From assembly GCA_013619125.1 (NCBI GenBank), contig JABXKS010000111.1, forward strand, positions 1-64,000: 64,000 nt of DNA, given 5' to 3'. Below are positions 1 to 64,000 of the stretch, piece by piece (position 1 is the stretch's first letter; each line of letters begins with the position of its first letter). Both the position numbers and the translations under genes were made by a program. The stretch is from Clostridiales bacterium (GTDB lineage: Bacteria > Bacillota > Clostridia > Tissierellales > GPF-1). The notes below the pieces were generated by a model. The model saw nothing but the letters and a program-made list of their open reading frames with translations, did not search any database and had not been told where the DNA came from.

Positions 1-117
1 CCACAAGGCATCCAGATTTTCTCCGTAATATTCCGGAAACTCCATCGTTTTCTTGATATGACAATGTGCGCTTAATTTTGTATTCATCTCCCTACCATCT
101 ATTTCAACTATTTTCAT
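1..117 (-). CDS. Barstar-family ribonuclease inhibitor, partial (3' end beyond window)
   Basis: The first 39 codons of a barstar-like cytoplasmic inhibitor are visible; the rest lies off the left edge. The visible protein begins MKIVEIDGREM and contains EFPEYYGENLDALW, which matches the hallmark helix of barstar (PEYYGENLDALWD) that plugs the barnase active site. The start at 117 is chosen because an AGGAGG lies 6 nt upstream and because the first residues then match the barstar N-terminal strand. A second in-frame ATG at 87 has no usable spacing. The start overlaps the 3' end of the ribonuclease gene by 14 bp, so translation is probably coupled, which would guarantee inhibitor synthesis whenever the toxin is made. 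The family assignment is strong although only the N-terminal part can be read. Confidence 0.9.
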   Translation of the reverse strand, partial: MKIVEIDGREMNTKLSAHCHIKKTMEFPEYYGENLDALW

Positions 118-601
118 CCTCAGCCTCCTCGATCTCTTCAAAGCTTTCATAATGATTCGCAGTATAAAAAACCAATCCATCATTGGAGTAAACCAGACGT
201 TCGGCGCCCCGATATCCCCCAGTATAATTCACGTCACATTCAAACCATTGTCGACCATCAGCCTTTGGCAATAAACCCTCTCGATTGCCGAATCGATCGC
301 CTCCAATGCTCATTTGTTCCGTTACCTCCCAAAGATTACCCTCTTCACTCACCCAACCCGAATTACGCGCTTCTTGTTTTGTAAGATAATTGTCCGGTAG
401 TTTTTCATAAATATGAATGTATTCCGCAACATCTTCCGGGCTCGTATAACTGCCATCCTCAGTTACAGAAGACTCCATTTCGATAACTACTTCAGTTGAA
501 TTATCATTACTCGAGTCATCCGATTTTTCCGCTACACATCCGCTAATTCCCAGGATTAACAAGAATAGAATCAAACATCCAATCCATAATTTCTTTTTCA
601 T
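104..601 (-). CDS. Barnase-like extracellular ribonuclease with lipoprotein signal
   Basis: A guanyl-specific ribonuclease of the barnase (N1/T1) family, 165 aa from the ATG at 601 (AGGAGTGTAAA-ATG; an upstream ATG at 622 lacks a ribosome site). An N-terminal hydrophobic segment ends in the lipobox ISGC (about residue 22), so the protein is probably exported and lipid-anchored or later released, unlike secreted barnase. An acidic, Ser-rich linker follows. The catalytic domain, from about residue 60, contains KLPDNYLTKQEA, SIGGDRFGNREG, then FECDVNY (general base Glu), YRGAERLVYS (Arg) and ANHYESF (His), so the barnase catalytic triad is intact. The barstar gene overlaps its 3' end. Likely role: defence or competition by RNA degradation outside the cell. 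Confidence 0.93.
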   Translation of the reverse strand: MKKKLWIGCLILFLLILGISGCVAEKSDDSSNDNSTEVVIEMESSVTEDGSYTSPEDVAEYIHIYEKLPDNYLTKQEARNSGWVSEEGNLWEVTEQMSIGGDRFGNREGLLPKADGRQWFECDVNYTGGYRGAERLVYSNDGLVFYTANHYESFEEIEEAEDENS

Positions 602-766
602 TTTACACTCCTGCACTTTCAATCTTCTCTATATGTACCCAAAGGATTCTGCTAGTCCCATGAAAAAAACGTTCCGGATTCCCTCTTTTAAGCAAACCGC
701 CGCGCTCCATTCATTTTTGTGTTACAATAAATAGCATCTAAAAATATTTTCCTTCAGGAGGAAACG

Positions 767-1198
767 ATGAATATCGAAAAAATTACAACGCCATCCGAAA
801 TTCTTGCGAATCATGAGATCGCTGAACTTGTCGGCATGTCACTTTATAAATCAACCACTGGTGCGATTCAAAATGTTGCGCAAGGCATCTATGCACAACA
901 ACAAGGTCGCTTCTATATCGCGAAAGAGGACGGTAAGATTATTGGGATTATCGGTATGCGAAAAATTGCAAATAAACGGCTTGTGATTTTGCACCTCGCC
1001 TTTTTGGAGGACTATCGGGGCAAAGGTTACGCTAAAAACTTAATAAAAGAAGTTTGCGAGCTGGAACATGTGAATGAAATCGCAGCCGAAGTCAATCACA
1101 CCCAAAAAGACTATTTCAAAAAATCCGGATTCAAGGTGAATCTGATCGAGAATCACATTACTGGACAAGATCTATATTGGTGCAAGAAATCATTCTAA
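767..1198 (+). CDS. GNAT-family N-acetyltransferase
   Basis: A 143-aa single-domain GNAT acetyltransferase with unknown substrate. The acetyl-CoA pyrophosphate-binding loop is seen as EDYRGKGYAKNLI near residue 90, preceded by the typical beta-strand LVILHLAFLEDY. The N-terminal half carries a GIIGMRKI strand, and the C-terminal part has YFKKSGFKV, the usual 'late' GNAT strand. The start follows AGGAGGAAACG. It is transcribed away from the barnase gene, sharing a roughly 165-bp intergenic region, and ends at a hairpin shared with the convergent mogA gene. Nothing in the sequence identifies the acceptor (small molecule, peptide or antibiotic). Confidence 0.85.
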   Translation: MNIEKITTPSEILANHEIAELVGMSLYKSTTGAIQNVAQGIYAQQQGRFYIAKEDGKIIGIIGMRKIANKRLVILHLAFLEDYRGKGYAKNLIKEVCELEHVNEIAAEVNHTQKDYFKKSGFKVNLIENHITGQDLYWCKKSF

Positions 1199-1207
1199 GA
1201 AAACAAC

Positions 1208-1244
1208 AAAGACCACTGGGAACAGTACAATCCCAATGGTCTTT
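1208..1244. terminator. Bidirectional terminator between GNAT gene and mogA
   Basis: An inverted repeat, aaagacca...tggtcttt extended by tggga/tccca with one mismatch. A-rich and T-rich flanks make it usable from both sides. It lies 9 bp after the GNAT stop and 17 bp after the end of mogA on the other strand. Confidence 0.7.
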
Positions 1245-1261
1245 TTAATAGTACAATCCTT

Positions 1262-1765
1262 CTAATTATCCATCGGAGTCGCACATTCGCTGGCCTCTTC
1301 ATTTAAGATATCAAGTCCGTGTTCAAGGGCTTGCAAGACAACCTCCAGATTCTCCTTTACAGCCTTAGGGCTTCCAGGAAGGTTGACAATCAAGGTGCGC
1401 TTTCGAATTCCCGCTCTGCCTCTTGATAACATCGCTTTCGGTGTTATCGCCAAAGATGCCTGCCGCATCGCCTCAGGGATCCCCGGTGTCTCTCGATCGA
1501 TCACAGCCAAGGTTGCTTCTGGCGTCACATCGCGAGGAGAAAAACCAGTTCCACCTGTTGAAAGAATCAAATGAACTTTCTTCACATCGCTCATTTCAAT
1601 CATAGCTGCTTTTAAGTCCTCAAGCTCATCCGGTACAATTACCTTTTCCACGACCTCGTAGCCGTTTTCTGCCATCATCTCGCGAATTAATTCACCGCTC
1701 CGATCCACGCGTTCACCACGTGATCCCTTGTCGCTGGCTACAATAATGCCTATCGTATATGTCAC
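1262..1765 (-). CDS. mogA: Molybdopterin adenylyltransferase MogA/MoaB-type
   Basis: A 167-aa MogA/MoaB family protein that activates molybdopterin by adenylation before metal insertion by MoeA. The sequence shows the MPT-binding signature LSTGGTGFSPRDVTPEAT (about residues 68-85) and the PGSPKAV loop near residue 130, both diagnostic of the MoCF fold. The length matches stand-alone bacterial MogA (about 165-195 aa). It is the last gene of the cofactor operon (moeA, moeA-PBP, moaA, moaC, MOSC, mogA), 40 bp after the MOSC gene, and is followed by a terminator. MogA and MoaB cannot be separated on sequence alone; in Gram-positive anaerobes one such protein does the job. Confidence 0.93.
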   Translation of the reverse strand: MTYTIGIIVASDKGSRGERVDRSGELIREMMAENGYEVVEKVIVPDELEDLKAAMIEMSDVKKVHLILSTGGTGFSPRDVTPEATLAVIDRETPGIPEAMRQASLAITPKAMLSRGRAGIRKRTLIVNLPGSPKAVKENLEVVLQALEHGLDILNEEASECATPMDN

Positions 1766-1805
1766 CTTATCTCCTCCTCATCGCTTGTACTTTGATTCGC
1801 GATTA

Positions 1806-2249
1806 TTATGTCTCAATCGTTTCCACTTTATCACCAACGGTAAGACTACCACCCCTTAAAACCTGCGCAAACACACAGTGTTTCGCCAGCATGCAACTAC
1901 CCCGCTTGGCTAACACTTCACAACCAAGATGACATTCCTTGCCTACTTTGGTAATCTCAATCAGGGTTTCTCCAACTTCCACTTTCGTTCCCTCGGGATA
2001 TTCCCAAATCGCAATATCAGCCGTCGTCAAATTCGCTGCGAAGCGATTGACACAGAGGCCTTTCAACTCCGTAGCTTTCAAAGCATCCATGGTTTCTTGA
2101 GCAATTAAGCTGACCTGTCGTTTACCCTTTCCTCCATGAATATCGCCTACGAAGCCGTACTCCTTCAAAAGAACCCCAGACGTTTCACTTTTCATGGGAC
2201 TCCCTTTCTTCGTACTGATTTTAATCGCCGTTATTTTCCCTGTAGGCAT
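1806..2249 (-). CDS. MOSC-domain protein
   Basis: A 147-aa protein made of a single MOSC domain (named for molybdenum cofactor sulfurase C-terminus). MOSC proteins bind molybdopterin cofactor or a persulfide on a conserved Cys and are thought to deliver sulfur or bind cofactor; the exact role of the small stand-alone forms is unsettled. Visible features are [10 protein letters not shown] near residue 40, RFAANLTT (the RFRPN-like strand) and the Cys-rich [20 protein letters not shown] near residues 105-125, where the conserved metal/persulfide Cys resides. It overlaps moaC by 19 bp and precedes mogA, so it clearly belongs to the cofactor operon. Small MOSC-MogA neighbours are common in anaerobes. 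Confidence 0.85.
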
Positions 2250-2731
2250 GGTGCCTCTCCTTCTCGAACAAAATGCCCACTTTTACCACCAAGCTTTTCT
2301 ACCAAACGAATATCCTGGATCATCATGCCACGATCCACCGACTTGCACATGTCGTAGATCGTTAGCGCAGCAGTAGAGACTGCCGTTAATGCTTCCATTT
2401 CAATTCCTGTCTTTCCAACCGTTCTCGTGATCGCCGTGATATGAATGGATGAAGTCGCTTCATCCGTCTCGAACTCGATATCCGCTCCACTGATAAAGAT
2501 CGGATGGCACATGGGAATCAAATCGCTAGTTTTCTTAGCACCCATAATTCCGGCAACTTGCGCGACAGATAACACATCGCCCTTTTTATGGGTTTGGGCA
2601 ACAATCATTTGAAAGGTTTTTGGATTCATCGTAATGGTTCCCTTGGCAATAGCTACCCGGTGGGTGTCTTCCTTGTCTCCCACCGAAACCATCTTCGCTT
2701 TTCCATATTCATTAAAATGTGTAAATTCCAT
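2231..2731 (-). CDS. moaC: Cyclic pyranopterin monophosphate synthase MoaC
   Basis: A 166-aa MoaC, which rearranges the 3',8-cyclo-GTP made by MoaA into cyclic pyranopterin monophosphate, the first stable intermediate of molybdenum and tungsten cofactor synthesis. The family signatures are all present: [18 protein letters not shown] at the N-terminus, DLIPMCHPI near residue 70, [20 protein letters not shown] near 110 and [11 protein letters not shown] near 125, with the catalytic Lys and Asp of that last motif intact. Length equals the family norm (about 160). It starts 2 bp after the moaA stop and overlaps the MOSC gene, so the three are probably translationally coupled. Confidence 0.97.
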
Positions 2732-2733
2732 CC

Positions 2734-3696
2734 TTAGCCTCCAATCCGATTCATATCTCGGACAATCGGTACAAATTCTTGGTCATTCATATGATGTCTT
2801 TGGGGTTTTTTCGATATATAGGTCTTTAATGTGTTTTGAATGGTCGCGGAATCCAATTCGAGCAAAGGCTTTAAATCAAATTCTTCATTCGTATGCAAAC
2901 AAAGCTTCAATTTTCCATCCGCTGTCATGCGCACTCGATTGCAGGTTGAACAGAAATGGTTGGAAATTGGATTGATAAACCCAACTCGGCCTTTTCCTTC
3001 TTTCTTCTGATAATATTTGGCTGGTCCGTATTGTTCACCATCTTCAAAGATAAAAAGATCTCGATATTGTTCCAACAACTTTTCATTAGAAAAGAACTTG
3101 TCCTTGGTCCAAGTCGCCACTTGGCCGATAGGCATCAACTCGATAAACCGCACATCCAAGTCTTCATCCGCCATTTGGATGAAATCTTGGACTTCATCAG
3201 TATTAAAGCCATTGATCACGACTACATTTAGTTTAATCGGTGTCAAACCGACACGCTTGGCTTCAGCGATTCCATCTAATACTGCCTGCAAATCACCGCC
3301 TCTGGTGATCTCCCTATACTTGTCTGGATCGAGGGTGTCTATGCTGATATTCACACGAGTCAGACCCGCATCCTTTAATTCTTTTGCATATTTCTTTAAA
3401 AGAACGCCATTCGTTGTAATGGCTAAGTCCTTAATTTCTTTGAGGCTACCGATCCCCTCAACCAATTCAACAATCCCTTTTCGCACAAGGGGTTCTCCGC
3501 CCGTCAGGCGAACCTTATCTATACCAAGTTTTGTCATCTCAGTGATCAGTTTTAGGTAATCTTCGATTCGCAAGATGTCCTGATGCGCCTTTTTTTCAAC
3601 TCCTTCTTCCGGCATGCAATATTGGCACTTCAAGTTACATAAATCCGTCACTGATACCCGAAGGTAGTGAATTTGTCTTTCAAATTGATCAACCAT
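2734..3696 (-). CDS. moaA: GTP 3',8-cyclase MoaA (radical SAM)
   Basis: A 320-aa radical SAM enzyme performing the first step of pterin cofactor synthesis. The N-terminal cluster motif reads CNLKCQYC (CX3CX2C) near residue 25, and the second, substrate-binding cluster is [18 protein letters not shown] near residue 265. The C-terminus ends in the conserved double glycine (NRIGG) that is essential in MoaA. The SAM-binding LTGGEP motif is near residue 70. The ATG at 3696 is preferred because GGAGG lies 9 nt upstream; the ATG at 3705 directly abuts that Shine-Dalgarno site. The gene overlaps the end of the moeA-type fusion by 8 bp. In-frame products here would feed both tungsten and molybdenum enzymes in the window. 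Confidence 0.97.
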
Positions 3697-5614
3697 GAGC
3701 CACATCCTCCTTTGCCGGGTCTACGAAATGAAACTCGCCGATTTCATACCCGCCCAGTTCTTCCAACTTCTCTCGAAACACTGGACTCTTCAAGCATTGA
3801 ATAAAGTAATGCACCCTCTCTTCTTCGAGAAATCGCTTTGGAATTAGAAAATCATATTCTTCCAACGCGAGGGGAATAAAATCCAATCCCATCAAATCAG
3901 CAACCGATTGAATCCCCATGCCAACGTGAGAATTTCCCGATAAAACTGAAAGCGCAACACCCGTATGGGTCGTTAGCTCATTTTGATATCCCGGAATTGC
4001 ATCTCTTGAAATTTCTTCTTTTTTCAGATAATAATCCAACAAAGTACGAGTGCCTGACCCCTTTTGCCGATTGGCAAAAATCAGATCTGGATTCATCAAG
4101 TCACGAATGCCCGTGAGTTTCTTAGGGTTACCCTTTTCTACATATAACCCTTGCCAGCGCCTGATTCCCTTTAGAAGGGTTACCTCATCAGGATTGACAT
4201 ACTTTCGAATGAAAGAGATATTATACGTCCCCGTCTTTTCATCCAAAAGATGGGTTGGCGCAATATGCGTCTCGCCTCTTCGAATGGCCATAATCCCACC
4301 AAGGCTACCAACATGAGCGGATGAAACCGAATATCCCTCTTTTTGTTTGGCCATCAGGTCATTTAAATGATCCATTAAAATATCATGACTGCCGATCGAA
4401 ACTAAAGCGCGGTTGATTTGTTCCATGTCATGCAAGCGTTCAATGGTCACCTTGGTTCCCGCTTCGATCCCTTCAACTGCTTTCGGAATCGCAAGCAAAC
4501 CATCCGCCTTTACCAATGACATGGTTACGCCCGCTCCTCGACTTAAGGGGGTTGCAATCAATTGGTCGCCAACCTTGCCAAGCTTGACGCGCACATATTC
4601 CTTATGCTTTAAAGCAGAAACGATCCTCTTCGACAAGGTCGCTTCAACTTGATTTTCCTTGTTCTGCTTTTCCCCTTGTTCCACCAACGGCAGCACAAAC
4701 TCCCTAAAAGAGATAAAGGCTGAAACTGGATACCCTGGTATTCCGACAACTGGCTTCCCATCAATCTTTCCCATGATGGTCGGTTTGCCTGGCTTAATTG
4801 CTATACCATGAACAAAAACTTCTCCAAGCTCTCGAATCAACCCAACCGTGTAATCCTCCGAACCAGCAGATGACCCAGCATTGATCACGACCACATCATT
4901 TTCAGAAACAAGTTGCAAAATGGCTTGGCGCAACAATTCCCTATCATCGATCACCGGCTCGTAACGTTTTGCAAGACCGCCCGCTTCCACAACCATATTT
5001 TCAAAAACCCGCGAGTTCGAATCAATAATCTTTCCTGGTGATAAAGGGGTGCCAGGGTTGACGATCTCTGTCCCCGTGGGAAGAATGCCAACCTGGACTT
5101 TTTTTAATACCTCGATCTCTGTCAGCCCGCCGCTTAAGAGCGCACCAATATCGACAGGAGAAATCCGATGGTGAGTCGGCAAGATCATATCTCCAATCGC
5201 GATATCCTCTCCAACCACTCGAATATGTTCCCAAGGATGAGACGACTTGATAATGGAGATTTTTCCATCATCTTCTGGATAAACATCTTCGATCATGACC
5301 ACTGCATTATACTTCGATTCGATATAATCTCCCGTGTCCACATAGATAAAATCTTTACCTTCTTCTAAGATCAAAGCATTTCGCTCATGTGCGCCATAGG
5401 TGCAGCTTGCCTCTAGGGCGATTCCGTCCATGGCAGCGGCATTGTAATGCGGATTCGATATCTTTGCAAATACCGGTTCAGCAATAGTTCGCGATAGAGC
5501 GTCAAATACGGAAATACTTTCGGTTTGATTGACTCTGTTATTCAAAAACTCGGATTGAATCACCGCTTTCGCTGCGTCCATGTCGATGGTTTCAAGATAA
5601 ATATTCCGTTTCAT
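3689..5614 (-). CDS. MoeA-type molybdopterin molybdotransferase fused to a substrate-binding (PBP-like) domain
   Basis: A 641-aa two-part protein. The first ~400 residues are MoeA: NPHYNAAAMDGIAL (about 57), GDYIESKYNAVVMIEDV (about 95), the MoCF loop VVINAGSSAGSEDYT (about 245) and GIPGYPVSAFISF (about 295). The C-terminal ~230 residues resemble a periplasmic-binding-protein/LysR-effector fold (SSAHVGSLGGIMAIRRGE, then NRQKGSGTRTLLDYYL and SGNSHVGMGIQSVADLMGL). This fusion is widespread in anaerobic bacteria and archaea; the extra domain is presumed to sense an oxyanion or cofactor, which is inference. It follows a second, plain MoeA by 11 bp. Two MoeA proteins in one organism often accompany the use of both tungsten and molybdenum. 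Start chosen after AGGAGGTAGGCAT. Confidence 0.95.
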   Translation of the reverse strand: MKRNIYLETIDMDAAKAVIQSEFLNNRVNQTESISVFDALSRTIAEPVFAKISNPHYNAAAMDGIALEASCTYGAHERNALILEEGKDFIYVDTGDYIESKYNAVVMIEDVYPEDDGKISIIKSSHPWEHIRVVGEDIAIGDMILPTHHRISPVDIGALLSGGLTEIEVLKKVQVGILPTGTEIVNPGTPLSPGKIIDSNSRVFENMVVEAGGLAKRYEPVIDDRELLRQAILQLVSENDVVVINAGSSAGSEDYTVGLIRELGEVFVHGIAIKPGKPTIMGKIDGKPVVGIPGYPVSAFISFREFVLPLVEQGEKQNKENQVEATLSKRIVSALKHKEYVRVKLGKVGDQLIATPLSRGAGVTMSLVKADGLLAIPKAVEGIEAGTKVTIERLHDMEQINRALVSIGSHDILMDHLNDLMAKQKEGYSVSSAHVGSLGGIMAIRRGETHIAPTHLLDEKTGTYNISFIRKYVNPDEVTLLKGIRRWQGLYVEKGNPKKLTGIRDLMNPDLIFANRQKGSGTRTLLDYYLKKEEISRDAIPGYQNELTTHTGVALSVLSGNSHVGMGIQSVADLMGLDFIPLALEEYDFLIPKRFLEEERVHYFIQCLKSPVFREKLEELGGYEIGEFHFVDPAKEDVAHG

Positions 5615-5625
5615 ATGCCTACCTC

Positions 5626-6852
5626 CTAGAATCGATGAACGGAGATTTTTTCTCCGCGTTGTACGCCTTCTTTCTCCATTGGGATTTCAATATACCCATC
5701 TGCCTTCGACAGCAAGGAAACCATGCCCGATTTTCCATGGACGGGTTTTGCTATCCACTGTCCTTCGTTTTCTTGGATCTGTACCATGTAAAATACATCG
5801 CGACCCGAAGAAACATGAATTTGAAAATCCGCTACTGCCGTCAATGGAAATTCTCTGATACTTTCAGCCAATAGCGTTTCTTGAATAAAGGGTTCTACAA
5901 TCGCTTTGTACGCAATTAGGCAAGAAGCGGGATGACCCGGCAGTCCAAATACCGCCTTATTCTGCACCTTTGCCACCATGGTTGGTTTGCCTGGTTTGAT
6001 CGCTACGCCATGTACCAAAATTCCCGGTTCTCCCAGGCTATTGATAATATCAGGTGTCATGTCCAGGGTGCCGACTGAGCTTCCTCCCGAGATCAATACC
6101 AGATCGCTTTCATCCACAGCTTTTTGCAACCCAGATTGCAACGCATCAAACTGATCCAAGATTCGATCTGCCATCACGACTTCACAACCAAGCGAGATCA
6201 CCATCGCCCGTAGCGCGTCTGTATTGCTATCTCTGATTTGTCCTAGTTTTAATGGATGTCCCGGTCCTACCAGCTCGTCTCCCGTTGAAAGGATCGCAAT
6301 CTTTATTCGCTTTTTCACGAGGACACGATTTCGCCCCAAGGCCGCAATGGCTCCAATGTGCTGGGTCTCAATCCGGCTTCCCTTTTGTAAAACGCATTCC
6401 CCAATCGAAACGTCGTCCCCAACTTCGATCAAATTCTCCAATTGGCTCATCGGTCGTTGAATGGAGATTTCATCTTGAAAATTCTCCGTGTATTCAATCA
6501 TACAAACCGCATCCGCACCAACAGGGACAATACCGCCGGTAGGCACATAAACGGCTTGCTCCGCTTGAACCACAAGATCGGTTCCTTCACCCATTCGGGT
6601 TTCCCCAAGCATTTGAAGAAATGCCGGCAACGAATCCGAGCATCCTGTCGTATCCGCCGCACGCAATGCATAGCCATCCACTGTTGATCGGCGAAACGGT
6701 GGAATATTCTCCTCAGAAACAAGATCGGCCGCTAGTACTCGCCCCAGCGCTTCTTCGATTGAAACCCATTCCTGCTCTTGTTGCCACTTCGAAAATTCTT
6801 TTTTCAACAAAATTGCCACTTCTTGTCTTCGCATCACCGTAAATAAATCCAT
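5626..6852 (-). CDS. moeA: Molybdopterin molybdotransferase MoeA
   Basis: A plain MoeA of 408 aa, close to the E. coli protein (411). MoeA inserts molybdate or tungstate into adenylylated molybdopterin. Visible motifs are PPFRRSTVDGYALRA (about residue 50), VYVPTGGIVPVGADAV (about 105), ILSTGDELVGPGHPL (about 188), LISGGSSVGTLDMTPD (about 250) and GLPGHPASCLIAY (about 305), all at the expected spacing. It is the first gene of the cofactor operon and begins after GAGGGGTAGCG. A 443-bp gene-free leader with hairpins lies upstream (see separate entries). The presence of this second MoeA next to the fused one suggests division of labour between metals, which cannot be assigned by sequence. Confidence 0.96.
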   Translation of the reverse strand: MDLFTVMRRQEVAILLKKEFSKWQQEQEWVSIEEALGRVLAADLVSEENIPPFRRSTVDGYALRAADTTGCSDSLPAFLQMLGETRMGEGTDLVVQAEQAVYVPTGGIVPVGADAVCMIEYTENFQDEISIQRPMSQLENLIEVGDDVSIGECVLQKGSRIETQHIGAIAALGRNRVLVKKRIKIAILSTGDELVGPGHPLKLGQIRDSNTDALRAMVISLGCEVVMADRILDQFDALQSGLQKAVDESDLVLISGGSSVGTLDMTPDIINSLGEPGILVHGVAIKPGKPTMVAKVQNKAVFGLPGHPASCLIAYKAIVEPFIQETLLAESIREFPLTAVADFQIHVSSGRDVFYMVQIQENEGQWIAKPVHGKSGMVSLLSKADGYIEIPMEKEGVQRGEKISVHRF

Positions 6853-7140
6853 CGCTACCCCTCAACTTCCTCGTGATCATTCAATACCCGGTCCAATTTT
6901 CGTATAGAGTCCAAGCTTGCTTGTAACGTGTGTTTTGATATATTTTACAATCGATCTTTCTTCATCACAATCACTTAATCGCAAATGTGAAATGCTTGCT
7001 CCAAGTTATGTGTGACCTAGATGATTGTTGCTTTCTTATTTATTTGATAGTTGGACAATAGCTGTCAATCCTAGCTTGTCAAACCAAACCACAGCTTTCC
7101 GATTCCACTTCCGAATCAGCACTATGATGCGTTCATTATC
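6853..7140 (-). other. Gene-free upstream region of the moeA operon
   Basis: About 290 bp between a terminator hairpin and moeA. On the minus strand two TTGACA hexamers lie about 10 bp apart near 7064-7083 and could be alternative -35 boxes, but I see no convincing -10 box at 16-18 bp from either. No gene with a plausible start and ribosome site is visible; a short open stretch near 7065-7140 has no start codon. The region must hold the operon promoter unless it is read through from the AOR operon. Confidence 0.4.
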
Positions 7141-7180
7141 AAAAAAAAGAAAAAGCGTTCTTCCCCATAGGAAAGAACGC
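7141..7180 (-). terminator. Terminator after the AOR-moaD-moeB operon
   Basis: The minus-strand RNA would form an 8-bp stem (gcgttctt / aagaacgc, 7155-7162 and 7173-7180), followed by a T-rich run (5 T, C, 8 T). It is a textbook Rho-independent terminator 115 bp beyond the moeB-like stop. Confidence 0.85.
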
Positions 7181-7215
7181 AATTAAAGCTTGTTTTCTTC
7201 TTCCTTTCCAAACAC

Positions 7216-7243
7216 GGGAGGCAATGGTATTTCTCCCATTACC
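7216..7243 (-). ncRNA. Hairpin with two mutually exclusive pairings (possible attenuator)
   Basis: On the minus strand GGTAATGG can pair with CCATTGCC (8 bp, one G-U) or, alternatively, GGGAG with CTCCC (5 bp) across the same bases. Such exclusive pairings just before a terminator are typical of attenuators. The GCCTCCC tract faintly recalls the molybdenum cofactor riboswitch, but I cannot fold or align the motif and do not claim that identity. Confidence 0.3.
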
Positions 7244-7295
7244 CATAGGTCAATCGTTCTTAGTTTCCCTTAGAATCGTTGACTCGGAACAAATA

Positions 7296-7973
7296 TTAAA
7301 TTGTAAAAATCTGAAATTCATTATCCAGCAGATCAATCATCAAAATCCGGTTTCGTAAAATTTCCTCTTTGCCCAATAATACTTTTAATGTTTCCGATAC
7401 CTGAATTGATGCAATCATAGCCGGCGTAAATGATGGATTTCCCAGTTCCTGTTCAATTCCTTTTTCTTGCGGATTTTTGTATAATCGATCGAGCGTTCGG
7501 TCTCCTGGCAAAATTGTTGTTACTTGACCATACCATCCGGCAATCGCACCATGAATCAAAGGAATTTGTAATTCCTCGCAAGCAACTTGCGCGGCTAAAC
7601 GAGCTGGAACATTATCCAACGCATCTACAACAAGATCAGCCCTTTGAAGCATTGATACTGCATTTTCCTCATCAAGTAAAGCATGTATCGCATGAATGAT
7701 TGTTTCTGGATTGACCTGCGCTATCCGCTTTTTCGCTTCAAACACCTTGATTCCGCCAAGATTTTCACTGGTAGAAAACAGCTGTCGATTTAAATTGGTT
7801 TCATCAAATATATCACCATCAACAACAGTAATCTCTCCTATGCCCACTCGAGCTAACATCTCGATAATATAACCGCCCAATCCGCCGCTCCCGATTACAC
7901 AAACATGAGCTGCGCGGATCTGTTTCATATCCTCGGTTGAAAAAATGCCGTTTCGATCATATCTGCCCATCAT
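7296..7973 (-). CDS. ThiF/MoeB/HesA-type adenylyltransferase
   Basis: A 225-aa E1-like enzyme that adenylates the C-terminal glycine of a small sulfur-carrier protein. The nucleotide-binding motif GSGGLGGYIIEMLARVGIG (about residue 28), the DETNLNRQLFS loop with its catalytic Arg (about 60), and DLVVDALDNVPAR (about 110) are all present. The CxxC zinc motifs found in many MoeB/ThiF proteins are not visible, as in several AOR-linked homologues. It overlaps the moaD-like gene by 4 bp, and both follow AOR, the same order as aorD-aorE type operons. Probable role: activating the adjacent MoaD-like protein for dithiolene sulfur transfer to the pterin cofactor of AOR. Confidence 0.9.
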   Translation of the reverse strand: MMGRYDRNGIFSTEDMKQIRAAHVCVIGSGGLGGYIIEMLARVGIGEITVVDGDIFDETNLNRQLFSTSENLGGIKVFEAKKRIAQVNPETIIHAIHALLDEENAVSMLQRADLVVDALDNVPARLAAQVACEELQIPLIHGAIAGWYGQVTTILPGDRTLDRLYKNPQEKGIEQELGNPSFTPAMIASIQVSETLKVLLGKEEILRNRILMIDLLDNEFQIFTI

Positions 7974-8194
7974 CCGCCTCCCACTGGAGGGAATATTGAC
8001 AAATAATCTTCTTCCAAAAGGATCTGATCAAAGTGACCGTCATGCCCGTTAACAAGCAAGATGGCCACTTCATCATTCTCAATGCCGATCGATTGAAGCA
8101 CATCCTCAACGGTTGGATGATTCAATTCCACATATACTTTTTTCCCTCTCCCATTTCGAAAGGTGGCAAAAAGTCGTACTTCAATCTTTATCAT
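7970..8194 (-). CDS. MoaD/ThiS-family sulfur carrier protein
   Basis: A 74-aa ubiquitin-like sulfur carrier. It has the beta-grasp start MIKIEVRLFATFRNGRGKK and ends in SIFPPVGGG, so the Gly-Gly tail that becomes adenylated and then thiocarboxylated is intact; one additional Gly follows the usual pair. Length is normal for MoaD (about 80). It sits between AOR (12 bp upstream) and its presumed E1 enzyme (4-bp overlap). No MoaE (the large subunit of molybdopterin synthase) is present in the window. Association with AOR suggests dedication to tungstopterin synthesis, an inference from gene order. Confidence 0.93.
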   Translation of the reverse strand: MIKIEVRLFATFRNGRGKKVYVELNHPTVEDVLQSIGIENDEVAILLVNGHDGHFDQILLEEDYLSIFPPVGGG

Positions 8195-8206
8195 TCTTCA
8201 CCTCAA

Positions 8207-10000
8207 TTATTTTAATCCCAACTCTTCCAATCGTTCATCTGTCGGAATGCCACCTTTGGTCCAGCCACGTAGTTCATAGTACTCAGGCAACAATTTATCC
8301 AGTTGATGTACTTGACCCTTCGATGGACCTTCTGGAATCGCATCTTCCAATAATCGTCTTGGCAATTTATCCTCTGATGGAGCAACGCCGGATTCCAAAT
8401 TGAACATTTTCTCGATATTCCAAATACGCTCTCCTGCTGCAAAAATCGTATCCCCGGTGTGATCTGTACCACAAACCGCGTTGATCAAAGCCGCATAATC
8501 GTCAGCGCCCAAAGCAAAGGATGTGAACAAGCATAATCCTGAAGAATCGATAGAAGCCGTCAAATCTTGGAATGCTTTCGCCCAGAAGGCTTTTCCTTCT
8601 AACGCGTTCTTGTCAATTTTCTCAGGTAAGCCTAAAATTTCAGGAGAAATCAAGTATCCGCGCACATGACAACCACCACGGTTTGATGTAGCATACTGCA
8701 ATCCCTGGCCTTGAATAGCACGTGGATCATAAGCGGGAAGCTCTTGCTTCTTCACACTCATGGAAAGATCCGGGCGACCATACATATCACACAGTCGATA
8801 AGAACCTTCTGCCAGCTTGTCACCAAAGCCTTCTCGGTAAGCCATCTTCTTCGTCCATTCAACAATCGCATCCACATTTCCAAATTCCAATGGTTGTCCT
8901 TTAATCTCTTCTGCTTTTACCAGATCCAATTGACGGAGCTCCATTGCTGCTGCTAATGTGGTCCCTGCGGAAATGGTATCAAGACCCAATTCATTACACC
9001 AATCATTCGCCAAAATCACTTCTTTTAAATCTCTGATTCCGCAGTCGGAGCCAAATGCCCAAAGTGTTTCATACTCCGGTCCTGCCATCTGTTTGCCATC
9101 CACTTCAACCCAGCGTCCACAAGCAATCGGACAACGATAGCATGGATTTTTACGAACCAAGAAATCATCTTTCATGCTCTCACCGCTAATTTTATCCGCA
9201 TCTGGATCATAAGCTTCTTGGAAATTATTTACCGGATAGGCACCGTTTTCGTTGATAATGTTGACGAGTACTGCAGTCCCATATGTAGGTAATCCCTCGC
9301 CAGTAACGCCGTTTTCACGAATTTTTTTCAAACTATCCTTAAATACGGCCTTCAACGCCTCTGGATCATGGATGCCCACTTTATTGGAGCCCTTCACAAC
9401 AATCGCTTTCAGGTTTTTAGATCCCATAACTGCGCCAACGCCTGAACGGCCGGCCGCACGATCTTTTTCATTCATAATGGCTGCGAGCAAAGAAAGATTC
9501 TCGCCTGCTGGACCAATGGTCATGACTCTTGCTTTTGCACCATGGGCTTCTTGCAGCTCATCCGTAACTTCCCCAACCAATTTGCCCCAAAGATGCGTCG
9601 CTGATTTAAATTCAATTTTATCATCTACGATATTCAAGTAAACCGGTTCTTCAGACTTGTCTTCCAGTATGATCATATCATAACCAGCAAACTTCAATTC
9701 AGCTCCCCAGAATCCACCTGAATTGGAACTTGCGATGGTCCCCGTCAATGGAGATTTAGTTACCACCATATATCGTCCGCCCGTAGGTGTCGCGGTTCCT
9801 GTTAATGGTCCCGTAACGATCATCAACTTGTTTTCTGGGCTCAATGCATCCACTTTTGGATCCACTTCATCCATCATAAATTTAGTGCCGAGTCCACGTC
9901 CGCCAATAAATTTTTTGGCGATCTCAAGATCCAGAGCTTCCACCTTTACTTCTTTGGTCTTTAGATTAATCCGTAAAATTTTACCATGATATCCGTACAT
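8207..10000 (-). CDS. aor: Aldehyde:ferredoxin oxidoreductase (tungsten enzyme), first copy
   Basis: A 597-aa AOR, which oxidises aldehydes to acids (or reduces acids) using ferredoxin, a tungsto-bispterin and one 4Fe-4S cluster. The N-terminal pterin-binding part has GGRGLGTKFMMDEV and TGPLTGTATPTGGRYMVVTKSPLTGT-like sequence (about residues 30-100). Cluster ligands are CYRCPIAC (CX2CX3C, about 288) with the distant fourth Cys in SSGLCLFTSF (about 490). The RSGVGAVMGSKNLKAI motif is near 190. Length matches the Pyrococcus enzyme (605). The start follows AAAGGAGGCTTTTAT. Immediately upstream are a sigma-54 promoter and three dyads; downstream come moaD and moeB homologues. Likely cytoplasmic; tungsten rather than molybdenum is inferred from family. 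Confidence 0.96.
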   Translation of the reverse strand: MYGYHGKILRINLKTKEVKVEALDLEIAKKFIGGRGLGTKFMMDEVDPKVDALSPENKLMIVTGPLTGTATPTGGRYMVVTKSPLTGTIASSNSGGFWGAELKFAGYDMIILEDKSEEPVYLNIVDDKIEFKSATHLWGKLVGEVTDELQEAHGAKARVMTIGPAGENLSLLAAIMNEKDRAAGRSGVGAVMGSKNLKAIVVKGSNKVGIHDPEALKAVFKDSLKKIRENGVTGEGLPTYGTAVLVNIINENGAYPVNNFQEAYDPDADKISGESMKDDFLVRKNPCYRCPIACGRWVEVDGKQMAGPEYETLWAFGSDCGIRDLKEVILANDWCNELGLDTISAGTTLAAAMELRQLDLVKAEEIKGQPLEFGNVDAIVEWTKKMAYREGFGDKLAEGSYRLCDMYGRPDLSMSVKKQELPAYDPRAIQGQGLQYATSNRGGCHVRGYLISPEILGLPEKIDKNALEGKAFWAKAFQDLTASIDSSGLCLFTSFALGADDYAALINAVCGTDHTGDTIFAAGERIWNIEKMFNLESGVAPSEDKLPRRLLEDAIPEGPSKGQVHQLDKLLPEYYELRGWTKGGIPTDERLEELGLK

Positions 10001-10035
10001 ATAAAAGCCTCCTTTAGTTTATTACTACTAACTCT

Positions 10036-10051
10036 TGCAAGTATCGTGCCA
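10036..10051 (-). promoter_or_regulatory. Sigma-54 (-24/-12) promoter of aor
   Basis: The minus strand reads TGGCACG-ATAC-TTGCA, an exact match to the sigma-54 consensus TGGCACG-N4-TTGC, ending about 35 bp before the aor start codon. The neighbouring gene encodes a sigma-54-dependent activator. Confidence 0.93.
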
Positions 10052-10111
10052 AACTTGCAAAGCCTGATGCTTTGGAGGCTTTTGATGATAAGGTTTTCAC
10101 AGAGTGACAAA

Positions 10112-10181
10112 CTGTATCGAATCGGAACAGTGAAATCGTTTTCTGTGTTCCGATTTGATACAGTGTTCCATTGTAGAACAC
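10112..10181. promoter_or_regulatory. Three dyad activator sites upstream of the aor sigma-54 promoter
   Basis: Three 19-bp sites share the pattern TGT(t/a)TC...GA(a/t)ACA: CTGTATCGAATCGGAACAG at 10112-10130, its near-perfect inverted copy at 10145-10163 (17 of 18 bases agree between arms), and GTGTTCCATTGTAGAACAC at 10163-10181. They lie about 60-130 bp upstream of the -24 box, the usual place for enhancer-binding proteins, and abut the 3' end of the activator gene. Confidence 0.8.
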
Positions 10182-12095
10182 CTACGCTTCAATCATAGGA
10201 ATTTCATATTTTTCTACTTTGCGATATAACGTATTCCGCCCGATTCCCAACGCTTTCGCCGCATTGGTCATATTGTAATGTTCTTGCTGCAGAATACGTT
10301 GAATATGCAACTTTTCCATTTCTTCCAACGAGATGCCTGTTGTATCAAGCTGTAGAGTTGGAAGCTCACGTTTTTCAATTGAAAGTTGTCCAATTGGCAG
10401 CCTTTCCTTATTGATCGCTAATTCGATAAAATTCTCCAGCTCACGCACATTGCCAGGCCATGTATATGATTTCATTTCTGCCATTTGTGCATCCGTAATT
10501 TCAATGGGTCGCTTATTGATTCGATGAGAAATTCTTCTCATAAAGTAATTCGCCAGCAATGGAATATCGCTCTCTCGCTCCCGAAGAGGTGCAATCACTA
10601 AAGGAATTACATTCAAGCGATAGTATAAGTCATGCCGAAAATTCCCCTTCTTGACCTCATCGCGCAGTTTCTTGTTCGTTGCCGCAATAATCCGTACATT
10701 CACAGGAATCTCTTGGCTTCCGCCAACTCGGGCAATCGTGCCTTCCTCAATCGCCCGCAATAATTTTGTTTGCATTTCTAATGGCATTTCACCAATTTCA
10801 TCTAAAAAGATCGTTCCTCCATCTGCCAATTCAAACTTACCGATCTGACCGCCTTGTTTGGCACCCGTAAAGGCGCCTTCTTCATATCCAAAGAGCTCGG
10901 ATTCAATTAAATTTCGTGGAATCGCTCCACAATTTATGGCAACAAAGGGTTCTTTATTCCGTGGGCTGTAATTCTGAATCGCTTGGGCAAATACCTCTTT
11001 CCCACAGCCGCTTTCTCCGGAAATCAGAATCGTCGATTTGCTATCAGAGATTTTTTTTGCAAATTCAATCGTTTCAAGGATTTGCGGAGATTCTCCAATA
11101 ATTTTATCAAAGGTGTAAATTGCCTTTCTTCCCATGATCCGATTTGCCAAGCGCCGGGTTTTCTTCACATCACTAAACATTAAAATAATCCCATGGATCT
11201 CGCCATGCTGATGCACCTTATAGGCATTTAAGTGAAAATGCACTTTATTGGCTCTGGCATGAACCATCACTTCATCATTGAAATAGTCTTCCAATGTCAA
11301 ACAATTTGCCAAAACGTTCCGCCAATCCTCGATCAAATCACGCAAATCCAAGTTTTCAAAGGTCGTTTTCTTATACCCAAACATCCGGCGTGCCTGTTCA
11401 TTGGAACTCAAAATACTGCCTTCCAAATCCGCATAAACAATCCCCTCTTTAATGGAATCAAAAAGCGACTCGATGAGAACCTTGCTCTTGTCTAATTGAC
11501 GATGTTTTTGATTTAATTTCATGATCGATTCGATGGCGCTCACCGCCGCCACGACCATTCCCAACGTGTGAGAATGAACCGCATCACTGTTGCCTGTCAA
11601 ATCCAATGCTCCAATGATATTCCCATCCTCATCATGGATAGGAGCACCTGAACAAGTCCATGTGTGATACGTTTTGATAAAATGCTCTTCTCCCGAAATT
11701 TGCACCGGTTGATTTTCAATAATTGCAGTTCCCATGGCATTGGTCCCAATGCATTCTTCCGACATATAGGCCCCAGGGATCATTTTTAATCCCCTCGATT
11801 TTTCTACGATTTCAGGATCACCTGCTACACCCAATATACACCCCTCGTGATCCGTCAATATGACAAAAAAATTCGATCCTCGAACAAAATCGCAGAGGTT
11901 CTCGATGAACGGTCTTGCCGTCATCATCAATTCGCGATTTTCAATCAGTCTGAGATTCAATTCCGAATCAGCAATTATTCTTTTGCTGACCACCATATCC
12001 CGATCCAGATCATATCTCAGGCATCGTTTATTGGCATTCTTTACGTAGGTTTTTTCTGTATCGATCTGATTTTCGATTGTTTTCATAGGCAACAT
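10182..12095 (-). CDS. Sigma-54-dependent transcriptional activator (GAF-PAS-AAA-Fis HTH, AcoR-like)
   Basis: A 637-aa enhancer-binding protein. Order: GAF-like sensor (about residues 55-190, with EECIGTNAMGTAI typical of AcoR relatives), PAS (about 210-310), AAA+ domain with Walker A GESGCGKE near 360, the sigma-54 contact loop GAFTGA near 407 and GTIFLDEIGEMPLEMQ Walker B near 430, then a Fis-type helix-turn-helix at the end (NAAKALGIGRNTLYRKVEKY). ATG at 12095 is chosen because GGAGG lies 7 nt upstream; a longer reading from 12149 overlaps the preceding small gene. With the sigma-54 promoter and dyads between it and aor, it very likely activates aor. The inducer is probably an aldehyde or related small molecule, by analogy with AcoR. 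Confidence 0.95.
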   Translation of the reverse strand: MLPMKTIENQIDTEKTYVKNANKRCLRYDLDRDMVVSKRIIADSELNLRLIENRELMMTARPFIENLCDFVRGSNFFVILTDHEGCILGVAGDPEIVEKSRGLKMIPGAYMSEECIGTNAMGTAIIENQPVQISGEEHFIKTYHTWTCSGAPIHDEDGNIIGALDLTGNSDAVHSHTLGMVVAAVSAIESIMKLNQKHRQLDKSKVLIESLFDSIKEGIVYADLEGSILSSNEQARRMFGYKKTTFENLDLRDLIEDWRNVLANCLTLEDYFNDEVMVHARANKVHFHLNAYKVHQHGEIHGIILMFSDVKKTRRLANRIMGRKAIYTFDKIIGESPQILETIEFAKKISDSKSTILISGESGCGKEVFAQAIQNYSPRNKEPFVAINCGAIPRNLIESELFGYEEGAFTGAKQGGQIGKFELADGGTIFLDEIGEMPLEMQTKLLRAIEEGTIARVGGSQEIPVNVRIIAATNKKLRDEVKKGNFRHDLYYRLNVIPLVIAPLRERESDIPLLANYFMRRISHRINKRPIEITDAQMAEMKSYTWPGNVRELENFIELAINKERLPIGQLSIEKRELPTLQLDTTGISLEEMEKLHIQRILQQEHYNMTNAAKALGIGRNTLYRKVEKYEIPMIEA

Positions 12096-12138
12096 GGCAT
12101 TCCCTCCATTCGTCATCACACACGCTCGTTCGCTCTGC

Positions 12139-12396
12139 TTACGCTCCACCCCGCATAAATGCCTTACGGAAGGAATGGATCAAAAATTCACATATTACTT
12201 TCTCACCCCGAAATCGAATCATTGTTCTTGGGATGATAATAGAACGATGGATGGCGTCCGGCAACGCAAGCAGCCGGACCTCCCATCCATCTCCATAAAA
12301 TATTCGTTCATCTTCATTGTAGCTGAGGGCCGCGTTCATAAAGTATGAACGGAGCTCTTCTTCTGGAATTCCACTGTTGATTTCATATTCGAACAT
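12139..12396 (-). CDS. Small protein of unknown function upstream of the sigma-54 activator
   Basis: An 85-aa protein that I do not recognise. It begins MFEYEINSGIPEEELRSYFM and has a mixed alpha/beta pattern (helix, then GDGWEVRLLALPDAIHRSIIIPRTMIRF as likely strands), no membrane segment, no cysteines in motifs except one near residue 70, and a basic C-terminus (FRKAFMRGGA). The ribosome site GAGGG precedes ATG by 6 nt, and a good sigma-A promoter lies 36 bp upstream, so it is probably expressed as the first gene of the activator transcript (44 bp gap). The placement suggests a link to AOR or to the activator, but function is unknown. Confidence 0.65.
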   Translation of the reverse strand: MFEYEINSGIPEEELRSYFMNAALSYNEDERIFYGDGWEVRLLALPDAIHRSIIIPRTMIRFRGEKVICEFLIHSFRKAFMRGGA

Positions 12397-12431
12397 CCAG
12401 CACCCTCATCTCTTGGTAAAATTATACTTCT

Positions 12432-12460
12432 ATTTTATCGCGAACCACTCCCCGATACAA
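12432..12460 (-). promoter_or_regulatory. Sigma-A promoter of the small gene and activator
   Basis: On the minus strand TTGTAT, a 17-bp spacer and TAAAAT lie 36 bp before the ATG at 12396. No other sigma-A-like pair is visible in the 128-bp gap. Confidence 0.6.
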
Positions 12461-12524
12461 CAATAGTTTTTGTTTTTCCAATTAAAGCGATGTGAAATGT
12501 GAGGGTGATGAAAATTTCGATGTT

Positions 12525-14384
12525 CTAGCGATAAAGGACTTCTGCTACCTTCGCCATCCCAAGCGTTGCATAATGCTCTTTTGTCGGGATCGCTTTTTCA
12601 GCATCAAAATGACAGGCTTCATAGAATCGATCTAATGCCGCATCCATATTGACGGTTCTACCCTTCGCTGGACCACCAAAGGCCGGTTCATTCATAAAGC
12701 GTTTTGGCAGATGATCATCCTTTCTTCGGAATCCTCGTTCATAATTCAACGCCCGTTCCAATGCAATGGTTCGCTCTGCTTTTCTCAGCAGTTCAGCCTT
12801 GTCACATGGGAGGCCTGTGGTTTTCACATAAAGTTCCGCCATCGTAGACGGTTGAATCTCCATATTGATCACATTAAAATCACACAATCCAATCAGGTTT
12901 GTGACAACAAAATATTCCTTGAGCGCCTTCAACCATTCCTTTGATTCGGTTTCACTAAAAGGATCTTTTGCTTCCTCAATACCCAAATCCGGGAAGAGAT
13001 ATCCAAAGGCATCGATCGACGCTGAGTAAGGACGCATATGGCAAGCGCCGCGTTCACTGGTTCCAAACGAAATCGCCATGGATGCCGCTCCCCTAGGATC
13101 ACAAGCTGAAATCTCCATCTTTTTCACTGTCATCACATAAGGCTTCGCTTTTTCTCCAATTCTTTCTCCCGCCCAATACGAACCATCTGCAAACAGTTCT
13201 CCACAGCCTTCCCGCAGGCACATCTTTCGAATCAATTCCACCATGGCTTCCCCATTGCCGAATTTCAAATCGAGTCCATCTAAATCATCTTTTGTTAAAA
13301 TACCTTTTTCATACCATTCCATAGCAGCCGAAACTGTTGCGCCTGCGGAAATTGTATCAATTCCATAAATCGATGTGTAGTAATTTGCCATCGAGATATG
13401 TTTATAGTCATACACTCCGCAACGTGGACCAAATGCCGCAATGGTTTCATACTCCAGTTCACCAACTTCAACATCTCCCATCACCACAAATTTGTGACAA
13501 CCCAGTTGGCATGCATAGCAAGTTCTACGTTTGACATCAAATTTCTCGCGATTATTCCAAAGCTCGGACGGCAAAATCGGATCCAGTTTGTCGGTTTGGT
13601 TCTTCTGAAAATTATCGACTGGCAGCAACCCATATTCATTGGATCCATCCAACCAGGATGGCGTTCCGTATCCATGGACTGGACCCCAGGTATATTCCTC
13701 ACTTCTCAACTCTTGAATTGCTTTTTTCTGCATCTCCATAAAGCCTTCTGGATCCGCGACTTCCACACTTCCGTTTCCTCGAACAACAATAGCCTTTAAT
13801 TTTTTCTGACCCATGACTGCGCCAGCGCCACCCCGGCCAGCGAAACAATCGTCGCTAAAAATCGCCGCCAGCTTATTCAGTTTCTCTCCGGATTGACCAA
13901 TACAAACGACTTTATGATTTTCACCGTGAAGTTCTTTTAAGGCATCCGTGGTTTCCCGAGTATTCAATCCCCATAAGGCCGTTGCGTCATGTAACGACAC
14001 CTGATCTTCTTCAATCAGAAGATACGTCGGATCTTCAGCTGCCTCCTCGAAAACAATGGAGTCATACCCTGCAAATTTCAACTCTGCCCCCCAATGACTG
14101 CCCATGTTCGATGCCCCAATCGTACCGGTCAAAGGCGAGAGAAACACAACACTTGTGCGAGACGCGCTGGGTGCCGGTGTTCCCGTCAAAGGTCCCGTAT
14201 TAAAGCTTAGGAGATTATTTTTATCGAACGGATCAATGTCATGGGGCATTTCATCCCACATCAAGGCAATCCCATAGCCTTCTCCGCCCATATATTTCTC
14301 GACATATTCCGGATTCAAGGGCTTTTTTTCAATCGATTTTTCTTTTAGGTTGATTCTCAATTCACAGTCTCGATAACCTTTCAT
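12525..14384 (-). CDS. Aldehyde:ferredoxin oxidoreductase family protein, second copy
   Basis: A 619-aa AOR-family tungstoenzyme, clearly divergent from the first copy. It keeps the pterin-binding start (GGEGYGIALMWDEMP), GPLTGTPAPSASRTSVVFLS, the GRGGAGAVMGQKKLKAI motif (about residue 185), cluster ligands CYACQLGC (about 290) and the late Cys in LIGLCDFNV (about 515). It starts 10 bp after a ferredoxin-like gene, so an electron carrier is supplied in the same operon, as in AOR operons with a separate Fe-S subunit. Substrate is unknown: the family also includes glyceraldehyde-3-phosphate, formaldehyde and benzoyl-CoA-reductase-like members. Start follows GGAGGGGACA. Expression is probably set by the MerR-type promoter upstream. 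Confidence 0.93.
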   Translation of the reverse strand: MKGYRDCELRINLKEKSIEKKPLNPEYVEKYMGGEGYGIALMWDEMPHDIDPFDKNNLLSFNTGPLTGTPAPSASRTSVVFLSPLTGTIGASNMGSHWGAELKFAGYDSIVFEEAAEDPTYLLIEEDQVSLHDATALWGLNTRETTDALKELHGENHKVVCIGQSGEKLNKLAAIFSDDCFAGRGGAGAVMGQKKLKAIVVRGNGSVEVADPEGFMEMQKKAIQELRSEEYTWGPVHGYGTPSWLDGSNEYGLLPVDNFQKNQTDKLDPILPSELWNNREKFDVKRRTCYACQLGCHKFVVMGDVEVGELEYETIAAFGPRCGVYDYKHISMANYYTSIYGIDTISAGATVSAAMEWYEKGILTKDDLDGLDLKFGNGEAMVELIRKMCLREGCGELFADGSYWAGERIGEKAKPYVMTVKKMEISACDPRGAASMAISFGTSERGACHMRPYSASIDAFGYLFPDLGIEEAKDPFSETESKEWLKALKEYFVVTNLIGLCDFNVINMEIQPSTMAELYVKTTGLPCDKAELLRKAERTIALERALNYERGFRRKDDHLPKRFMNEPAFGGPAKGRTVNMDAALDRFYEACHFDAEKAIPTKEHYATLGMAKVAEVLYR

Positions 14385-14394
14385 TGTCCCCTCC

Positions 14395-14796
14395 TTACCA
14401 GCTCAACGCTTGTCTCGGACAAGCACTCACACATTTTGGCAATCCGCCGCAAAGATCACATTTGACCGCCGTGTTGTTCCACATCTGGATTGCATCAATG
14501 GGACAAGCCTCCTGGCAAGCGCCGCAACCGATGCATCCGTCTCCAATCACAACTGCACCGGAGTATCGATCTCTGGTGATAACGTTTTCCGGACATGCGC
14601 TCGCACAAGGCATGTCTATGCATTGTTGACAAACGGTTTGCTTGAATTTTCCGAGGATCTTGGTTTCTGTGATTTTAATTCCCGTTTGATTCGGGTTAAC
14701 CGCTCCAATATGACTCAGACTACAGACACTTTCACAAACGCGACAGCCTTGACACACGCTTGCATTCACTTGAATCTTGATTCTTCCTGGCTTCAT
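14395..14796 (-). CDS. 4Fe-4S polyferredoxin, electron-transfer partner of second AOR
   Basis: A 133-aa HycB/CooF-type iron-sulfur protein with four cluster motifs: CQGCRVCESVC (about residue 12), CQQCIDMPCASAC (about 58), CIGCGACQEAC (about 88) and CDLCGGLPKCVSAC (about 113). It has no signal or membrane segment, so it acts in the cytoplasm, relaying electrons between AOR and ferredoxin or another partner. The ATG at 14796 follows AAGGAGGAAATAT; an in-frame start at 14823 has no ribosome site. It directly precedes the second AOR gene (10 bp). In related operons (for example aorA of AOR complexes) such a protein is a stable subunit of the enzyme. Confidence 0.93.
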   Translation of the reverse strand: MKPGRIKIQVNASVCQGCRVCESVCSLSHIGAVNPNQTGIKITETKILGKFKQTVCQQCIDMPCASACPENVITRDRYSGAVVIGDGCIGCGACQEACPIDAIQMWNNTAVKCDLCGGLPKCVSACPRQALSW

Positions 14797-14807
14797 ATAT
14801 TTCCTCC

Positions 14808-14930
14808 TTATCCGCCACCACAAATTGGTAAACCTAAAACTTGATCGCCGTTACTGAACACCTTTCGACATGATGAACCCGTCCCTCCTTTTGTACGAAA
14901 AAAGAAGTCCAATCCACCATAATAAATCAC
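14808..14930 (-). CDS. Possible 40-aa peptide ending in Gly-Gly-Gly, upstream of the ferredoxin gene
   Basis: An open frame of 40 codons from a GTG at 14930 (AAAGGAG 11 nt upstream) to a TAA that overlaps the ferredoxin gene's AAGGAGG. The peptide ends DQVLGLPICGGG, has two cysteines, and a glycine-rich middle (RTKGGTGSSCRKV). A Gly-Gly tail beside a cofactor enzyme recalls sulfur-carrier or modified-peptide precursors, but there is no family I recognise. It could be a chance frame in the 245-nt leader of this operon; the stop-to-RBS coupling is the main support. Confidence 0.35.
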   Translation of the reverse strand: MIYYGGLDFFFRTKGGTGSSCRKVFSNGDQVLGLPICGGG

Positions 14931-15045
14931 AGTAGACTGAACTCCTTTGCAAACGGCAGGCTAACTCATTACTGATTTAACCCTAACGATTCTATTCCCC
15001 ATCACTGGCCAATAGAACTCGGAGTTGTTCTCCAATTCTATCTCC

Positions 15046-15076
15046 AGTATAAACTCTATTCTTAGAATAGAGTCAA
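15046..15076 (-). promoter_or_regulatory. MerR-type promoter with 19-bp spacer and central dyad
   Basis: On the minus strand TTGACT and TATACT are separated by 19 bp, the stretched spacing that MerR-family activators correct by twisting DNA. The spacer holds the perfect dyad ACTCTATTC-TAA-GAATAGAGT (15053-15073). It faces the ferredoxin-AOR pair and abuts the 3' end of the MerR-family gene. Confidence 0.92.
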
Positions 15077-15894
15077 GGACGTTTCACCGGAACTTGCAAC
15101 TTAATAAACAGTTTTCTCTCCTCTTCAAAAATTGGTAACTCTACAACCACTTCACAAATATAATCCCCGATGACTTCATAGCCATGCACTCGAGCATAAT
15201 CCAATAATTGATTTCCAAACTCCTTCTCGCGATAGAAATCATCACAATGAACGGTTAAATACGTCCCACCCGGCAAAATCTCAGTCGTTTCATTCGGCTC
15301 ATCGACAAAAATAAAAATCTCCGTTGAATAGTACTTACGATCTGCCAGATTGTTTTTCCTGAGAATCGAGCCTACATTACAAAACTTCACCATCGGCAAA
15401 TGCGCAATTGTCACCTGATTCTTCAACCCGCGGATCATATACTCCCAAGTATCCATTCCACTCTCGTAAAAATTTACACCCGCATCATATGAAAAAATTC
15501 GACGCTCCCTCATCTGCTCGAGTTGAATTTCTCCATTCTCAGGCGCATTCACATAGCGTCCAATATTTTCTTGATACTGCTGCGCCGCCGCTTTCATGGT
15601 CGCCAATTCCTCAATCTTCTTGTGAATCCAGGTCTTATGATCTTCAAGCATCACTGAAAATTCTTGAATGTCCCGCTGATCGAAATGATGTTTGATGCTT
15701 TCCAATGACATGCCCAAACATTTCATATATTGGATCATATCCAAACGGGCGCATTGATTGATATGATAATATCGATAACCTGTTTCACCATCCACAAGAT
15801 CCGGAACCATCAAACCAATCTTCTCGTAATACCGCAGGGTTTGCACGGTTACTTGATTCAATCTTGCCATCTTGCCTATACTCAGTTTTGTCAT
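15073..15894 (-). CDS. MerR-family transcriptional regulator with GyrI-like effector domain
   Basis: A 273-aa regulator. The N-terminal winged helix (KLSIGKMARLNQVTVQTLRYYEKIGLM, then GYRYYHINQCARLDMIQYMKCLG) is typical of MerR proteins of the BmrR/TipA type; a coiled-coil dimer helix follows (about residues 78-115), and the C-terminal ~150 residues resemble the GyrI-like small-molecule-binding domain (EIFIFVDEPNETTEILPGGTYL-like strands, GYEVIGDYICEV). Such proteins bind drugs or hydrophobic molecules and activate promoters with 19-bp spacers. Precisely such a promoter adjoins its stop codon, directed at the second AOR operon, so aldehyde or xenobiotic induction of that operon is likely (inference). 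Ribosome site GAGGTGAAAG. Confidence 0.92.
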   Translation of the reverse strand: MTKLSIGKMARLNQVTVQTLRYYEKIGLMVPDLVDGETGYRYYHINQCARLDMIQYMKCLGMSLESIKHHFDQRDIQEFSVMLEDHKTWIHKKIEELATMKAAAQQYQENIGRYVNAPENGEIQLEQMRERRIFSYDAGVNFYESGMDTWEYMIRGLKNQVTIAHLPMVKFCNVGSILRKNNLADRKYYSTEIFIFVDEPNETTEILPGGTYLTVHCDDFYREKEFGNQLLDYARVHGYEVIGDYICEVVVELPIFEEERKLFIKLQVPVKRP

Positions 15895-16002
15895 CTTTCA
15901 CCTCACATGAAAAGGAATCTCGCACGAAAATCCATCTGAATTTATTATATCATTACTTTTAGAATCTTCAGAAATTCTTTTAAACAAAACCGTTTTCAAT
16001 GA

Positions 16003-16030
16003 AAAGAACCCGTTAAATAACGGGTTCTTT
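16003..16030 (-). terminator. Terminator after nucleoside hydrolase
   Basis: Stem aagaacccgtt/aacgggttctt with a 4-5 nt loop, 6 bp beyond the nucleoside hydrolase stop. The T run following on the minus strand is short. Confidence 0.7.
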
Positions 16031-16035
16031 CATTT

Positions 16036-16971
16036 TTATCTGCGATTCAAATGACAAATCGAGTCCTTTAACATTCCAATGATTCTCTGATGATCCGACT
16101 CGAATAAAACCTTTACGTTCTTATCCGGACTCAATCCTCCAAAATCAACTACCGTTCTGCCATAAGTAAATTCGCCACAACATTCCACGTCCACATGATA
16201 CTCTTTTGCGACGCAAACGGTTGGATCGATAACATAAGCTACTGGTACCATATCATGAATAGCAGGTCCCTTAAACACGCCGCCCAATGTTTGATAGAAA
16301 TCGAAGTATCGCTCCAATACCTCGGATACGAAAACACCTGTCTTCCCCATGGCTCGATACTCAGAAAAAGTTTCTGGCAGAATTTGAAAGGCATTGGTTA
16401 CATCCAGCCCTGCCATGACAATAGGAATTCCTGATTCAAAAACGATCCTGGCCGCTTCGGCATCCGCATAGATATTAAACTCAGCCGAGGCCGTTCGATT
16501 TCCTTCCCTCGCTGCGCCACCCATAATGACGATCTCTTGGATCTTGTTGCGTAGTTCAGGGTATTGGCTGACAAACAAGGCGATATTCGTCAATGGTCCG
16601 ATGGGGATTAATGTAACCTTCTCATCCGCTTCTTCCAATACCGACTTAATCACTTCAATGGCATTTTCTTTTTTCGGCATTGGAACCTCTTCCGGGATTG
16701 TTACGCCTCCAAGCCCACTTGGACTATGAACCATTTCTCCTGTTTCCAATTCCCGCACCAATGGTTTTACAGCGCCCAATCCAATCCGTACTTCCTTGCC
16801 GAAGTAATGACAGATGCGAACCGCATTCTTGTAGGTTCGCTCCAAAGGAACATTACCCGCAACTGCTGTAATCGCCTTCACATCCAATGTCTCATTCCCC
16901 AAGGCTAGCACTAAGGCCAACGCATCATCATATCCTGGATCACAATCAATAATTACTGGTGTTTTCTTCAT
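16036..16971 (-). CDS. Inosine-uridine preferring nucleoside hydrolase
   Basis: A 311-aa nucleoside N-ribohydrolase (IUNH family), which splits purine or pyrimidine ribonucleosides into base and ribose. The calcium-binding N-terminal signature VIIDCDPGYDDALALVLAL (about residues 6-24) is complete, along with IPIGPLTNIAL (about 122), IVIMGGAAREGNRTASAEFNIYADAEAA (metal/substrate loop, about 148-175) and the His-containing IHDMVPVAYVIDP near 240. Length is normal (about 310). It is a single-gene unit with its own terminator. Bases released by it could enter the purine-degradation operon at the right of the window, though that link is inference. RihA/RihB/RihC subtype is not assignable. Confidence 0.95.
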   Translation of the reverse strand: MKKTPVIIDCDPGYDDALALVLALGNETLDVKAITAVAGNVPLERTYKNAVRICHYFGKEVRIGLGAVKPLVRELETGEMVHSPSGLGGVTIPEEVPMPKKENAIEVIKSVLEEADEKVTLIPIGPLTNIALFVSQYPELRNKIQEIVIMGGAAREGNRTASAEFNIYADAEAARIVFESGIPIVMAGLDVTNAFQILPETFSEYRAMGKTGVFVSEVLERYFDFYQTLGGVFKGPAIHDMVPVAYVIDPTVCVAKEYHVDVECCGEFTYGRTVVDFGGLSPDKNVKVLFESDHQRIIGMLKDSICHLNRR

Positions 16972-17042
16972 AACAACTCCACCCTTTCATCACTCAAGAT
17001 TTTTTCTATCTCCATTATGCCTAGTTCTCACAAATAAAAAAA

Positions 17043-17077
17043 GGTCATTTGACCCAAATGCAGAAACTGCATACAAT
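17043..17077 (+). promoter_or_regulatory. Promoter of Crp/Fnr gene with overlapping dyads
   Basis: TTGACC (17049), a 17-bp spacer and TACAAT (17072) form a sigma-A promoter 37 bp upstream of the start codon. The spacer contains the dyad ATGCAGAAACTGCAT (17058-17072), and the -35 box overlaps GGTCATTTGACC (17043-17054). Either could be an operator; the positions suit repression, perhaps autoregulation. Confidence 0.65.
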
Positions 17078-17113
17078 AAGATCATATCGAAACGTATCAT
17101 CAGGAGGGTAAAG

Positions 17114-17752
17114 ATGAACTTGGACATGATTTTAAAGAATGCACCCGAACATATTCAAGAAACATGGGTCACCGGCACCTATAAGAAAGGCAGCCATATC
17201 CTCTTTTCCGGAGAGGAAAATGACTACCTGTACTTTTTGACAAAAGGGCAAGCATCCGTCTATATGCAAAACCAAGAGGGTGTTATGATGACTGTCAACA
17301 CCTATCATGCAACCAGTATTTTTGGCGAGTATGAAGTCTTCAATCCCCAAATGACTACCCAGAGCATCATCGCCAATACCAATTGTCAAATCACCAGCAT
17401 CCACAAAAATCATTTGCATCGATGGATGCAAGTCGATTTTGATTTGACTATGCATATCATAGAAAACTTTGCAAAAGATATCGTGCATAGCCACCAAACA
17501 ACGAGCAGACTTGCATTTCTGACCATCAAAGAACGATTGATCACCAGCATCTATTCCCATTATCGAGTCGGCGACCTCGACACACTTACAAAGGAAATCT
17601 TGCAGCAGGAGGTTTATGCACCAATTCGCAGCCTAAACAGATCCCTGGCAGAATGCGAAAAGGATGGGATTTTCTCCTACAAGAAGAAATCCTTTTCTGT
17701 CATCGATCCCAATCGACTGCGCAAGATTGAAGAAGCCATCTCCCCTAACTGA
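17114..17752 (+). CDS. Crp/Fnr-family transcriptional regulator
   Basis: A 212-aa regulator with a cyclic-nucleotide-type beta-barrel (about residues 15-120: HILFSGEENDYLYFLTKGQASVYMQN and SIFGEYEVFN), a dimer helix and a C-terminal winged helix (about 145-205; REILQQEVYAPIRSLNRSLAECEKDGIFSYKKKSF). It lacks the N-terminal cysteine set of FNR, so oxygen sensing by an iron-sulfur cluster is unlikely; the ligand is unknown. It stands alone, in opposite orientation to both neighbours. The start follows CAGGAGGGTAAAG. The dyads at its promoter suggest autoregulation. Confidence 0.92.
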   Translation: MNLDMILKNAPEHIQETWVTGTYKKGSHILFSGEENDYLYFLTKGQASVYMQNQEGVMMTVNTYHATSIFGEYEVFNPQMTTQSIIANTNCQITSIHKNHLHRWMQVDFDLTMHIIENFAKDIVHSHQTTSRLAFLTIKERLITSIYSHYRVGDLDTLTKEILQQEVYAPIRSLNRSLAECEKDGIFSYKKKSFSVIDPNRLRKIEEAISPN

Positions 17753-17835
17753 TTCATCCGTGTAACCAATCGGGCAACGCTCAATCAAGTTCTTTCTGCA
17801 TTTATCAAGTCAAGCGATTCTTAAATTCAATAAAA

Positions 17836-19407
17836 TCAGCACGAATCCTTCGATTCCATCAGCGAATCTGATAAATGCTGAATAATGTCCCCAGCCGTTA
17901 CACTCATCATGCCTTTCGTTTTTACGGCAATTTCTCCTGCTCTCCCATGAAGATACACACCCAATCCAGCAGCATCAAAGACTTCCATTCCCTGACCGAT
18001 CAGTGCCCCGATGATTCCAGCCAATACATCTCCCGTGCCGGCCGTTGCCATGCCCGCATTACCCGTCGTATTGATTCGGACTTTGCCATCTGGATTCGCT
18101 ACAATGGTATGCGCGCCTTTTAAAACCACCACACATCCCCATTGCTTTGCAAATTTCGATGCAAGATTCACCCGATCTTCTTCGATCACCTCTATGGAAA
18201 TACCTGTAAGCCGCGCCATTTCGCCAGGATGAGGTGTCAAAACCAAAGGCGCCATCAATTGTCTCAAGAAATCTTTTCGTTCCTTGGTGATTTCCGCAAT
18301 CAAATTCAATCCGTCGGCATCAATCACCATTGGGATCCGTACTTGCGGAAGCATCTCATTCAAAAGATCCTTTCCGGACCGTTGCACGCCCATGCCCGGA
18401 CCCAGTACAAAGACAGACGCCTTCTCTAAAAATTTCAAAATAATTTTTCCCGCAGATTGACTAAAATCCCCCGCCTGGATCTCAGGAAGCGGCTTGGTCA
18501 TCACCTCGGTCAATTTGATCTCCAAAATATCTTGCAAGGAAGCTGGCACCCCCGCCGTCACCAATCCAGCGCCCGAAACAAGGGCTGCTCGACTGGCCAG
18601 GACAACCGCACCCGTCATTCCACTCGATCCACCGACAACAAAAACATGGCCATAATCGCCTTTGTGGCTGTCCCTTCTTCGCTTAGGCAAATGGCTATTT
18701 GCCCATTCTGCGGTAATTAATTTGCATTTGATGTCAAAGGACTCGACCAATGCTTTCGGCAAAGAAATATCGACAACCTCAATCTCCCCGCAGTATGCCG
18801 AATCTGGATCTCGAAACATGCCAAGTTTCGGCAACCCAAAAGTAAGGGTAAAATCTGCTTTCACACAGGGTCCGTTCACTCGTCCAGAATTTGCTTCCAT
18901 ACCCGATGGCAAATCCGCACTGATCACCATTCCCTGTTGGTGAGACAAAAATCGAATAACCGCGCCATCAATTCCCATGGCAGTCGCTTTGAAACCCGTT
19001 CCATAGATTGCATCAATCACAAGATCGTCTGACCTGATATCCTTTTCCATTGCGCCAATATCCAAATCGTCCAAATACACGAGCTTCTCCAAAGAGTAGT
19101 TTCTCACGATCTCGAAATTTATTTTGGAATCGCCTCTCAAATCGCTTGGATCACATAACAGAATCACGCGCACTTCGACGTTTGCATTCACAAGATGGCG
19201 CACCGCAACCAAGCCGTCTCCGCCATTATTTCCTTTCCCAATAAAAACCCATACCCTCTGGCGACAATTCTTCTGCGCCATCAAACCCATACATTTCATT
19301 GCCAAGCTCTTTCCTGCATGCTCCATCAAGATAATGCTTGGAATTCCAACTTCTTGGATCGCCGATTCTTCCAGTGCCTTCATCTCTTCCGCCGTTACCA
19401 CTTTCAT
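17836..19407 (-). CDS. nnr: Bifunctional NAD(P)H-hydrate epimerase / ADP-dependent NAD(P)H-hydrate dehydratase
   Basis: A 523-aa metabolite repair enzyme that restores damaged, hydrated NADH and NADPH. The N-terminal YjeF_N epimerase domain (about 1-215) shows IGKGNNGGDGLVAVRHL and DAIYGTGF; the C-terminal ribokinase-like dehydratase domain (about 225-515) shows KGDYGHVFVVGGSSGMTGA, the TPHPGEMARLTG motif (about 385) and the nucleotide loop NAGMATAGTGDVLAG with its catalytic Asp (about 445). The two-domain fusion is the common bacterial form (YjeF, about 515 aa). Start after GGAGGAGTCGGCA. It is followed in the same direction from the lactate operon but separated from it by a terminator, so it has its own promoter. 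Confidence 0.96.
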   Translation of the reverse strand: MKVVTAEEMKALEESAIQEVGIPSIILMEHAGKSLAMKCMGLMAQKNCRQRVWVFIGKGNNGGDGLVAVRHLVNANVEVRVILLCDPSDLRGDSKINFEIVRNYSLEKLVYLDDLDIGAMEKDIRSDDLVIDAIYGTGFKATAMGIDGAVIRFLSHQQGMVISADLPSGMEANSGRVNGPCVKADFTLTFGLPKLGMFRDPDSAYCGEIEVVDISLPKALVESFDIKCKLITAEWANSHLPKRRRDSHKGDYGHVFVVGGSSGMTGAVVLASRAALVSGAGLVTAGVPASLQDILEIKLTEVMTKPLPEIQAGDFSQSAGKIILKFLEKASVFVLGPGMGVQRSGKDLLNEMLPQVRIPMVIDADGLNLIAEITKERKDFLRQLMAPLVLTPHPGEMARLTGISIEVIEEDRVNLASKFAKQWGCVVVLKGAHTIVANPDGKVRINTTGNAGMATAGTGDVLAGIIGALIGQGMEVFDAAGLGVYLHGRAGEIAVKTKGMMSVTAGDIIQHLSDSLMESKDSC

Positions 19408-19473
19408 TGCCGACTCCTCCTTCTTCGAACAGTCTTTCTACCTTTAGTATATCAAATAAAGGAACTGCAAAAA

Positions 19474-19503
19474 AAAGACCGGCTGAATTTCAGCCAGTCT
19501 TTC
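19474..19503 (-). terminator. Terminator of the lactate operon
   Basis: Stem aaagac-c-ggctga / tcagcc-a-gtcttt, 6 bp after the dehydrogenase stop; minus-strand T run continues beyond it. Confidence 0.8.
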
Positions 19504-19508
19504 TTTCG

Positions 19509-20906
19509 TTAACACACTTTTCCCGGATTCAATAAGCTTTTCGGATCAAAAGCAAGTTTGATATTCTTTAATAACTCCATGCCGGCTCCGCCTTTCGATT
19601 CTTTCAAATATGGTTTCTTTGCATAGCCGATTCCATGCTCGCCAGACACCTTGCCGCCCAATTCGCGAGATTTCGCATACATGAGTTCAAACACCTCTTC
19701 CAACTTCGCTTTCCATGCGTCCGCTTCCATTTCATCGCGTAAAACATAGATATGGAGATTTCCATCCCCTGCGTGGCCGAAGCCCTTGATTCTCACATTG
19801 CATCGTTCCTGTAACTCATCCGCAAATTTCACAAACTCGGCGATTCGATTCCTCGGCACCACCACGTCACATTCATCCATCTCCGTCGTTGTCGCTTTGA
19901 TGGCTTCCAAAAACGCGCCTCGCGCCTTCCAAATTGAATCTTGCCGTTCCTGAGTATTGGAGATCAATACATCCAACGCGCCAGCCTCCAAACAAATATG
20001 GGCGACTCGATCATAGGCCAGTTCGATTTCCTCCGTGCTGTTTCCGTCGAAGGTCAATAAGAGGTAGGCATCCGCTGAACTGTCTGGGAAGGTCATACCC
20101 AAAAACTCTTCTGAAGCCAATATAACATCCCGCACCATATACTCGATGGCTGTTGGAATCACCTTCGATTTGATAATCTTTGGAACCGTTTCAATGGCCA
20201 TCTCCAGACTTGGAAACGGAACTAACAAACTGATCGCTTTTTTTGGCAGTGGCAACAATCGTAGGATGGCTTTCGTCACAATTGCCAGAGTTCCTTCGGA
20301 ACCGACAATCAAATCCTTCAGGCTGTAACCCGAACTATTCTTGACAACCTTGCCACCGATTTCCATGATTTCTCCATTGGGCAATACCACCTCAAGTCCG
20401 CGCACATAATCACGCGTCACGCCGTATTTCACCGCACGCATCCCGCCGGCATTGGTATTGATATTCCCCGCGATGGTCGCGCTCTTTTCGCCTGGATCCG
20501 GCGGGTAGAACAAATCATGTTCTTCCACATACTTGGAAATTTCCATCAGCAAGACCCCCGGTTCCACCGTTAGAGTCAGATTCTCTTCGTCCAATTCCAG
20601 AATCTGATTCATCTTGCAAAAGTTCAACATGATCCCACCGTACATGGCGACAGCAGCACCCACCAAACCTGTTCCCTGACCCCGTGGGGTTACTGGAATG
20701 TTTTGCTCATAGGCGTATTTCATAATTGAGGAAACCTCTTCCGTACTCATGATCTCGATCATCACCTCGGGATACTGATGGATACCGCCCAATTCGTCAT
20801 GACTAAAATCCTCGTTAATCTCCGATTCTCCTACATATACCCGCTCGCTCCCGCATAACGAGACAAGAAATTTCACATCATTTTGATTGATTCTTTTGTA
20901 TTCCAT
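19509..20906 (-). CDS. lctD: FAD-linked lactate dehydrogenase subunit of Ldh-Etf complex (LctD/GlcD-like)
   Basis: A 465-aa flavoprotein of the GlcD/D-lactate dehydrogenase family. The FAD_binding_4 domain shows [20 protein letters not shown] (about residue 73) and [29 protein letters not shown]-type sequence (about 145); the FAD-oxidase C-terminal domain shows [18 protein letters not shown] (about 385) and [18 protein letters not shown] (about 425), which carry the metal-binding His residues. EtfA and EtfB genes immediately upstream make this the electron-confurcating lactate dehydrogenase seen in Acetobacterium (LctBCD), where NAD+ reduction by lactate is driven by ferredoxin oxidation. The stereoisomer used cannot be read from sequence. 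Start after GGGGGAGCGCT; 10 bp after etfA. Confidence 0.93.
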
Positions 20907-20916
20907 AGCGCTCCCC

Positions 20917-22137
20917 CTATTCGTTCTCAGCCGATTTCAAATCGATCATGGACATCTCGCCAGACTTTATTTTTTTGATCAAGGTCGGTACGATTTCATA
21001 AATATCGCCAATGATCCCATAATGTGCAGCCTGAAAAATGTTCGCCTTTTCATCTCGATTGATTGCGATGATACAGTCCGAATTGTTCATGCCCGCTACA
21101 AATTGAATCGCGCCGGACACCCCGCAGGTAATAATCAATTTCGGTTTCACGGTTCGTCCGCTCAAGCCAACCTGTTTTCTTGCGTCGATCCATCCCGCCT
21201 CAATCAGCGGTCTTGTACAGGCTACCTGCCCGCCCAGAATATCAGCCAATTCTTCAATCATCTTCAAATCTTCCTGTTTTTGAATGGCGCGTCCCGCCAC
21301 AACAATCACTTCCGCATCTTCGATCGTCTGTACTTTTTCTTTTTGCTTTATCTCAAGAACACGAATCTTTGATGCGAGTTTTTCTTGTGCAATCTCACAT
21401 CTCGTCACAACGCCCTTCTCTATATCACTTCGTTCCAGCGCTGTAAAAATCTTATAACGCACGGTCGCGAATTGCGGTCGATGATGCGGTGTGTAGATAT
21501 GCGCCATAATATTTCCACCAAAAGCAGGACGAATTTGGTCCAAATCGGTGTTGTCTTGAACATCAAGAATCGTGCAATCCGCCGTCAGCCCCGTCTTGAA
21601 ACGCGCCGCTACCCGAGGTGCAATGGAACGGCCAACAGTTGTTCCACCAACCAAGGCGATCGACGGTTTTTTCAAGTTGATAAAATCCTCGAAGACTGCT
21701 GCATAGGGTTCAATCCTAAAATCTCTCAAGGCTTCTTCGTCATAGACAAAAACCTCATCCACGCCGTAATGTAGCAATTCTTTGGCTTGCTCCGCAATCC
21801 CAGCTCCCATAAACAAGGCATAAACCGGATGCTTGATCTTGTCGGCCATCTCTCTCGCCTTTCCGATCAGCTCATATGTGACGGGATGAATCTCCCCCTC
21901 TACATGATCGACATAAACAACCACGCCCTGCCACTCTTCCTTATTGATTGTCCGAACTTGATCTTCCACAAATTCAAAGGCGCCTTTTGGCCCTTTTTTT
22001 ACACAGATCTTACACATCTTACAGCCAGCATTGATTTCCAGTTTCCCATCAATCTCTTCAATGGCTCCAAATGGACATAAGTCCTTTGCGGCTTCCAAGT
22101 TTTGGATTTGATTGTGATGAATGATTATTTTCGCCAT
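20917..22137 (-). CDS. etfA: Electron transfer flavoprotein alpha subunit with N-terminal 4Fe-4S segment
   Basis: A 406-aa EtfA. The N-terminal ~70 residues carry four cysteines (LCPFGAI, then CKMCKIC), enough for one 4Fe-4S cluster; the second CP of a classical two-cluster ferredoxin is replaced (KGPKGAF). Then comes the EtfA alpha/beta domain, and the C-terminal FAD domain with [36 protein letters not shown] and [23 protein letters not shown]. This layout fits LctC of confurcating lactate dehydrogenases. It lies between etfB (about 20 bp) and the dehydrogenase. Presumed electron path: lactate to FAD dehydrogenase, Etf flavins, then NAD+ with ferredoxin input. Confidence 0.95.
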
Positions 22138-22155
22138 GATTATTCCCCTCCTCGA

Positions 22156-22944
22156 TTAAACGAATTTCAACTCTTTCAACTTGCCAAACAATTGCTCAGA
22201 CAGCTCCGCATTCGATCCGCCCCAGATTTCATGATCCAGATTTCCTTCTGGAGGAAAAATTCGCTTCACTTGAGTTGGCGATCCATTCAATCCATAATTC
22301 TTTTCATCCGTATCATCAAAGTCTTGCAGGCTGTAAAAAGTAATTTTCTTATCCTTTGTTGCCATCTTCAACTTGAATGACGGCAATCTTGGCTGAAAAA
22401 TCCCCTTTTCAACGGTAATCAAACATGGAAAGGCAATTTCCGCCACTTCAATTGTACTTGGCATATCCATCTCCACAATAATCGATTTCTCCCCGACTTC
22501 CAAAATACGCAATACATTGGCAATATGTGGAATTCCCAAAAATTCTGCCATCTCCGGACCAACTTGTGCCGTATCGCCATCGGTAGTCATCTTGCCGCAA
22601 ATCACCAGGTCAGGATTCCCCGTTTTTTTCACGCCCTGTGCCAATGTATAGGATGTCGCCAACACATCGGAACCCGCAAATTTTCGATCCGTCAACAATG
22701 CCCCTTCATCGACACCCATCATAAAAGCTTCTTTAATCACTTCAGCAGCTTGAGGTGGCCCCATGCTGATGGCTGTAATATGCGCCCCATGCGCTTCCTT
22801 CAACTGAACTGCCGTTTCAATGGCATATAGATCATAAGGATTCATCTTCGAATCAATCCCATCCCGTTTCAATACACCTGTCTTTTCATCCACTTCCACT
22901 TCTGATGTACCAGGCACTTGCTTAATGCATACTGTGATTTCCAT
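22156..22944 (-). CDS. etfB: Electron transfer flavoprotein beta subunit
   Basis: A 262-aa EtfB, the subunit that carries the bifurcating flavin in Ldh-Etf complexes. It begins MEITVCIKQVPGTSEVEVDE and has MNPYDLYAIETAVQLKEAHG (about residue 36), CGKMTTDGDTAQVGPEMAEFL (about 120, split here from the family's DGDTAQVGP core) and the C-terminal signature AFPCLITVEKGIFQPRLPS (about 185). GGAGG lies 6 nt before the chosen ATG at 22944; the longer frame from 22962 has a basic, unlikely start. A FadR/LldR-type operator lies 35 bp upstream of this start, between it and the permease gene, so this part of the operon may have separate control. Confidence 0.95.
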   Translation of the reverse strand: MEITVCIKQVPGTSEVEVDEKTGVLKRDGIDSKMNPYDLYAIETAVQLKEAHGAHITAISMGPPQAAEVIKEAFMMGVDEGALLTDRKFAGSDVLATSYTLAQGVKKTGNPDLVICGKMTTDGDTAQVGPEMAEFLGIPHIANVLRILEVGEKSIIVEMDMPSTIEVAEIAFPCLITVEKGIFQPRLPSFKLKMATKDKKITFYSLQDFDDTDEKNYGLNGSPTQVKRIFPPEGNLDHEIWGGSNAELSEQLFGKLKELKFV

Positions 22945-22978
22945 ACCCTTCCTCCTTCTCAAACCCTCGATGGTCAGG

Positions 22979-22989
22979 TGGTCCGACCA
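22979..22989. promoter_or_regulatory. Second GntR/FadR-type operator, between permease and etfB
   Basis: TGGTCCGACCA fits TNGTNNNACNA, the half-site pattern bound by LldR/FadR-type regulators, and matches the operator at the permease promoter in nine of eleven positions. An extra TGGTC half-site lies 8 bp away at 22971. Confidence 0.65.
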
Positions 22990-22995
22990 TTTTAT

Positions 22996-24516
22996 TTATA
23001 AAAAAAGACTTCCTACAAAAACAAGCACACCTAAAACCGAAACATATCCAATACAAAACTTCACTGTTTTATTGAAGATCTTTCCTTCTGAGCCAATCAA
23101 GCCCGTAGCCGAGGTTGCAACAGCAATACTCTGCGGCGAGATCATTTTACCAGCTGTCGCGCCAGCCGTATTTGCCGCCGCCAACCAATACGGATTCACA
23201 TGAATGGAATTTGCCACTTCCACTTGTAGCGCACCGAACAATATGTTCGATGAGGTATCGCTCCCCGTTACAAAAGTCCCCAGCATGCCGATCATCGGTG
23301 CAAATAATGGAAAGTATCGGCCTGTCATCTGAACCAAAACCAGTGCAATCGAAGTGATCATTCCACTATAGGCCATGATTTTCGCCATTGCAACAATGGA
23401 AACCACCGTAATCGCTGATTTTTTTAATTGTTTCATCGTTGCTCCCAAAACTGATATCATTTCTCGAAAGCGCGCTCCTTGAATTCTGCCACCGATAAAA
23501 GTTGCAAGAATAATCAATACGCCCGGAGTCGCAATCCATTTCAACGTCGTGGGAGCTGCCCCTTCACCGAGATAAATTGGTATACTGCTCTTTACATGCG
23601 TCAGTATTCCATTCAACCCTGGAAAAAGAGAACTCGACAAGATGACAAAAGCAAAAATTAAGATATACGGCAACCATGCCAAAACGCCATCTTTCATTGA
23701 AATCGTTTGCTTTTCGCTCGAAACAGATTCGTCTTTCTTCATACGCTTGGCCAAAAAAATCGTGACTCCCATACTCGCGATGCTTCCAATCAATGCAGGC
23801 AACTCAGCACCTAAATATTTTGCGACAAGCAATTGCGGTAAGGCAAATGCCAAACCAGATGCCAGGGTGATTCCAACCACGCCCTTTATTCCTTTTACGC
23901 TTTTTGTCGTCATCATCACAAGAATAAATGGAATGATCACAATAAAGACAACAAGCTGTAACGCGACGTTGAAACTCAAAATTGATACATTTAATCCAGT
24001 TACCTTTGCCAAGGTCGTTACTGGGATTCCTACCGCGCCAAACGCCGTCGGCACTGTATTTGCCACCAAGCAAATCACCGCTGCAAACAAGGGATCAAAT
24101 CCAAGCGAAGCCAGTATGCTCGCTGGTATCGCAACCGCGGTTCCATAACCGGCAACCGCCTCTAAAAATCCGCCAAACCCCCATGCCAAAATCAATACCT
24201 GAATGCGTCGATCTGTCGTAATACCCGAAAGCATCGTCTTGATCGTTTCCATACTCTTGGTATGAACAGCCAGATTATAAGTAAAAATTGCGGCCACAAT
24301 AACAATCATGATAGGCCAAAGCCCGATCACCGCTCCCTCCAATGCTGCTGTTGCTACCAGTAGAGCAGGCATCTTCCAAACCAATAACGCTAAAATTACT
24401 GTTATCAGCAAAGTGATGGTACATGCTTTGTGGGCGGGAATTCGCATTACCCCTAAGGCAATCATCAATCCGACAATCGGTATCAATGCCAAAGCAAATA
24501 AAACAATATTGCTCAT
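22996..24516 (-). CDS. lctP: L-lactate permease family transporter
   Basis: A 506-aa integral membrane protein of the LctP family (lactate or glycolate:H+ symport), with about 12-14 predicted membrane segments. Motifs recognised: WGFGGFLEAVAGYGTAVAIPASIL (about residue 113; the family's GFGAFLEG-type loop), TVPTAFGAVGIPVTTLAKVTG (about 165) and, near the end, GSDTSSNILFGALQ and NTAGATAGKMISPQSIAVATSA. It is the first gene of the lactate operon and supplies the dehydrogenase complex with substrate. The ATG at 24516 has the best spacing from GGAG; 24522 is the alternative. Promoter and operator lie just upstream. Confidence 0.95.
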   Translation of the reverse strand: MSNIVLFALALIPIVGLMIALGVMRIPAHKACTITLLITVILALLVWKMPALLVATAALEGAVIGLWPIMIVIVAAIFTYNLAVHTKSMETIKTMLSGITTDRRIQVLILAWGFGGFLEAVAGYGTAVAIPASILASLGFDPLFAAVICLVANTVPTAFGAVGIPVTTLAKVTGLNVSILSFNVALQLVVFIVIIPFILVMMTTKSVKGIKGVVGITLASGLAFALPQLLVAKYLGAELPALIGSIASMGVTIFLAKRMKKDESVSSEKQTISMKDGVLAWLPYILIFAFVILSSSLFPGLNGILTHVKSSIPIYLGEGAAPTTLKWIATPGVLIILATFIGGRIQGARFREMISVLGATMKQLKKSAITVVSIVAMAKIMAYSGMITSIALVLVQMTGRYFPLFAPMIGMLGTFVTGSDTSSNILFGALQVEVANSIHVNPYWLAAANTAGATAGKMISPQSIAVATSATGLIGSEGKIFNKTVKFCIGYVSVLGVLVFVGSLFL

Positions 24517-24544
24517 TATCATTCTCCTTCCTCTGTTGGTATTA

Positions 24545-24596
24545 TGGTCTGACCAGTTCGTGTTTTCATCATATGAGAATAACTAAAAAATTGCAA
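24545..24596 (-). promoter_or_regulatory. lctP promoter with FadR/LldR-type operator
   Basis: On the minus strand TTGCAA (24591-24596), a 17-bp spacer and TATGAT (24568-24573) form a sigma-A promoter. The palindrome TGGTCAGACCA (24545-24555; TNGTNNNACNA) lies from about +6 to +16, where a bound repressor would block transcription. The FadR-type regulator gene is next door. Confidence 0.82.
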
Positions 24597-24701
24597 TGAT
24601 TGTTTTTTTATTAACGTGTATGTTTATTATTTAACGTTTTCCCGTGTTTCACTTTGACTGGATAATGTTTTCCTAGCACCAAAAATTTAGAGTAAACTGA
24701 A

Positions 24702-24732
24702 CAAAAAAAAACTATCCATAATCACTGGATAG
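24702..24732 (-). terminator. Terminator of the FadR-type regulator gene
   Basis: Stem ctatcca/tggatag with the stop codon in the loop, followed on the minus strand by nine T. The hairpin overlaps the last codons of the gene. Confidence 0.88.
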
Positions 24733-25438
24733 CCTGTTGATTCTTGAGTTCTATCATTGTCTGATTGATCGTCTGCAAATGCTCTCTCATTGCCTTAACT
24801 GCAGCATTTGGGTTTTCCTGGATAATACTGTCGCAAATTTTTTGATGTTGCTCAATCAACATTTCCCTTTGGCTTTCTTCCCGTAATATCATTCCCCGCG
24901 CATCCCGGATAAAAGATTCCATAAGAGAAGAAATGGTGTTAAGAAGAATTAATATCAAATAATTCCCGCTGATCTTCGCAATTGTATAATGTAAAGCCTT
25001 ATCCACTTTTGCACTTTCATCTTCGTTTTTGGCTTCTTTCAATTCCAACATCAAACGATTTAATTCAACTTTCCCTTCTTCTGTAATATGACCCGCTGCT
25101 AATGCAGCTGCTTCCACTTCGATGACTCGTCGCAATTCCAATACATCTTCTGATTTCCCGTCATTCAGCATAAACATAACGGAGAGTGGCTCAAAAAAAC
25201 TGCTATTAATGTCACCCCCGATAAAATTGCCTTCCCCTTGACGGCTCTCAATAAGACCGATCATTTCTAGCGCTCGAATCGCTTCGCGTATAGAGGCGCG
25301 GCTAACGCCCAATTGCTCAACAAGATCTCGTTCCGACGGAAGTTTGTCCCCTTTTTGCAGAACGCCCGTCATCACCATATTTTGAATTTGTTCAATCACA
25401 TGTTCATAAACCTTTTTACTTTTCACTGGAACAAACAT
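24722..25438 (-). CDS. FadR/LldR-type GntR transcriptional regulator of lactate genes
   Basis: A 238-aa FadR-subfamily GntR regulator. The N-terminal winged helix reads KGDKLPSERDLVEQLGVSRASIREAIRALEMIGLI (about residues 35-70), the classic GntR signature; the C-terminal all-helical FCD domain (about 95-230) contains ELRRVIEVEAAALAAGHIT and the metal-binding histidines of ALHYTIAKISGNYLIL and EHQKICDSIIQENPNAA. ATG at 25438 follows AAAGGA at 7 nt; the frame extends upstream to 25495 without a ribosome site. It lies directly upstream of the lactate operon, whose promoter bears a matching palindrome, so it is probably a lactate-responsive repressor equivalent to LctA/LldR. Confidence 0.93.
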   Translation of the reverse strand: MFVPVKSKKVYEHVIEQIQNMVMTGVLQKGDKLPSERDLVEQLGVSRASIREAIRALEMIGLIESRQGEGNFIGGDINSSFFEPLSVMFMLNDGKSEDVLELRRVIEVEAAALAAGHITEEGKVELNRLMLELKEAKNEDESAKVDKALHYTIAKISGNYLILILLNTISSLMESFIRDARGMILREESQREMLIEQHQKICDSIIQENPNAAVKAMREHLQTINQTMIELKNQQAIQ

Positions 25439-25533
25439 AGCGCCATCCTTTCGTCGAGATTTAGACGTTTCCATATAATAAGTACTATACCACACCTCAA
25501 TTTGAAAGTATAATCATTACACCTTTCGATCAA

Positions 25534-25842
25534 CTACTCATAGGAAAGATACGCTTTTACTCTAGGCAGGCTTCTATTGATAAAATCTCTTGGATCTTCC
25601 AAAACGGTCAACACATAGTTCAAGAAGTTAACGCGTCGAGCAGTCATCAATAATTCCAGCGTTTCATCTGTCAGATCTGGCAATGACAAAATTCTTGCGT
25701 AGCCTTTCAACAATGCCGTTTTCACGTTCTCGTAATCCCACTCCCTATGATTCCGATAGTAGTAAAGATGAACGGCAAGGTCGTGAACGGGCAAGCCTAG
25801 CATCGCTTCTTCAAAGTCCAAAAGCCGAAGTTCCCCATTCAA
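25534..25842 (-). pseudogene. Remnant of an aminoglycoside-phosphotransferase-like (APH family) kinase
   Basis: Only the C-terminal ~100 residues of a kinase-like protein remain. NGELRLLDFEEAMLGLPVHDLA matches the metal-binding DFD/DFE loop and following helix of APH/choline kinase relatives (seen split as LRLLDFEEAML and PVHDLAVHLYYYR). The upstream catalytic HGDLHxxN loop and the whole N-terminal lobe are absent: the frame continues a few dozen codons upstream into unrelated sequence and then meets a stop. There is no ATG; a TTG could start it, without a ribosome site. I read it as a deletion remnant. No transposon traces are visible around it. Confidence 0.65.
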
Positions 25843-25921
25843 CGTATTGATCGTACATGATATTTTTATTATATCACGCAGCCACTCTTGAAGAAAATGT
25901 CAATCGCATGATCGCGAATGT

Positions 25922-26209
25922 TCATTTTGCTAGGTATGAAACGATCAGCATCCCAATCACAACGAGTATTGAAATCACGACAATCATCACCATCTGTGTT
26001 CTTCGTTGCTCCGTCGTCAAATTTGCACCAAATTTTTGCGGTTTTGCAAATCTGTTTTTCAAAATGATTCCCAATGCCAATCCAAAGGGATATCCAATAA
26101 CTACCAATGTAGCAGGTTTGTCAAAGACCATCCATAAGATCCCACCGAAAATCACACCCGCAGTAATACCGATTGCCATCCATGCGTTAGCAGACCATTG
26201 CTTTTTCAT
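25922..26209 (-). CDS. Small membrane protein of unknown function
   Basis: A 95-aa protein with three hydrophobic segments (about residues 11-30, 33-50 and 73-92), the last leading to the C-terminus, and a short basic/polar loop (KNRFAKPQKFGANLTTEQRR) between the second and third. No conserved catalytic motif. The start at 26209 follows GGAG at 6 nt. It stands between the kinase remnant and the divergent S66 peptidase. Resembles generic small two- or three-helix membrane proteins; I cannot name a family. Confidence 0.75.
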   Translation of the reverse strand: MKKQWSANAWMAIGITAGVIFGGILWMVFDKPATLVVIGYPFGLALGIILKNRFAKPQKFGANLTTEQRRTQMVMIVVISILVVIGMLIVSYLAK

Positions 26210-26356
26210 CACGTGCTCCTTTCTGCCCTTTCATAAATTTTATACCCGCTCGCCGCTGGTCAGGCGTCTTCCATAAAAGAAATCCGACTGAAATTCACGA
26301 CTCAAAAGAAATTATTATGATATGATAATACTCAAAGTTTACTTGGAGGTGTTGGT

Positions 26357-27397
26357 ATGAATCTTTTGAAACCAAATCAACTAAAAAAAGGAGATAAGGT
26401 CGCAACAATCAGTCTGTCCTGGGGCGGTGCCGGGGATGAAGAAATTCTCTGGCGATATCAGCAAGGCAAAGTACGTCTTGAGACAGTCTTCGGTCTTGAA
26501 GTGGTAGAAACAGAACATGCATTAAAGGGAACAGCTTTTGTTTATGCACATCCAGAAAAACGCGCGGAGGATCTGATGAACGCCTTTAAAGATCCGTCAA
26601 TTAAAGGGATTATCGCCAACATTGGCGGAAACGACAGCATTCGCATGCTGCCATTTATCGATTACGATGTAATTAGAAATAACCCCAAGATCTTTCTCGG
26701 TTATTCCGACTCCACCATCACCCATCTGATTTGTCTAAAAGCCGGATTGTCCAGCATCTATGGTCCCACCGTGTTAGTAGATTTTGCGGAAAATATTGAG
26801 ATGCATCCCTATACGATCGAACACCTCCAACGCACCCTGTTCCAAACAGATCCCATTGGAGAGATAAAGCCATCGCAGGAATGGACCAGCGAGTTCCTGC
26901 CTTGGGTTATAGCAAATCAAAACACCGCACGATCCTATAAGCAGAATCAAGGGTATGAGCTGATTCAAGGCAAGGGGGTCGTGCAGGGTCCTTTGCTCGG
27001 CGGCTGCTTTGAAGTTTTTGACGAGTTGCGAGGAACCGAACTCTTCCCGCCTCTGGAATCTTTTGACCAGGCCATCCTGTTTTTAGAGACCTCGGAAGAC
27101 AAACCCGATCCAATATTTATCGAGTGCGGATTACGCACCTATGGCATGATGGGAATCCTAAGCAAACTCAATGGCATCATCTGGGGCAAGCCTATGGACG
27201 AGGTTCACTATGATGCATACAAAAAAGTCATTGTAAAGGTTTTGGCAGAATTCAATCTCACCGATCTTCCGGTATTAACCAATTTGAACTTTGGACATAC
27301 CGAACCCAAAATTTGCTTACCCTACGGCGCATTGGCTGAAATCAATTGCGACACGCATTCCTTCTCCATTCTAGAATCCGCGGTACGCAAAGACTAA
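26357..27397 (+). CDS. S66-family serine carboxypeptidase (LD-carboxypeptidase / MccF-like)
   Basis: A 346-aa cytoplasmic S66 peptidase. These proteins either trim murein tetrapeptides (LdcA) or cleave microcin C-type nucleotide-peptide toxins (MccF). The nucleophile elbow is seen as GYSDSTITHL (about residue 115), the oxyanion side in IKGIIANIGGNDSIRML (about 80), and the acidic and His residues near FLETSEDKPDP (about 240) and NFGHTEPKICLPYGA (about 315). Length and spacing are closer to MccF-type members (about 340) than to LdcA (about 305), which favours a detoxifying role. Start follows TTGGAGGTGTTGGT. It ends at a strong bidirectional terminator. Confidence 0.9.
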   Translation: MNLLKPNQLKKGDKVATISLSWGGAGDEEILWRYQQGKVRLETVFGLEVVETEHALKGTAFVYAHPEKRAEDLMNAFKDPSIKGIIANIGGNDSIRMLPFIDYDVIRNNPKIFLGYSDSTITHLICLKAGLSSIYGPTVLVDFAENIEMHPYTIEHLQRTLFQTDPIGEIKPSQEWTSEFLPWVIANQNTARSYKQNQGYELIQGKGVVQGPLLGGCFEVFDELRGTELFPPLESFDQAILFLETSEDKPDPIFIECGLRTYGMMGILSKLNGIIWGKPMDEVHYDAYKKVIVKVLAEFNLTDLPVLTNLNFGHTEPKICLPYGALAEINCDTHSFSILESAVRKD

Positions 27398-27417
27398 TCA
27401 TCATCTGTTCTACACAA

Positions 27418-27455
27418 AAACAGTCCTAAGCGGTGGAATCGCTTAGGACTATTTC
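27418..27455. terminator. Bidirectional terminator (S66 peptidase / alpha-beta hydrolase)
   Basis: An 11-bp perfect stem, agtcctaagcg/cgcttaggact, between convergent stops, with A-rich and T-rich flanks. Confidence 0.88.
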
Positions 27456-28190
27456 TTATTCCATCTCTTTTTCAATAAACGCAATGATCGTTTTTACCGC
27501 GATCGATTGTTGTTCTTCTCGGGAAATCGAAGCGATACCATCGCCTTCTTGTTCGCCATAATTGCCAAAATACGCATGGTTCCCCCCCCATATTTCCAAT
27601 TGATTGGCGGTCGATTCTAACTTTGTCAGATCTAATTGTACATCCTCGGTTCCGTAAATCGCCAGGGTTGAAATATCAGCATCATTGATAGGGTAGGCGC
27701 CCAAAAGAATCAAACCTTCCAGCTTGTCGGCATTTTTTTCAACATAACTACTCGCCATAGCACCCCCCAAGGAATGTCCCGCTAAGAACCATTGATCAAT
27801 CTCCGGATAAGCTTGATAAACCTTGTCTGCGGCTTTGGTGTCAAAGACCGCTAAGTTAAACGGCATCTCGGTCAAGACACAGGTAATCCCTTGTTCTGAT
27901 AGTTGAAAGAGTAACGGCAGATACGCGATCGCTTCCACCTTGCCTCCGGGGTAAAAAACCAATCCAATTTTATTATCCGATTTTCCTTCCGGATAAACGA
28001 TCGTCAAACTCCCATCAGTTTGAATTCGCTCAGGTTCCTGCTCAATCAGCTTTTCAACTTCTACATCAGCTCGATAGTAATCCAAGGTATAGATATAAAA
28101 TCCACCCATAATCAATAGGATAACCACGAATAGGCCGATCACTGTCTTTCGAAGATAATGTGTTTTTTTCTGCTTTTGTAGTCGATTCAT
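27456..28190 (-). CDS. Membrane-anchored alpha/beta hydrolase
   Basis: A 244-aa alpha/beta hydrolase with an N-terminal membrane segment (VIGLFVVILLIMGGFYIYTL, about residues 17-36) and the catalytic domain presumably outside. The nucleophile elbow is GHSLGGAMA (about 138), an acid residue is plausible in AIYGTEDVQ (about 185), and the His in GGNHAYFGNYGEQ (about 212), so the triad looks complete. The architecture matches the 'alpha/beta hydrolase fold-5' group of Gram-positive bacteria, of unknown substrate. The start follows AAGGAGAAAACA. Single gene ending at the shared terminator. Confidence 0.88.
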   Translation of the reverse strand: MNRLQKQKKTHYLRKTVIGLFVVILLIMGGFYIYTLDYYRADVEVEKLIEQEPERIQTDGSLTIVYPEGKSDNKIGLVFYPGGKVEAIAYLPLLFQLSEQGITCVLTEMPFNLAVFDTKAADKVYQAYPEIDQWFLAGHSLGGAMASSYVEKNADKLEGLILLGAYPINDADISTLAIYGTEDVQLDLTKLESTANQLEIWGGNHAYFGNYGEQEGDGIASISREEQQSIAVKTIIAFIEKEME

Positions 28191-28354
28191 TGTTTTCTCC
28201 TTCGATGTCCTTACTTCCTCTTCTTATCCTACATCAATCCGGTGAAAAACAAAAGAATGGGCATCACAGCACATGCTCACACCGAAACAGTTTCCTTCTC
28301 TCAATTATGATATAATTTGTATACCCATTATTTATGAAAAGAGAGGCAACGTAT

Positions 28355-29695
28355 ATGAGGTATCCTGTCACAAAACAGCAATTCCTACACTCGCTTCTCA
28401 GTGGAAGTATTGTTAGCATACTCTTGATTGGTCTTTCACTTTTCCTTCTCCACTCAGCTTCAGAGAACAACCATAAGCAGGAACGGCTTGATTTGATGAA
28501 TCAAATTGTACAATTCCAATCCAATGCTGAAATTTCTATCCAAGAAAGCATCTACCTGCTGGAAGGGTATATGGCCTATGTCGAAACCAACCCACAACTA
28601 ACCAATCGGGAATCTGAAGCTTTCTTGGGTTATCTATTGAAAGGTAAAAAAACCCTGATTCGAAATATTGGCATTCTTCAAGACACAACAGTCATTTGGA
28701 ATTATCCCCAAGAAGGGAACGAAGAAGCGCTTGGCGTTGATTTGGCAAAAGTAGACAATCAGAAAACCGATGTCTTGCTCGTTAAGCAAAAAGAGGAAGA
28801 CACATTCCGCGGTCCGATCCACCTCGTACAAGGTGGACAAGGGTTTATTGCACGTCTTCCTTTAACTCGATTCGGAGAGTATTGGGGACAAATCAGCATC
28901 GTTATGGATGCTAACCAATATAAAAAAGACTTAGAAGAAATCGCAAAAGAGGCTGGCCTAAATATCGGCGTTTACAATGCTGACCAATTCCCCACTACCC
29001 TCTTCTTCGGAGATCCAACGATTCTTGATCGAGATGGTCTCATTCTGGATATGAAGATTTTAAACAGTCAATGGCTTGTCACTGCCGAACCGATTGAAGG
29101 ATGGCAGTCCAGCATTCCATATTACACCGAAATGCGTTTAATTTTCATTATGATCAGTTTATTGATTGGACTCATGGTTTTTATGATTCTGCATACCCGG
29201 CACCAGCTTCAATACCAAGCGCTAACCGATCCCCTCACCAATTTGGGAAATCGACATGCCTTGAATAAACAGATGGACAAGCTTACAAGTGCAATTCAAA
29301 AACTGCCTGTAACCGTGTTTATGTTTGACATCAATTCCTTCAAGCAAATCAATGATCGATACGGACACGAAATTGGCGATCAAGTCCTGGTAACCTTTGC
29401 TGAGCAACTTAGTAAACTTCCTTGTCAGCAAAAAAAAGTTTATCGATTGGGAGGCGACGAGTTTCTTGTCATCCTAATTGAGTCATCTAAGAACTGCAGA
29501 TTAACTCTTGACGCTGCAACAATCCGTAAACAGCTTTCCTTTTCACTAGATACCGTCGCTCCATCAACACAAATTGTTCCTAGTATAGGAATTGTTCAGC
29601 TGCCGGAAGAAGAAGTTTCCCTAGAAAAAGCGATCGCAACGGCAGACCAACGCATGTATAAAGACAAAGATGCCATGCGACTTAATACAAAATAA
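28355..29695 (+). CDS. Diguanylate cyclase with extracellular CHASE-like sensor
   Basis: A 446-aa membrane sensor that makes cyclic di-GMP. Membrane segments at about residues 12-32 and 258-278 flank an extracellular region resembling the CHASE domain (about 40-250). The GGDEF domain follows (about 295-440): DPLTNLGNRHALNKQ, DINSFKQINDRYGHEIGDQVL and the intact catalytic loop RLGGDEFLVIL; an RxxD inhibitory site is not visible 5 residues before it. The ATG at 28355 follows GAGAGG; an upstream ATG at 28334 lacks a ribosome site. A TATAAT box lies near 28312. Its product could control the possible c-di-GMP riboswitch upstream of the VWA surface protein in this window. Confidence 0.94.
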   Translation: MRYPVTKQQFLHSLLSGSIVSILLIGLSLFLLHSASENNHKQERLDLMNQIVQFQSNAEISIQESIYLLEGYMAYVETNPQLTNRESEAFLGYLLKGKKTLIRNIGILQDTTVIWNYPQEGNEEALGVDLAKVDNQKTDVLLVKQKEEDTFRGPIHLVQGGQGFIARLPLTRFGEYWGQISIVMDANQYKKDLEEIAKEAGLNIGVYNADQFPTTLFFGDPTILDRDGLILDMKILNSQWLVTAEPIEGWQSSIPYYTEMRLIFIMISLLIGLMVFMILHTRHQLQYQALTDPLTNLGNRHALNKQMDKLTSAIQKLPVTVFMFDINSFKQINDRYGHEIGDQVLVTFAEQLSKLPCQQKKVYRLGGDEFLVILIESSKNCRLTLDAATIRKQLSFSLDTVAPSTQIVPSIGIVQLPEEEVSLEKAIATADQRMYKDKDAMRLNTK

Positions 29696-29724
29696 AATCC
29701 AGCCCTCTGGGCTGGATTCTTTTA
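29694..29724. terminator. Bidirectional terminator (diguanylate cyclase / lipoprotein)
   Basis: A 10-bp perfect stem, aatccagccc/gggctggatt, with a 3-nt loop and T-run on the plus strand, A-run on the other. Confidence 0.88.
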
Positions 29725-30903
29725 TTTAATCACTCTACTTGCATGTACTTGTGCTGGCTCACTCTCTAAAATAATATCCGCATAGACAGTGACAAAATCA
29801 CCCACTTGAATTTCCGAGTAATTGAATTCTGCAACCGTCCCACCGCCAATTGATACATGATAGTCTATCTTCTCACTGGCAATAGCTGACGTATACAGCA
29901 TCAACTTTCCACTTTCCGTTCGATGAATTTCTCGAACGAGCATTTCCATTTTGCTGTTTTCTCTGTATAATGCAATCATAGAATTCTCTTCTGTACCACC
30001 AAAGTTCATATAATGAACTTCAACCTGGTCCCCAACAACTACTGAAGGTTTCTCGTATACTTTAAAAATCAACTCTCCATCATCTGTTGAAACCGTTATG
30101 GTTTCTTCGCCAATTTGTGTAATTTCCCCATTTGCATCATAAATTAACTGTCCCATATTGCTATGACGAATACTGAAATCTTCAACGATAAATGGTTTAA
30201 GTGTATTTCCACTCTCCCCCTTGATCAACTGGACCTTTTGGCCCAGATAATACTCAGAGGCTTGGTTCCTGTCATACTCAAACACTTCAACCAAATCACC
30301 GGCAATAATATGAATATACTGGCCATCAAATTCCATGATATCTCCCACCGTTATAATTTCACCCGATTTATACTCCGATGTTGGCGAAACATAATATCCT
30401 TGATCTGTGCGTTCATCATTCACGGTGCTAACCGTACCATTCTCCAGTTCAAGAGTTACTGCCAGTTCTTCAATGCTCTCCACATTTATCAACTCAACAA
30501 GATCCATGGGATAGGTCAAAGCATCTGTCACCACCACATCAAATCCCGGTTCCGTCATTTCAACACTCACCATCAATTCGGAATCAACCAAAACTACCTC
30601 TGTAATCTCAATGCCATAGCCGCCCGTGTTTCGCTCTCCCGCAAAAACGGCTAAATAATTTTCCCCATTGTCTGTAAATAGATAAGCTCCCTCTTTGTTT
30701 CTTCGCACTTCCAGTTCTTGCCGCGCTTCTTCCGATACAGTCATCGGATCTACTCTTTCCATCTCCACCAAATTTGACTCCGGAAGAGTAATGGCTGTCG
30801 GTTCTGTTGTTCCAGGATCCAATTTTGGTTCTACGGCGCTTGAACACCCCGTCACCAATAATGCTACAAGTACTCCAACTCCAATTATGCTTTTCTTTTT
30901 CAT
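29722..30903 (-). CDS. Lipoprotein of unknown function
   Basis: A 393-aa exported lipoprotein. The signal peptide MKKKSIIGVGVLVALLVTGC ends at Cys 20 (lipobox VTGC). The mature protein is acidic and beta-rich, without a recognised domain; near residue 70 there is an ENYLAVFAGERNTGGYGIEITEV-like segment that recalls the PrcB C-terminal domain (positions about 80-115), and the remaining ~250 residues look like repeated small beta modules (GDIMEFDG, GDLVEVFEY, GDQVEVHYM). The ATG at 30903 follows GGGAGGAGTTCAC. It forms a single-gene unit convergent with the diguanylate cyclase. Confidence 0.82.
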   Translation of the reverse strand: MKKKSIIGVGVLVALLVTGCSSAVEPKLDPGTTEPTAITLPESNLVEMERVDPMTVSEEARQELEVRRNKEGAYLFTDNGENYLAVFAGERNTGGYGIEITEVVLVDSELMVSVEMTEPGFDVVVTDALTYPMDLVELINVESIEELAVTLELENGTVSTVNDERTDQGYYVSPTSEYKSGEIITVGDIMEFDGQYIHIIAGDLVEVFEYDRNQASEYYLGQKVQLIKGESGNTLKPFIVEDFSIRHSNMGQLIYDANGEITQIGEETITVSTDDGELIFKVYEKPSVVVGDQVEVHYMNFGGTEENSMIALYRENSKMEMLVREIHRTESGKLMLYTSAIASEKIDYHVSIGGGTVAEFNYSEIQVGDFVTVYADIILESEPAQVHASRVIK

Positions 30904-30982
30904 GTGAACTCCTCCCAAAATTGTCTTTTACTACTCTTACAGACGCCCACATCTTGAAAAAGTTTCACCCGCTCTGCATAGA

Positions 30983-31010
30983 AAAAGAGGAGCTTTCGCT
31001 CCTCTTTTCT
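30983..31010 (-). terminator. Terminator of the alanine symporter gene
   Basis: Stem aaaagaggagc/gctcctctttt with a 4-nt loop, 13 bp after the symporter stop; minus-strand T-run included. Confidence 0.85.
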
Positions 31011-31022
31011 TTGCTGACATTG

Positions 31023-32423
31023 CTATCCAATCATTCTATCCTCTTCTACTTCCAACGTCTTGCTTTCACTTGTCGGAATCTCTGAGATTTCATCCATTGT
31101 TTTCAAATTCTTAAAGTAACTCTTCGTTTCGTAGACCACAACATTGCTCAATCCCACCAATCCAATGAGATTCGGTACCGCCATTAATCCATTGACGATA
31201 TCGGCTAGCACCCAAATGGCTTCCAATTTCAAGAAGACACCGAGGCCGATCATGGAAATATAGAAAGCCTTAAAAAATTTGATTCCCTTTACTCCAAAGA
31301 GATATTCGGTACAACGCTCCCCATAATAACTCCATCCAAGAATGGTCGTGAAGGCGAAGAAGATCAATCCGATGGTCACAATAAATTGACCAACAACGCT
31401 CAATCCTCCAGCAAATGCCGCAGTTGTCATGGCTGCGCCACTTAATTCACCGGACCACTCTCCTGTTATAATCAACACCAAACCTGTCATTGTGCAGATC
31501 AAAATCGTATCGACAAAGGTTCCCGTCATCGAGATCAGACCCTGCCGCACACAAGAATTTGTTTTTGCCGCGGCCGCGGCAATCGGTGCGCTGCCTAAGC
31601 CCGATTCGTTGGAAAAGACTCCTCTTGCAATCCCGCTTTGCAAGGCCATCATCATGCTCGCTCCCAAAAAACCACCCGCTGCAGCCGTAGGCGTAAAAGC
31701 ACTATTTATAACAAGGGCAATAGAAGAAGGGATCGCATCGGCATGAAGCACCAGGATGATCATCGCGCCAACAAAGTAAAACACCGCCATAAAGGGAACG
31801 ATTGTTTCAGATACCTTAGAGATTTTCTTGATTCCCCCCACGATAACCATGGCGGCTAAAACTGTCAATACAATCGCTGTTACAATTACCGGGACATGGA
31901 AGGTCGTCTCCACTACCGCAGTGATCGCATTGACCTGCGGAAAGGTTCCAATCCCAAAACAAGCGACAAAGATGCCAAAGAGTGCGAACATCTTCGCCAG
32001 AAACTTGCTCTTCAATCCATTCTGCAAATAATACATGGGCCCGCCCGACATATTCCCATCGTCATCGACTTCCCGATATTTGACGGCCAATAAACCTTCT
32101 GCGTATTTTGTCGCCATACCGAAGAAGGCAGCTATCCACATCCAAAATAATGCACCTGGTCCTCCAACCTTAATGGCTGTCGCTACCCCTACAATATTTC
32201 CAGTACCAATGGTCGCAGCCAACGCGGTGCATAATGCCGCAAAACTGGACACATCCCCTTTTGCCGATTCTTCATCCTTAGAAAACAGATATTTGATTGC
32301 CAAGGGCAGCTTAAAGATCTGTAGTACGCCCAATCGAAAGGTTAAGTAAATGCCTGTGCCAACAAGCAAGATCAGTAGCGGTGGTCCCCATACCAGTGAA
32401 TCGATTCTTGATAATAATTCCAT
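31023..32423 (-). CDS. Sodium:alanine symporter (AGCS family)
   Basis: A 466-aa amino-acid carrier of the alanine-or-glycine:cation symporter family, with about 11 membrane helices. Family motifs are clear: SFAALCTALAATIGTGNIVGVATAI (about residues 60-85), GPGALFWMWIAAFFGMATKYAEG (about 90-112), the GGPMYYLQNGL loop (about 127) and GVFSNESGLGSAPIAAAAAKT (about 270). Na+ coupling is typical of the family. ATG at 32423 follows GGAGGAGTT; the upstream extension to 32480 has no ribosome site. Single gene with its own terminator. Confidence 0.95.
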   Translation of the reverse strand: MELLSRIDSLVWGPPLLILLVGTGIYLTFRLGVLQIFKLPLAIKYLFSKDEESAKGDVSSFAALCTALAATIGTGNIVGVATAIKVGGPGALFWMWIAAFFGMATKYAEGLLAVKYREVDDDGNMSGGPMYYLQNGLKSKFLAKMFALFGIFVACFGIGTFPQVNAITAVVETTFHVPVIVTAIVLTVLAAMVIVGGIKKISKVSETIVPFMAVFYFVGAMIILVLHADAIPSSIALVINSAFTPTAAAGGFLGASMMMALQSGIARGVFSNESGLGSAPIAAAAAKTNSCVRQGLISMTGTFVDTILICTMTGLVLIITGEWSGELSGAAMTTAAFAGGLSVVGQFIVTIGLIFFAFTTILGWSYYGERCTEYLFGVKGIKFFKAFYISMIGLGVFLKLEAIWVLADIVNGLMAVPNLIGLVGLSNVVVYETKSYFKNLKTMDEISEIPTSESKTLEVEEDRMIG

Positions 32424-32627
32424 AACTCCTCCAAAACGTGGTTTAAATCGAATACTATCATGCTTTCTACAAAGGTGCAATTGTCTCTATACGGCGGACA
32501 CAATGACACATTCATAAGTTTTTAACATTCCTTGAGCCTATGCTCTAAATTATTGGACCAATCCAATTTTCAGCAAAAACCATCGTATTTCGATGAAGTA
32601 TTGTGATAGTTAATTGGAAAATTTAGC
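32424..32627. other. Intergenic region upstream of alanine symporter
   Basis: About 200 bp upstream of the symporter gene. Apart from the terminator of the DNA glycosylase gene at its right end, I see no convincing promoter pair, riboswitch or small gene here. Confidence 0.4.
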
Positions 32628-32661
32628 AATAAAAAAAAGTCATCAAATAAAGATGACTTTC
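32628..32661 (-). terminator. Terminator after DNA glycosylase gene
   Basis: Stem aagtcatc/gatgactt with a 7-nt loop, followed by nine T on the minus strand; 6 bp after the stop. Confidence 0.85.
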
Positions 32662-32666
32662 TTAGT

Positions 32667-33158
32667 CTAGTCGAGTAATTGGAGGATGCCTCGCCATTGT
32701 TGCATCTTCTTTTCGTAGGCAATCGCGTTCGCAGGACTTGTCGAGCAATACGGAATCATTTCGATTTGCGGCAATGCCTCACGAAACTGCTTGTTGTAAA
32801 CGTCCCGTGCCTTGCCACCGTTGGCAATCACAATTCGAATGCTGGGATTTAGACGAATCAACCCAACGATATCGTTATACTCCGCATTTTTGATATCCTT
32901 GTCAAGACTTCCCTTGCGTTCGCAGGACTGCATCACATCCCAAACGGCAACACCTTGAGCGATGATTTTTGCTGTGCGAATCGTATAGGGATCATTTCGA
33001 TCAAAGCCAAAGAGGTCTCCCATAATTCGCCAAAATTGATTCCGTCCGTATCCATAGTATTCTTGAAACTCCAAAGATTTTACGCTTGGCATGGTTCCAA
33101 GAATCAACACCCTCGGTTCTTCGCCAACAATCGGTTCGAAAGACTCAATTCGCTCCAT
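32667..33158 (-). CDS. DNA-deoxyinosine glycosylase (uracil-DNA glycosylase family 6)
   Basis: About 163 aa, a member of the small UDG-superfamily branch that removes hypoxanthine (deaminated adenine) from DNA. The first motif is LILGTMPSVKSLEFQEYYGYGRNQFWRIMG (positions about 18-47; GTMPS and GRNQFW are the family hallmarks, with the catalytic Asn), and the last motif is CSTSPANA (about 138). Length fits the family (about 165). Start is ambiguous: ATG at 33158 follows AGGGG at 8 nt, whereas ATG at 33185 overlaps the preceding stop. It is co-directional with, and overlaps or abuts, the HAD phosphatase gene. Confidence 0.85.
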   Translation of the reverse strand: MERIESFEPIVGEEPRVLILGTMPSVKSLEFQEYYGYGRNQFWRIMGDLFGFDRNDPYTIRTAKIIAQGVAVWDVMQSCERKGSLDKDIKNAEYNDIVGLIRLNPSIRIVIANGGKARDVYNKQFREALPQIEMIPYCSTSPANAIAYEKKMQQWRGILQLLD

Positions 33159-33185
33159 CACAAACACCCCTGTTCTCTCTTGCAT

Positions 33186-33983
33186 TTAACCCTGCAAGAT
33201 ATGCTTTTTAATCGCTTTGGCAACTCCATCATCATCATTAGATGCCGTTACATCCTCGCAAACCGCCTTCACATGGTCATGGGCATTCCCCATGGCAATG
33301 CCGAGCCCAGCATACTCCAGCATCTCCAAATCATTGTCTCCATCTCCGATGGCAATCATTTCCTCGCGTTTGATTCCATACTGCTCTCCGATCCTTTTCA
33401 GAGCCTCTGCCTTGGACACGCCTTTGTCGACAAATTCCAAAAACATGGGAAGAGATGTCACTACATTAATCTGTTCTTGATACTTTTTCCGATAACGGTC
33501 CCGATATACTACAATCGTTTCCACATCGTCTATCCAGAGAATTTTGGTAATCCCCTGTTCAATCAACGCTTCGTAATCCTCAATCAAATGCGGTACCACA
33601 TCAGAGATCTGACGATAAGAATCAACGCGTACATCCATCCGATTAACATAGAGTTCATCCTTAGACCAGATAATAATGGTAGTGTCCTCTTTTTGACCGT
33701 CGGCGATCACCCGTCTTGCATCTTCAGGATTCATACCGCATTCATAGATGATTTGATCATTCGTCGAATCTACGATCATGCCGCCATTATATGCAATCAT
33801 CGGCGCTTTTAAACCCAATTGTTTTGCAATCGGTCCTACGCCTACATAGGGCCGTCCTGAAGAAATGCTGACCAAAACTCCTTTTTCGATAGCCGCTTGT
33901 ATCGCCGCCTTTGTTGAATCAGTAATCGTCCGCTCGCTTGTCACAAGTGTTCCATCTACATCCAATGCAATAAATTTATACAT
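33186..33983 (-). CDS. Cof-type HAD-IIB phosphatase
   Basis: A 265-aa HAD-superfamily phosphatase with a C2B cap, as in the Cof/YidA/YbiV group that dephosphorylates sugar phosphates, FMN or nucleotides. Motif I is ALDVDGTLV (nucleophile Asp 8), motif II ISSGRP (about 37), the Lys of motif III lies in SKAEALKRIGEQYG (about 195), and motif IV is IAIGDGDNDLEMLEYAG (about 212). Start follows GGAGGGATTGG. Probably one transcript with the DNA glycosylase gene that follows directly. Substrate unknown. Confidence 0.92.
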   Translation of the reverse strand: MYKFIALDVDGTLVTSERTITDSTKAAIQAAIEKGVLVSISSGRPYVGVGPIAKQLGLKAPMIAYNGGMIVDSTNDQIIYECGMNPEDARRVIADGQKEDTTIIIWSKDELYVNRMDVRVDSYRQISDVVPHLIEDYEALIEQGITKILWIDDVETIVVYRDRYRKKYQEQINVVTSLPMFLEFVDKGVSKAEALKRIGEQYGIKREEMIAIGDGDNDLEMLEYAGLGIAMGNAHDHVKAVCEDVTASNDDDGVAKAIKKHILQG

Positions 33984-34128
33984 CCAATCCCTCCAAAACT
34001 TATTGTCACTACCTTACCATGAAAATCCAGTGATGAAAACACCGATCCTCTTATTTATTCATTTGTTCTATAATCCTCCCGCGCCAAACCATATGATCCG
34101 TGCATTCCCCCCAATAGTTTTTCATCAG

Positions 34129-34162
34129 AAAAGAAGATAACCACAAGGGTTACCTTCTTTTA
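34129..34162 (-). terminator. Terminator of the VWA-protein gene
   Basis: Stem aagaagataacc / ggttaccttctt with one mismatch, followed by TTTTC on the minus strand. Confidence 0.65.
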
Positions 34163-34207
34163 CAATACTCATGCTGCATCGATTATTGTATCTAAATTTC
34201 GATTTTC

Positions 34208-35629
34208 TTAATTCTTCGGAATGGTTCGGACACTGTCGCATCCTTCAAACACGATTCCACCATAGGTTAATCCAGTCAGACAAGCTTCTGTATCACCTGG
34301 CTGAATATTTACTTCTTGCGTATTAAAGTGCAAGACGAGATCTAAGAATCCGTCGCCGTTTACATCTTCAAAAGAGAGAACTGGATCTTGCGGAACTGCG
34401 CCTGCAAATACCACTGATCCCATACTAACCGTCGTTACATCAAAATCAGCACTGCCCAGGATTCCTACAGGAATAACACCTTTGTTTTTCAAGTTGATAC
34501 TATTCGGGAAGCTGCCAGGCTTAATATCGATTAAAACTGATTCTTTCACATGAATCAGCACATCTTGAGTGCCATATTCATTGCCGTACGCGTCCACTGC
34601 AGTAAGTACAAAGTCGTAATCACCCGCTGGCGTACCCATGGGAACTTCTATCTCAATAGCAACATCAATCGATCCATCATACATCCATCCGCTTTCGTAT
34701 CCGGTTGTCAACCAACTCTCAAATCCGGGGTCTGCTACAAAGTGCAGATCCTCTACATAGGCGAGAGACTTTTTAATCTCTTCACTGACTTGATCAAGCC
34801 AAATTCCTGAACTTGTTACAAACATCTTGCCACCCGTGACGCCTGTCCAGTAATCCCAATATTGACTATAGGTCGCTGTTGAATGGCTTTCCAACAACTT
34901 GACTTCCGCATTAGCCATATCCGCTAAAACGATTTGAAGATCAAGATCATCGCCTGTGCCCATCACCGTATCAGGCCCCGGGTCACCGCCGGTAGACCAA
35001 GTACCGCTCGTTCCAGGCACGTCTTCTTTCAAATCGCAATCATGAGGCACATTGTCGCCAAAGTTTAACAACACTTTCTCTGCTCCACTTCGCCAATTCA
35101 CGTTAGAATCCGCATAGCTCTCATAGAAAATTCGCGTATAATCCTGGGGACCGTCTCCACCGTTGCCGAGACTCAATCCGGTGATCGCAGCATCAACAAG
35201 TGTATTATTTGAAGTCACTCCCTGATCCAAACTGTATGGATAATCACCTGAGACAGCATAACCATACACTGCATCATATCCGCATGAGGCATAGGAACCC
35301 ACATAGTCCATGTAAGACATGACACCATAGTCAAAATCAATACCATGCAAGCCGCCCCATGTATCCAACTCAGTCATCAAAGCTCCCGCATTTGTCTTTG
35401 CCGCTCCGATAATGCCACTCATGCTGCTCGTTAAGTCAAATGCAAATACAACATCCGCTTCTTCAGACAACTCAAATGTGACTGTCTTTATTTCATCAAC
35501 ACGTTCTCCCGGAAACAGACTCGCTTCCAAAAAAAGCGGTTCAACATCAGCAACAGCCGGAGTAGCCAAACTAAGAATCAATAGAAAAGCCATAACAACG
35601 CCCATCAATCGTTTCCCCTTGCGTTTCAT
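34208..35629 (-). CDS. Secreted von Willebrand factor A-domain protein
   Basis: A 473-aa exported protein. A signal peptide (MKRKGKRLMGVVMAFLLILS to about residue 28, cleavage near AVA-DV) is followed by a VWA domain (about 45-300) with the metal-ion site DLTSSMS, where the classic DxSxS has a Thr for the first Ser spacing (D-L-T-S-S). Next is a beta-sandwich (about 300-365), then a C-terminal module starting IDIKPGSFPNSINLKNKG (about 368-470), a domain seen in many secreted proteins of archaea and anaerobes, with a calcium-binding-like DVNGDGFLD. No sortase motif or membrane anchor. Start at 35629 after AAAGGAGAAATGAA. A long structured leader lies upstream. Likely adhesion or matrix role. 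Confidence 0.9.
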   Translation of the reverse strand: MKRKGKRLMGVVMAFLLILSLATPAVADVEPLFLEASLFPGERVDEIKTVTFELSEEADVVFAFDLTSSMSGIIGAAKTNAGALMTELDTWGGLHGIDFDYGVMSYMDYVGSYASCGYDAVYGYAVSGDYPYSLDQGVTSNNTLVDAAITGLSLGNGGDGPQDYTRIFYESYADSNVNWRSGAEKVLLNFGDNVPHDCDLKEDVPGTSGTWSTGGDPGPDTVMGTGDDLDLQIVLADMANAEVKLLESHSTATYSQYWDYWTGVTGGKMFVTSSGIWLDQVSEEIKKSLAYVEDLHFVADPGFESWLTTGYESGWMYDGSIDVAIEIEVPMGTPAGDYDFVLTAVDAYGNEYGTQDVLIHVKESVLIDIKPGSFPNSINLKNKGVIPVGILGSADFDVTTVSMGSVVFAGAVPQDPVLSFEDVNGDGFLDLVLHFNTQEVNIQPGDTEACLTGLTYGGIVFEGCDSVRTIPKN

Positions 35630-35795
35630 TTCATTTCTCCTTTCGAACAGATTGAAATTCGTAAACATTCAAATCATATTGCAAAACGTCGTTTCTATAT
35701 AATCATCGCCTCCTTTCGTGTGCAAACAGCTCTTCAAACTGCCAATCATCCATGAGACGCTAGAAATTTCAAACTCGAAATCAATCCCCCCTTTC
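35630..35795. other. Leader between hairpin and VWA gene
   Basis: About 165 bp of untranslated leader on the minus strand. It contains a good Shine-Dalgarno (AAAGGAGG near 35712-35719) followed by only three codons before a stop. No gene is supported. Confidence 0.4.
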
Positions 35796-35908
35796 AAAAA
35801 CAGGTGAAGACCGCCATAGAACATGGCAGTCTGACAATCCTTGTATCTTCTCGACACTTCAGACTCACAACTTTGCGTACTTATCTTTCGACAAGATCAT
35901 CTTTTCAC
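35796..35908 (-). ncRNA. Candidate cyclic di-GMP-type riboswitch leader of the VWA-protein gene
   Basis: The minus-strand RNA shows a 6-bp stem capped by a GAAA tetraloop (CTTGTC-GAAA-GATAAG, 35880-35895), directly followed by ACGCAAAG (35871-35878), then a 7-bp helix AGTCTGA/TCAGACT (35859-35865 with 35828-35834). GAAA tetraloop plus ACGCAAAG is the core of the GEMM/c-di-GMP-I aptamer. The right arm of the helix also pairs in a 9-bp terminator-like hairpin (35809-35831) followed by T5, so the two states exclude each other. The consensus outer P1 helix (GGCAA/UUGCC) is not seen, which weakens the call. Confidence 0.4.
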
Positions 35909-36106
35909 ATTTTATAATATTGTTTATTTTTAAAGCCTTATAGTAAACTTTTGAACATTTACTTGAATATCTTACCATGGAAATAAACATATGCCCGTTT
36001 ACACAATTTATGTTTACGATTCTCTAAATAATTACCCGCTCCCTTTTGAATAAAACAAGTAAAATTTGCCAATTCACTTCAACCCAAAAAACCATTCCGC
36101 ACCGCA
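35909..36106. other. AT-rich region upstream of the leader RNA
   Basis: About 200 bp of AT-rich DNA without a plausible gene. TATTAT/TATAAA-like hexamers at about 35911-35920 sit just upstream of the candidate leader RNA and could be its -10 box; no clear -35 box. Confidence 0.4.
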
Positions 36107-36155
36107 TAAAAAAACCACCAAATTACCCCAAAAACTCGGGTAAACCGGTGGTTGA
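36107..36155 (-). terminator. Terminator of the FMN reductase gene
   Basis: Imperfect 16-bp stem aaccacc...tacccc / gggta...ggtggtt, followed by seven T on the minus strand. Confidence 0.85.
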
Positions 36156-36184
36156 ATCAGCTCTATTTACCATATAACGTGCAA

Positions 36185-36760
36185 CTAATAGGGCTTTTTA
36201 TACTTCTCGCTTCCATCTTTTATTATCTTCATATACCATTCCAATTCATTGGCAAAAGATTCAAAATGTCGCGCGTACCCTTCTTTTGTCGGCGTACCAT
36301 CATCATGAAAACTCTCTCCAACATTGGCAATGAGAAAGAGCGAGGATATCGTCGCCATTCCCATTTCACTCAAGAAAGCCCTCAACTGCATGGCAACGCG
36401 CGCACCTGAAAATCGTCCATTTGAATACGCGACAATGCCGCATGGTCGAAAGAAATACTCTTCCAAAAAATGATCCATCATATTACTTAACGCTGGTGGA
36501 ATAGAATGATTGTATTCCCCACTGACGACAATGAATCCATCCGCTGCAACAATCATGTCCGCCAGTTCCCGCATTTTCTCTGGCTTTTCGTCTGCGGCAT
36601 ATTCCTTATACATGAGGTCTAATAAACCGAAATCATACTCGAGCGGATCAACCAACGTGACCGCATGCCCGCGCCGCTCCATTTCGCTGACGACAAATCT
36701 TGCAGCTTTGACCCCCTGCCTATGTCTGCGTACAGACCCGTAAAACACCAGTATCTTCAT
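36185..36760 (-). CDS. NADPH-dependent FMN reductase
   Basis: A 191-aa flavodoxin-fold reductase of the FMN_red family (azoreductase/chromate reductase relatives). The FMN phosphate loop is FYGSVRRHRQGVKAARFV (about residues 5-22), with an extra His-Arg compared with the usual GSxRxxS; the isoalloxazine loop is VVSGEYNHSIPPALSNMMDHF (about 78-98, read as SGEYNHSIP), typical for the family. Length is normal. Start after GAAGGTGAACGA. It stands alone with its terminator and lies downstream of the methyltransferase gene (76 bp apart). Substrate unknown. Confidence 0.92.
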   Translation of the reverse strand: MKILVFYGSVRRHRQGVKAARFVVSEMERRGHAVTLVDPLEYDFGLLDLMYKEYAADEKPEKMRELADMIVAADGFIVVSGEYNHSIPPALSNMMDHFLEEYFFRPCGIVAYSNGRFSGARVAMQLRAFLSEMGMATISSLFLIANVGESFHDDGTPTKEGYARHFESFANELEWYMKIIKDGSEKYKKPY

Positions 36761-36836
36761 TCGTTCACCTTCTTCTCATAAGAATTCTTTCAATTCATAC
36801 ATGCCCAGAAAAAGGAGCCCTAAGCAAATCTGCTGC

Positions 36837-37649
36837 TTACTTCACCTCAAAAATCATGATCCGATGCGCGTTTCTTGCCGTTCTAAAATGACCAGAAAGC
36901 CGAAACATGAACCGCATACCGCTTGATAGCTTATCGAGATCAACAGGGTCTAAAAAATATCGTTCTTCTTGGAAAACAAGATTGGGCAAACGTGCTGTAA
37001 GTTCTCTTTCATCATCCAATCCCCACTTGATCTCAGCACCCGTCTTCTTCAAAGAAGGATGCTTGGCTGCATGCTTCGCTGTTAAGTTACTGTAGGCATC
37101 AAAAATAAAGGTGAATGGCCCGATTTTTTCACGTAGCCTTGCAATCAATTTAAAAATCTCTTCTTCTGACAAATACATCAAAAGGCCTTCTGCAATCACC
37201 AATTTCGACTCGCCTTCAACACTCAGATGATCAATCCACGCGCTCTCTGTAACTGAACTTCCTACCATATGATACCGTTCTGTCTCCTGATAGAATTTTC
37301 TGCGAAGCTCAATCACTTCTGGAAAATCGACATCGATCCAGGCCTTGCCGATCTCTTGAATTCGCATGTACCGACTATCCAATCCACAGCCCAAATGGAG
37401 ACACATCGAATTAGGATGTTGTTGAATAAACGCCTCCGCATAGCGATCCAACATCGCCGCACGCATACTCATCATAATGTTTGTCTTCTCGGGAATATGC
37501 AATTTTCCGAAAGGATACGCGATCCGTTCAATGATCTCCATTCCCTTTATATCCCGAATAAGCGGATTCCTTTTCTTGCTTTCCATCGCCTTTCCGTACA
37601 AAGGAATCAATAAGGTTTCCTTTTCTTCTTTCAATATGATCTTTTCCAT
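36837..37649 (-). CDS. SAM-dependent methyltransferase (LCM / PPM1-like family)
   Basis: About 270 aa, a class I methyltransferase of the leucine carboxyl methyltransferase/O-methyltransferase (Tcmp) family. The SAM-binding motif I is seen as MCLHLGCGLDSRYMRIQ (about residue 83), followed by WIDVDFPEVIELRRKF (about 105), the ribose acidic loop, and VIAEGLLMYLSEEEIF (about 152), all hallmarks of this branch. It may start at 37649 or 37652 (GAGG at 6 or 3 nt). The gene begins 13 bp after the nitroreductase-like gene, so the two are probably co-transcribed. Bacterial members act on small molecules; the substrate is unknown. Confidence 0.88.
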   Translation of the reverse strand: MEKIILKEEKETLLIPLYGKAMESKKRNPLIRDIKGMEIIERIAYPFGKLHIPEKTNIMMSMRAAMLDRYAEAFIQQHPNSMCLHLGCGLDSRYMRIQEIGKAWIDVDFPEVIELRRKFYQETERYHMVGSSVTESAWIDHLSVEGESKLVIAEGLLMYLSEEEIFKLIARLREKIGPFTFIFDAYSNLTAKHAAKHPSLKKTGAEIKWGLDDERELTARLPNLVFQEERYFLDPVDLDKLSSGMRFMFRLSGHFRTARNAHRIMIFEVK

Positions 37650-37665
37650 CATTCACCTCTAACCC

Positions 37666-38508
37666 TTATCGGCTTTTTGCGCTATCAACTTTTACAGAGA
37701 TCACATATTCCAAAGAATCAAACTCTTTGCCTGCCTTGGAAGTCTGGACAAAAAACTCGTTGCTTCCACACGCAATTTCATAATGTGCCGCGGAAATCCC
37801 CATATCAAGCCATTGAATATCGTACCCGATGGCTCCTGCATATTTTGACGTTCGTTTCAAATAAAAATGCGCATCGCCATTTGCATCCATCAAGATTCGC
37901 CACGGCTGCTTGTTAGAAGCACTCGGAGCGAGTCTCACCAGTTCCAAGATTCCTCTCAGATCAGGATCGTTGATTTTCTGCATAAAGTTCTCAGAAAAGA
38001 AGAGCTCGTCGAACGCCAAGCGTGAATCGCCTTTTGCAAGGCTTCGTATCATTTTATCGCTTAAAGACCGCTTCTTCTCACCATAACCCACCGGCAAAAT
38101 AATAGGAATGATTTCATCCGGTAAAAGCGTGATTTTTTCAACTAGTTTGGCTCGATGAAATGTGCCGCCAAGCCAACATGTCCCTAATCCATTTTGCTCC
38201 AGATACAAGACCATTCGCTCCACCACATATCCGCAATCAAACAAAACATCTCGACTGTTTTTGCAACTTACAACAAGAAATGCCGGCGCATTTTTAATAA
38301 TTCCGTAGGTGCCAATCTTGTCAGATATCATTTCGTCAACTTCAATTAGTTGAATTTTGATTTGATTCCCATGAAAGCCGAATCGATTTTCAGCATGATT
38401 GATATAATCCAATATTTGATTTCTGTCACTTGCCGATAGTTTTCCACCTGTATACGTTCGAATCGACTTGCGTGTTTTGATGCTGTCTTTTTCAATGCGG
38501 TTTTTCAT
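37666..38508 (-). CDS. Nitroreductase-family protein (TM1586-like)
   Basis: A 280-aa protein formed of two nitroreductase-like halves, as in the TM1586 NADH/flavin-binding family. The first half has KTRKSIRTYTGGKLSASDRNQI (FMN phosphate-contact region, about residues 11-32) and GLGTCWLGGTFHRAKL (about 125); the second has LRGILELVRLAPSASNKQPWRI (about 188), the classic nitroreductase PSAxNxQPW motif, and DMGISAAHYEIAC (about 235). It probably binds FMN. Unlike single-domain nitroreductases it is expected to fold as a pseudo-dimer. Transcribed with the methyltransferase gene. Function unknown. Confidence 0.87.
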   Translation of the reverse strand: MKNRIEKDSIKTRKSIRTYTGGKLSASDRNQILDYINHAENRFGFHGNQIKIQLIEVDEMISDKIGTYGIIKNAPAFLVVSCKNSRDVLFDCGYVVERMVLYLEQNGLGTCWLGGTFHRAKLVEKITLLPDEIIPIILPVGYGEKKRSLSDKMIRSLAKGDSRLAFDELFFSENFMQKINDPDLRGILELVRLAPSASNKQPWRILMDANGDAHFYLKRTSKYAGAIGYDIQWLDMGISAAHYEIACGSNEFFVQTSKAGKEFDSLEYVISVKVDSAKSR

Positions 38509-38563
38509 GTAATACCTGCTCTTTCACTTGTATTGTTTTTAAGTCAGCACTTTTCCATTGCCA

Positions 38564-39688
38564 TTATTCCGCACTCTTTAATCCTGCACCGCATAATGGA
38601 ATGAGCACTGTTCCAAGCGAATCATGATTTTCCTTTTCGCAGAGGTCATAAAATCCTGCAAAGGTTGCTGCAGTCGTCGTTTCAACAAAAAAGCCTCTCT
38701 CAGCTAGCGCTTTTTTTGCATCAAGGATTCGATCTTCTGGCGCGATGATAATCTCGCCGGCTGTCGCCTGAATCGCTTCCAAAACTTGCTTCCCTCTTAA
38801 TGGATTGGCAATTGCTATCCCTTCCGCCAAGGTTCCAGTGTTCACGACTTCTTTAATCGATTGTTCGCCCCTTATGAAGGCTTCATAAATCGGTGCGCAC
38901 GTCTCCGCTTGAACCGCAATGATCCGAGGCATTTTTTTGATTAAATTCGCATGAACCAACTCTTGAAATCCATAATAACACCCTAACACCAAGGTGCCAT
39001 TCCCTAATGGAACGATGACGGAGTCAGGCATATCGCCTGCAAGTTGCTCAAATACCTCATAGGCAAAAGTTTTGGTTCCTTCATAGAAAAATGGATTATA
39101 TACATGACTGGCATAGAATGCATCGCCCTTCTCTGCCGCATGCAAAGCCGCTTCAGCGGTATCTTCCCTGCTTCCATTCACGATGTGAACCTTTGCTCCA
39201 TGGGCAGAAATTTGCTTGATTTTTTTAGTGGAAGTTGCTTTGGGGACATAAATTTCGCACGCCATCCCAGCTCTGCTCGCATACGCCGCGATTGCCGTTC
39301 CTGCATTCCCACTACTATCTTGAATGACTTTTTCAACCCCTAACTCTTTCGCTTTGGCGATTAAAACCGCTGCTCCCCGATCCTTGAAGGATAAAGTTGG
39401 CATGGCATAATCCAATTTCACCAACACATTCGGCATTTCTGGATCAAGCGTGAGAATCGGTGTCAGTCCTTCCCCCATGGAAGTTTCTTTCCAAGCTCCG
39501 CTTCCCTTCTCAAAGGGCAGGGCTTGGATATATCGAAATAAGCTCCATTCTTCCTGTACAATTTGATCCCTTGCAAACTCGAATTTCGGTTTTTCCAAAT
39601 CAAATAACCCACCACACTCACATCGAAATGCCAAGGTATCGAGTTCATATTTCTTTCCACATTCATGGCAGATATAGGTAACCGTCAT
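38564..39688 (-). CDS. thrC: Threonine synthase or threonine-synthase-like PLP enzyme with zinc ribbon
   Basis: A 374-aa fold-type II PLP enzyme. An N-terminal zinc ribbon (CHECGKKY and CECGGLFD, about residues 7-32) precedes the catalytic domain with the PLP Lys in LSFKDRGAAVLI (about 102), the phosphate-binding loop later (VIVPLGNGTLVLG, about 225) and an Asn/Ser-rich QDSSGNAGTAIAAYASRAG region (about 120). This is the YrhO/ThrC pattern common in Gram-positive bacteria, where the enzyme converts O-phosphohomoserine to threonine. No other threonine genes adjoin it; a RidA gene directly upstream could quench 2-aminoacrylate or iminobutyrate made by such enzymes. Start after AAGGAGGTTGTT. Confidence 0.85.
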   Translation of the reverse strand: MTVTYICHECGKKYELDTLAFRCECGGLFDLEKPKFEFARDQIVQEEWSLFRYIQALPFEKGSGAWKETSMGEGLTPILTLDPEMPNVLVKLDYAMPTLSFKDRGAAVLIAKAKELGVEKVIQDSSGNAGTAIAAYASRAGMACEIYVPKATSTKKIKQISAHGAKVHIVNGSREDTAEAALHAAEKGDAFYASHVYNPFFYEGTKTFAYEVFEQLAGDMPDSVIVPLGNGTLVLGCYYGFQELVHANLIKKMPRIIAVQAETCAPIYEAFIRGEQSIKEVVNTGTLAEGIAIANPLRGKQVLEAIQATAGEIIIAPEDRILDAKKALAERGFFVETTTAATFAGFYDLCEKENHDSLGTVLIPLCGAGLKSAE

Positions 39689-39750
39689 AACAACCTCCTT
39701 ATCCTCTTTGACCCTAACTCGATCAACTCGGAAAAAAACACGTCCCCCGC

Positions 39751-40140
39751 CTACTTGCTTGGTTTCACAAGTGCAGCGATCGCTTCAATCTCGATTTTAA
39801 ATCCGAAATGCAGCTCTCTTGTCGGGACAACCGCTCGTGCCGGTTTATGATTGGCGAAATACTCTCCATATACCCGATTGACGCGATCCCATAAGGATAT
39901 GTCCGAAACATAAAGCGTTGTTTTCAAAACATGGTTTCGATCGCTTCCCGCTTCCTTCAATATCAAATCTAAGTTATGTAAAACTACTGCGGTTTCTTCC
40001 TCGATGGTACCCAGTCTCTTCTCACCCGTTTCTGAATCAATCGCCAATTGTCCTGAGATATAAACCAAATCATGATGAACAATCGCTTGCGAGTAATGTC
40101 CAGAAGGTTTTAATGCATTATCTGTTGCAATAACTTTCAT
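39751..40140 (-). CDS. ridA: RidA-family reactive imine/enamine deaminase
   Basis: A 129-aa RidA (YjgF/YER057c/UK114) protein, which hydrolyses enamine/imine intermediates released by PLP enzymes such as threonine dehydratase. The motif series is typical: KPSGHYSQAIVHHDLVYISGQL (start about residue 11), VVLHNLDLILKEAGSDRNHVLKTTLYVSDI (about 50-80), and the C-terminal PARAVVPTRELHFGFKIEIEAIA containing the catalytic Arg (about 103) and Glu (about 118). Length is standard. Start after AGGAAGTGGGAAG. It precedes the threonine synthase-like gene by 62 bp. Confidence 0.95.
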   Translation of the reverse strand: MKVIATDNALKPSGHYSQAIVHHDLVYISGQLAIDSETGEKRLGTIEEETAVVLHNLDLILKEAGSDRNHVLKTTLYVSDISLWDRVNRVYGEYFANHKPARAVVPTRELHFGFKIEIEAIAALVKPSK

Positions 40141-40240
40141 CTTCCCACTTCCTCTCTTCTACTTTTTTAGAATTGATCCTTAAATGATAGACGCTTCCAC
40201 GCACACTTCGGATCAAATCGATTCCCTAATACTGCTATTT

Positions 40241-41125
40241 TTATCCAACACTCGAATCAAGAAACTGATGAATATCTGAGATCAACCGATCACGTTCCGG
40301 AATCGGAAGAATCCCCCAATCATGTGGCATGTTTTTATACTCCTTGAAATGGAATCTTGAATTGGTCCTTTTAACAAGACCTTTTAATTTCAAACAATCT
40401 ACCATAAACAATTCATGTGTTCCATAAAAAACTGCCGTATTTGGCAGATTATTCAAATTACCATAGAGAGGCGACAACCATGGCAGTTTCTTCTCATCTC
40501 CACCTGCATAAGCGTCAGCACAATAATGCAAGAACTCATAATCCAAGAGTACGTCTACTTTCAGACCCTCCTCGAAATCAATGTTTTTCAGGGTCAAATC
40601 CATAAATGGTGACAGCAAAACCACTTGTTTGGGCAATGACTCACAGTCACGATTGACCAATTCTTGGACGGCTGCGAGAGCAAGTCCTCCACCGGCAGAA
40701 TCTCCCATAAATACGAACTCATCCTTTGGATAGTTCTTCACAAGAAAATCATACGTTTGAAAAATCATCTCAAAAGTTTCCCGATAGGTTGATTCCGGTG
40801 CCAAAGGAAAATTGATAACCGTCATGCGGCTTTTTGTTGAATCTGCCAACCGATCTAGCAATTCCCAATGCATGGAGGCAATTTCAAAAATATATCCGCC
40901 ACCATGAAAAAAGACAATGTGTCGATTCTGTTTTTTAAAATCCCGATCGAAAGTAATGACTTCTCGATTATGGATAGACTGCCTAGCGACCATATATTTC
41001 TTGTCAATTTTTTTCGGTACAAACTCCTTTGTCGATCTTCCAGGATCTTTCATCTGCTTCCTAATTATCCTATGAAATCCAAATAGCTTGAAAGCACTTT
41101 CTATTGCCCTTGCTTGCACACTCAT
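40241..41125 (-). CDS. Alpha/beta hydrolase of the hormone-sensitive-lipase (acetyl esterase) group
   Basis: A 294-aa cytoplasmic esterase-like protein. The oxyanion motif HGGGYIF (about residue 72), the nucleophile elbow FMGDSAGGGLALA (about 143), the acid residue region VFYGTHELFMVDCLKLK (about 238, with a Glu in place of the usual Asp) and the His in NMPHDWGILP (about 268) are in canonical order for the HSL family (PF07859). No signal peptide. ATG at 41125 follows AGGAGGAGCAAGG; the longer frame to 41155 lacks a ribosome site. Substrate unknown. Confidence 0.92.
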   Translation of the reverse strand: MSVQARAIESAFKLFGFHRIIRKQMKDPGRSTKEFVPKKIDKKYMVARQSIHNREVITFDRDFKKQNRHIVFFHGGGYIFEIASMHWELLDRLADSTKSRMTVINFPLAPESTYRETFEMIFQTYDFLVKNYPKDEFVFMGDSAGGGLALAAVQELVNRDCESLPKQVVLLSPFMDLTLKNIDFEEGLKVDVLLDYEFLHYCADAYAGGDEKKLPWLSPLYGNLNNLPNTAVFYGTHELFMVDCLKLKGLVKRTNSRFHFKEYKNMPHDWGILPIPERDRLISDIHQFLDSSVG

Positions 41126-41249
41126 CCTTGCTCCTCCTGATGCTTCAATGACCATAGATTCGATGCCTTGATTCCCTTTTTATGGTTACTGACTTTATTT
41201 TATCACACATCACGAAACGAATTTGTTCAAACTGAGGAACAAGAAAAAC

Positions 41250-41281
41250 AAAAAAACCCAATGGCATCTACGCCATTGGGT
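41250..41281 (-). terminator. Terminator of the small 53-aa gene
   Basis: Perfect 9-bp stem cccaatggc/gccattggg with a 6-nt loop, followed by seven T on the minus strand. Confidence 0.9.
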
Positions 41282-41297
41282 CTCACTCCGATCAATT

Positions 41298-41459
41298 TTA
41301 CCTGTCAAACAATCCACCAGACTTCTGATTTCGGAATGCCTTTCTTGTGCTCACGGCTTCTTGTTCTTCCACCTGGTTCGTTTTGTATCCTTGTTTCGCG
41401 CTGACTTTCTTTTTTTCTTCAATCAACTTTTTCATTCGTTCCATGCTCGTATTCGACAT
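41298..41459 (-). CDS. Small basic protein of unknown function (53 aa)
   Basis: A 53-codon gene with a good ribosome site (AGGAG, 8 nt before ATG) and its own terminator 16 bp after the stop. The protein starts MSNTSMERMKKLIEEKKKVS, is rich in Lys, Glu and Gln, has no hydrophobic segment and ends KSGGLFDR. It is predicted to be a soluble, partly helical, charged peptide. It lies 11 bp after a small membrane-protein gene and may be co-transcribed with it. No family recognised. Confidence 0.75.
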   Translation of the reverse strand: MSNTSMERMKKLIEEKKKVSAKQGYKTNQVEEQEAVSTRKAFRNQKSGGLFDR

Positions 41460-41470
41460 CTTTGTTTCTC

Positions 41471-41662
41471 CTATGATTTAAATGATTTCCATTTTTTAAT
41501 TTTCGCCAAAACATGGTCTGGCAATAGTCCCAATAAGAAAAATCCAGCAGCTACACCAAGAACAACGCCCTGAATCAGGTCTGAACTTTCCGTAAATCGA
41601 GTTAATATGAAATACAACGCCGTTAACCATACACCAATTTCCAATCGCCGATTAAATTTCAT
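41471..41662 (-). CDS. Small membrane protein (63 aa)
   Basis: A 63-aa protein with two hydrophobic helices (about residues 9-22 and 28-48) separated by a short TRFTESSD loop, and a basic C-terminal tail (HVLAKIKKWKSFKS). The ATG at 41662 follows GGAGGAAAAATA; the longer frame to 41713 lacks a ribosome site. Followed 11 bp later by the 53-aa gene. Probably a short inner-membrane protein; no function can be assigned. Confidence 0.7.
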   Translation of the reverse strand: MKFNRRLEIGVWLTALYFILTRFTESSDLIQGVVLGVAAGFFLLGLLPDHVLAKIKKWKSFKS

Positions 41663-41766
41663 TATTTTTCCTCCATTCAGTAACGTTTGATTTCTCTGTC
41701 TACATTTTACCACAATTCTATGCCTTCATGTTATCGCGGGGTCACTACACAGAGATTTCGTTCCGC

Positions 41767-43230
41767 TCATTTGCTCCTGGAGTTCTTTCCTCTGCTTGTA
41801 GAGTTCTTCCCTTGCTGCTTCAGAGAACTTGCCTTTCCTGAATTCCTTGGTTCCCGAGTTGTCTTCTCTGAATTCCTTGGTTTCTGAGTAGCATTCTCTG
41901 AATTCCTTGGTTTCTGAGTTGCTTTCTCTGAATTCCTTGGTTTCCGAGTTGCTTTCTCTGAATTTCTTGGTTCCCGAGTTGCCTTCTCTGAATTTCTTGA
42001 TTTCTGAGTTGACTTCCCATTTCGTCTATTTTGACTGCCTTTTGCTTTCGGCTTTTCTCGATATTTTTCCCGACTTTGCTGAATGGAAACATTATAGAGC
42101 AGATAGGGATGATTTTCTACGCATTCGAGCTCTTTGCCCTGAAGCTTCTCAATTGCTTTTAAACGAGGTAGTTCTTGATTGTTGCAAAAGGAAATCGCCG
42201 TGCCGCTCATTCCCGCTCTACCCGTTCGTCCAATTCGGTGGATATACGTTTCAGAAACAGCGGGTATATTTAAGTTCACAACATGAGATAATTGCTCAAT
42301 ATCAATTCCTCGTGCCGCTACATCCGTTGCAACCAATACTCGTATTTCCTTATTTTTAAATAGCGACAATGCCTCTATTCTTTCCGTTTGATTTTTATCT
42401 CCATGGATTACTCTGGTGCTTATGTCTGCCTCTTGAATGGCTTTTAATACTTGATCCGCCTTTTTCTTTGTTCGCGTAAAAACCAAAACAGAGTCAAAGG
42501 ATTCATCTTGCAACAAATGCAATAACAAGGGTGTTTTGTCCGGTTCGTCAACATAATAGACAAATTGGTTGATCCCAGCTTTCTTAAAAAGCCTTCCTTT
42601 CACTTCCACCCGTGCGGGATTCTTTAAAATAGAAGTGGACAACTTCGAAATTTCATTTGGCATTGTTGCAGAGAACAACATATTCTGTCTCTTTTTCGGT
42701 AGGTTAGAAAGAATGGATTGAACATCTTGAATCATACCCAAATCAAGCATTCTGTCCGCCTCGTCAAGCACCAAGAATTTAATGCTGTCTAAGTCGACCA
42801 TTCCTTCATCGATCAAGTCAAGAAGTCGTCCTGGTGTTGCAACCAATATACTTGGCTCTCTTTTCAATGCTTTTATATTGCGATTGATCGGTACGCCCCC
42901 ATAAACAACCGCAGTTTGAATATCCAAATATTGTCCATAAGTTTTAAAACTTTCCCCAATTTGGATCGCCAATTCACGAGTTGGCGCCAAAATCAAAGTT
43001 CGAATTGGGTGATAGGTTTCTCGATTGGCACTTTCTTTAGAAATCAAATGCAGGATAGGTACCGCAAAAGCTGCTGTTTTGCCAGTTCCTGTTTGCGCGC
43101 ATCCAAGCAAGTCCCTTCCGCTTAGTACAATTGGAATTGCTTTTTCTTGAATGGGTGTTAATTCTTTATATTCTTGATCCTTAATTGCTTTCAGAATCAT
43201 CGGGTTCAACTCTAACTTTTCAAATCGCAT
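41767..43230 (-). CDS. DEAD-box ATP-dependent RNA helicase with repeat tail
   Basis: A 487-aa DEAD-box helicase. Motifs in order: Q motif LTPIQEKAIPIVLSG (about residue 25), Walker A CAQTGTGKT (about 44), PTRELAIQI (about 82), TPGRLLD (about 130), DEAD (VLDEADRMLD, about 155), SAT (about 187), and in the second RecA domain VLVFTRTKKKA, ATDVAARGID (about 307) and HRIGRTGRAG (about 333). Residues from about 385 are a basic, low-complexity tail with five to six decapeptide repeats of the NSEKATRKPR type, probably an RNA-binding arm. ATG at 43230 follows AAGGAGACCGGC. Likely a cold-adaptation or ribosome-assembly helicase (CshA/RhlE-like); exact subtype not assigned. Confidence 0.95.
   Translation of the reverse strand: MRFEKLELNPMILKAIKDQEYKELTPIQEKAIPIVLSGRDLLGCAQTGTGKTAAFAVPILHLISKESANRETYHPIRTLILAPTRELAIQIGESFKTYGQYLDIQTAVVYGGVPINRNIKALKREPSILVATPGRLLDLIDEGMVDLDSIKFLVLDEADRMLDLGMIQDVQSILSNLPKKRQNMLFSATMPNEISKLSTSILKNPARVEVKGRLFKKAGINQFVYYVDEPDKTPLLLHLLQDESFDSVLVFTRTKKKADQVLKAIQEADISTRVIHGDKNQTERIEALSLFKNKEIRVLVATDVAARGIDIEQLSHVVNLNIPAVSETYIHRIGRTGRAGMSGTAISFCNNQELPRLKAIEKLQGKELECVENHPYLLYNVSIQQSREKYREKPKAKGSQNRRNGKSTQKSRNSEKATREPRNSEKATRKPRNSEKATQKPRNSENATQKPRNSEKTTREPRNSGKASSLKQQGKNSTSRGKNSRSK
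41838..42003. repeat. Tandem 30-bp repeat inside the helicase gene
   Basis: Five to six direct, adjoining 30-bp units (for example gaattccttggtttctgagt on the plus strand) encode decapeptides of the form NSEKAT(R/Q)(K/E)PR. Units differ mainly at two positions. There are no spacers, so it is not a CRISPR array. Confidence 0.92.
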
Positions 43231-43309
43231 GCCGGTCTCCTTTATAAAACTCTCACGCGCAATCATATCACACTTTCCAGCATTCGATCTATGGAAATTC
43301 CTGGTCTGT

Positions 43310-43795
43310 TTAAAGTCTTACGATCCTTTTTTGAAGCACGTTTAAGATTTTTTCAAAATCGACATACGAAATCGACAGCGTTTCATCATTCTCATTCGGA
43401 TGAAACTGGATTTGACCGTGATTTCTAAGACCCTTGCCCAAAACAACGGCAACCTTGTTTTCATCGTCATTGATCAACCCAAATGCACCGACAGCTCCAG
43501 GTTTTACTTTCAGGCAAGCAAAGAGTCGCTCAGCTGAAGCAAAGGATAAATTTGTCTCATTAAGAAAACTCCTCAAATCTTGAAGAGAAAGTTCTTCGTT
43601 CTCTTCAAGAATCACAAGGTAATACCGATTGCCTTTTCGATTTCTGAGAAACAGATTCCGGCAATTTGTTCCCTCCAGATCAGATGAAAGCTCTTTTGCT
43701 TGATCAACTGTAAAAACCGGTTGGTGCTGGTATTTTCTATATTCAATCTTGCAGTTCTCTAAAAACTGATAGACACTTTGTTTCACTTCACTCAT
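43310..43795 (-). CDS. Prolyl-tRNA-editing deacylase (YbaK/ProX family)
   Basis: A 161-aa YbaK/EbsC-fold protein. It hydrolyses mischarged aminoacyl-tRNAs, most often Ala-tRNA(Pro). The family features seen are YRKYQHQPVFTVDQAKE (about residue 18), LKVKPGAVGAFGLINDDENKV (about 95-115; the KPGxVxxFGLxND motif of ProX/PrdX), and FHPNENDETLSISY (about 132). The NLFLRNRKGNRYYLVI stretch (about 48) is also typical. Length is normal (about 165). Single gene; start after GAGGTGAGAAG. Confidence 0.92.
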   Translation of the reverse strand: MSEVKQSVYQFLENCKIEYRKYQHQPVFTVDQAKELSSDLEGTNCRNLFLRNRKGNRYYLVILEENEELSLQDLRSFLNETNLSFASAERLFACLKVKPGAVGAFGLINDDENKVAVVLGKGLRNHGQIQFHPNENDETLSISYVDFEKILNVLQKRIVRL

Positions 43796-44070
43796 CTTCT
43801 CACCTCATTGATTTTCACCATATCGCATATTTTCTCTATTATACACGATTTTACTTAATTTCTCGATTAGGCTTTCCCACTCTTTCATCTCTTTCCTGGA
43901 AACCTTCATCAAATATGAAAAGCATCCGATCCTCTTGTTCGATTGCAATGGTTATATAGATTATTTCAATTTCTGACCCCTACGAATTAATCAAAACTGT
44001 GTATTTTAAAAAGCACAATTTTGATTTATACTCATATCCATACAACACAAACAATAAAAGGAGAACACAT
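43796..44070. other. Intergenic region upstream of the ECF S component
   Basis: 275 bp between divergent genes. AT-rich; I see no riboswitch-like conserved core and no small gene. It presumably contains promoters for both genes but I cannot name convincing hexamers. Confidence 0.4.
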
Positions 44071-44613
44071 ATGCCTCACAACACAGCAAAAAGCAATCGA
44101 AATAGTGGAGTCCGAGAACTCACCATAAACGGATTATTGATTGCAATGGTTTTTGTCTCAACGATGTTTATCAACATTCGGCTTCCAATTTCAGTAAACG
44201 GAGGTCTCATCCATTTGGGCAACGTGGTTCTATTTGCAATCGCAATCCTCTATGGTCCCAAAAAAGGCGCAATCGCCGGTGCTTTCGGCATGGGTCTCTT
44301 TGATATCTTATCGGGTTGGACTGCATGGGCTCCTTTTACCTTTGTCATCAGAGGCATTATGGGTTACCTGATTGGCAGCATTTCAAATGCAAACGGGGAA
44401 AAAGGAAAAAGCCTGGTTATGAATTTCATTGCTATTTTCGTTGCTTCACTCTGGATGATTGCTGGATACTACGCCACCGAAGGCATTCTATATGGCAATT
44501 GGATCGCACCCATGACTTCCATTCCCGGCAATATCACCCAGCTTTTATTTGGTCTTGCTTCACTTGTCCTTGTTCCTGCTTTAAAACGAATCAAGCCACT
44601 TCAAATCGCATAA
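44071..44613 (+). CDS. ECF-transporter substrate-binding (S) component
   Basis: A 180-aa membrane protein of the ECF S-component family (PF07155/HmpT-PdxU-like), with about five or six membrane helices. The first helix bears the family motif LTINGLLIAMVFVSTMF (about residue 20), then GGLIHLGNVVLFAIAILYGPKKGAIAGAFGMGLFDILSG, the classic S-component pattern (G-G-x-x-x-x-G-x and AGAxGxGLxD, read here at about 45-85). These proteins capture vitamins and team with EcfA/EcfT encoded elsewhere. The gene is 12 bp before a PLP-dependent aminotransferase, hinting at vitamin B6 as substrate, which is inference. ATG at 44071 after AAAAGGAGAACACAT. Confidence 0.88.
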   Translation: MPHNTAKSNRNSGVRELTINGLLIAMVFVSTMFINIRLPISVNGGLIHLGNVVLFAIAILYGPKKGAIAGAFGMGLFDILSGWTAWAPFTFVIRGIMGYLIGSISNANGEKGKSLVMNFIAIFVASLWMIAGYYATEGILYGNWIAPMTSIPGNITQLLFGLASLVLVPALKRIKPLQIA

Positions 44614-44625
44614 AGGAGAATCCTC

Positions 44626-45762
44626 ATGAAACAACCGCTTATTATGACCCCTGGACCAACTTATGTCAATGAATCCGTACGGCGCGCACTTTCACATCCG
44701 ATCACAAATCCCGATCTAGATCCTGCTTTTTATGATTTTTACCGAGAAACTTGCCAACAACTCCAGCGTCTTTTACATACCAAAAACGACGTGCTCCTTT
44801 TAGATGGCGAAGGTATTTTAGGATTGGAAGCAGCCTGTGCTTCTCTGATCGAGCCAGGCGACAAAATTTTATGTATCGACAACGGCATCTTTGGCCACGG
44901 TTTTGCGGATTTTGTGAAAATGTACGGCGGTGAAGTGACCTTATATAAAGTCGACTATCGAAATGCCATCGATATGGCTCAGCTGACTGATTTTTTACGG
45001 GAACAGCATGACTTTAAAGCTGCCACCCTTGTTCATTGCGAAACCCCATCCGGGATCACAAATCCAGTTGACCAGATCTGTCCTTTGCTTAAATCCTATA
45101 ACATTCTCACTATTCTTGATTCTGTATCCGCTATGGGTGGCGAACCTTTGCTGACCGATGAGTGGAAAGTTGATATCGCCCTAGGCGGTTCACAAAAATG
45201 TCTGTCGTCAACTCCGGGTTTAACCATCGTCAGTGTAAGTGATGCAGCATGGCAGACTATGAAAAACAGGAAAACACCAATCGCTGGGTTTTATTGCAAT
45301 TTGAGCATTTGGGAAAACTGGTACGAAAACCAATGGTTTCCCTACACCCAGCCCATCAGCGACATCTACGCACTACGGGAAGCGGTGGATCAATTGCTTG
45401 CGGATCAAAATGCCCTTGCTCGTCATGCGCAAATCGCTAATGCTGTTCGAGAAACGCTAACCGGCTCAGGTCTTTCCCTATATCCGGAAGGTGGCTTTTC
45501 AAATACTGTGACGACTATTTGCATCCCAGAGGGAATTTCATTTACTGAACTCCATGACGAAATGCTAAACAGCCATCAAATCATGATTGGCGGCGCCTTT
45601 GACTACTTGAAGGGTCAAGTTTTCCGAATCGGTCATATGGGAGAAAACTGCTATACCGAGAAGGTCTATTTGACAATGAAGGCACTTGATGCCGTTCTTC
45701 GAAATCATCAGATTCCCCTCAGTCAACCCCTTCATGAAGTCTTTGTACGCTTGATTGCATAG
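44626..45762 (+). CDS. Class V aminotransferase (serine/alanine-glyoxylate or pyridoxamine-pyruvate type)
   Basis: A 378-aa fold-type I PLP enzyme of class V. The start MTPGPTYVNESVRRAL is a hallmark; further motifs are LLLDGEGILGLEAACASLIEPGDKILC (about residue 60-85), the catalytic CETPSGITNPV region (about 140), DSVSAMGGEPL (about 165) and the PLP Lys in GGSQKCLSSTPGL (about 190). Late GGAFDYLKGQVFRIGHMG (about 325) is typical of alanine:glyoxylate and serine:glyoxylate transaminases and of pyridoxamine-pyruvate aminotransferase. Coupling to an ECF S component suggests pyridoxamine salvage; the substrate is not determinable by eye. Confidence 0.9.
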   Translation: MKQPLIMTPGPTYVNESVRRALSHPITNPDLDPAFYDFYRETCQQLQRLLHTKNDVLLLDGEGILGLEAACASLIEPGDKILCIDNGIFGHGFADFVKMYGGEVTLYKVDYRNAIDMAQLTDFLREQHDFKAATLVHCETPSGITNPVDQICPLLKSYNILTILDSVSAMGGEPLLTDEWKVDIALGGSQKCLSSTPGLTIVSVSDAAWQTMKNRKTPIAGFYCNLSIWENWYENQWFPYTQPISDIYALREAVDQLLADQNALARHAQIANAVRETLTGSGLSLYPEGGFSNTVTTICIPEGISFTELHDEMLNSHQIMIGGAFDYLKGQVFRIGHMGENCYTEKVYLTMKALDAVLRNHQIPLSQPLHEVFVRLIA

Positions 45763-45781
45763 TGAATAATTATTTTTCAAT

Positions 45782-45812
45782 AAAAAGGAGATCCTAAGGA
45801 TCTCTTTTTTTT
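45782..45812. terminator. Bidirectional terminator after aminotransferase
   Basis: Stem gagatcc/ggatctc (extended by A-T pairs) with a 3-nt loop and an eight-T run on the plus strand. Confidence 0.9.
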
Positions 45813-45834
45813 ATGACCTATTTGTCGTTATCAA

Positions 45835-46374
45835 CTATTTCACATGTAGTTCTAATCTTTTTTCTACCAGCTCCCTGCCCCACATGCTGATGGCTTCTTC
45901 AGAAACCTGTTCAAAACCTTCACGCGTATACATAGCCGTTGCCTTTTCTTGATCAGATGTCGTAAGCAACCAGACTTTTTCATATCCCTTTTCACGACAA
46001 AATTCCATCGCTTTTTGGAAAAGTATTTGACCCAATCCAAACCCGCGGCATTCAGGCGAAATCAGAAACCATCTCAATTGCGCTTCCTCTTGCGTGTGTC
46101 CAAGAATCGCAATATTGCCGATCATTTCCCCATCCTTCTCCGCTATAAAGAATCGATCCCGCTCCGGCGAATAGCGGTTCGTAAATTCGTAAAAAGTCTT
46201 GCATACATACCCTTCAAACTCTAAGTCGTATCCGCACTCTTTATGATAGATCTTCGCATGCAAGTATGCCAGATACCCCAAGTCTCCTGGAATCAACTCT
46301 TCCCGTATTGAAAAACCCTCTAAAAATTTCTGTTCCTTATTCGATCTCTTCATTTTCCCTGATGTCTCTTTCAT
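45835..46374 (-). CDS. GNAT-family N-acetyltransferase
   Basis: A 179-aa acetyltransferase. The acetyl-CoA-binding loop is ISPECRGFGLGQILFQKAM (about residue 107), preceded by the beta-strand EEAQLRWFLI; the C-terminal strand is AMYTREGFEQVSEEAISMWG. Family lengths are similar. The ATG at 46374 follows GGGAGGG at 8 nt; the frame continues to 46404 without a ribosome site. It ends at the terminator shared with the aminotransferase. The acceptor substrate is unknown; the C-terminus resembles MarR-associated acetyltransferases that act on small molecules, a weak hint only. Confidence 0.86.
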   Translation of the reverse strand: MKETSGKMKRSNKEQKFLEGFSIREELIPGDLGYLAYLHAKIYHKECGYDLEFEGYVCKTFYEFTNRYSPERDRFFIAEKDGEMIGNIAILGHTQEEAQLRWFLISPECRGFGLGQILFQKAMEFCREKGYEKVWLLTTSDQEKATAMYTREGFEQVSEEAISMWGRELVEKRLELHVK

Positions 46375-46496
46375 CAATTTCACCCTCCCTATTTTTAATC
46401 TCATACTTTTTTCATAGCCATTTAATCGATTTCAGAAAGTATTGTTAATCCTTGACAAGCAATCAAGACACAATAAAAGAATGTAAAAAACGTCTG

Positions 46497-47180
46497 CTAT
46501 ATCACTTCTTCATTAATTCTCAGCACCATGCCCTCTAATATGCCTAAAATCAAGGTTTCATCACTCTTTTCTTTCGTCATCAACACGCTGCAAGTGCAAA
46601 ATTGTTTCGGCAATTCGCCTTTGGCCCAACCCAGTTCCATATCGAAATGTGCTTTATAAATCTCTGACACCAAAAACCCCAAGGCTTCAAGCGAATATCG
46701 CAGCATCTCGGGAAATCTGCAAGCCAGGCCTTCCTGTTTCAAACAAACGGCACAGCGAGTACATGATCCTGGCGGCAACCCGATTGATTGGTCGATCTGG
46801 TCTTCCAACAGGAGTAATTGATCCGACATCTGATTTTTAATGTCTTCAAAGGCATGCATCGATACAATATCAGACATGTCAATCTTCTCATCAGACTCCT
46901 CTTTCATATAATTGTTAAAAACCCTAGATTGAAAATTCAATGCGTCCAACTGATTAATAATCGATTGAATCGGTTGTGTCTCGATTTCAGTCAAAATCAC
47001 TGTCGCGTGTTCATAAGGCTCCAAATACCTTACCGCATCAAAATCAAAATCAGGACAGCTATGGTTCTTTTCATAATTGCTGCATCTTTGACAATACGTC
47101 AAAACTTCTTCTTTCCTATGCGCTTCAAACAATTCTTCTTTTGACACTTGTTTAACTCTTATTTTTACAGGCAAGATCAT
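46497..47180 (-). CDS. DUF2284-type predicted metal-binding protein
   Basis: A 227-aa cytoplasmic protein of the DUF2284 family. Two cysteine groups are evident: CQRCSNYEKNHSCPDF (about residues 29-44) and CTRCAVCLKQEGLACRFPEM (about 137-157), with a further CTC near residue 193 (PKQFCTCSVLM). Such patterns suggest one or two iron-sulfur clusters; the family is common in anaerobes and in methanogens, function unknown. The start after GGGAGGACTTAAG is clear. Neighbours (a GNAT enzyme and a lipoprotein) give no hint. Confidence 0.85.
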   Translation of the reverse strand: MILPVKIRVKQVSKEELFEAHRKEEVLTYCQRCSNYEKNHSCPDFDFDAVRYLEPYEHATVILTEIETQPIQSIINQLDALNFQSRVFNNYMKEESDEKIDMSDIVSMHAFEDIKNQMSDQLLLLEDQIDQSIGLPPGSCTRCAVCLKQEGLACRFPEMLRYSLEALGFLVSEIYKAHFDMELGWAKGELPKQFCTCSVLMTKEKSDETLILGILEGMVLRINEEVI

Positions 47181-47261
47181 CTTAAGTCCTCCCGATTTAT
47201 CTCTTGCTTTATTCTATCTGATTTTACTTCCAAATACCAAATGTTCCCTTTCTTCTATCGC

Positions 47262-47302
47262 TGAGCATAAAAAGAAAGAGAAACTTAGTCATTTCTCCTT
47301 CT
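47262..47302 (-). terminator. Probable terminator after DUF6612-like lipoprotein gene
   Basis: Imperfect stem, GAAGGAGAAA paired with TTTCTCTTTC on the minus strand, followed by TTTTT. One or two mismatches lower confidence. Confidence 0.6.
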
Positions 47303-47331
47303 CTCTGTCGCATATTGATATGCTCGCCTGA

Positions 47332-48312
47332 TCAGTCTTCAATAATTTCACCTATCGTATTCATCTTTGCTTGACTCAAATCCGGCAAATTTACCTTAGC
47401 TTGGTTTTGATCAAAAATCTCCATTTCCATCACATAGGTCATCCCTTGAAACGGTTGCTCGGCTCCTAGCTCGTTGGGAACCAATGTAACGCGCAAGAAA
47501 ATTTTATCAATCTGATTCTCATCACTTAGATAATATTCATTGACTACATCTTCAAGGGTATACTCTTCAATCGAAAGGTTCTGTTCCTCTTGGGTCTTCT
47601 TCATATTTGGATCTTGTTGGATCATTTTTTGAATTCGTTGCTCGTCAAGCTGCAAGGTGAATTTTGTTCCCTTCTTTTCGACTCCGCCATGGATATAGCT
47701 GGCTTTTGTTGTGAGGAAATCCTCCTCTTTCAATTCTTCCGGAAGATAAATATTCATATTGGCTTGATTGGGATTCCATTGATCGCCCGCCTCTTCAATT
47801 GCGACACCAACAAGCCCATCCTCTCCATCCGTCATGTAAAACACGCCATCTGCGACATAAAACTGCCAACTCATCCTTTGTCCTGCAATTTCCGCCGTCG
47901 TTATTCCAGTCCCCAGCAATTTGCTCTGATCGTTGGGATCCTCAAAATTCAGTCCTTCAAAAGTCCATTCCATTTCCACAGCAACCGAACTCATCATCGC
48001 TTGCAACATTGCTGTGACTTGGTTTTCCTCTTCCCCTTCCGGCGTTTTAAAATCCATTTCCATCATCATTTTTGTCTTCTGTCGAAAACTTTTCAACGCC
48101 TTCATTTCCACGATCGCCTGATTCAAACGCTTGAGCTCCGTTTTCTCCTTCTCAACAGCCTCTTCGGCTCCTTGTTTTGTCTGCTCAACTTCAGAATCCT
48201 TTACTGTTTCCTCAACTTCAGCCTCTTGTACCGGAATTTCTTCGGTTCCCTGACACCCCGATACCAGAAGGAAGATGAAGAGAATTCCAACCAATAACCT
48301 TTTTCGAATCAT
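47332..48312 (-). CDS. Lipoprotein, DUF6612-like
   Basis: A 326-aa exported lipoprotein. Signal MIRKRLLVGILFIFLLVSGC with lipobox VSGC (Cys 20). A Glu/Lys-rich linker (about residues 25-55) is followed by a beta-rich domain typical of LolA/LppX-like or DUF6612 folds: LKSFRQKTKMMMEMDF, MSWQFYVADGVFYM, EEYTLEDVVNEYYLSDENQIDKIFLRV. Such proteins may carry lipids or sit near the envelope; function is unproven. ATG at 48312 lies 8 nt after GGAG; ATGs at 48318 are alternatives. Single-gene unit. Confidence 0.82.
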   Translation of the reverse strand: MIRKRLLVGILFIFLLVSGCQGTEEIPVQEAEVEETVKDSEVEQTKQGAEEAVEKEKTELKRLNQAIVEMKALKSFRQKTKMMMEMDFKTPEGEEENQVTAMLQAMMSSVAVEMEWTFEGLNFEDPNDQSKLLGTGITTAEIAGQRMSWQFYVADGVFYMTDGEDGLVGVAIEEAGDQWNPNQANMNIYLPEELKEEDFLTTKASYIHGGVEKKGTKFTLQLDEQRIQKMIQQDPNMKKTQEEQNLSIEEYTLEDVVNEYYLSDENQIDKIFLRVTLVPNELGAEQPFQGMTYVMEMEIFDQNQAKVNLPDLSQAKMNTIGEIIED

Positions 48313-48321
48313 TTTCATCAC

Positions 48322-48539
48322 TCCTTTTTCTTCCCGATATATTTATACCCGAAACCCAACGAATCACATATAGATTTACCCTGTCGCAGGCGGTATAGGC
48401 GCACCAAAGTCTGCAAAGATGGCTACCAAGGTGCAGCACTGTTGAAAGTAAAGACCATCGATGAGATGAATCAAAACAAAGAAGCAGCTAGAAAAATCAC
48501 AGCCGCTTCTGATAAAGGCATGAATGCAGAGGGCAGAAA
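48322..48539. other. Intergenic region with a possible orphan coding tail
   Basis: About 220 bp between the lipoprotein start and the operon terminator. On the plus strand an open frame of about 60 codons without a start runs to a stop at about 48541; its end (GAALLKVKTIDEMNQNKEAA) reads like a real protein C-terminus, so a decayed gene is possible. Nothing else seen. Confidence 0.3.
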
Positions 48540-48579
48540 ATAAAACACCCATTGATCGATTTTTAGACAATGGGTGTTC
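48540..48579 (-). terminator. Terminator of the large purine/hydroxylase operon
   Basis: Stem acacccattg/caatgggtgt with a 13-nt loop, followed by TTTTATTTT on the minus strand. It lies 5 bp after the stop of the last gene. Confidence 0.88.
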
Positions 48580-48583
48580 AAAC

Positions 48584-50872
48584 TCATTTATTCATTTCAC
48601 GCCACAAATGTTCACTGGTAATAGGAAGGGTTCTGATTCGAACGCCTGTCGCATTGTAAATCGCATTGGCGATCGCTGCAGGCGGCGTGTCGATGCCGAT
48701 TTCTGCTACCGACTTCGCGCCAAATGGACCACTTGGTTCGTAGCTGTCAACAATTTCGACATGCATCGGTCCAACCTCCATGCGCGTCGGAACCTTATAA
48801 CGAAGAAATGAATCATTGAACAAGCGTCCGTTTTCGGTCACTTTCACCTCTTCATACAAGGCCATGCCGATGCCTTGAAGCAGTCCTCCCTCCACTTGAA
48901 TCCGCACGAGATTCGGATTAATTGGGGTACCACAGTCCACAGCAGCATAGTAATCGATCACCTTGATTCTTCCTGTCCGCTTGTCGACTTCAACTTCGCA
49001 GGCTCCCACCATATACGGCGGCGGTGACTTTGTCCCCACGTACGATCCGTGTGCGACAAGCTGTTCCTGCTGTTCAGAGTAGAAAAGGGTTGTCGAGAAC
49101 TGAGCAAGAGAAACCGTCTCATTTCCCGCGATGATCTTCTCGCCGTCAAACGTCGCATTGTCTACGTTAAAAAACCGATTGGCCTTGTCGATGATCGCCT
49201 CTCGCATGCGTTCTGCCGCAATTCTCACTCCATGTCCCGATACATAGGTCGTACTCGACGCGTATGCACCGGTGTCAAAAGGGGTCAGGTCGGTATCCGA
49301 AGAGTAGACAATAACTTTATCGGACGGTACGCCAAGGGTTTCCGCCGCAATCTGTCCGAGAATGGTGTCGGAACCCGTCCCCAGATCTGTCGCACCAACC
49401 AGAAGATTAAAGAATCCATCATCATTCAACTTGATAATGGCCGAAGCCATATCAATATATGGAATCCCAGATCCCTGCATAGCAAGCGCGAATCCAACGC
49501 CCCGTACGCGGTTTTCGTCCACTACGGTGCGAGGATATTTATTTTTCCAATCCAGATTTTTTATGGTCCAATCCAAACACTCGTCCAATTTGCAGGATTC
49601 TATGATCATTGCCGTCCCTTCGGTTCCTTCTCCCATCACCTCAAAGATCTTCGAGGTTTCCCCCTCTTTGATCATATTCATCCGTCGAAATTCCACTGGA
49701 TCAATTGCCAGTTTCCCCGCAAGTTCATCCATCATTGACTCAAGAGCAAAGTTTCCTTGAACAGCACCGTAGCCTCGAAACGCACCACCAGGAGTCAAGT
49801 TCGTGTAGACCACATCTCCTCGAAAGGCGACTGCTTCCACATGATTATACAACGGCAGGGTTTTGGAACCAGCAACCATCAAAACCGTTAAAGCATGTTC
49901 CCCATACGCGCCCGTATTGGAAAGAATGTCGACATCTATGGCTTTCAATGTGCCGTCTTTCATGGCGCCCGCTTTGATATCAATCCGCATTTGATGCCTT
50001 GTATAGGTAGACCGAAACACCTCTTGCCTTGAATAAACAAGCTTTGCAGGCTGTTTTGTCATCTGCGTGACAAGGGCAACATAGAACTCCCCATGAATCG
50101 CCTGCTTGCCGCCGTATCCGCCGCCGATACGAGGCTTGATCACCCGAATGGTGGATAGAGGCACATCGAGATTCTTCGCCAGGATTCTACGAACATGAAA
50201 CGGTGTTTGAGTCGAAGAAATAATGGTCAATCGTTCCTGAAAATCGTAGTAGGCAACAGCGGCATGTGGCTCCGTCATGGAGTGCGCTTGCGCCTGGGTG
50301 TAATAGGTCGCTTGGTGGACAACATCGCAACTTTTCAGGGTTTCTTCCAAATCGCCAATCTTCATGCTGTACTGCGCGGCCAGGTTTCGGCTCGGGTCAT
50401 GGCCAATCGGAAACATGCTCGAGCTGTCTCCTTGGGCATGCACCAACACCTCGGAATCCAAGGCCGTCTCAAAATCAATGATTGCAGGAAGGATTTTATA
50501 TGCCACCTTGATTTTTGAAATGGCCACATCCACCATGTTTTCTGTGGTTCCCGCAACAATTGCCACCGCATCACCCATATAGCGAAGAGTCTTCTCCAAT
50601 ATGCGCGCGTCGTATGGAGACGGTTCCGGATAGCCCTGTCCCGCCCTTGAAAATATCCGGTCTGGCACATTTTCATACGTCAGTACACATTTGATTTCCG
50701 GAATCTCCAATGCACGACTGGCATCAATTGATAAAATCTCCGCATGGGCATGAGGGCTGCGAATCACTTTGACAACCAAAGCGTCCGCAGGCGCCAGATC
50801 GTCTGTAAAGGCTGGCTTTCCAAGCATCAAACCCATCCCGTCCACTTTAGGTATCGATTTTTTCACACTCAT
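48584..50872 (-). CDS. Xanthine dehydrogenase-type hydroxylase, molybdopterin subunit
   Basis: A 762-aa molybdopterin-binding subunit of the xanthine oxidase family, which hydroxylates purines or other N-heterocycles with water-derived oxygen. Visible: VDGMGLMLGKPAFTDDLAPAD start (KVTGxxxYxxD-type domain), the Mo-loop RIGGGYGGKQA (about residue 245), GGAFRGYGAVQGNFALESMMDELA (about 345-370), and the catalytic-base loop PFGAKSVAEIG (about 718) with Glu. Length is normal for split (three-subunit) enzymes. It is the last gene of the operon; the start at 50872 overlaps the 2Fe-2S gene (ATGA). The FAD and FeS subunits precede it. Substrate (xanthine, urate precursor or other) is not readable from the sequence. 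Confidence 0.93.
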   Translation of the reverse strand: MSVKKSIPKVDGMGLMLGKPAFTDDLAPADALVVKVIRSPHAHAEILSIDASRALEIPEIKCVLTYENVPDRIFSRAGQGYPEPSPYDARILEKTLRYMGDAVAIVAGTTENMVDVAISKIKVAYKILPAIIDFETALDSEVLVHAQGDSSSMFPIGHDPSRNLAAQYSMKIGDLEETLKSCDVVHQATYYTQAQAHSMTEPHAAVAYYDFQERLTIISSTQTPFHVRRILAKNLDVPLSTIRVIKPRIGGGYGGKQAIHGEFYVALVTQMTKQPAKLVYSRQEVFRSTYTRHQMRIDIKAGAMKDGTLKAIDVDILSNTGAYGEHALTVLMVAGSKTLPLYNHVEAVAFRGDVVYTNLTPGGAFRGYGAVQGNFALESMMDELAGKLAIDPVEFRRMNMIKEGETSKIFEVMGEGTEGTAMIIESCKLDECLDWTIKNLDWKNKYPRTVVDENRVRGVGFALAMQGSGIPYIDMASAIIKLNDDGFFNLLVGATDLGTGSDTILGQIAAETLGVPSDKVIVYSSDTDLTPFDTGAYASSTTYVSGHGVRIAAERMREAIIDKANRFFNVDNATFDGEKIIAGNETVSLAQFSTTLFYSEQQEQLVAHGSYVGTKSPPPYMVGACEVEVDKRTGRIKVIDYYAAVDCGTPINPNLVRIQVEGGLLQGIGMALYEEVKVTENGRLFNDSFLRYKVPTRMEVGPMHVEIVDSYEPSGPFGAKSVAEIGIDTPPAAIANAIYNATGVRIRTLPITSEHLWREMNK

Positions 50873-51324
50873 GCTTTCTTCACCTCCAAATACTTGGCAA
50901 TCCCGCGATGCTGGCCTTCGTAACCGGAGCATCTACACAAATTTCCGGCTAAGAAATGCTTCACTTCTTCCATTGTCGGGTTCTCATTTTCATTGAATAA
51001 CGCCATCAGGGTCATTAGGTTTCCAGGCGAACAATATCCGCATTGCTCGGCGCCTTCCGCCGTCACATATGCAGCAATCTCCTTCGCCCTTTCCTGCAAG
51101 CCCTCCAAAGTTGTGATTTCCCTATGATCTGCGCGAACGGTCAGAAATGCGCAGGAAGGCACCACTTTGCCGTCCACATGGATATTGCAGACACCGCAAC
51201 TTGTACTGTCGCACCCCTTTTTCACACTCTTAAACCCAAGTTTTCGAAGGGTGTTCAGCAGCATTTCATCGGGCTCTGCAGACACTGAATATCGATTGCC
51301 ATTTATGATTAAAGTGACTTCCAT
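50869..51324 (-). CDS. Xanthine dehydrogenase-type hydroxylase, 2Fe-2S subunit
   Basis: A 151-aa two-cluster iron-sulfur subunit. The plant-ferredoxin cluster is CDSTSCGVCNIHVDGKVVPSC (Cys about 39-60), and the C-terminal helical cluster motif is CGYCSPGNLMTLMAL (about 98) and LCRCSGYEG (about 135). Length matches XdhC/CoxS-type subunits. It overlaps both neighbours (the FAD subunit by 16 bp and the Mo subunit by 4 bp), so the three are translated as a set. Start after GGAGGCGAAAAA. Confidence 0.95.
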   Translation of the reverse strand: MEVTLIINGNRYSVSAEPDEMLLNTLRKLGFKSVKKGCDSTSCGVCNIHVDGKVVPSCAFLTVRADHREITTLEGLQERAKEIAAYVTAEGAEQCGYCSPGNLMTLMALFNENENPTMEEVKHFLAGNLCRCSGYEGQHRGIAKYLEVKKA

Positions 51325-52055
51325 TTTTTCGCCTCCTCAACCGCATCTTCCAGCAATGCCTTCGCCAATGCGCGCCTGTACGCAGCACTTGCTCGGCGAT
51401 CGGTTTGAAAGTCAAATTGATCCAATACCGCTCGCACATCATCAATCGATTCCAGCGTGATCGCCTTCGCGTGTTTTGGCGTGGCTCCCATGGAAACCGT
51501 GTACGTATCTGCTTTAGCAATCGAAAGATTCACTAGGGAAAAATCGGTATACACCTTTTTGTATGTCTGAAAAAAACTATGCTTCACTTTTGGTACAGAA
51601 ATACTCAGCAAAATATCTGCTTTCTCAAGTCCCTGATCCAAAAACTCTGAGATGGGAACTTCACCCTTCTTATAAAAGGCAAGTGTGGCGTTCAACGCAA
51701 CAAGGGCAGTCAATACATCGGAGAAAGGATATCGCCCCATTACGCTCCCGCCAACGGTCGCCATATTCCGAACAGCGACTCCAGCAATTTGTTTAACACA
51801 TTCCCGAAGCCCATCCGGAATGGAAGCATCCGTTTCAATTTGCCGGAGTGTGACCATGGCTCCAATTGTAAAACCCGTTGGGGTTGTCTCAATGCCGGTA
51901 AGACCGAGATTCGACAAATCGATCACAAAGGGCAATGTTCGACGTTGCAATTTAAGAAATACGCCTCCGCCCATGATCGTGGCCTTCTCCCGACTGATCA
52001 ACTGCTCATAGGCATCCTTTATGTTTCTCGGATTACTATATTCTTTAATTTTCAT
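51309..52055 (-). CDS. Xanthine dehydrogenase-type hydroxylase, FAD subunit
   Basis: A 248-aa FAD-binding subunit (molybdopterin dehydrogenase FAD-binding family). The FAD pyrophosphate loop is unusual: ATIMGGGVFLKLQ replaces the common PGGTDLL/xxR (about residue 25-38), and the second loop is NMATVGGSVMGRYPFSDVLTALVAL (about 112-135, the ATxGGNxxxxxPxSD pattern). Shorter than typical subunits (about 280-290). It overlaps the threonine-synthase-like gene by 4 bp and the 2Fe-2S gene by 16 bp. The altered loop could still bind FAD; whether it does is open. Confidence 0.88.
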   Translation of the reverse strand: MKIKEYSNPRNIKDAYEQLISREKATIMGGGVFLKLQRRTLPFVIDLSNLGLTGIETTPTGFTIGAMVTLRQIETDASIPDGLRECVKQIAGVAVRNMATVGGSVMGRYPFSDVLTALVALNATLAFYKKGEVPISEFLDQGLEKADILLSISVPKVKHSFFQTYKKVYTDFSLVNLSIAKADTYTVSMGATPKHAKAITLESIDDVRAVLDQFDFQTDRRASAAYRRALAKALLEDAVEEAKKWKSL

Positions 52056-53200
52056 GAGTTCCCTCCAATCGCGCCGGGATCTTTTAAACCGTTTCCAGTA
52101 ACCACCAAGACAACCGCGCTTTCCTTTTGAATCCGTCCTTGATCAAGTAGTTGTTTTAAGCCGGCAAGGGGCGCAGCGCCAGCCGGTTCCGCGAATATGC
52201 CGGTTCTGGTTGCGAGTTCGACAATCGCGTCTTTAATCTCGTGATCGGGTACTGTAACCAAGTCTCCGCCCGATCTCGCCAAGAACTTGCATGCCTTTAT
52301 CACATCTCTCGGATAGCCCACGCTAATGCTGTCCGCAATGCTATGCACGTCTTCCCGAATCGGAATGTAGGGTTCCCCCCTTTTGAATACTTTTGTTAAC
52401 GTGGATGCATGTTCCGCCTGAACGCCTATCACACAGGGCACCCGATCCACAAGACCGAGGCGCTTAAACTCTTCAAATCCCTTGATCAGCGAACTGATCA
52501 CCGTTCCATCCCCAACGCTTACCAAGCAATAGTCAGGGACTTGATAGTTCATCTGCACGAGGATTTCATAGGCGGCAGTCTTTTTCCCCTCAAGAAGATA
52601 AGGATTGACCGCGGAATTTCTGCAATACCATCCGTTTTTAAATCCCTCCTCCAAAGACTGGTCGAAAGCATCGTCGTAGCTTCCGGCCACAACATTCACC
52701 TCAGCCCCAGCTGCGCGAAGCTGCGCCATCTTTCCCGAAGGAATGGTGCTGGGCACAAAGATCACCGTTTGCAAGGGACTGCTCGCGCTCACCAACGCCA
52801 ACGAGGAAGCCGCGTTTCCCGTGGATGCGCAAAAGATGGTGTCATACCCTTCTTCAATGGCCATATTCACCGCGATAATGCTAGCTCGGTCCTTAAATGA
52901 AGCCGATAGGTTCATGCCGTCGTTTTTCACATACAATCGGTCAACCCCGAAGCAGTCCTCAAAGAAAAGCAGCGGTGTTCCGCCAATGGCGCTTGCCACC
53001 TTTGAATGATTTTGGACGGGCAACAACTTCTCAAACTGGTACATCGGCGCCGTTGAGCTAAACATATCTCTGGAAACTTCCATCTTGGCATACTCATAAT
53101 CGACAACAAGGGTTCCCAACAAAGACCCGCATGCTTCGCAATAATAAAGACCCTTGCTCTTTGTGTAACGCCTCCCGCAACTGATGCAGGTCAAGCCCAT
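52052..53200 (-). CDS. Threonine-synthase-like PLP enzyme in the purine operon
   Basis: A 382-aa fold-type II PLP enzyme with an N-terminal zinc ribbon (CISCGRRYTKSKGLYYCEAC, Cys about 4-23). PLP Lys is in NLSASFKDRASIIAVNMA (about residue 108), phosphate loop in CASTGNAASSLALVSA (about 130) and VSVGDGTVISSLIKG (about 230), and GPPAGAAPLAGLKQLLDQG-like sequence ends it. Compared with threonine synthases it is the same size as the ThrC-like protein at 38564-39688. The start at 53200 overlaps the previous stop (TGATG). Sitting between a DHODH-like flavoprotein and a hydroxylase, a role in a beta-elimination or ammonia-lyase step on ureide-type amino acids is more likely than threonine synthesis (inference). 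Confidence 0.85.
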   Translation of the reverse strand: MGLTCISCGRRYTKSKGLYYCEACGSLLGTLVVDYEYAKMEVSRDMFSSTAPMYQFEKLLPVQNHSKVASAIGGTPLLFFEDCFGVDRLYVKNDGMNLSASFKDRASIIAVNMAIEEGYDTIFCASTGNAASSLALVSASSPLQTVIFVPSTIPSGKMAQLRAAGAEVNVVAGSYDDAFDQSLEEGFKNGWYCRNSAVNPYLLEGKKTAAYEILVQMNYQVPDYCLVSVGDGTVISSLIKGFEEFKRLGLVDRVPCVIGVQAEHASTLTKVFKRGEPYIPIREDVHSIADSISVGYPRDVIKACKFLARSGGDLVTVPDHEIKDAIVELATRTGIFAEPAGAAPLAGLKQLLDQGRIQKESAVVLVVTGNGLKDPGAIGGNS

Positions 53201-54267
53201 CACGTCAGCACTCCTTCTATTGCATGGGCAATGCACCTTGATTCACAGAGTCCGCATCGAATGCACTTCGACTTGTCCAACATTGGCGGCATACCCTTTG
53301 TAAATGCGGCAAAGGGGCATACCGTCACACACATTTGACAGCCAATACAGCTGTCCGTAATCGTAGGATAGTTTCCCTTTCCATACACCTTGCGTTCAAG
53401 GCCCATATTCCGAAGTTCTTCAATCGATTCGATTTGATTGTCTTTCATAACCGCATCCAGATTGTTGACAATCGACTTGTAGGTTTCACGGCCGCCGATG
53501 AGGGCCGATGAAAGCACCTGCACCAAATCAGCCCCGGCCAGGATCATTTCCAATACGTCGGTAGCAGTTTCCACCCCTCCACATCCGATAATCGGGATTT
53601 TAGGGAAGTGACTTCTAATCTTGGCTATTCGATTGAGCGCGAATGGCTTGATCGCCGGACCGGAAATCCAGGAATGGCCGTCCTCATTGCCCAGCAACAG
53701 AGCTCGATTCTTCAAATCGATCACAATACCGGGACCAAAGGAATTAAACGCGACAACTCCGCTAGCACCACACTTTAAAATGGTTTCCACAAAATGCAAA
53801 TCGTCATCGATATGAGGACTCATCTTGATCAATACCGGCTTCTTGGTCATAGATGTAATAAATGCAACCAAGGCTTCCAATGAAGCTTTGTTATAATGCG
53901 TGCTCACCTCAATGAAATCAGCATATTCCTCGATTGCCGGAATCACAATCCCCAGCTGCTTTTCTGTGTATCCCACACTGACTCCAATGGGTTTTTTCTT
54001 ATTTTCAATCAAACGCGGCAAGTGTGACGTCCAGTATTCCAAATCATGTTCACTCCACAACTCGGTGTTATAAACCATATGTTTTGTTGCCGCAATACAT
54101 GGCTTTTTCACAACGGCGCCCGAAACCGAAATCGTCTTGGTCACCAATCCACCCAAGGACGATTCATTTAAATCCAACAAATTCGGAAGACCTTCCGTCA
54201 GGGGACCCGCAGCAGGCAAAACCGGGTTCTCGAAAGTCAAACCGAGTACATTAACTTTTGTATTCAT
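53200..54267 (-). CDS. DHODH-like iron-sulfur flavoprotein (PreA-related, lacks the usual catalytic Cys motif)
   Basis: A 355-aa TIM-barrel FMN protein with two 4Fe-4S motifs at its C-terminus (CIGCQMCVTVCPF and CIRCGLCESRC, about residues 295-350). Barrel: NTKVNVLGLTFENPVLPAAGPL at the start, KPVLIKMSPHIDDDL (about 155), GPAIKPFALNRIAKI and PIIGCGGVETATDVLEMILAGADLVQVLSSAL (about 225-255) match DHODH/PreA. In PreA the catalytic loop reads NFSCPHG; here the equivalent is FIEVSTHYNKASLEA (about 135), without Cys. Position next to SsnA matches ygfK in E. coli, a far larger protein. Probably a reductase or oxidase of a pyrimidine- or ureide-like ring, but the missing Cys makes the reaction uncertain. 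Confidence 0.85.
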   Translation of the reverse strand: MNTKVNVLGLTFENPVLPAAGPLTEGLPNLLDLNESSLGGLVTKTISVSGAVVKKPCIAATKHMVYNTELWSEHDLEYWTSHLPRLIENKKKPIGVSVGYTEKQLGIVIPAIEEYADFIEVSTHYNKASLEALVAFITSMTKKPVLIKMSPHIDDDLHFVETILKCGASGVVAFNSFGPGIVIDLKNRALLLGNEDGHSWISGPAIKPFALNRIAKIRSHFPKIPIIGCGGVETATDVLEMILAGADLVQVLSSALIGGRETYKSIVNNLDAVMKDNQIESIEELRNMGLERKVYGKGNYPTITDSCIGCQMCVTVCPFAAFTKGMPPMLDKSKCIRCGLCESRCIAHAIEGVLT

Positions 54268-55522
54268 CATTATCCTCAATTCTTTGCCACAACGCCTTCA
54301 CAAGAGGCTGTGGCACATTTGGTGGTTGGTTCAGTTCGTATCCATCAAGAAGCAATTTGCCTCCGCTCCATAGCTGTTTGATTCGCAGGTCGTCGAAAAT
54401 TCCAAAGAACACATGAGCAAAAGCATTATTTGCATCGATTGGCGTAAAGGCATCATAATCAACCAACATCGCGTCGAATCTGCATCCAGGCTCAAATCGG
54501 CCTAGGGTGAGTCCCGTGAGTTTTTGATAGATTTCATAACTCTCTACAATGTGGTTTTTCAGCACATCCAGCGACATAAGATTGCCGCTTTTCGCAGACG
54601 ACTTCGACAAATAATAGAGTCTTTGCCAGCTTTTTGCGACATCTGCCCCCAGCCCATCCGTTCCAACTACAAGGGGAATCTGATATTTGCTAAACAGCGA
54701 ATAGTCGAATTCACCCACTCCATTGTTCTGATTGCTCCTTGGATTGAGCGCGATGATGCACTTGTTTTCCGCAATCGTCTTGGCATCAGACTCGCTGATA
54801 TGTACACAATGGACCAATATGCTCATTGGATTTAAGAGCCCAGCCGATTGAAACCGCTCCACAGGCGTTTGGAGAAAATGGACCTGATCATCCATGCTTT
54901 CCGACACATGGCTGTGTATGGGGTGATCCTTCAAGACACTTTTTATGGCCGTTAGCGAATGATCGCTCAAGGTCATGGAAGCATGCAATCCAAAGGGGCC
55001 GCCCGTTCTTTTCGCCATTTCCGCATTCTCTTCAATCGCTTTCTGTACATCAAACCGATCACTAATTTCAAAGCAAGTCAGACCATGAAGTCCAACATCC
55101 TTCATCGCTTTCTCCACCGCCGAGGTGGAACCGATAATTTCGCCACTCGCATGGTGGTCCACCACGCCGACAATGCCTTTCTTGATCAAATCTTTACCAT
55201 GGGCCACCGCGGACCAATAACAGTCTTCTAGGGTAAGTGCGCCATCCAACCGCCACCAAATGCCTTCCAATGTTTCCGTAAACGTCTTTGGCTGGCAATT
55301 GAAGTCAAATCCCCTAGCGAAAGCCGAGTACATATGGGTGTGAAAATTAATCAGCCCCGGCAACAAAATACGCCCTTCTCCATCAATGATTTCTTCGAAT
55401 TCGCCGTCTTCATTGAAATTCTCCATTCGGCCGACTTCGATAATTTCACTGTCGAAGATTACAAATCCATTTTCGATATAGGTTATGTAATCATAAAATT
55501 GTACTTGAACAAGCGCCTTCAT
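54251..55522 (-). CDS. ssnA: SsnA-like amidohydrolase (putative aminohydrolase)
   Basis: A 423-aa metal-dependent amidohydrolase of the SsnA group. Metal ligands: INFHTHMYSAFARGFDF (HxH about residue 62), IHSHVSESMDDQVHFLQTP (His, about 220), VHCVHISESDAKTI (about 250) and the Asp in LVVGTDGLGAD (about 290). The FNCQPKTFTETLEGIWWRLDGALTLEDCY segment (about 75-100, conserved EGIWWRLD) is specific to SsnA. In E. coli ssnA stands in the selenium-linked molybdenum hydroxylase cluster; in purine-degrading anaerobes it is thought to deaminate a purine intermediate. ATG at 55522 after AAGGAGTGAATGTG; overlaps the hydantoinase end by 32 bp. Confidence 0.92.
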   Translation of the reverse strand: MKALVQVQFYDYITYIENGFVIFDSEIIEVGRMENFNEDGEFEEIIDGEGRILLPGLINFHTHMYSAFARGFDFNCQPKTFTETLEGIWWRLDGALTLEDCYWSAVAHGKDLIKKGIVGVVDHHASGEIIGSTSAVEKAMKDVGLHGLTCFEISDRFDVQKAIEENAEMAKRTGGPFGLHASMTLSDHSLTAIKSVLKDHPIHSHVSESMDDQVHFLQTPVERFQSAGLLNPMSILVHCVHISESDAKTIAENKCIIALNPRSNQNNGVGEFDYSLFSKYQIPLVVGTDGLGADVAKSWQRLYYLSKSSAKSGNLMSLDVLKNHIVESYEIYQKLTGLTLGRFEPGCRFDAMLVDYDAFTPIDANNAFAHVFFGIFDDLRIKQLWSGGKLLLDGYELNQPPNVPQPLVKALWQRIEDNDEYKS

Positions 55523-56786
55523 CACATTCACTCCTTATATATCTGCCGCTAGTTTCTGCTATTTTTCCCGCTTCCATAACAAACTTGCCTCGAAGCATGG
55601 TGCTTACGATTCTGCCTTTCAGTTTCATGCCTTCGTAAACAGAATAATCCTCCGTTTCCACATCAGATTCGACAAGTGTCTCTCCAAGTGGATCAAACAA
55701 AAATAGATCCGCATCACAGCCTTCCGCCAGCTTGCCCTTTCCTTTCAATCGAAACACCTCCGCAACATGGCGGCTCATCTTCTCGATCACTTGCTCGCCA
55801 AACCGATCGTACATCAGCAGAAAACTGTATTGGATGCTTCCAATTCCCTTTGGAATCGACTTTGCGCTTCTCGTTTCCAGTTTTTCCGACTTGGTAAACG
55901 GGCAATGATCGGTTCCAATGGTATACACATTCTCAATCGCCTTGTTCAACTTCTCTCGTTCAGCATTGTTGCGAAGCGGCGGAGCCAAAAGATAAAGACC
56001 ACCGTATTCTCCCTTGAACGAGTCCTTTGTCAGATAAAAATAGTGCGGACAACTTTCAATCACCACTCGGTCCCTACCAGCCAGCAGTTTTACTCCGCTA
56101 CCGCTAGAAACGTGCACGACATATAACGTCCCCCTCCCCTGCTTCAACAGAAGATTCTTCAAGGCGCTCAATTCCGCGTCGAGCGGCCTAGACGACTCAT
56201 AAGTGGCAATTTCCTGCCACTCGGAATCAACCAGACGATCGTCTTCCGCGTGAACCATGGTCACGATCTCTTGATCCAACAATTGTGTAAGCACTTGATC
56301 CGACACCATCCGATTCGACTCTGAATAGGTGGTAAAGACCTTCACACTGTTCATGCCAAGCTGTTTCACCGATTCAATCAATCGAACGACATCTCCCTTG
56401 AAATTTCCCAAAGTGGCATGCATGGCATAGTCCGTTACACACTCCTTTGCCAGGTTCAGTCTCGAATCGAAAGCAGCCGTGATTTCAGTCTCGTTTTCAA
56501 TCGGCGCTAGAAAATCAATCAGCGTGGTCACACCGCCCCGGACAGCTGCAACACTCCCTTTGTAAAAGTCGTCGCAGCTTGTCGCAAATCCTAAATCCAG
56601 TTCCATATGTACATGAGGATCGATCAGCCCTGGCAGTATCATAAGGCCGTGGCAATCGAGTTTTTTTTTCGCTTCTTTTGTTTCTCTGGTAAAAGCAGTA
56701 ATTGTTTCACCGTCGATTACAATATTGATGTCTTCAAATCGCCCGTCCACATAAACGCGGCCTCCCGTTAATAGCAGATCGTGCAT
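55491..56786 (-). CDS. Hydantoinase / dihydropyrimidinase-type amidohydrolase (HyuA-like)
   Basis: A 431-aa D-hydantoinase-type enzyme that opens cyclic ureides. The metal site is complete: LIDPHVHMEL (HxH about residue 57), the Lys that is carboxylated in MNSVKVFTTYSES (about 148), TMVHAEDDRL (about 175), YVVHVSSGSG (about 230) and GTDHCPFTKSEK (Asp, about 305). Length is slightly short compared with dihydropyrimidinase (about 460). Overlaps ssnA and follows the PLP-enzyme gene by 2 bp. In purine clusters HyuA is proposed to open a hydantoin derived from purines; the sequence alone cannot name the substrate. Confidence 0.92.
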   Translation of the reverse strand: MHDLLLTGGRVYVDGRFEDINIVIDGETITAFTRETKEAKKKLDCHGLMILPGLIDPHVHMELDLGFATSCDDFYKGSVAAVRGGVTTLIDFLAPIENETEITAAFDSRLNLAKECVTDYAMHATLGNFKGDVVRLIESVKQLGMNSVKVFTTYSESNRMVSDQVLTQLLDQEIVTMVHAEDDRLVDSEWQEIATYESSRPLDAELSALKNLLLKQGRGTLYVVHVSSGSGVKLLAGRDRVVIESCPHYFYLTKDSFKGEYGGLYLLAPPLRNNAEREKLNKAIENVYTIGTDHCPFTKSEKLETRSAKSIPKGIGSIQYSFLLMYDRFGEQVIEKMSRHVAEVFRLKGKGKLAEGCDADLFLFDPLGETLVESDVETEDYSVYEGMKLKGRIVSTMLRGKFVMEAGKIAETSGRYIRSECDEGACSSTIL

Positions 56787-56787
56787 C

Positions 56788-58185
56788 TCAGCACCCCCAA
56801 ACTTTCCTCAGCATCTCCTCATGTTCTGTTCGCCACTGGACAATCGTCTCGTCCATCTCCTTCACCATTGAAGCTTCTCGGTTCCAAAATTCCTGGTCTT
56901 TCATGCTGTTGAGAACTTCCAGCTCTTTTCCTTGCTGTTCAATCCATGTGTAGTATTTAAGATTATGCCACCGCAATCGGTTGTTTTTATTGCCTTCAAA
57001 GAAGTCACTCGCCGTCTGATACTGAATCAGTCTTTGATAAATAGCAGACGCTTCGCACGCCGTAAAGTCCGGTATTTTTTCCATCACGGAATAGTAACGA
57101 TCCACGCTGTCCGTTGCCACTGTCATCACGTTCTCACCGGCTTTCAAGTCATAGAACTTTGCTGTCTTGATTGCCGCAATGATATTCGCGCATCCGGAAA
57201 TCCCAAGACAAGTGGAAAGCTCTTCGACCAAATCAACAGGCAAGAATGAGGCAAGATACTTTTTTCCTTCTTCGCATGTAAATAGTTTTAATAGGCGCTT
57301 TGAATCCATATCGTCAATCAACACAACGCCATCCATATTCATCACATTGTGAATCCAGGTGACATGTTTGTCACCAATGCCCTGGATGTCATGTCCGCCA
57401 TATCCGTTCAAAGAAAGGGTTGGGCATTGAACGGGTTCGCCAGCAACAATTTTCGCATGAGGAAATGTCCGCTTGACCCGATCCCCACTTGCGATAGTTC
57501 CGCCTGAACCCACTGTAAGAACAACCGCCGCAATTTTCTCATTGCCAATCGCCTCATCCCGCACAAGCTCCACCATGGTTCCACCGGTAACGTACTCATG
57601 GAACCGGTAGTTGGCAAAGGAATCGAACTGATTGAGAATCCGAATGGTATCGGGCGATTCATTTTTCAACTCATGGGTCTTGTCATAGATCTCCTTCACA
57701 TTGGATTCGCAACCCGGTGTTGCAATCACCTCGGAGCCATACCGTCTGATAATTTCAAAACGTTCTTCGGACATTTCTTCTGGAAGGATCACCAGCGACT
57801 TGTATTTCATGCGCGCGCTCACCCATGCGCCCCCAACACCGTAATTGCCCGTTGATGGCCAAACCAGCGTATGGACCGTTGGATCAACCGCCCCCGTTAC
57901 GGTCATTTCCGCAAGAACCGAATAGGTCGGTCCCACCTTATGGGACCCTGAAGGAAAATCCTTGGCAAACATCACGACAATATTCGCATCTACTCCCGTA
58001 AGTTCTTTGGGCAGAACAAAATATCGATAACTGTCATCGGGATTTCGCCAAGTGATATTAAACAAATTGATGGGATGCAGCGGATCTTCCACCGCCATTT
58101 TCTTCGCCGCCTCTCGAATGATTGGATCGATCTTCCAAGGGTGCAGCATTTCTTCATAGGTAGGTCCTACTACTGGGATTGTCAT
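56788..58185 (-). CDS. Fold-type II PLP-dependent enzyme (cysteine-synthase-like), at the ygeX position
   Basis: A 465-aa PLP enzyme of the tryptophan-synthase-beta superfamily. The PLP Lys is in DFPSGSHKVGPTYSVLAEM (Lys near residue 83), the Asn loop in WPSTGNYGVGGAWVSARM (about 112), and the phosphate loop in LTVGSGGTIASGDRVK (about 224). The enzyme is about 65 residues longer than YgeX/diaminopropionate ammonia-lyase (about 400) and, from memory of the E. coli sequence, does not match it beyond the fold: YgeX has NAFKMLGGAY at the Lys. Its place between hydantoinase and YgeW implies the same metabolic step or a substitute for it. Start after TAGGAGGCGAAG; 9 bp after ygeW-like gene. Confidence 0.85.
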   Translation of the reverse strand: MTIPVVGPTYEEMLHPWKIDPIIREAAKKMAVEDPLHPINLFNITWRNPDDSYRYFVLPKELTGVDANIVVMFAKDFPSGSHKVGPTYSVLAEMTVTGAVDPTVHTLVWPSTGNYGVGGAWVSARMKYKSLVILPEEMSEERFEIIRRYGSEVIATPGCESNVKEIYDKTHELKNESPDTIRILNQFDSFANYRFHEYVTGGTMVELVRDEAIGNEKIAAVVLTVGSGGTIASGDRVKRTFPHAKIVAGEPVQCPTLSLNGYGGHDIQGIGDKHVTWIHNVMNMDGVVLIDDMDSKRLLKLFTCEEGKKYLASFLPVDLVEELSTCLGISGCANIIAAIKTAKFYDLKAGENVMTVATDSVDRYYSVMEKIPDFTACEASAIYQRLIQYQTASDFFEGNKNNRLRWHNLKYYTWIEQQGKELEVLNSMKDQEFWNREASMVKEMDETIVQWRTEHEEMLRKVWGC

Positions 58186-58194
58186 CTTCGCCTC

Positions 58195-59157
58195 CTATAG
58201 GGTCAAAGCCATCACGGCTTTTGCTGTATGCAGCCGATTCTCTGCTTCCTGATAGACGATCGACTGTGGACCATCTATAACTGCGTCTTCCACCTCATTG
58301 CCCCGATCAGCCGGCAATGCGTGCATATAGTACACCTTGTTGCTTGCAGTTTGCATCAGGGCCAGAGTGCATTTCCACTGTTTGAAATCGTTGATATTCG
58401 GCTCGGGTCCCTTCCCGCTCCAGGATCCCCAATTTTTCGGAATCACGATGTCGGCATCTTTAAAGGCTTCCTCCATGGAATCAATCACCCGAAAACTGCC
58501 GCCGTTTGCCCATGCATTCTTCTTCGCTTCTTCAATCACCCAGTCCGGCAGTTCGAATCCTGGAGGATGCGCGAGAGTCACTTCCATCCCATATCTTGAA
58601 AACAGAAGGGCTTGGGTAAGAGGAACGCTGATCGGTTTTTTATGGCTCGTCGCAAACGCCCAAATGATGGAAACTTTTAAGCCTTTGGTTGGACCGCATT
58701 TTTCCTGGATCGTCATCAAATCCGCCAACCCCTGCATTGGATGGTACAAATCGCACTGCAGATTCATAACAGGTCTCGATGCGTATTTTGCCATCTCGCT
58801 GATATAGGCGTTCCCTTCGCCCCAGTTGCAGTTTCTGCACGCGAGTCCGTGACCGAAACTGGAAAGAATTACACCGGTGTCCCTTGCTACTTCTCCATGA
58901 CTGATCTGCATGGTTGACGTATCCAAATAATTGGCGTGCCCGCCCAATTGTGCGATCCCCATCTCCATGGAGTTTCGCGTTCGCGTTGATGCTTCAAAAA
59001 ACATCAGCGCAATGGTTTTGTACTGCAAAATAGGTGTCGGAAGATCCATATAGTGCCTTCGCTTCAGATCCTTTGCCGTATCAAGCGCCAAATTAATTTC
59101 GTCATTCGACCAATCTCTCAGCGATACCAAATGTTTGCCTTTCAATGTACCATGCAT
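58195..59157 (-). CDS. ygeW: YgeW-like carbamoyltransferase
   Basis: A 320-aa transcarbamylase-fold protein. The carbamoyl-phosphate site FFEASTRTRNSMEMGIAQLG (STRTR, about residue 54-60) and the HPMQGLADLMTI motif (about 140) are complete. The amino-acid side has GSWSGKGPEPNINDFKQW (about 240) and HALPADRGNEVEDAVIDGPQS (about 275-295), a pattern of the YgeW group rather than ornithine or aspartate carbamoyltransferases. E. coli YgeW is longer (about 396 aa). In purine-degrading clusters YgeW is thought to release carbamoyl phosphate from a ureido-compound, giving ATP through carbamate kinase; that reaction is inference here. Start after GGAGGCATGATGC. Confidence 0.88.
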   Translation of the reverse strand: MHGTLKGKHLVSLRDWSNDEINLALDTAKDLKRRHYMDLPTPILQYKTIALMFFEASTRTRNSMEMGIAQLGGHANYLDTSTMQISHGEVARDTGVILSSFGHGLACRNCNWGEGNAYISEMAKYASRPVMNLQCDLYHPMQGLADLMTIQEKCGPTKGLKVSIIWAFATSHKKPISVPLTQALLFSRYGMEVTLAHPPGFELPDWVIEEAKKNAWANGGSFRVIDSMEEAFKDADIVIPKNWGSWSGKGPEPNINDFKQWKCTLALMQTASNKVYYMHALPADRGNEVEDAVIDGPQSIVYQEAENRLHTAKAVMALTL

Positions 59158-59160
59158 GCA

Positions 59161-60354
59161 TCATGCCTCCTTTAGGATAGCCACAAAATAACCATACGTC
59201 CCTATGGCTTTTCTGATATCTTCTTTCCTGATTTTTTCATTCGGTGCATGGGCTTCCTTCTCGTCTCCTGGTCCGTATCCGATGCAGGGTATTCCTTTCA
59301 TCCCCATGATCGATACGCCATTTGTTGAAAATGTCCATTTGTCTGTAACGGGCTTTTGCGCATGCATCGCTTGATGCGCATTTTCCAGGTCCGTCACCAG
59401 AATATGATCATGTGGAATTGTCCATGTCGGAAACTCACAAGACACATCCTGCACCAGGGACGTGTAGGAAGGTTTTTTGTACCGATAGACACCGACCTCA
59501 GCACCGCTGTTTTTAATGCTTTCCAGCGCCCTAATTTCATCGATCGCCGACTGCGGTGTTTCGCCCGTTGTCAACCTTCTGTCTATGGATATGCTGCAGC
59601 CATCTGCAACGGCGCAGCGGGACGGCGAGCTGTAGAAAATTTCTGAAACCACAAGGGTCCCCTTTCCAAGAAACGGATCATCAGCCAGTTGTTCGTTCAA
59701 TAATTCCAGTTCACCAAGAATTCCGGCCATTTTGTAGATCGCATTATCGCCCCGTTCAGGCGCCGAACCGTGGGCGCTGATTCCCTTTACGTCCACCCGG
59801 ATTTCCATTCGCCCGCGCTGACCTCGATACACCCCAAGGCTTGTCGGTTCCGTCAGCACCACAAATTCAGGTTCTAAAACACCCTCGTTGAGAATATACT
59901 GCCAGCAAAGGCCGTCACAGTCCTCTTCCTGTACCGTGCCAACAATCCAGACTTCCAATCCATCTAAAAACCCGAACTCCCTTAACATCGCACCCGCGTA
60001 AACTGCTGAAACAAACCCTCCGGTTTGATCAGAGGCGCCTCTTCCATATATGTATTCGTCATCTTCCCTCCCCGCAAAGGGATCAAATGTCCAATTTTCC
60101 AACACACCCACATCCACGGTGTCGATATGCCCATCAAAGGCAATCGTACGATTGCCTTTCCCGATCCGTCCCAGCACATTCCCCATGCCATCGACCTTCA
60201 CTTCGTCGAAATTCAATTTGTGCATCTCCTTTGAAATGCGCTCCACTACCGCCTTTTCGTTGCCGCTGGTGGAAGGGATGGCTATCAACTCCCTTAAAAA
60301 CGCAAAGGCGTCCGCTTCATGTTCTCGAATCCAATTTTTCATCTTATTTTTCAT
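59161..60354 (-). CDS. ygeY: YgeY-like M20 metallopeptidase
   Basis: A 397-aa M20-family amidohydrolase (ArgE/DapE relatives). Metal-binding motifs are intact: IAFDGHIDTVDVG (about residue 73), GRGASDQTGGFVSAVYAG (about 105) and GTVQEEDCDGLCWQYI (about 137). SAHGSAPERGDNAIYKMAGIL (about 195) is the dimer/catalytic His region. In the ygeWXY set it is the hydrolase that removes an acyl or carbamoyl-type group from the diaminoacid precursor. It overlaps the NTPase gene by 11 bp and follows ygeW-like directly. ATG at 60354 is taken; 60342 is also possible. Confidence 0.92.
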   Translation of the reverse strand: MKNKMKNWIREHEADAFAFLRELIAIPSTSGNEKAVVERISKEMHKLNFDEVKVDGMGNVLGRIGKGNRTIAFDGHIDTVDVGVLENWTFDPFAGREDDEYIYGRGASDQTGGFVSAVYAGAMLREFGFLDGLEVWIVGTVQEEDCDGLCWQYILNEGVLEPEFVVLTEPTSLGVYRGQRGRMEIRVDVKGISAHGSAPERGDNAIYKMAGILGELELLNEQLADDPFLGKGTLVVSEIFYSSPSRCAVADGCSISIDRRLTTGETPQSAIDEIRALESIKNSGAEVGVYRYKKPSYTSLVQDVSCEFPTWTIPHDHILVTDLENAHQAMHAQKPVTDKWTFSTNGVSIMGMKGIPCIGYGPGDEKEAHAPNEKIRKEDIRKAIGTYGYFVAILKEA

Positions 60355-60814
60355 TCCTCGTCACCTCAATAATCTTCGCACTTTTTAATTGCGGGAACTT
60401 TTCCAAGTAACTGGCCAATAGGCTCTCGCGAATAACAAGCACAGCATCTACCTCTTTGCTGATCAACAGCATCAGCTCCTCATAAAACAATCTTTCTGAA
60501 AGTTCTGCCTGACCCACTTCGTCGATGACAACCACTTTTTTTTCATCGATCGCAATACGGATCGCTTTTTTTGCAAATTCGAGCCCTTTTTTCTGTATAT
60601 AGAATTCTCCAATTTTTTCGCCAGATGGCACACTCAACGATAAAAAGTCATCCCTGATACCGGAGCCTATGTGTTCGACAAAATAGCCGTCGAATCGTTC
60701 GCCAAAGAATCTCTTTTTGCTTAATATCCCATCGACATTCTCTATGCCTGCAACAAACTTTTCCACATAGGTTGTCTTGTACGCATTCGTACCGCCTGTC
60801 ACGATGGTAATCAT
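60344..60814 (-). CDS. P-loop nucleoside-triphosphatase-like protein (THEP1-type) with altered Walker A
   Basis: A 156-aa P-loop protein of the NTPase_1/THEP1 type. The N-terminus is MITIVTGGTNAYKTTYVEKF: the P-loop GGTNAYKTT has Tyr where Gly normally precedes Lys. Walker B is VVVIDEVGQAEL (about residue 97), like the DExG of THEP1 proteins, and VLVIRES (about 125) follows. THEP1-type proteins hydrolyse nucleoside triphosphates; here the context (XdhC and hydroxylase genes) suggests a role in cofactor loading or regulation, as for CTP/GTP-binding accessory proteins of molybdenum hydroxylases. It overlaps the XdhC-like gene by 4 bp. Function unproven. Confidence 0.78.
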   Translation of the reverse strand: MITIVTGGTNAYKTTYVEKFVAGIENVDGILSKKRFFGERFDGYFVEHIGSGIRDDFLSLSVPSGEKIGEFYIQKKGLEFAKKAIRIAIDEKKVVVIDEVGQAELSERLFYEELMLLISKEVDAVLVIRESLLASYLEKFPQLKSAKIIEVTRNEK

Positions 60815-61593
60815 CCGCTCATGTCCTGATTGCCGTTTTTCCCGTGCTTCTTGGCAATGAGTTGAGCAGCGATTGAAATCGCGATTTCATCCGGTGTATC
60901 ACCACCGATATTCAGACCGATGGGACTGTAGATCTGTTCGATTTCTTTGCCCGTTTCCTCTCTGAGCTTTTCACTCATCGATTTCAACTTCTTTTTGGAG
61001 GCAAGCATCCCCAGATAAAACGGGCTTTTGCCCGACTCCATCACTTGCTTCAGAATGGTGTAGTCCACCTCGTGTGATCCCGTTGAAATCACCACATAGC
61101 TGTCCTTTTGAACCTGCTCAACCGCTTCCGGCACCTCGCGAATCCATCGTGCTTGTCCAAGGGCTTCGGGGATGTTTTTGTCGCAGGCGATTACATCAAA
61201 TCCTGCGCCCTGCATTTTGTTCAACAAAGCTCCGCCCACGTTGCCGCTTCCAAAGACAATCAGCTGAGGCAAGGGGGAAATATATTCATAAAAGATGTTC
61301 ACTTGCCCGCCGCAGATCATGGGCACCGATTCAAAACCCGGTTTTGACGGATTGCCGCTCAAATCATATTTCGAAAGCTTGTGCTGCCTTGTCTGAAGAA
61401 GTTCTTTCGCTGTCTGAATCACTCGTTCCTCCAGCGCTCCCCCGCCTACCGTACCACGCTTGACTCCAGCATCATCCACCAACAGCCGTCCCGCCAGAGG
61501 AATGGGACCTTCTCCAACTTTGTCGACCACCGTCGCCAGCACCATGGTCTTTCTTTGATCGGTACGTTCAAGTACTTCTCGAAAAAGCTTCAT
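60811..61593 (-). CDS. XdhC/CoxI-family molybdenum cofactor accessory protein
   Basis: A 260-aa two-domain protein. N-terminal XdhC_CoxI domain: MVLATVVDKVGEGPIPLAGRLLVDDAG (about residues 17-42), GTVGGGALEERVIQ (about 47); C-terminal Rossmann-like XdhC_C domain: LPQLIVFGSGNVGGALLNKM (about 112-130), DSYVVISTGSHEVDYTIL (about 165) and GLNIGGDTPDEIAISIAAQLIA (about 230). XdhC binds and protects molybdenum cofactor, supplies it with sulfur and hands it to apo-hydroxylase. One copy for two hydroxylases is in the operon. The start at 61593 has only a weak ribosome site and probably depends on coupling with the membrane-protein gene, whose stop is 2 bp away. Confidence 0.92.
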   Translation of the reverse strand: MKLFREVLERTDQRKTMVLATVVDKVGEGPIPLAGRLLVDDAGVKRGTVGGGALEERVIQTAKELLQTRQHKLSKYDLSGNPSKPGFESVPMICGGQVNIFYEYISPLPQLIVFGSGNVGGALLNKMQGAGFDVIACDKNIPEALGQARWIREVPEAVEQVQKDSYVVISTGSHEVDYTILKQVMESGKSPFYLGMLASKKKLKSMSEKLREETGKEIEQIYSPIGLNIGGDTPDEIAISIAAQLIAKKHGKNGNQDMSG

Positions 61594-61594
61594 G

Positions 61595-62179
61595 CTACAT
61601 CACCACGGTAGCGACTACTGCGACTACCGCAGTCGCACCGACAAGGACAGGCTGTAAATCGTAGGTAGCTTTTGAACTGTACTTAGCAACGAACCATACA
61701 AGCAGGGCATTGACTAGCGCATCAATCGTTACAAATGACAGAACACTTGTCCACCCGCTCTCAAACAACCTGAGTTTGAATCCGGCCGTTAATAGCACGA
61801 AAAGAAAAGACAAATAGCCAAGTCGCCATCCATAGGTTGCCAGCAAACATCGGATTGGGGTTTCACGTTCCGCATTCGCCAAGAAGACAACAACAAAGAT
61901 GCCTTCCAAAAGAATCGCAACCGCCGGGTTCACTGCCGTCATCCACAATGGAACGAACAATAGGTTGACCAGTTTAATAGATGCAGCCACCGTGGCTACC
62001 TGAATCGGCGCATAGACCGAGTCGGTTCGAAGCCTTGCCTGCCACATCAAGAAGAACCCAATGGGAAACATCACAAGACCTGCGATGGGCGCTGCAACAA
62101 GGTGAAGAACAAACCCCACCGATGCTTCCGCCAGTCCCCACAATGCCCCGAAGAATACTATTTCTTTCCAATTTTTCAT
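61595..62179 (-). CDS. Multi-pass membrane protein of the hydroxylase operon, unknown function
   Basis: A 194-aa membrane protein with about five or six helices, starting MKNWKEIVFFGALWGLAEAS. Stretches: residues about 8-45, 60-80, 85-105, 120-140, 145-165 and 172-194 (VLVGATAVVAVVATVVM). Polar residues within the first helices (E, H) and a short RTDSVYAPIQ loop could line a binding site; its hydrophobic pattern resembles ECF-type S components in size but I see no specific motif. ATG at 62179 follows GGAGGAAAAACG. It overlaps the FAD-subunit gene by 4 bp, so it is part of the operon. A purine or cofactor uptake protein is a guess. Confidence 0.75.
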   Translation of the reverse strand: MKNWKEIVFFGALWGLAEASVGFVLHLVAAPIAGLVMFPIGFFLMWQARLRTDSVYAPIQVATVAASIKLVNLLFVPLWMTAVNPAVAILLEGIFVVVFLANAERETPIRCLLATYGWRLGYLSFLFVLLTAGFKLRLFESGWTSVLSFVTIDALVNALLVWFVAKYSSKATYDLQPVLVGATAVVAVVATVVM

Positions 62180-62985
62180 CGTTTTTCCTCCATCCATTTC
62201 ATCAGTAAATTGATCACGACCCGCTCTCGATATCGTTTTGTGGACCGCTTATCATCGCTTCCGTTCAAGAGCGCCTTGTAGCCGTCCAACACACTTTTGA
62301 CACCACCGCCTTCATTGATTCGTTTTTCAAGTTCCTTGGAACGAACTACGGTATCATTCACGGCTCCAATGGCAATCCTTGTACCGCCCTCCACTTCTAT
62401 TGCCAGAAAAGATACCTTCGAAAGTATGCTCGATCTTCTTTGTCCCATTTTCTTATAGAGATATTTTTTGATTTTCAGCTTTGGCAAGATGACCTCAAAC
62501 ATCAATTCATCCTCTCTACGCGCCGTCATATACTTTCCGATTTCAAAAGACTGAATCGGCAACACACGCTGACCATCACGACTTTTCAATACGATCTGTG
62601 CATCCGCGGCATACAGAAGCGGCAGTAAATCCGCGACGCTTGCCGCATTGACGATATTGCCTCCGATTGTTGCCGCATTTCGAATGGCGGGAGTCGCCAT
62701 CTGTCCCACAACCTCCCTCGCATAGTCAGGCAGCAACTTGCAGTCGTAAAATTGAGCCTGCGTGACACCGGCCCCAATGTGATAGTCCGTTTCCGTCTCC
62801 GTTATGAACTTGAGTTCCTCCAAATGCTGTATATAGACCACATCACCTTTCATAGCTCTTGACGCACCTTGCCAATTTCTGGCTCTAATCATCAAGTCGG
62901 TTCCACCGGCTACAGGAATCAGTTTGCGCTCCGCCATCCACTCCAAAGCTTCCGTCAAATTTTTCGGCCTATAATGTTCAACCAT
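62176..62985 (-). CDS. Second xanthine dehydrogenase-type hydroxylase, FAD subunit
   Basis: A 269-aa FAD-binding subunit. The first loop is IPVAGGTDLMIRARN (about residue 23, the classic PGGTDLL type), the second NAATIGGNIVNAASVADLLPLLYAADAQIVL (about 100-130), and the C-terminal domain carries KKMGQRRSSILSKVSFLAIEVEGG (about 185). It differs clearly from the FAD subunit at 51309-52055, so the two enzymes are paralogues rather than a recent duplication. The ATG at 62985 overlaps the 2Fe-2S stop by 8 bp; the frame runs on to 63090 but inside the upstream gene. Confidence 0.93.
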   Translation of the reverse strand: MVEHYRPKNLTEALEWMAERKLIPVAGGTDLMIRARNWQGASRAMKGDVVYIQHLEELKFITETETDYHIGAGVTQAQFYDCKLLPDYAREVVGQMATPAIRNAATIGGNIVNAASVADLLPLLYAADAQIVLKSRDGQRVLPIQSFEIGKYMTARREDELMFEVILPKLKIKKYLYKKMGQRRSSILSKVSFLAIEVEGGTRIAIGAVNDTVVRSKELEKRINEGGGVKSVLDGYKALLNGSDDKRSTKRYRERVVINLLMKWMEEKR

Positions 62986-63451
62986 CTTGCCCACCGCTTT
63001 CTGTGAGGCTGCTGACTGCTTCAAAAATCGTTTGATACCCCGTGCATCGGCATAGATTGCCGGAAAGCCCCATGCGAACGGTCTCTTCATCCAAGGTTCT
63101 CCCGCTTCTTAAAAGTGTTGCAACCGCCATAACCATCCCCGGCGTACAATATCCGCACTGCACAGCCCCAGCGTCCAAAAACGCTCTTTCGATTCGCTGA
63201 TACTCCTCGGTCTTCGCGTAGCTCTCGATAGTGACCACCGACTTGTCTATCACATTTGACATGGGCACCAAACAGGAATTGAATATTTGATCGTCAATAA
63301 ACACCAGGCATGCACCACATTCGCCCTCCTGACACCCCTCTTTTGTTCCGGTTAATCCTTCATCGATGCGAATCACATCCAAAAGCCTTCTCGATAATTC
63401 GCACGCAATGACTCTTTTCTCTCCATTTAAAATATACTGATAATCGCTCAT
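62978..63451 (-). CDS. Second xanthine dehydrogenase-type hydroxylase, 2Fe-2S subunit
   Basis: A 157-aa two-cluster subunit. Cluster motifs: CQEGECGACLVFIDDQIFNSC (Cys about 39-60), CGYCTPGMVMAVATLL (about 100) and LCRCTGYQTI (about 133). The N-terminal sequence DYQYILNGEKRVIACELSRRLLDVIR is typical of this family. Overlaps its FAD and molybdopterin partners (by 8 and 4 bp). Start after AAAGGAGCCTTGA. Confidence 0.95.
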   Translation of the reverse strand: MSDYQYILNGEKRVIACELSRRLLDVIRIDEGLTGTKEGCQEGECGACLVFIDDQIFNSCLVPMSNVIDKSVVTIESYAKTEEYQRIERAFLDAGAVQCGYCTPGMVMAVATLLRSGRTLDEETVRMGLSGNLCRCTGYQTIFEAVSSLTESGGQDG

Positions 63452-64000
63452 TCAAGGCTCCTTTCTATGACTTCCGGCGTAACTGGGATCTCAAAGGTAA
63501 CAATGTTCATGGCGTCTTCGATCGCTGACGCAACCGCTGGTGCCACCCCCACAAGTGTCAATTCTCCTACCGATTTTGCGCCGAACGGTCCGTCACTGTA
63601 TGGATTAAGAATCCAATCCGCATGCATTTTCGGAACGTCCATCGTCGTTGGAATCGGATAGCTCGAAAAAGCAATTTGCTCGATACCACCGTCTTTCGAG
63701 GTCATATTCTCCATGATCGCATAGCCCAACCCTTGGACCATTCCTCCTTGGATCTGGCCAATCAGCAGTTTTTCGTCAATGGGTACGCCTACATCATAGG
63801 CCCCCCAAATATCCGTGCATTTCACTTCGTAACTGATTGGATCCACCTCAACCCGCACAAGCAGAACGGACCAGGAATAGGCCATATACGCATTCCCCTG
63901 ATTTGTTTCCGCATTCCATTTCACATAATCCGGTTGTTTGAAATGCTCCGTAATCATCACCTCGCCGGGTTCATTCATCCGATCTTTTAGTTTTGCCGCA
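63448..64000 (-). CDS. Second xanthine dehydrogenase-type hydroxylase, molybdopterin subunit, partial (5' end beyond window)
   Basis: The C-terminal ~184 residues of a molybdopterin subunit; the frame is open through the right edge. It contains WGAYDVGVPIDEKLLIGQIQGGMVQGLGYAIMENM (the QIQGGMVQGLG motif, about 70-100 of the visible part), PIPTTMDVPKM, and the catalytic loop GPFGAKSVGELTLVGVAPAVASAIEDA with its base Glu. It is similar to, but not a copy of, the subunit at 48584-50872 (AKSVGEL vs AKSVAEI). The gene order Mo-FeS-FAD differs from the first enzyme (FAD-FeS-Mo), a further sign of independent origin. Confidence 0.93.
   Translation of the reverse strand, partial: AAKLKDRMNEPGEVMITEHFKQPDYVKWNAETNQGNAYMAYSWSVLLVRVEVDPISYEVKCTDIWGAYDVGVPIDEKLLIGQIQGGMVQGLGYAIMENMTSKDGGIEQIAFSSYPIPTTMDVPKMHADWILNPYSDGPFGAKSVGELTLVGVAPAVASAIEDAMNIVTFEIPVTPEVIERSLE

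Follow-up and report, generated by a model that had tools for sequence, protein, structure and literature searches.

The closest described relatives of the element analysed here are the c-di-GMP-I riboswitches (RF01051, GEMM-I), whose type example is Vc2. In the cited sections of the structural work, C22, A23, A25 and G45 are listed as highly conserved and A49 is described as docking on the G45-C22 pair (PMC3764141), and the cited part of a simulation study places G21 and C46 among the residues contributing most to binding (PMC9049102). Bc2 of Bacillus thuringiensis is described as a class I ON switch located before the collagen adhesin gene cap, and of the 16 c-di-GMP riboswitches of C. difficile 630, 11 are reported to work (PMC6366702). 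As far as these accounts go, switches of this class before adhesins, such as Bc2, and non-working copies, such as those of C. difficile, are already known (PMC6366702, PMC6200980), and the principle is not new. The locus described below lies in a window of 64,000 nucleotides, which is the whole stretch of DNA analysed, and comprises the following features, with aptamer residues numbered as in Vc2 following the usage of PMC3764141 and PMC11218506 in the parts cited.

35906 to 35915, minus strand: 5' strand of the outer helix P1, AUAAAAUGUG (complementarity by inspection; constrained fold of -23.5 kcal/mol)
35822 to 35911, minus strand: degenerate c-di-GMP-I aptamer, RF01051 (cmscan, 47.1 bits)
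35896 to 35901, minus strand: ligand-core strand G20-A21-U22-G23-A24-U25, in the orthologue G-G-C-A-A-G (alignments)
35880 to 35895, minus strand: P2 hairpin CUUGUC-GAAA-GAUAAG with a GAAA tetraloop, all six pairs forming (cmscan alignment and sequence)
35871 to 35879, minus strand: UACGCAAAG, corresponding to U42 A43 C44 G45 C46 A47 A48 A49 G50 (cmscan alignment)
35816 to 35825, minus strand: 3' strand of P1, CAUGUUCUAU, common to the terminator-like hairpin (sequence and constrained fold)
35808 to 35832, minus strand: terminator-like stem-loop AGACUGCCAU-GUUCU-AUGGCGGUCU, 25 nt (25 of 25 bases the same as in the orthologue)
35796 to 35807, minus strand: former U-tract, now UCACCUGUUUUU, in the orthologue UUUGUUUUUUUU (alignment and terminator score)
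35690 to 35795, minus strand: lower leader, sharing about 87% of its bases with the orthologue over about 107 nt (alignment)
34208 to 35629, minus strand: regulated gene for an exported protein of 473 aa, resembling VWA proteins in motifs only (ATG 35629 as the likely start, Shine-Dalgarno AAAGGAG)
28334 to 29695, plus strand: CHASE-GGDEF diguanylate cyclase, context only (GGDEF 122.8 bits, weak CHASE)

Using cmscan with Rfam 15, RF01051 was found to match positions 35911-35822 (-) above its gathering cut-off of 35 bits, with an E-value of 4.5e-6 for the entire window against all 4227 families and an alignment that covers the model end to end, from position 1 to 87. The initial annotation, made from the letters alone, had suggested a possible divergent c-di-GMP riboswitch and named the lack of a covariance-model hit as grounds for its rejection; the family call was right, and the limit of 35908 was drawn too short, as the aptamer extends 3 nt further. 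For class II (RF01786), cmscan up to an E-value of 1 reported no match at the locus, where one overlapping match from the clan, lower in score and not named, was left out, and a genome-wide search gave no match either, but it found none in any control genome and hence does not prove absence. Three matches above cut-off were obtained in the whole window, namely the RF01051 aptamer and two Moco/tungsten cofactor riboswitches (RF01055), which lie at 7301-7185 (-) with 67.7 bits and at 15035-14926 (-) with 42.9 bits. The 120-nt leader at 35915-35796 folds with z = -2.97, an equally good fold being reached by 1 of 200 shuffles. The motif GAAAN7ACGCAAAG by itself, allowing at most one mismatch, occurs twice in the window with 0.46 expected and at least twice in 10 of 100 shuffles, which is not significant.

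The architecture of the aptamer is largely retained. P2 is formed by the strands 35895-35890/35885-35880, and the GAAA-capped stem and the junction ACGCAAAG at 35878-35871 (-), both recognized earlier as adjacent, are real and separated by the single base U35879. Within the junction, C44, G45, C46 and A47 correspond to 35877-35874; A47, present in 84 of the 84 aptamers compared, is unaltered, as is C46, although the latter now faces A21. The ligand-contacting G20 (35901) and C92 (C at 35826) are both kept. The expected G21-C46 and C22-G45 pairs and A23 are absent, since A21, U22, G23, A24 and U25 (35900-35896) supply A.C, U.G and G23 instead, and 21-46, the first pair of P2, is the sole pair marked non-standard in the RF01051 alignment. 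The expected outer helix had been described as not visible, which was mistaken: inspection and constrained folding show that 35915-35906 can pair with 35825-35816 to give P1, 9 of its 10 positions being paired and the remaining one an A.C mismatch. P1 falls outside the Rfam model of RF01051.

The departure from the consensus was quantified using 84 aligned RF01051 matches, obtained from 22 of 31 genomes searched and collected with the RF01051 model itself, so that very deviant copies are under-represented. Position 21 is G and position 23 is A in 83 of the 83 other aptamers, with A and G, respectively, only in the window. C occupies position 22 in 82 of the 83 others, and U22 was found twice among the 84, the other case being G009:C2:88574, with G45 intact. 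At columns conserved to at least 85, 90 and 95%, the window aptamer departs at 7, 5 and 3 positions, as compared to 5, 3 and 2 for the next worst, which makes it the most deviant of the 84 and bears out its description as divergent. Both pairs, 21-46 and 22-45, are standard in 81 of the 84, the exceptions being the window, G000:C15 and G013:C184; counted by genome, broken core pairs occur in 2 of 11 switches of the source genome, 0 of 10 in G001 and 0 of 11 in G002. The C15 copy (G000:C15:7531-7618), another switch of the source genome, scores 43.4 bits; it precedes a lipoprotein-like gene, and its core pair 22-45 is broken (C22.A45). In G002:C34, its likely counterpart, the core pairs are standard and the score is 58.1 bits. 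At position 20, A instead of G was observed in 19 of the 84 matches, including 4 of the 11 of the source genome (C62:59410, C109, C91 and C15); A20 is a change typical of c-AMP-GMP-sensing GEMM-Ib aptamers. A pattern search for the AAGAT core, a weak test, revealed no second example among 391 class-level genomes: it gave 32 rows in 31 genomes, with 14 rows for a reversed-pattern control, and the rows were judged by eye except for a look-alike in G209, which was rejected as it has no RF01051 match.

An orthologous leader provides the direct comparison. In a search of 41 genomes, source genome included, the full-length gene was found in one other genome only, that of a congener, at G002:C12 (contig DAOUQF010000001.1, MAG CSMAG_119), encoding a protein 73% identical, and similarity confined to the C-terminal part was observed in G001 and, at a different locus, once more in G002. 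The G002 leader matches RF01051 with 63.1 bits and has a canonical core. Identity between the two leaders is 59% upstream, 88% in the aptamer and 100% over the 25 nt of the hairpin, and the part of the aptamer behind the core is 93% identical. The differences form two clusters. The core GGCAAG of G002 is GATGAT in the window, with 4 of the 5 positions behind G20 changed, and the tract UUUGUUUUUUUU has become UCACCUGUUUUU, with 5 of 12 positions changed, as compared to 5 of 74 in the aptamer behind the core and none of 25 in the hairpin. Such clustering, taken as any 5-nt segment with at least 4 of the 11 changes at a position not preset, is only moderately unusual (p = 0.037); p is 0.0006 for the fixed segment, which was picked after seeing the data. 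Since the orthologue has the same core as every other aptamer, the derived state of the core is that of the window. Long-term neutral decay of the entire leader was considered and rejected in view of the 93% and 100% identities of aptamer behind the core and hairpin set against the 59% upstream.

The expression platform is a further point where the two species differ. Because the 3' strand of P1 lies inside the hairpin 35832-35808, the aptamer with P1 and the hairpin are mutually exclusive, which defines an ON-switch layout in which ligand stabilises P1 and blocks the hairpin. In folding calculations, the window leader reaches -34.3 kcal/mol unaided as compared to -23.5 kcal/mol with P1 enforced, and the G002 leader -40.1 as compared to -26.1 kcal/mol; the hairpin form is thus predicted to be the more stable one unaided in both species, which fits a switch whose ligand-free state is OFF. 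The competition between the 3' side of a helix and a terminator-like hairpin, proposed previously, holds as regards a good stem; behind it stands UCACCUGUUUUU instead of a proper T-run, so that the window copy lacks the U-tract directly following the hairpin of an intrinsic terminator, and no terminator was called there in a scan. With a formula after d'Aubenton Carafa and colleagues, the terminator score is -25.3 for the window and +31.0 for the orthologue. A run of five T is still present 7 nt downstream, and a longer hairpin, AGG...CCU followed by GUUUUUGA, was found, which could end just before this run and may allow some termination there, although this extended form scores -36.4. Of the 32 switches in the genus (three genomes), 20 show a hairpin that overlaps the 3' end of the aptamer and is followed by at least five T in eight bases. 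Nine further switches of the genus (C90 type, tandem pairs) also score below -25 and have no such terminator; among the switches scoring so low, only in the window copy has the stem been retained and the tract lost. A new closing helix is also possible, GUGAA at 35908-35904 with UUCAC at 35808-35804, of which four of five pairs appear in the window minimum-energy fold. In the lower leader at 35760-35695 (-), a possible pairing of CGUCUC (within 35760-35754) with GGAGGCG would mask a strong Shine-Dalgarno at 35714-35709 before a three-codon ORF (ATG ATT ATA TAG); the orthologue retains this pairing and the ORF stop, and the fold taken by itself is not significant (z = +0.54).

The gene downstream most likely starts at ATG 35629, preceded by a good Shine-Dalgarno. 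Comparison with the G002 gene over 470 codons, using NG86 and LWL85, gave dN 0.18, dS 1.49 and dN/dS of about 0.12, a ratio indicating that the gene is under purifying selection and therefore probably still used. It had been labelled a VWA surface protein: the product does look exported, but no VWA family was obtained in Pfam or NCBIfam profile searches, and a search of solved structures with it gave nothing. The stretches DLTSSM, GGDGPQDY and FGDNVPHD presumably resemble VWA motifs. The AlphaFold model, built from a two-row alignment, is unusable (pLDDT 32.5).

The source genome, a draft in 130 contigs that is 98% complete with 3.5% contamination, contains 11 RF01051 matches and 24 GGDEF matches. 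The diguanylate cyclase pointed out earlier at about 6 kb is real and lies about 5.9 kb away, its nearness meaning little in view of these 24. By a simple scan, all 11 switches stand before genes with a signal-peptide-like N-terminus, two tandem aptamers sharing one gene, and from such sequence features the switches of the genus seem to make up a regulon of surface and secreted proteins that c-di-GMP turns ON; targets of this kind agree with the cited account of GEMM targets (PMC6366702). The tandem pair, at G000:C62:59491-59296, precedes one exported protein, transglutaminase-like by eye, and is conserved across the genus, in each of its three genomes. The first aptamer, which no good terminator overlaps, has A20, and the second has G20.

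We favour, with moderate confidence, the reading that the element is a c-di-GMP-I ON switch by descent, in which ligand control and termination were probably lost together while the gene is still expressed. In the ancestral design, presumably kept in the congener, c-di-GMP would bind at the three-way junction, P1 would close with CAUGUUCUAU, the terminator hairpin would be blocked and polymerase would continue into the gene for the surface protein; in the absence of ligand, transcription would be stopped by the hairpin with its U-tract. In the window copy, A.C stands in place of the ligand-stacked pair G21-C46 and a U.G wobble in place of C22-G45, positions 23 and 25 have lost their A, and behind a still perfect hairpin the U-tract is interrupted. 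As G21, C22 and A23 are replaced together, much affinity should be lost, and the aptamer would be expected to bind c-di-GMP poorly or not at all; the hairpin would no longer stop polymerase efficiently, and the gene would be transcribed whatever the c-di-GMP level. Such a paired loss makes sense because a non-binding ON switch would silence its gene unless the terminator is also lost. Homology, layout, the two clusters of derived changes and selection on the gene are shown by the present data, whereas we infer, from a comparison with one orthologue, that binding and termination were lost, that expression is constitutive and in which order these events took place. Against decay stand the score above the gathering threshold and the retention of G20, A47, C46 and C92, as well as the modest statistical support for the clustering and the five T downstream, at which some termination may survive. 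Likewise, the leader outside the two clusters is almost unchanged, unlike after long neutral decay, which suggests either that the loss is very recent or that the RNA keeps some role.

The same retained features would be accommodated by a working ON switch of weaker affinity, in which A21.C46 and U22.G45 are tolerated and the hairpin, extended to CACCU, ends at the five T. The score above cut-off, the kept G20, A47, C92, GAAA loop and P1, the other U22 aptamer with intact G45, the hairpin identical in 25 of 25 bases and the existence of the extended form before GUUUUUGA all speak for it; the invariance of G21 and A23 in the other 83 aptamers and the poor terminator scores of both hairpin forms relative to the orthologue make it unlikely, if still to be reckoned with. 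That changes are confined to pocket and platform, with the rest conserved, would also be expected of a re-specified riboswitch, whose altered pocket binds another ligand and whose GUGAA/UUCAC helix belongs to a changed expression platform, and c-di-GMP-I aptamers are described, in the cited part of one study, as shifting ligand by small changes, to c-AMP-GMP (PMC7266159). The four pairs of the new helix in the minimum-energy fold are in line with it, but a complementarity of 5 bp arises easily by chance, the AAGAT-core search left a single example and the target gene is the same as for the canonical orthologue, so that we hold this to be improbable. Equally improbable is its evolutionary form, namely that an aptamer with an A21.C46/U22.G45/G23 core has been caught changing pocket and platform together, for the same surface-protein gene and towards another ligand or output. 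An assembly or binning fault that made the odd core and tail could be imagined in a draft of so many contigs with some contamination; two separate multi-substitution clusters in clean sequence beside an intact reading frame are untypical of read errors, and the leader elsewhere follows species divergence, which leaves very little room for such a fault.

If decay of the ON switch is the true account, the same gene in two sister species, one with an intact and one with a broken switch, would constitute a natural experiment on riboswitch loss, in which sensor and terminator appear to be lost together while hairpin and coding gene persist. It would then also follow that an above-threshold Rfam match can be a relic and that regulon counts based only on covariance models include dead switches.

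Compared with known systems, the window element shares with RF01051 and Vc2 the whole model, the GAAA tetraloop, ACGCAAAG, G20, A47, C92, C44 and P1, and is set apart from them by the replacement of G21, C22, A23 and A25, A.C and U.G taking the place of the near-universal G-C and C-G. It resembles Bc2 in its class I aptamer, anti-termination layout and surface protein target; however, in the cited description Bc2 responds to c-di-GMP, whereas the core and U-tract of the window copy are damaged (PMC6366702). With the non-functional class I copies of C. difficile 630 it would have in common a c-di-GMP-I element no longer regulating its gene, but the working class I switches there are described as OFF type, and two defective ones as lying in duplicated regions (PMC6366702, PMC6200980). 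The G002:C12 leader, with an orthologous gene, a closely similar aptamer and an identical hairpin, differs in having the canonical GGCAAG core and the UUUUGUUUUUUUU tract. The window element represents a known class, from which it has diverged and in which it has probably decayed; the main merit of the finding is a clean pair of sister species.
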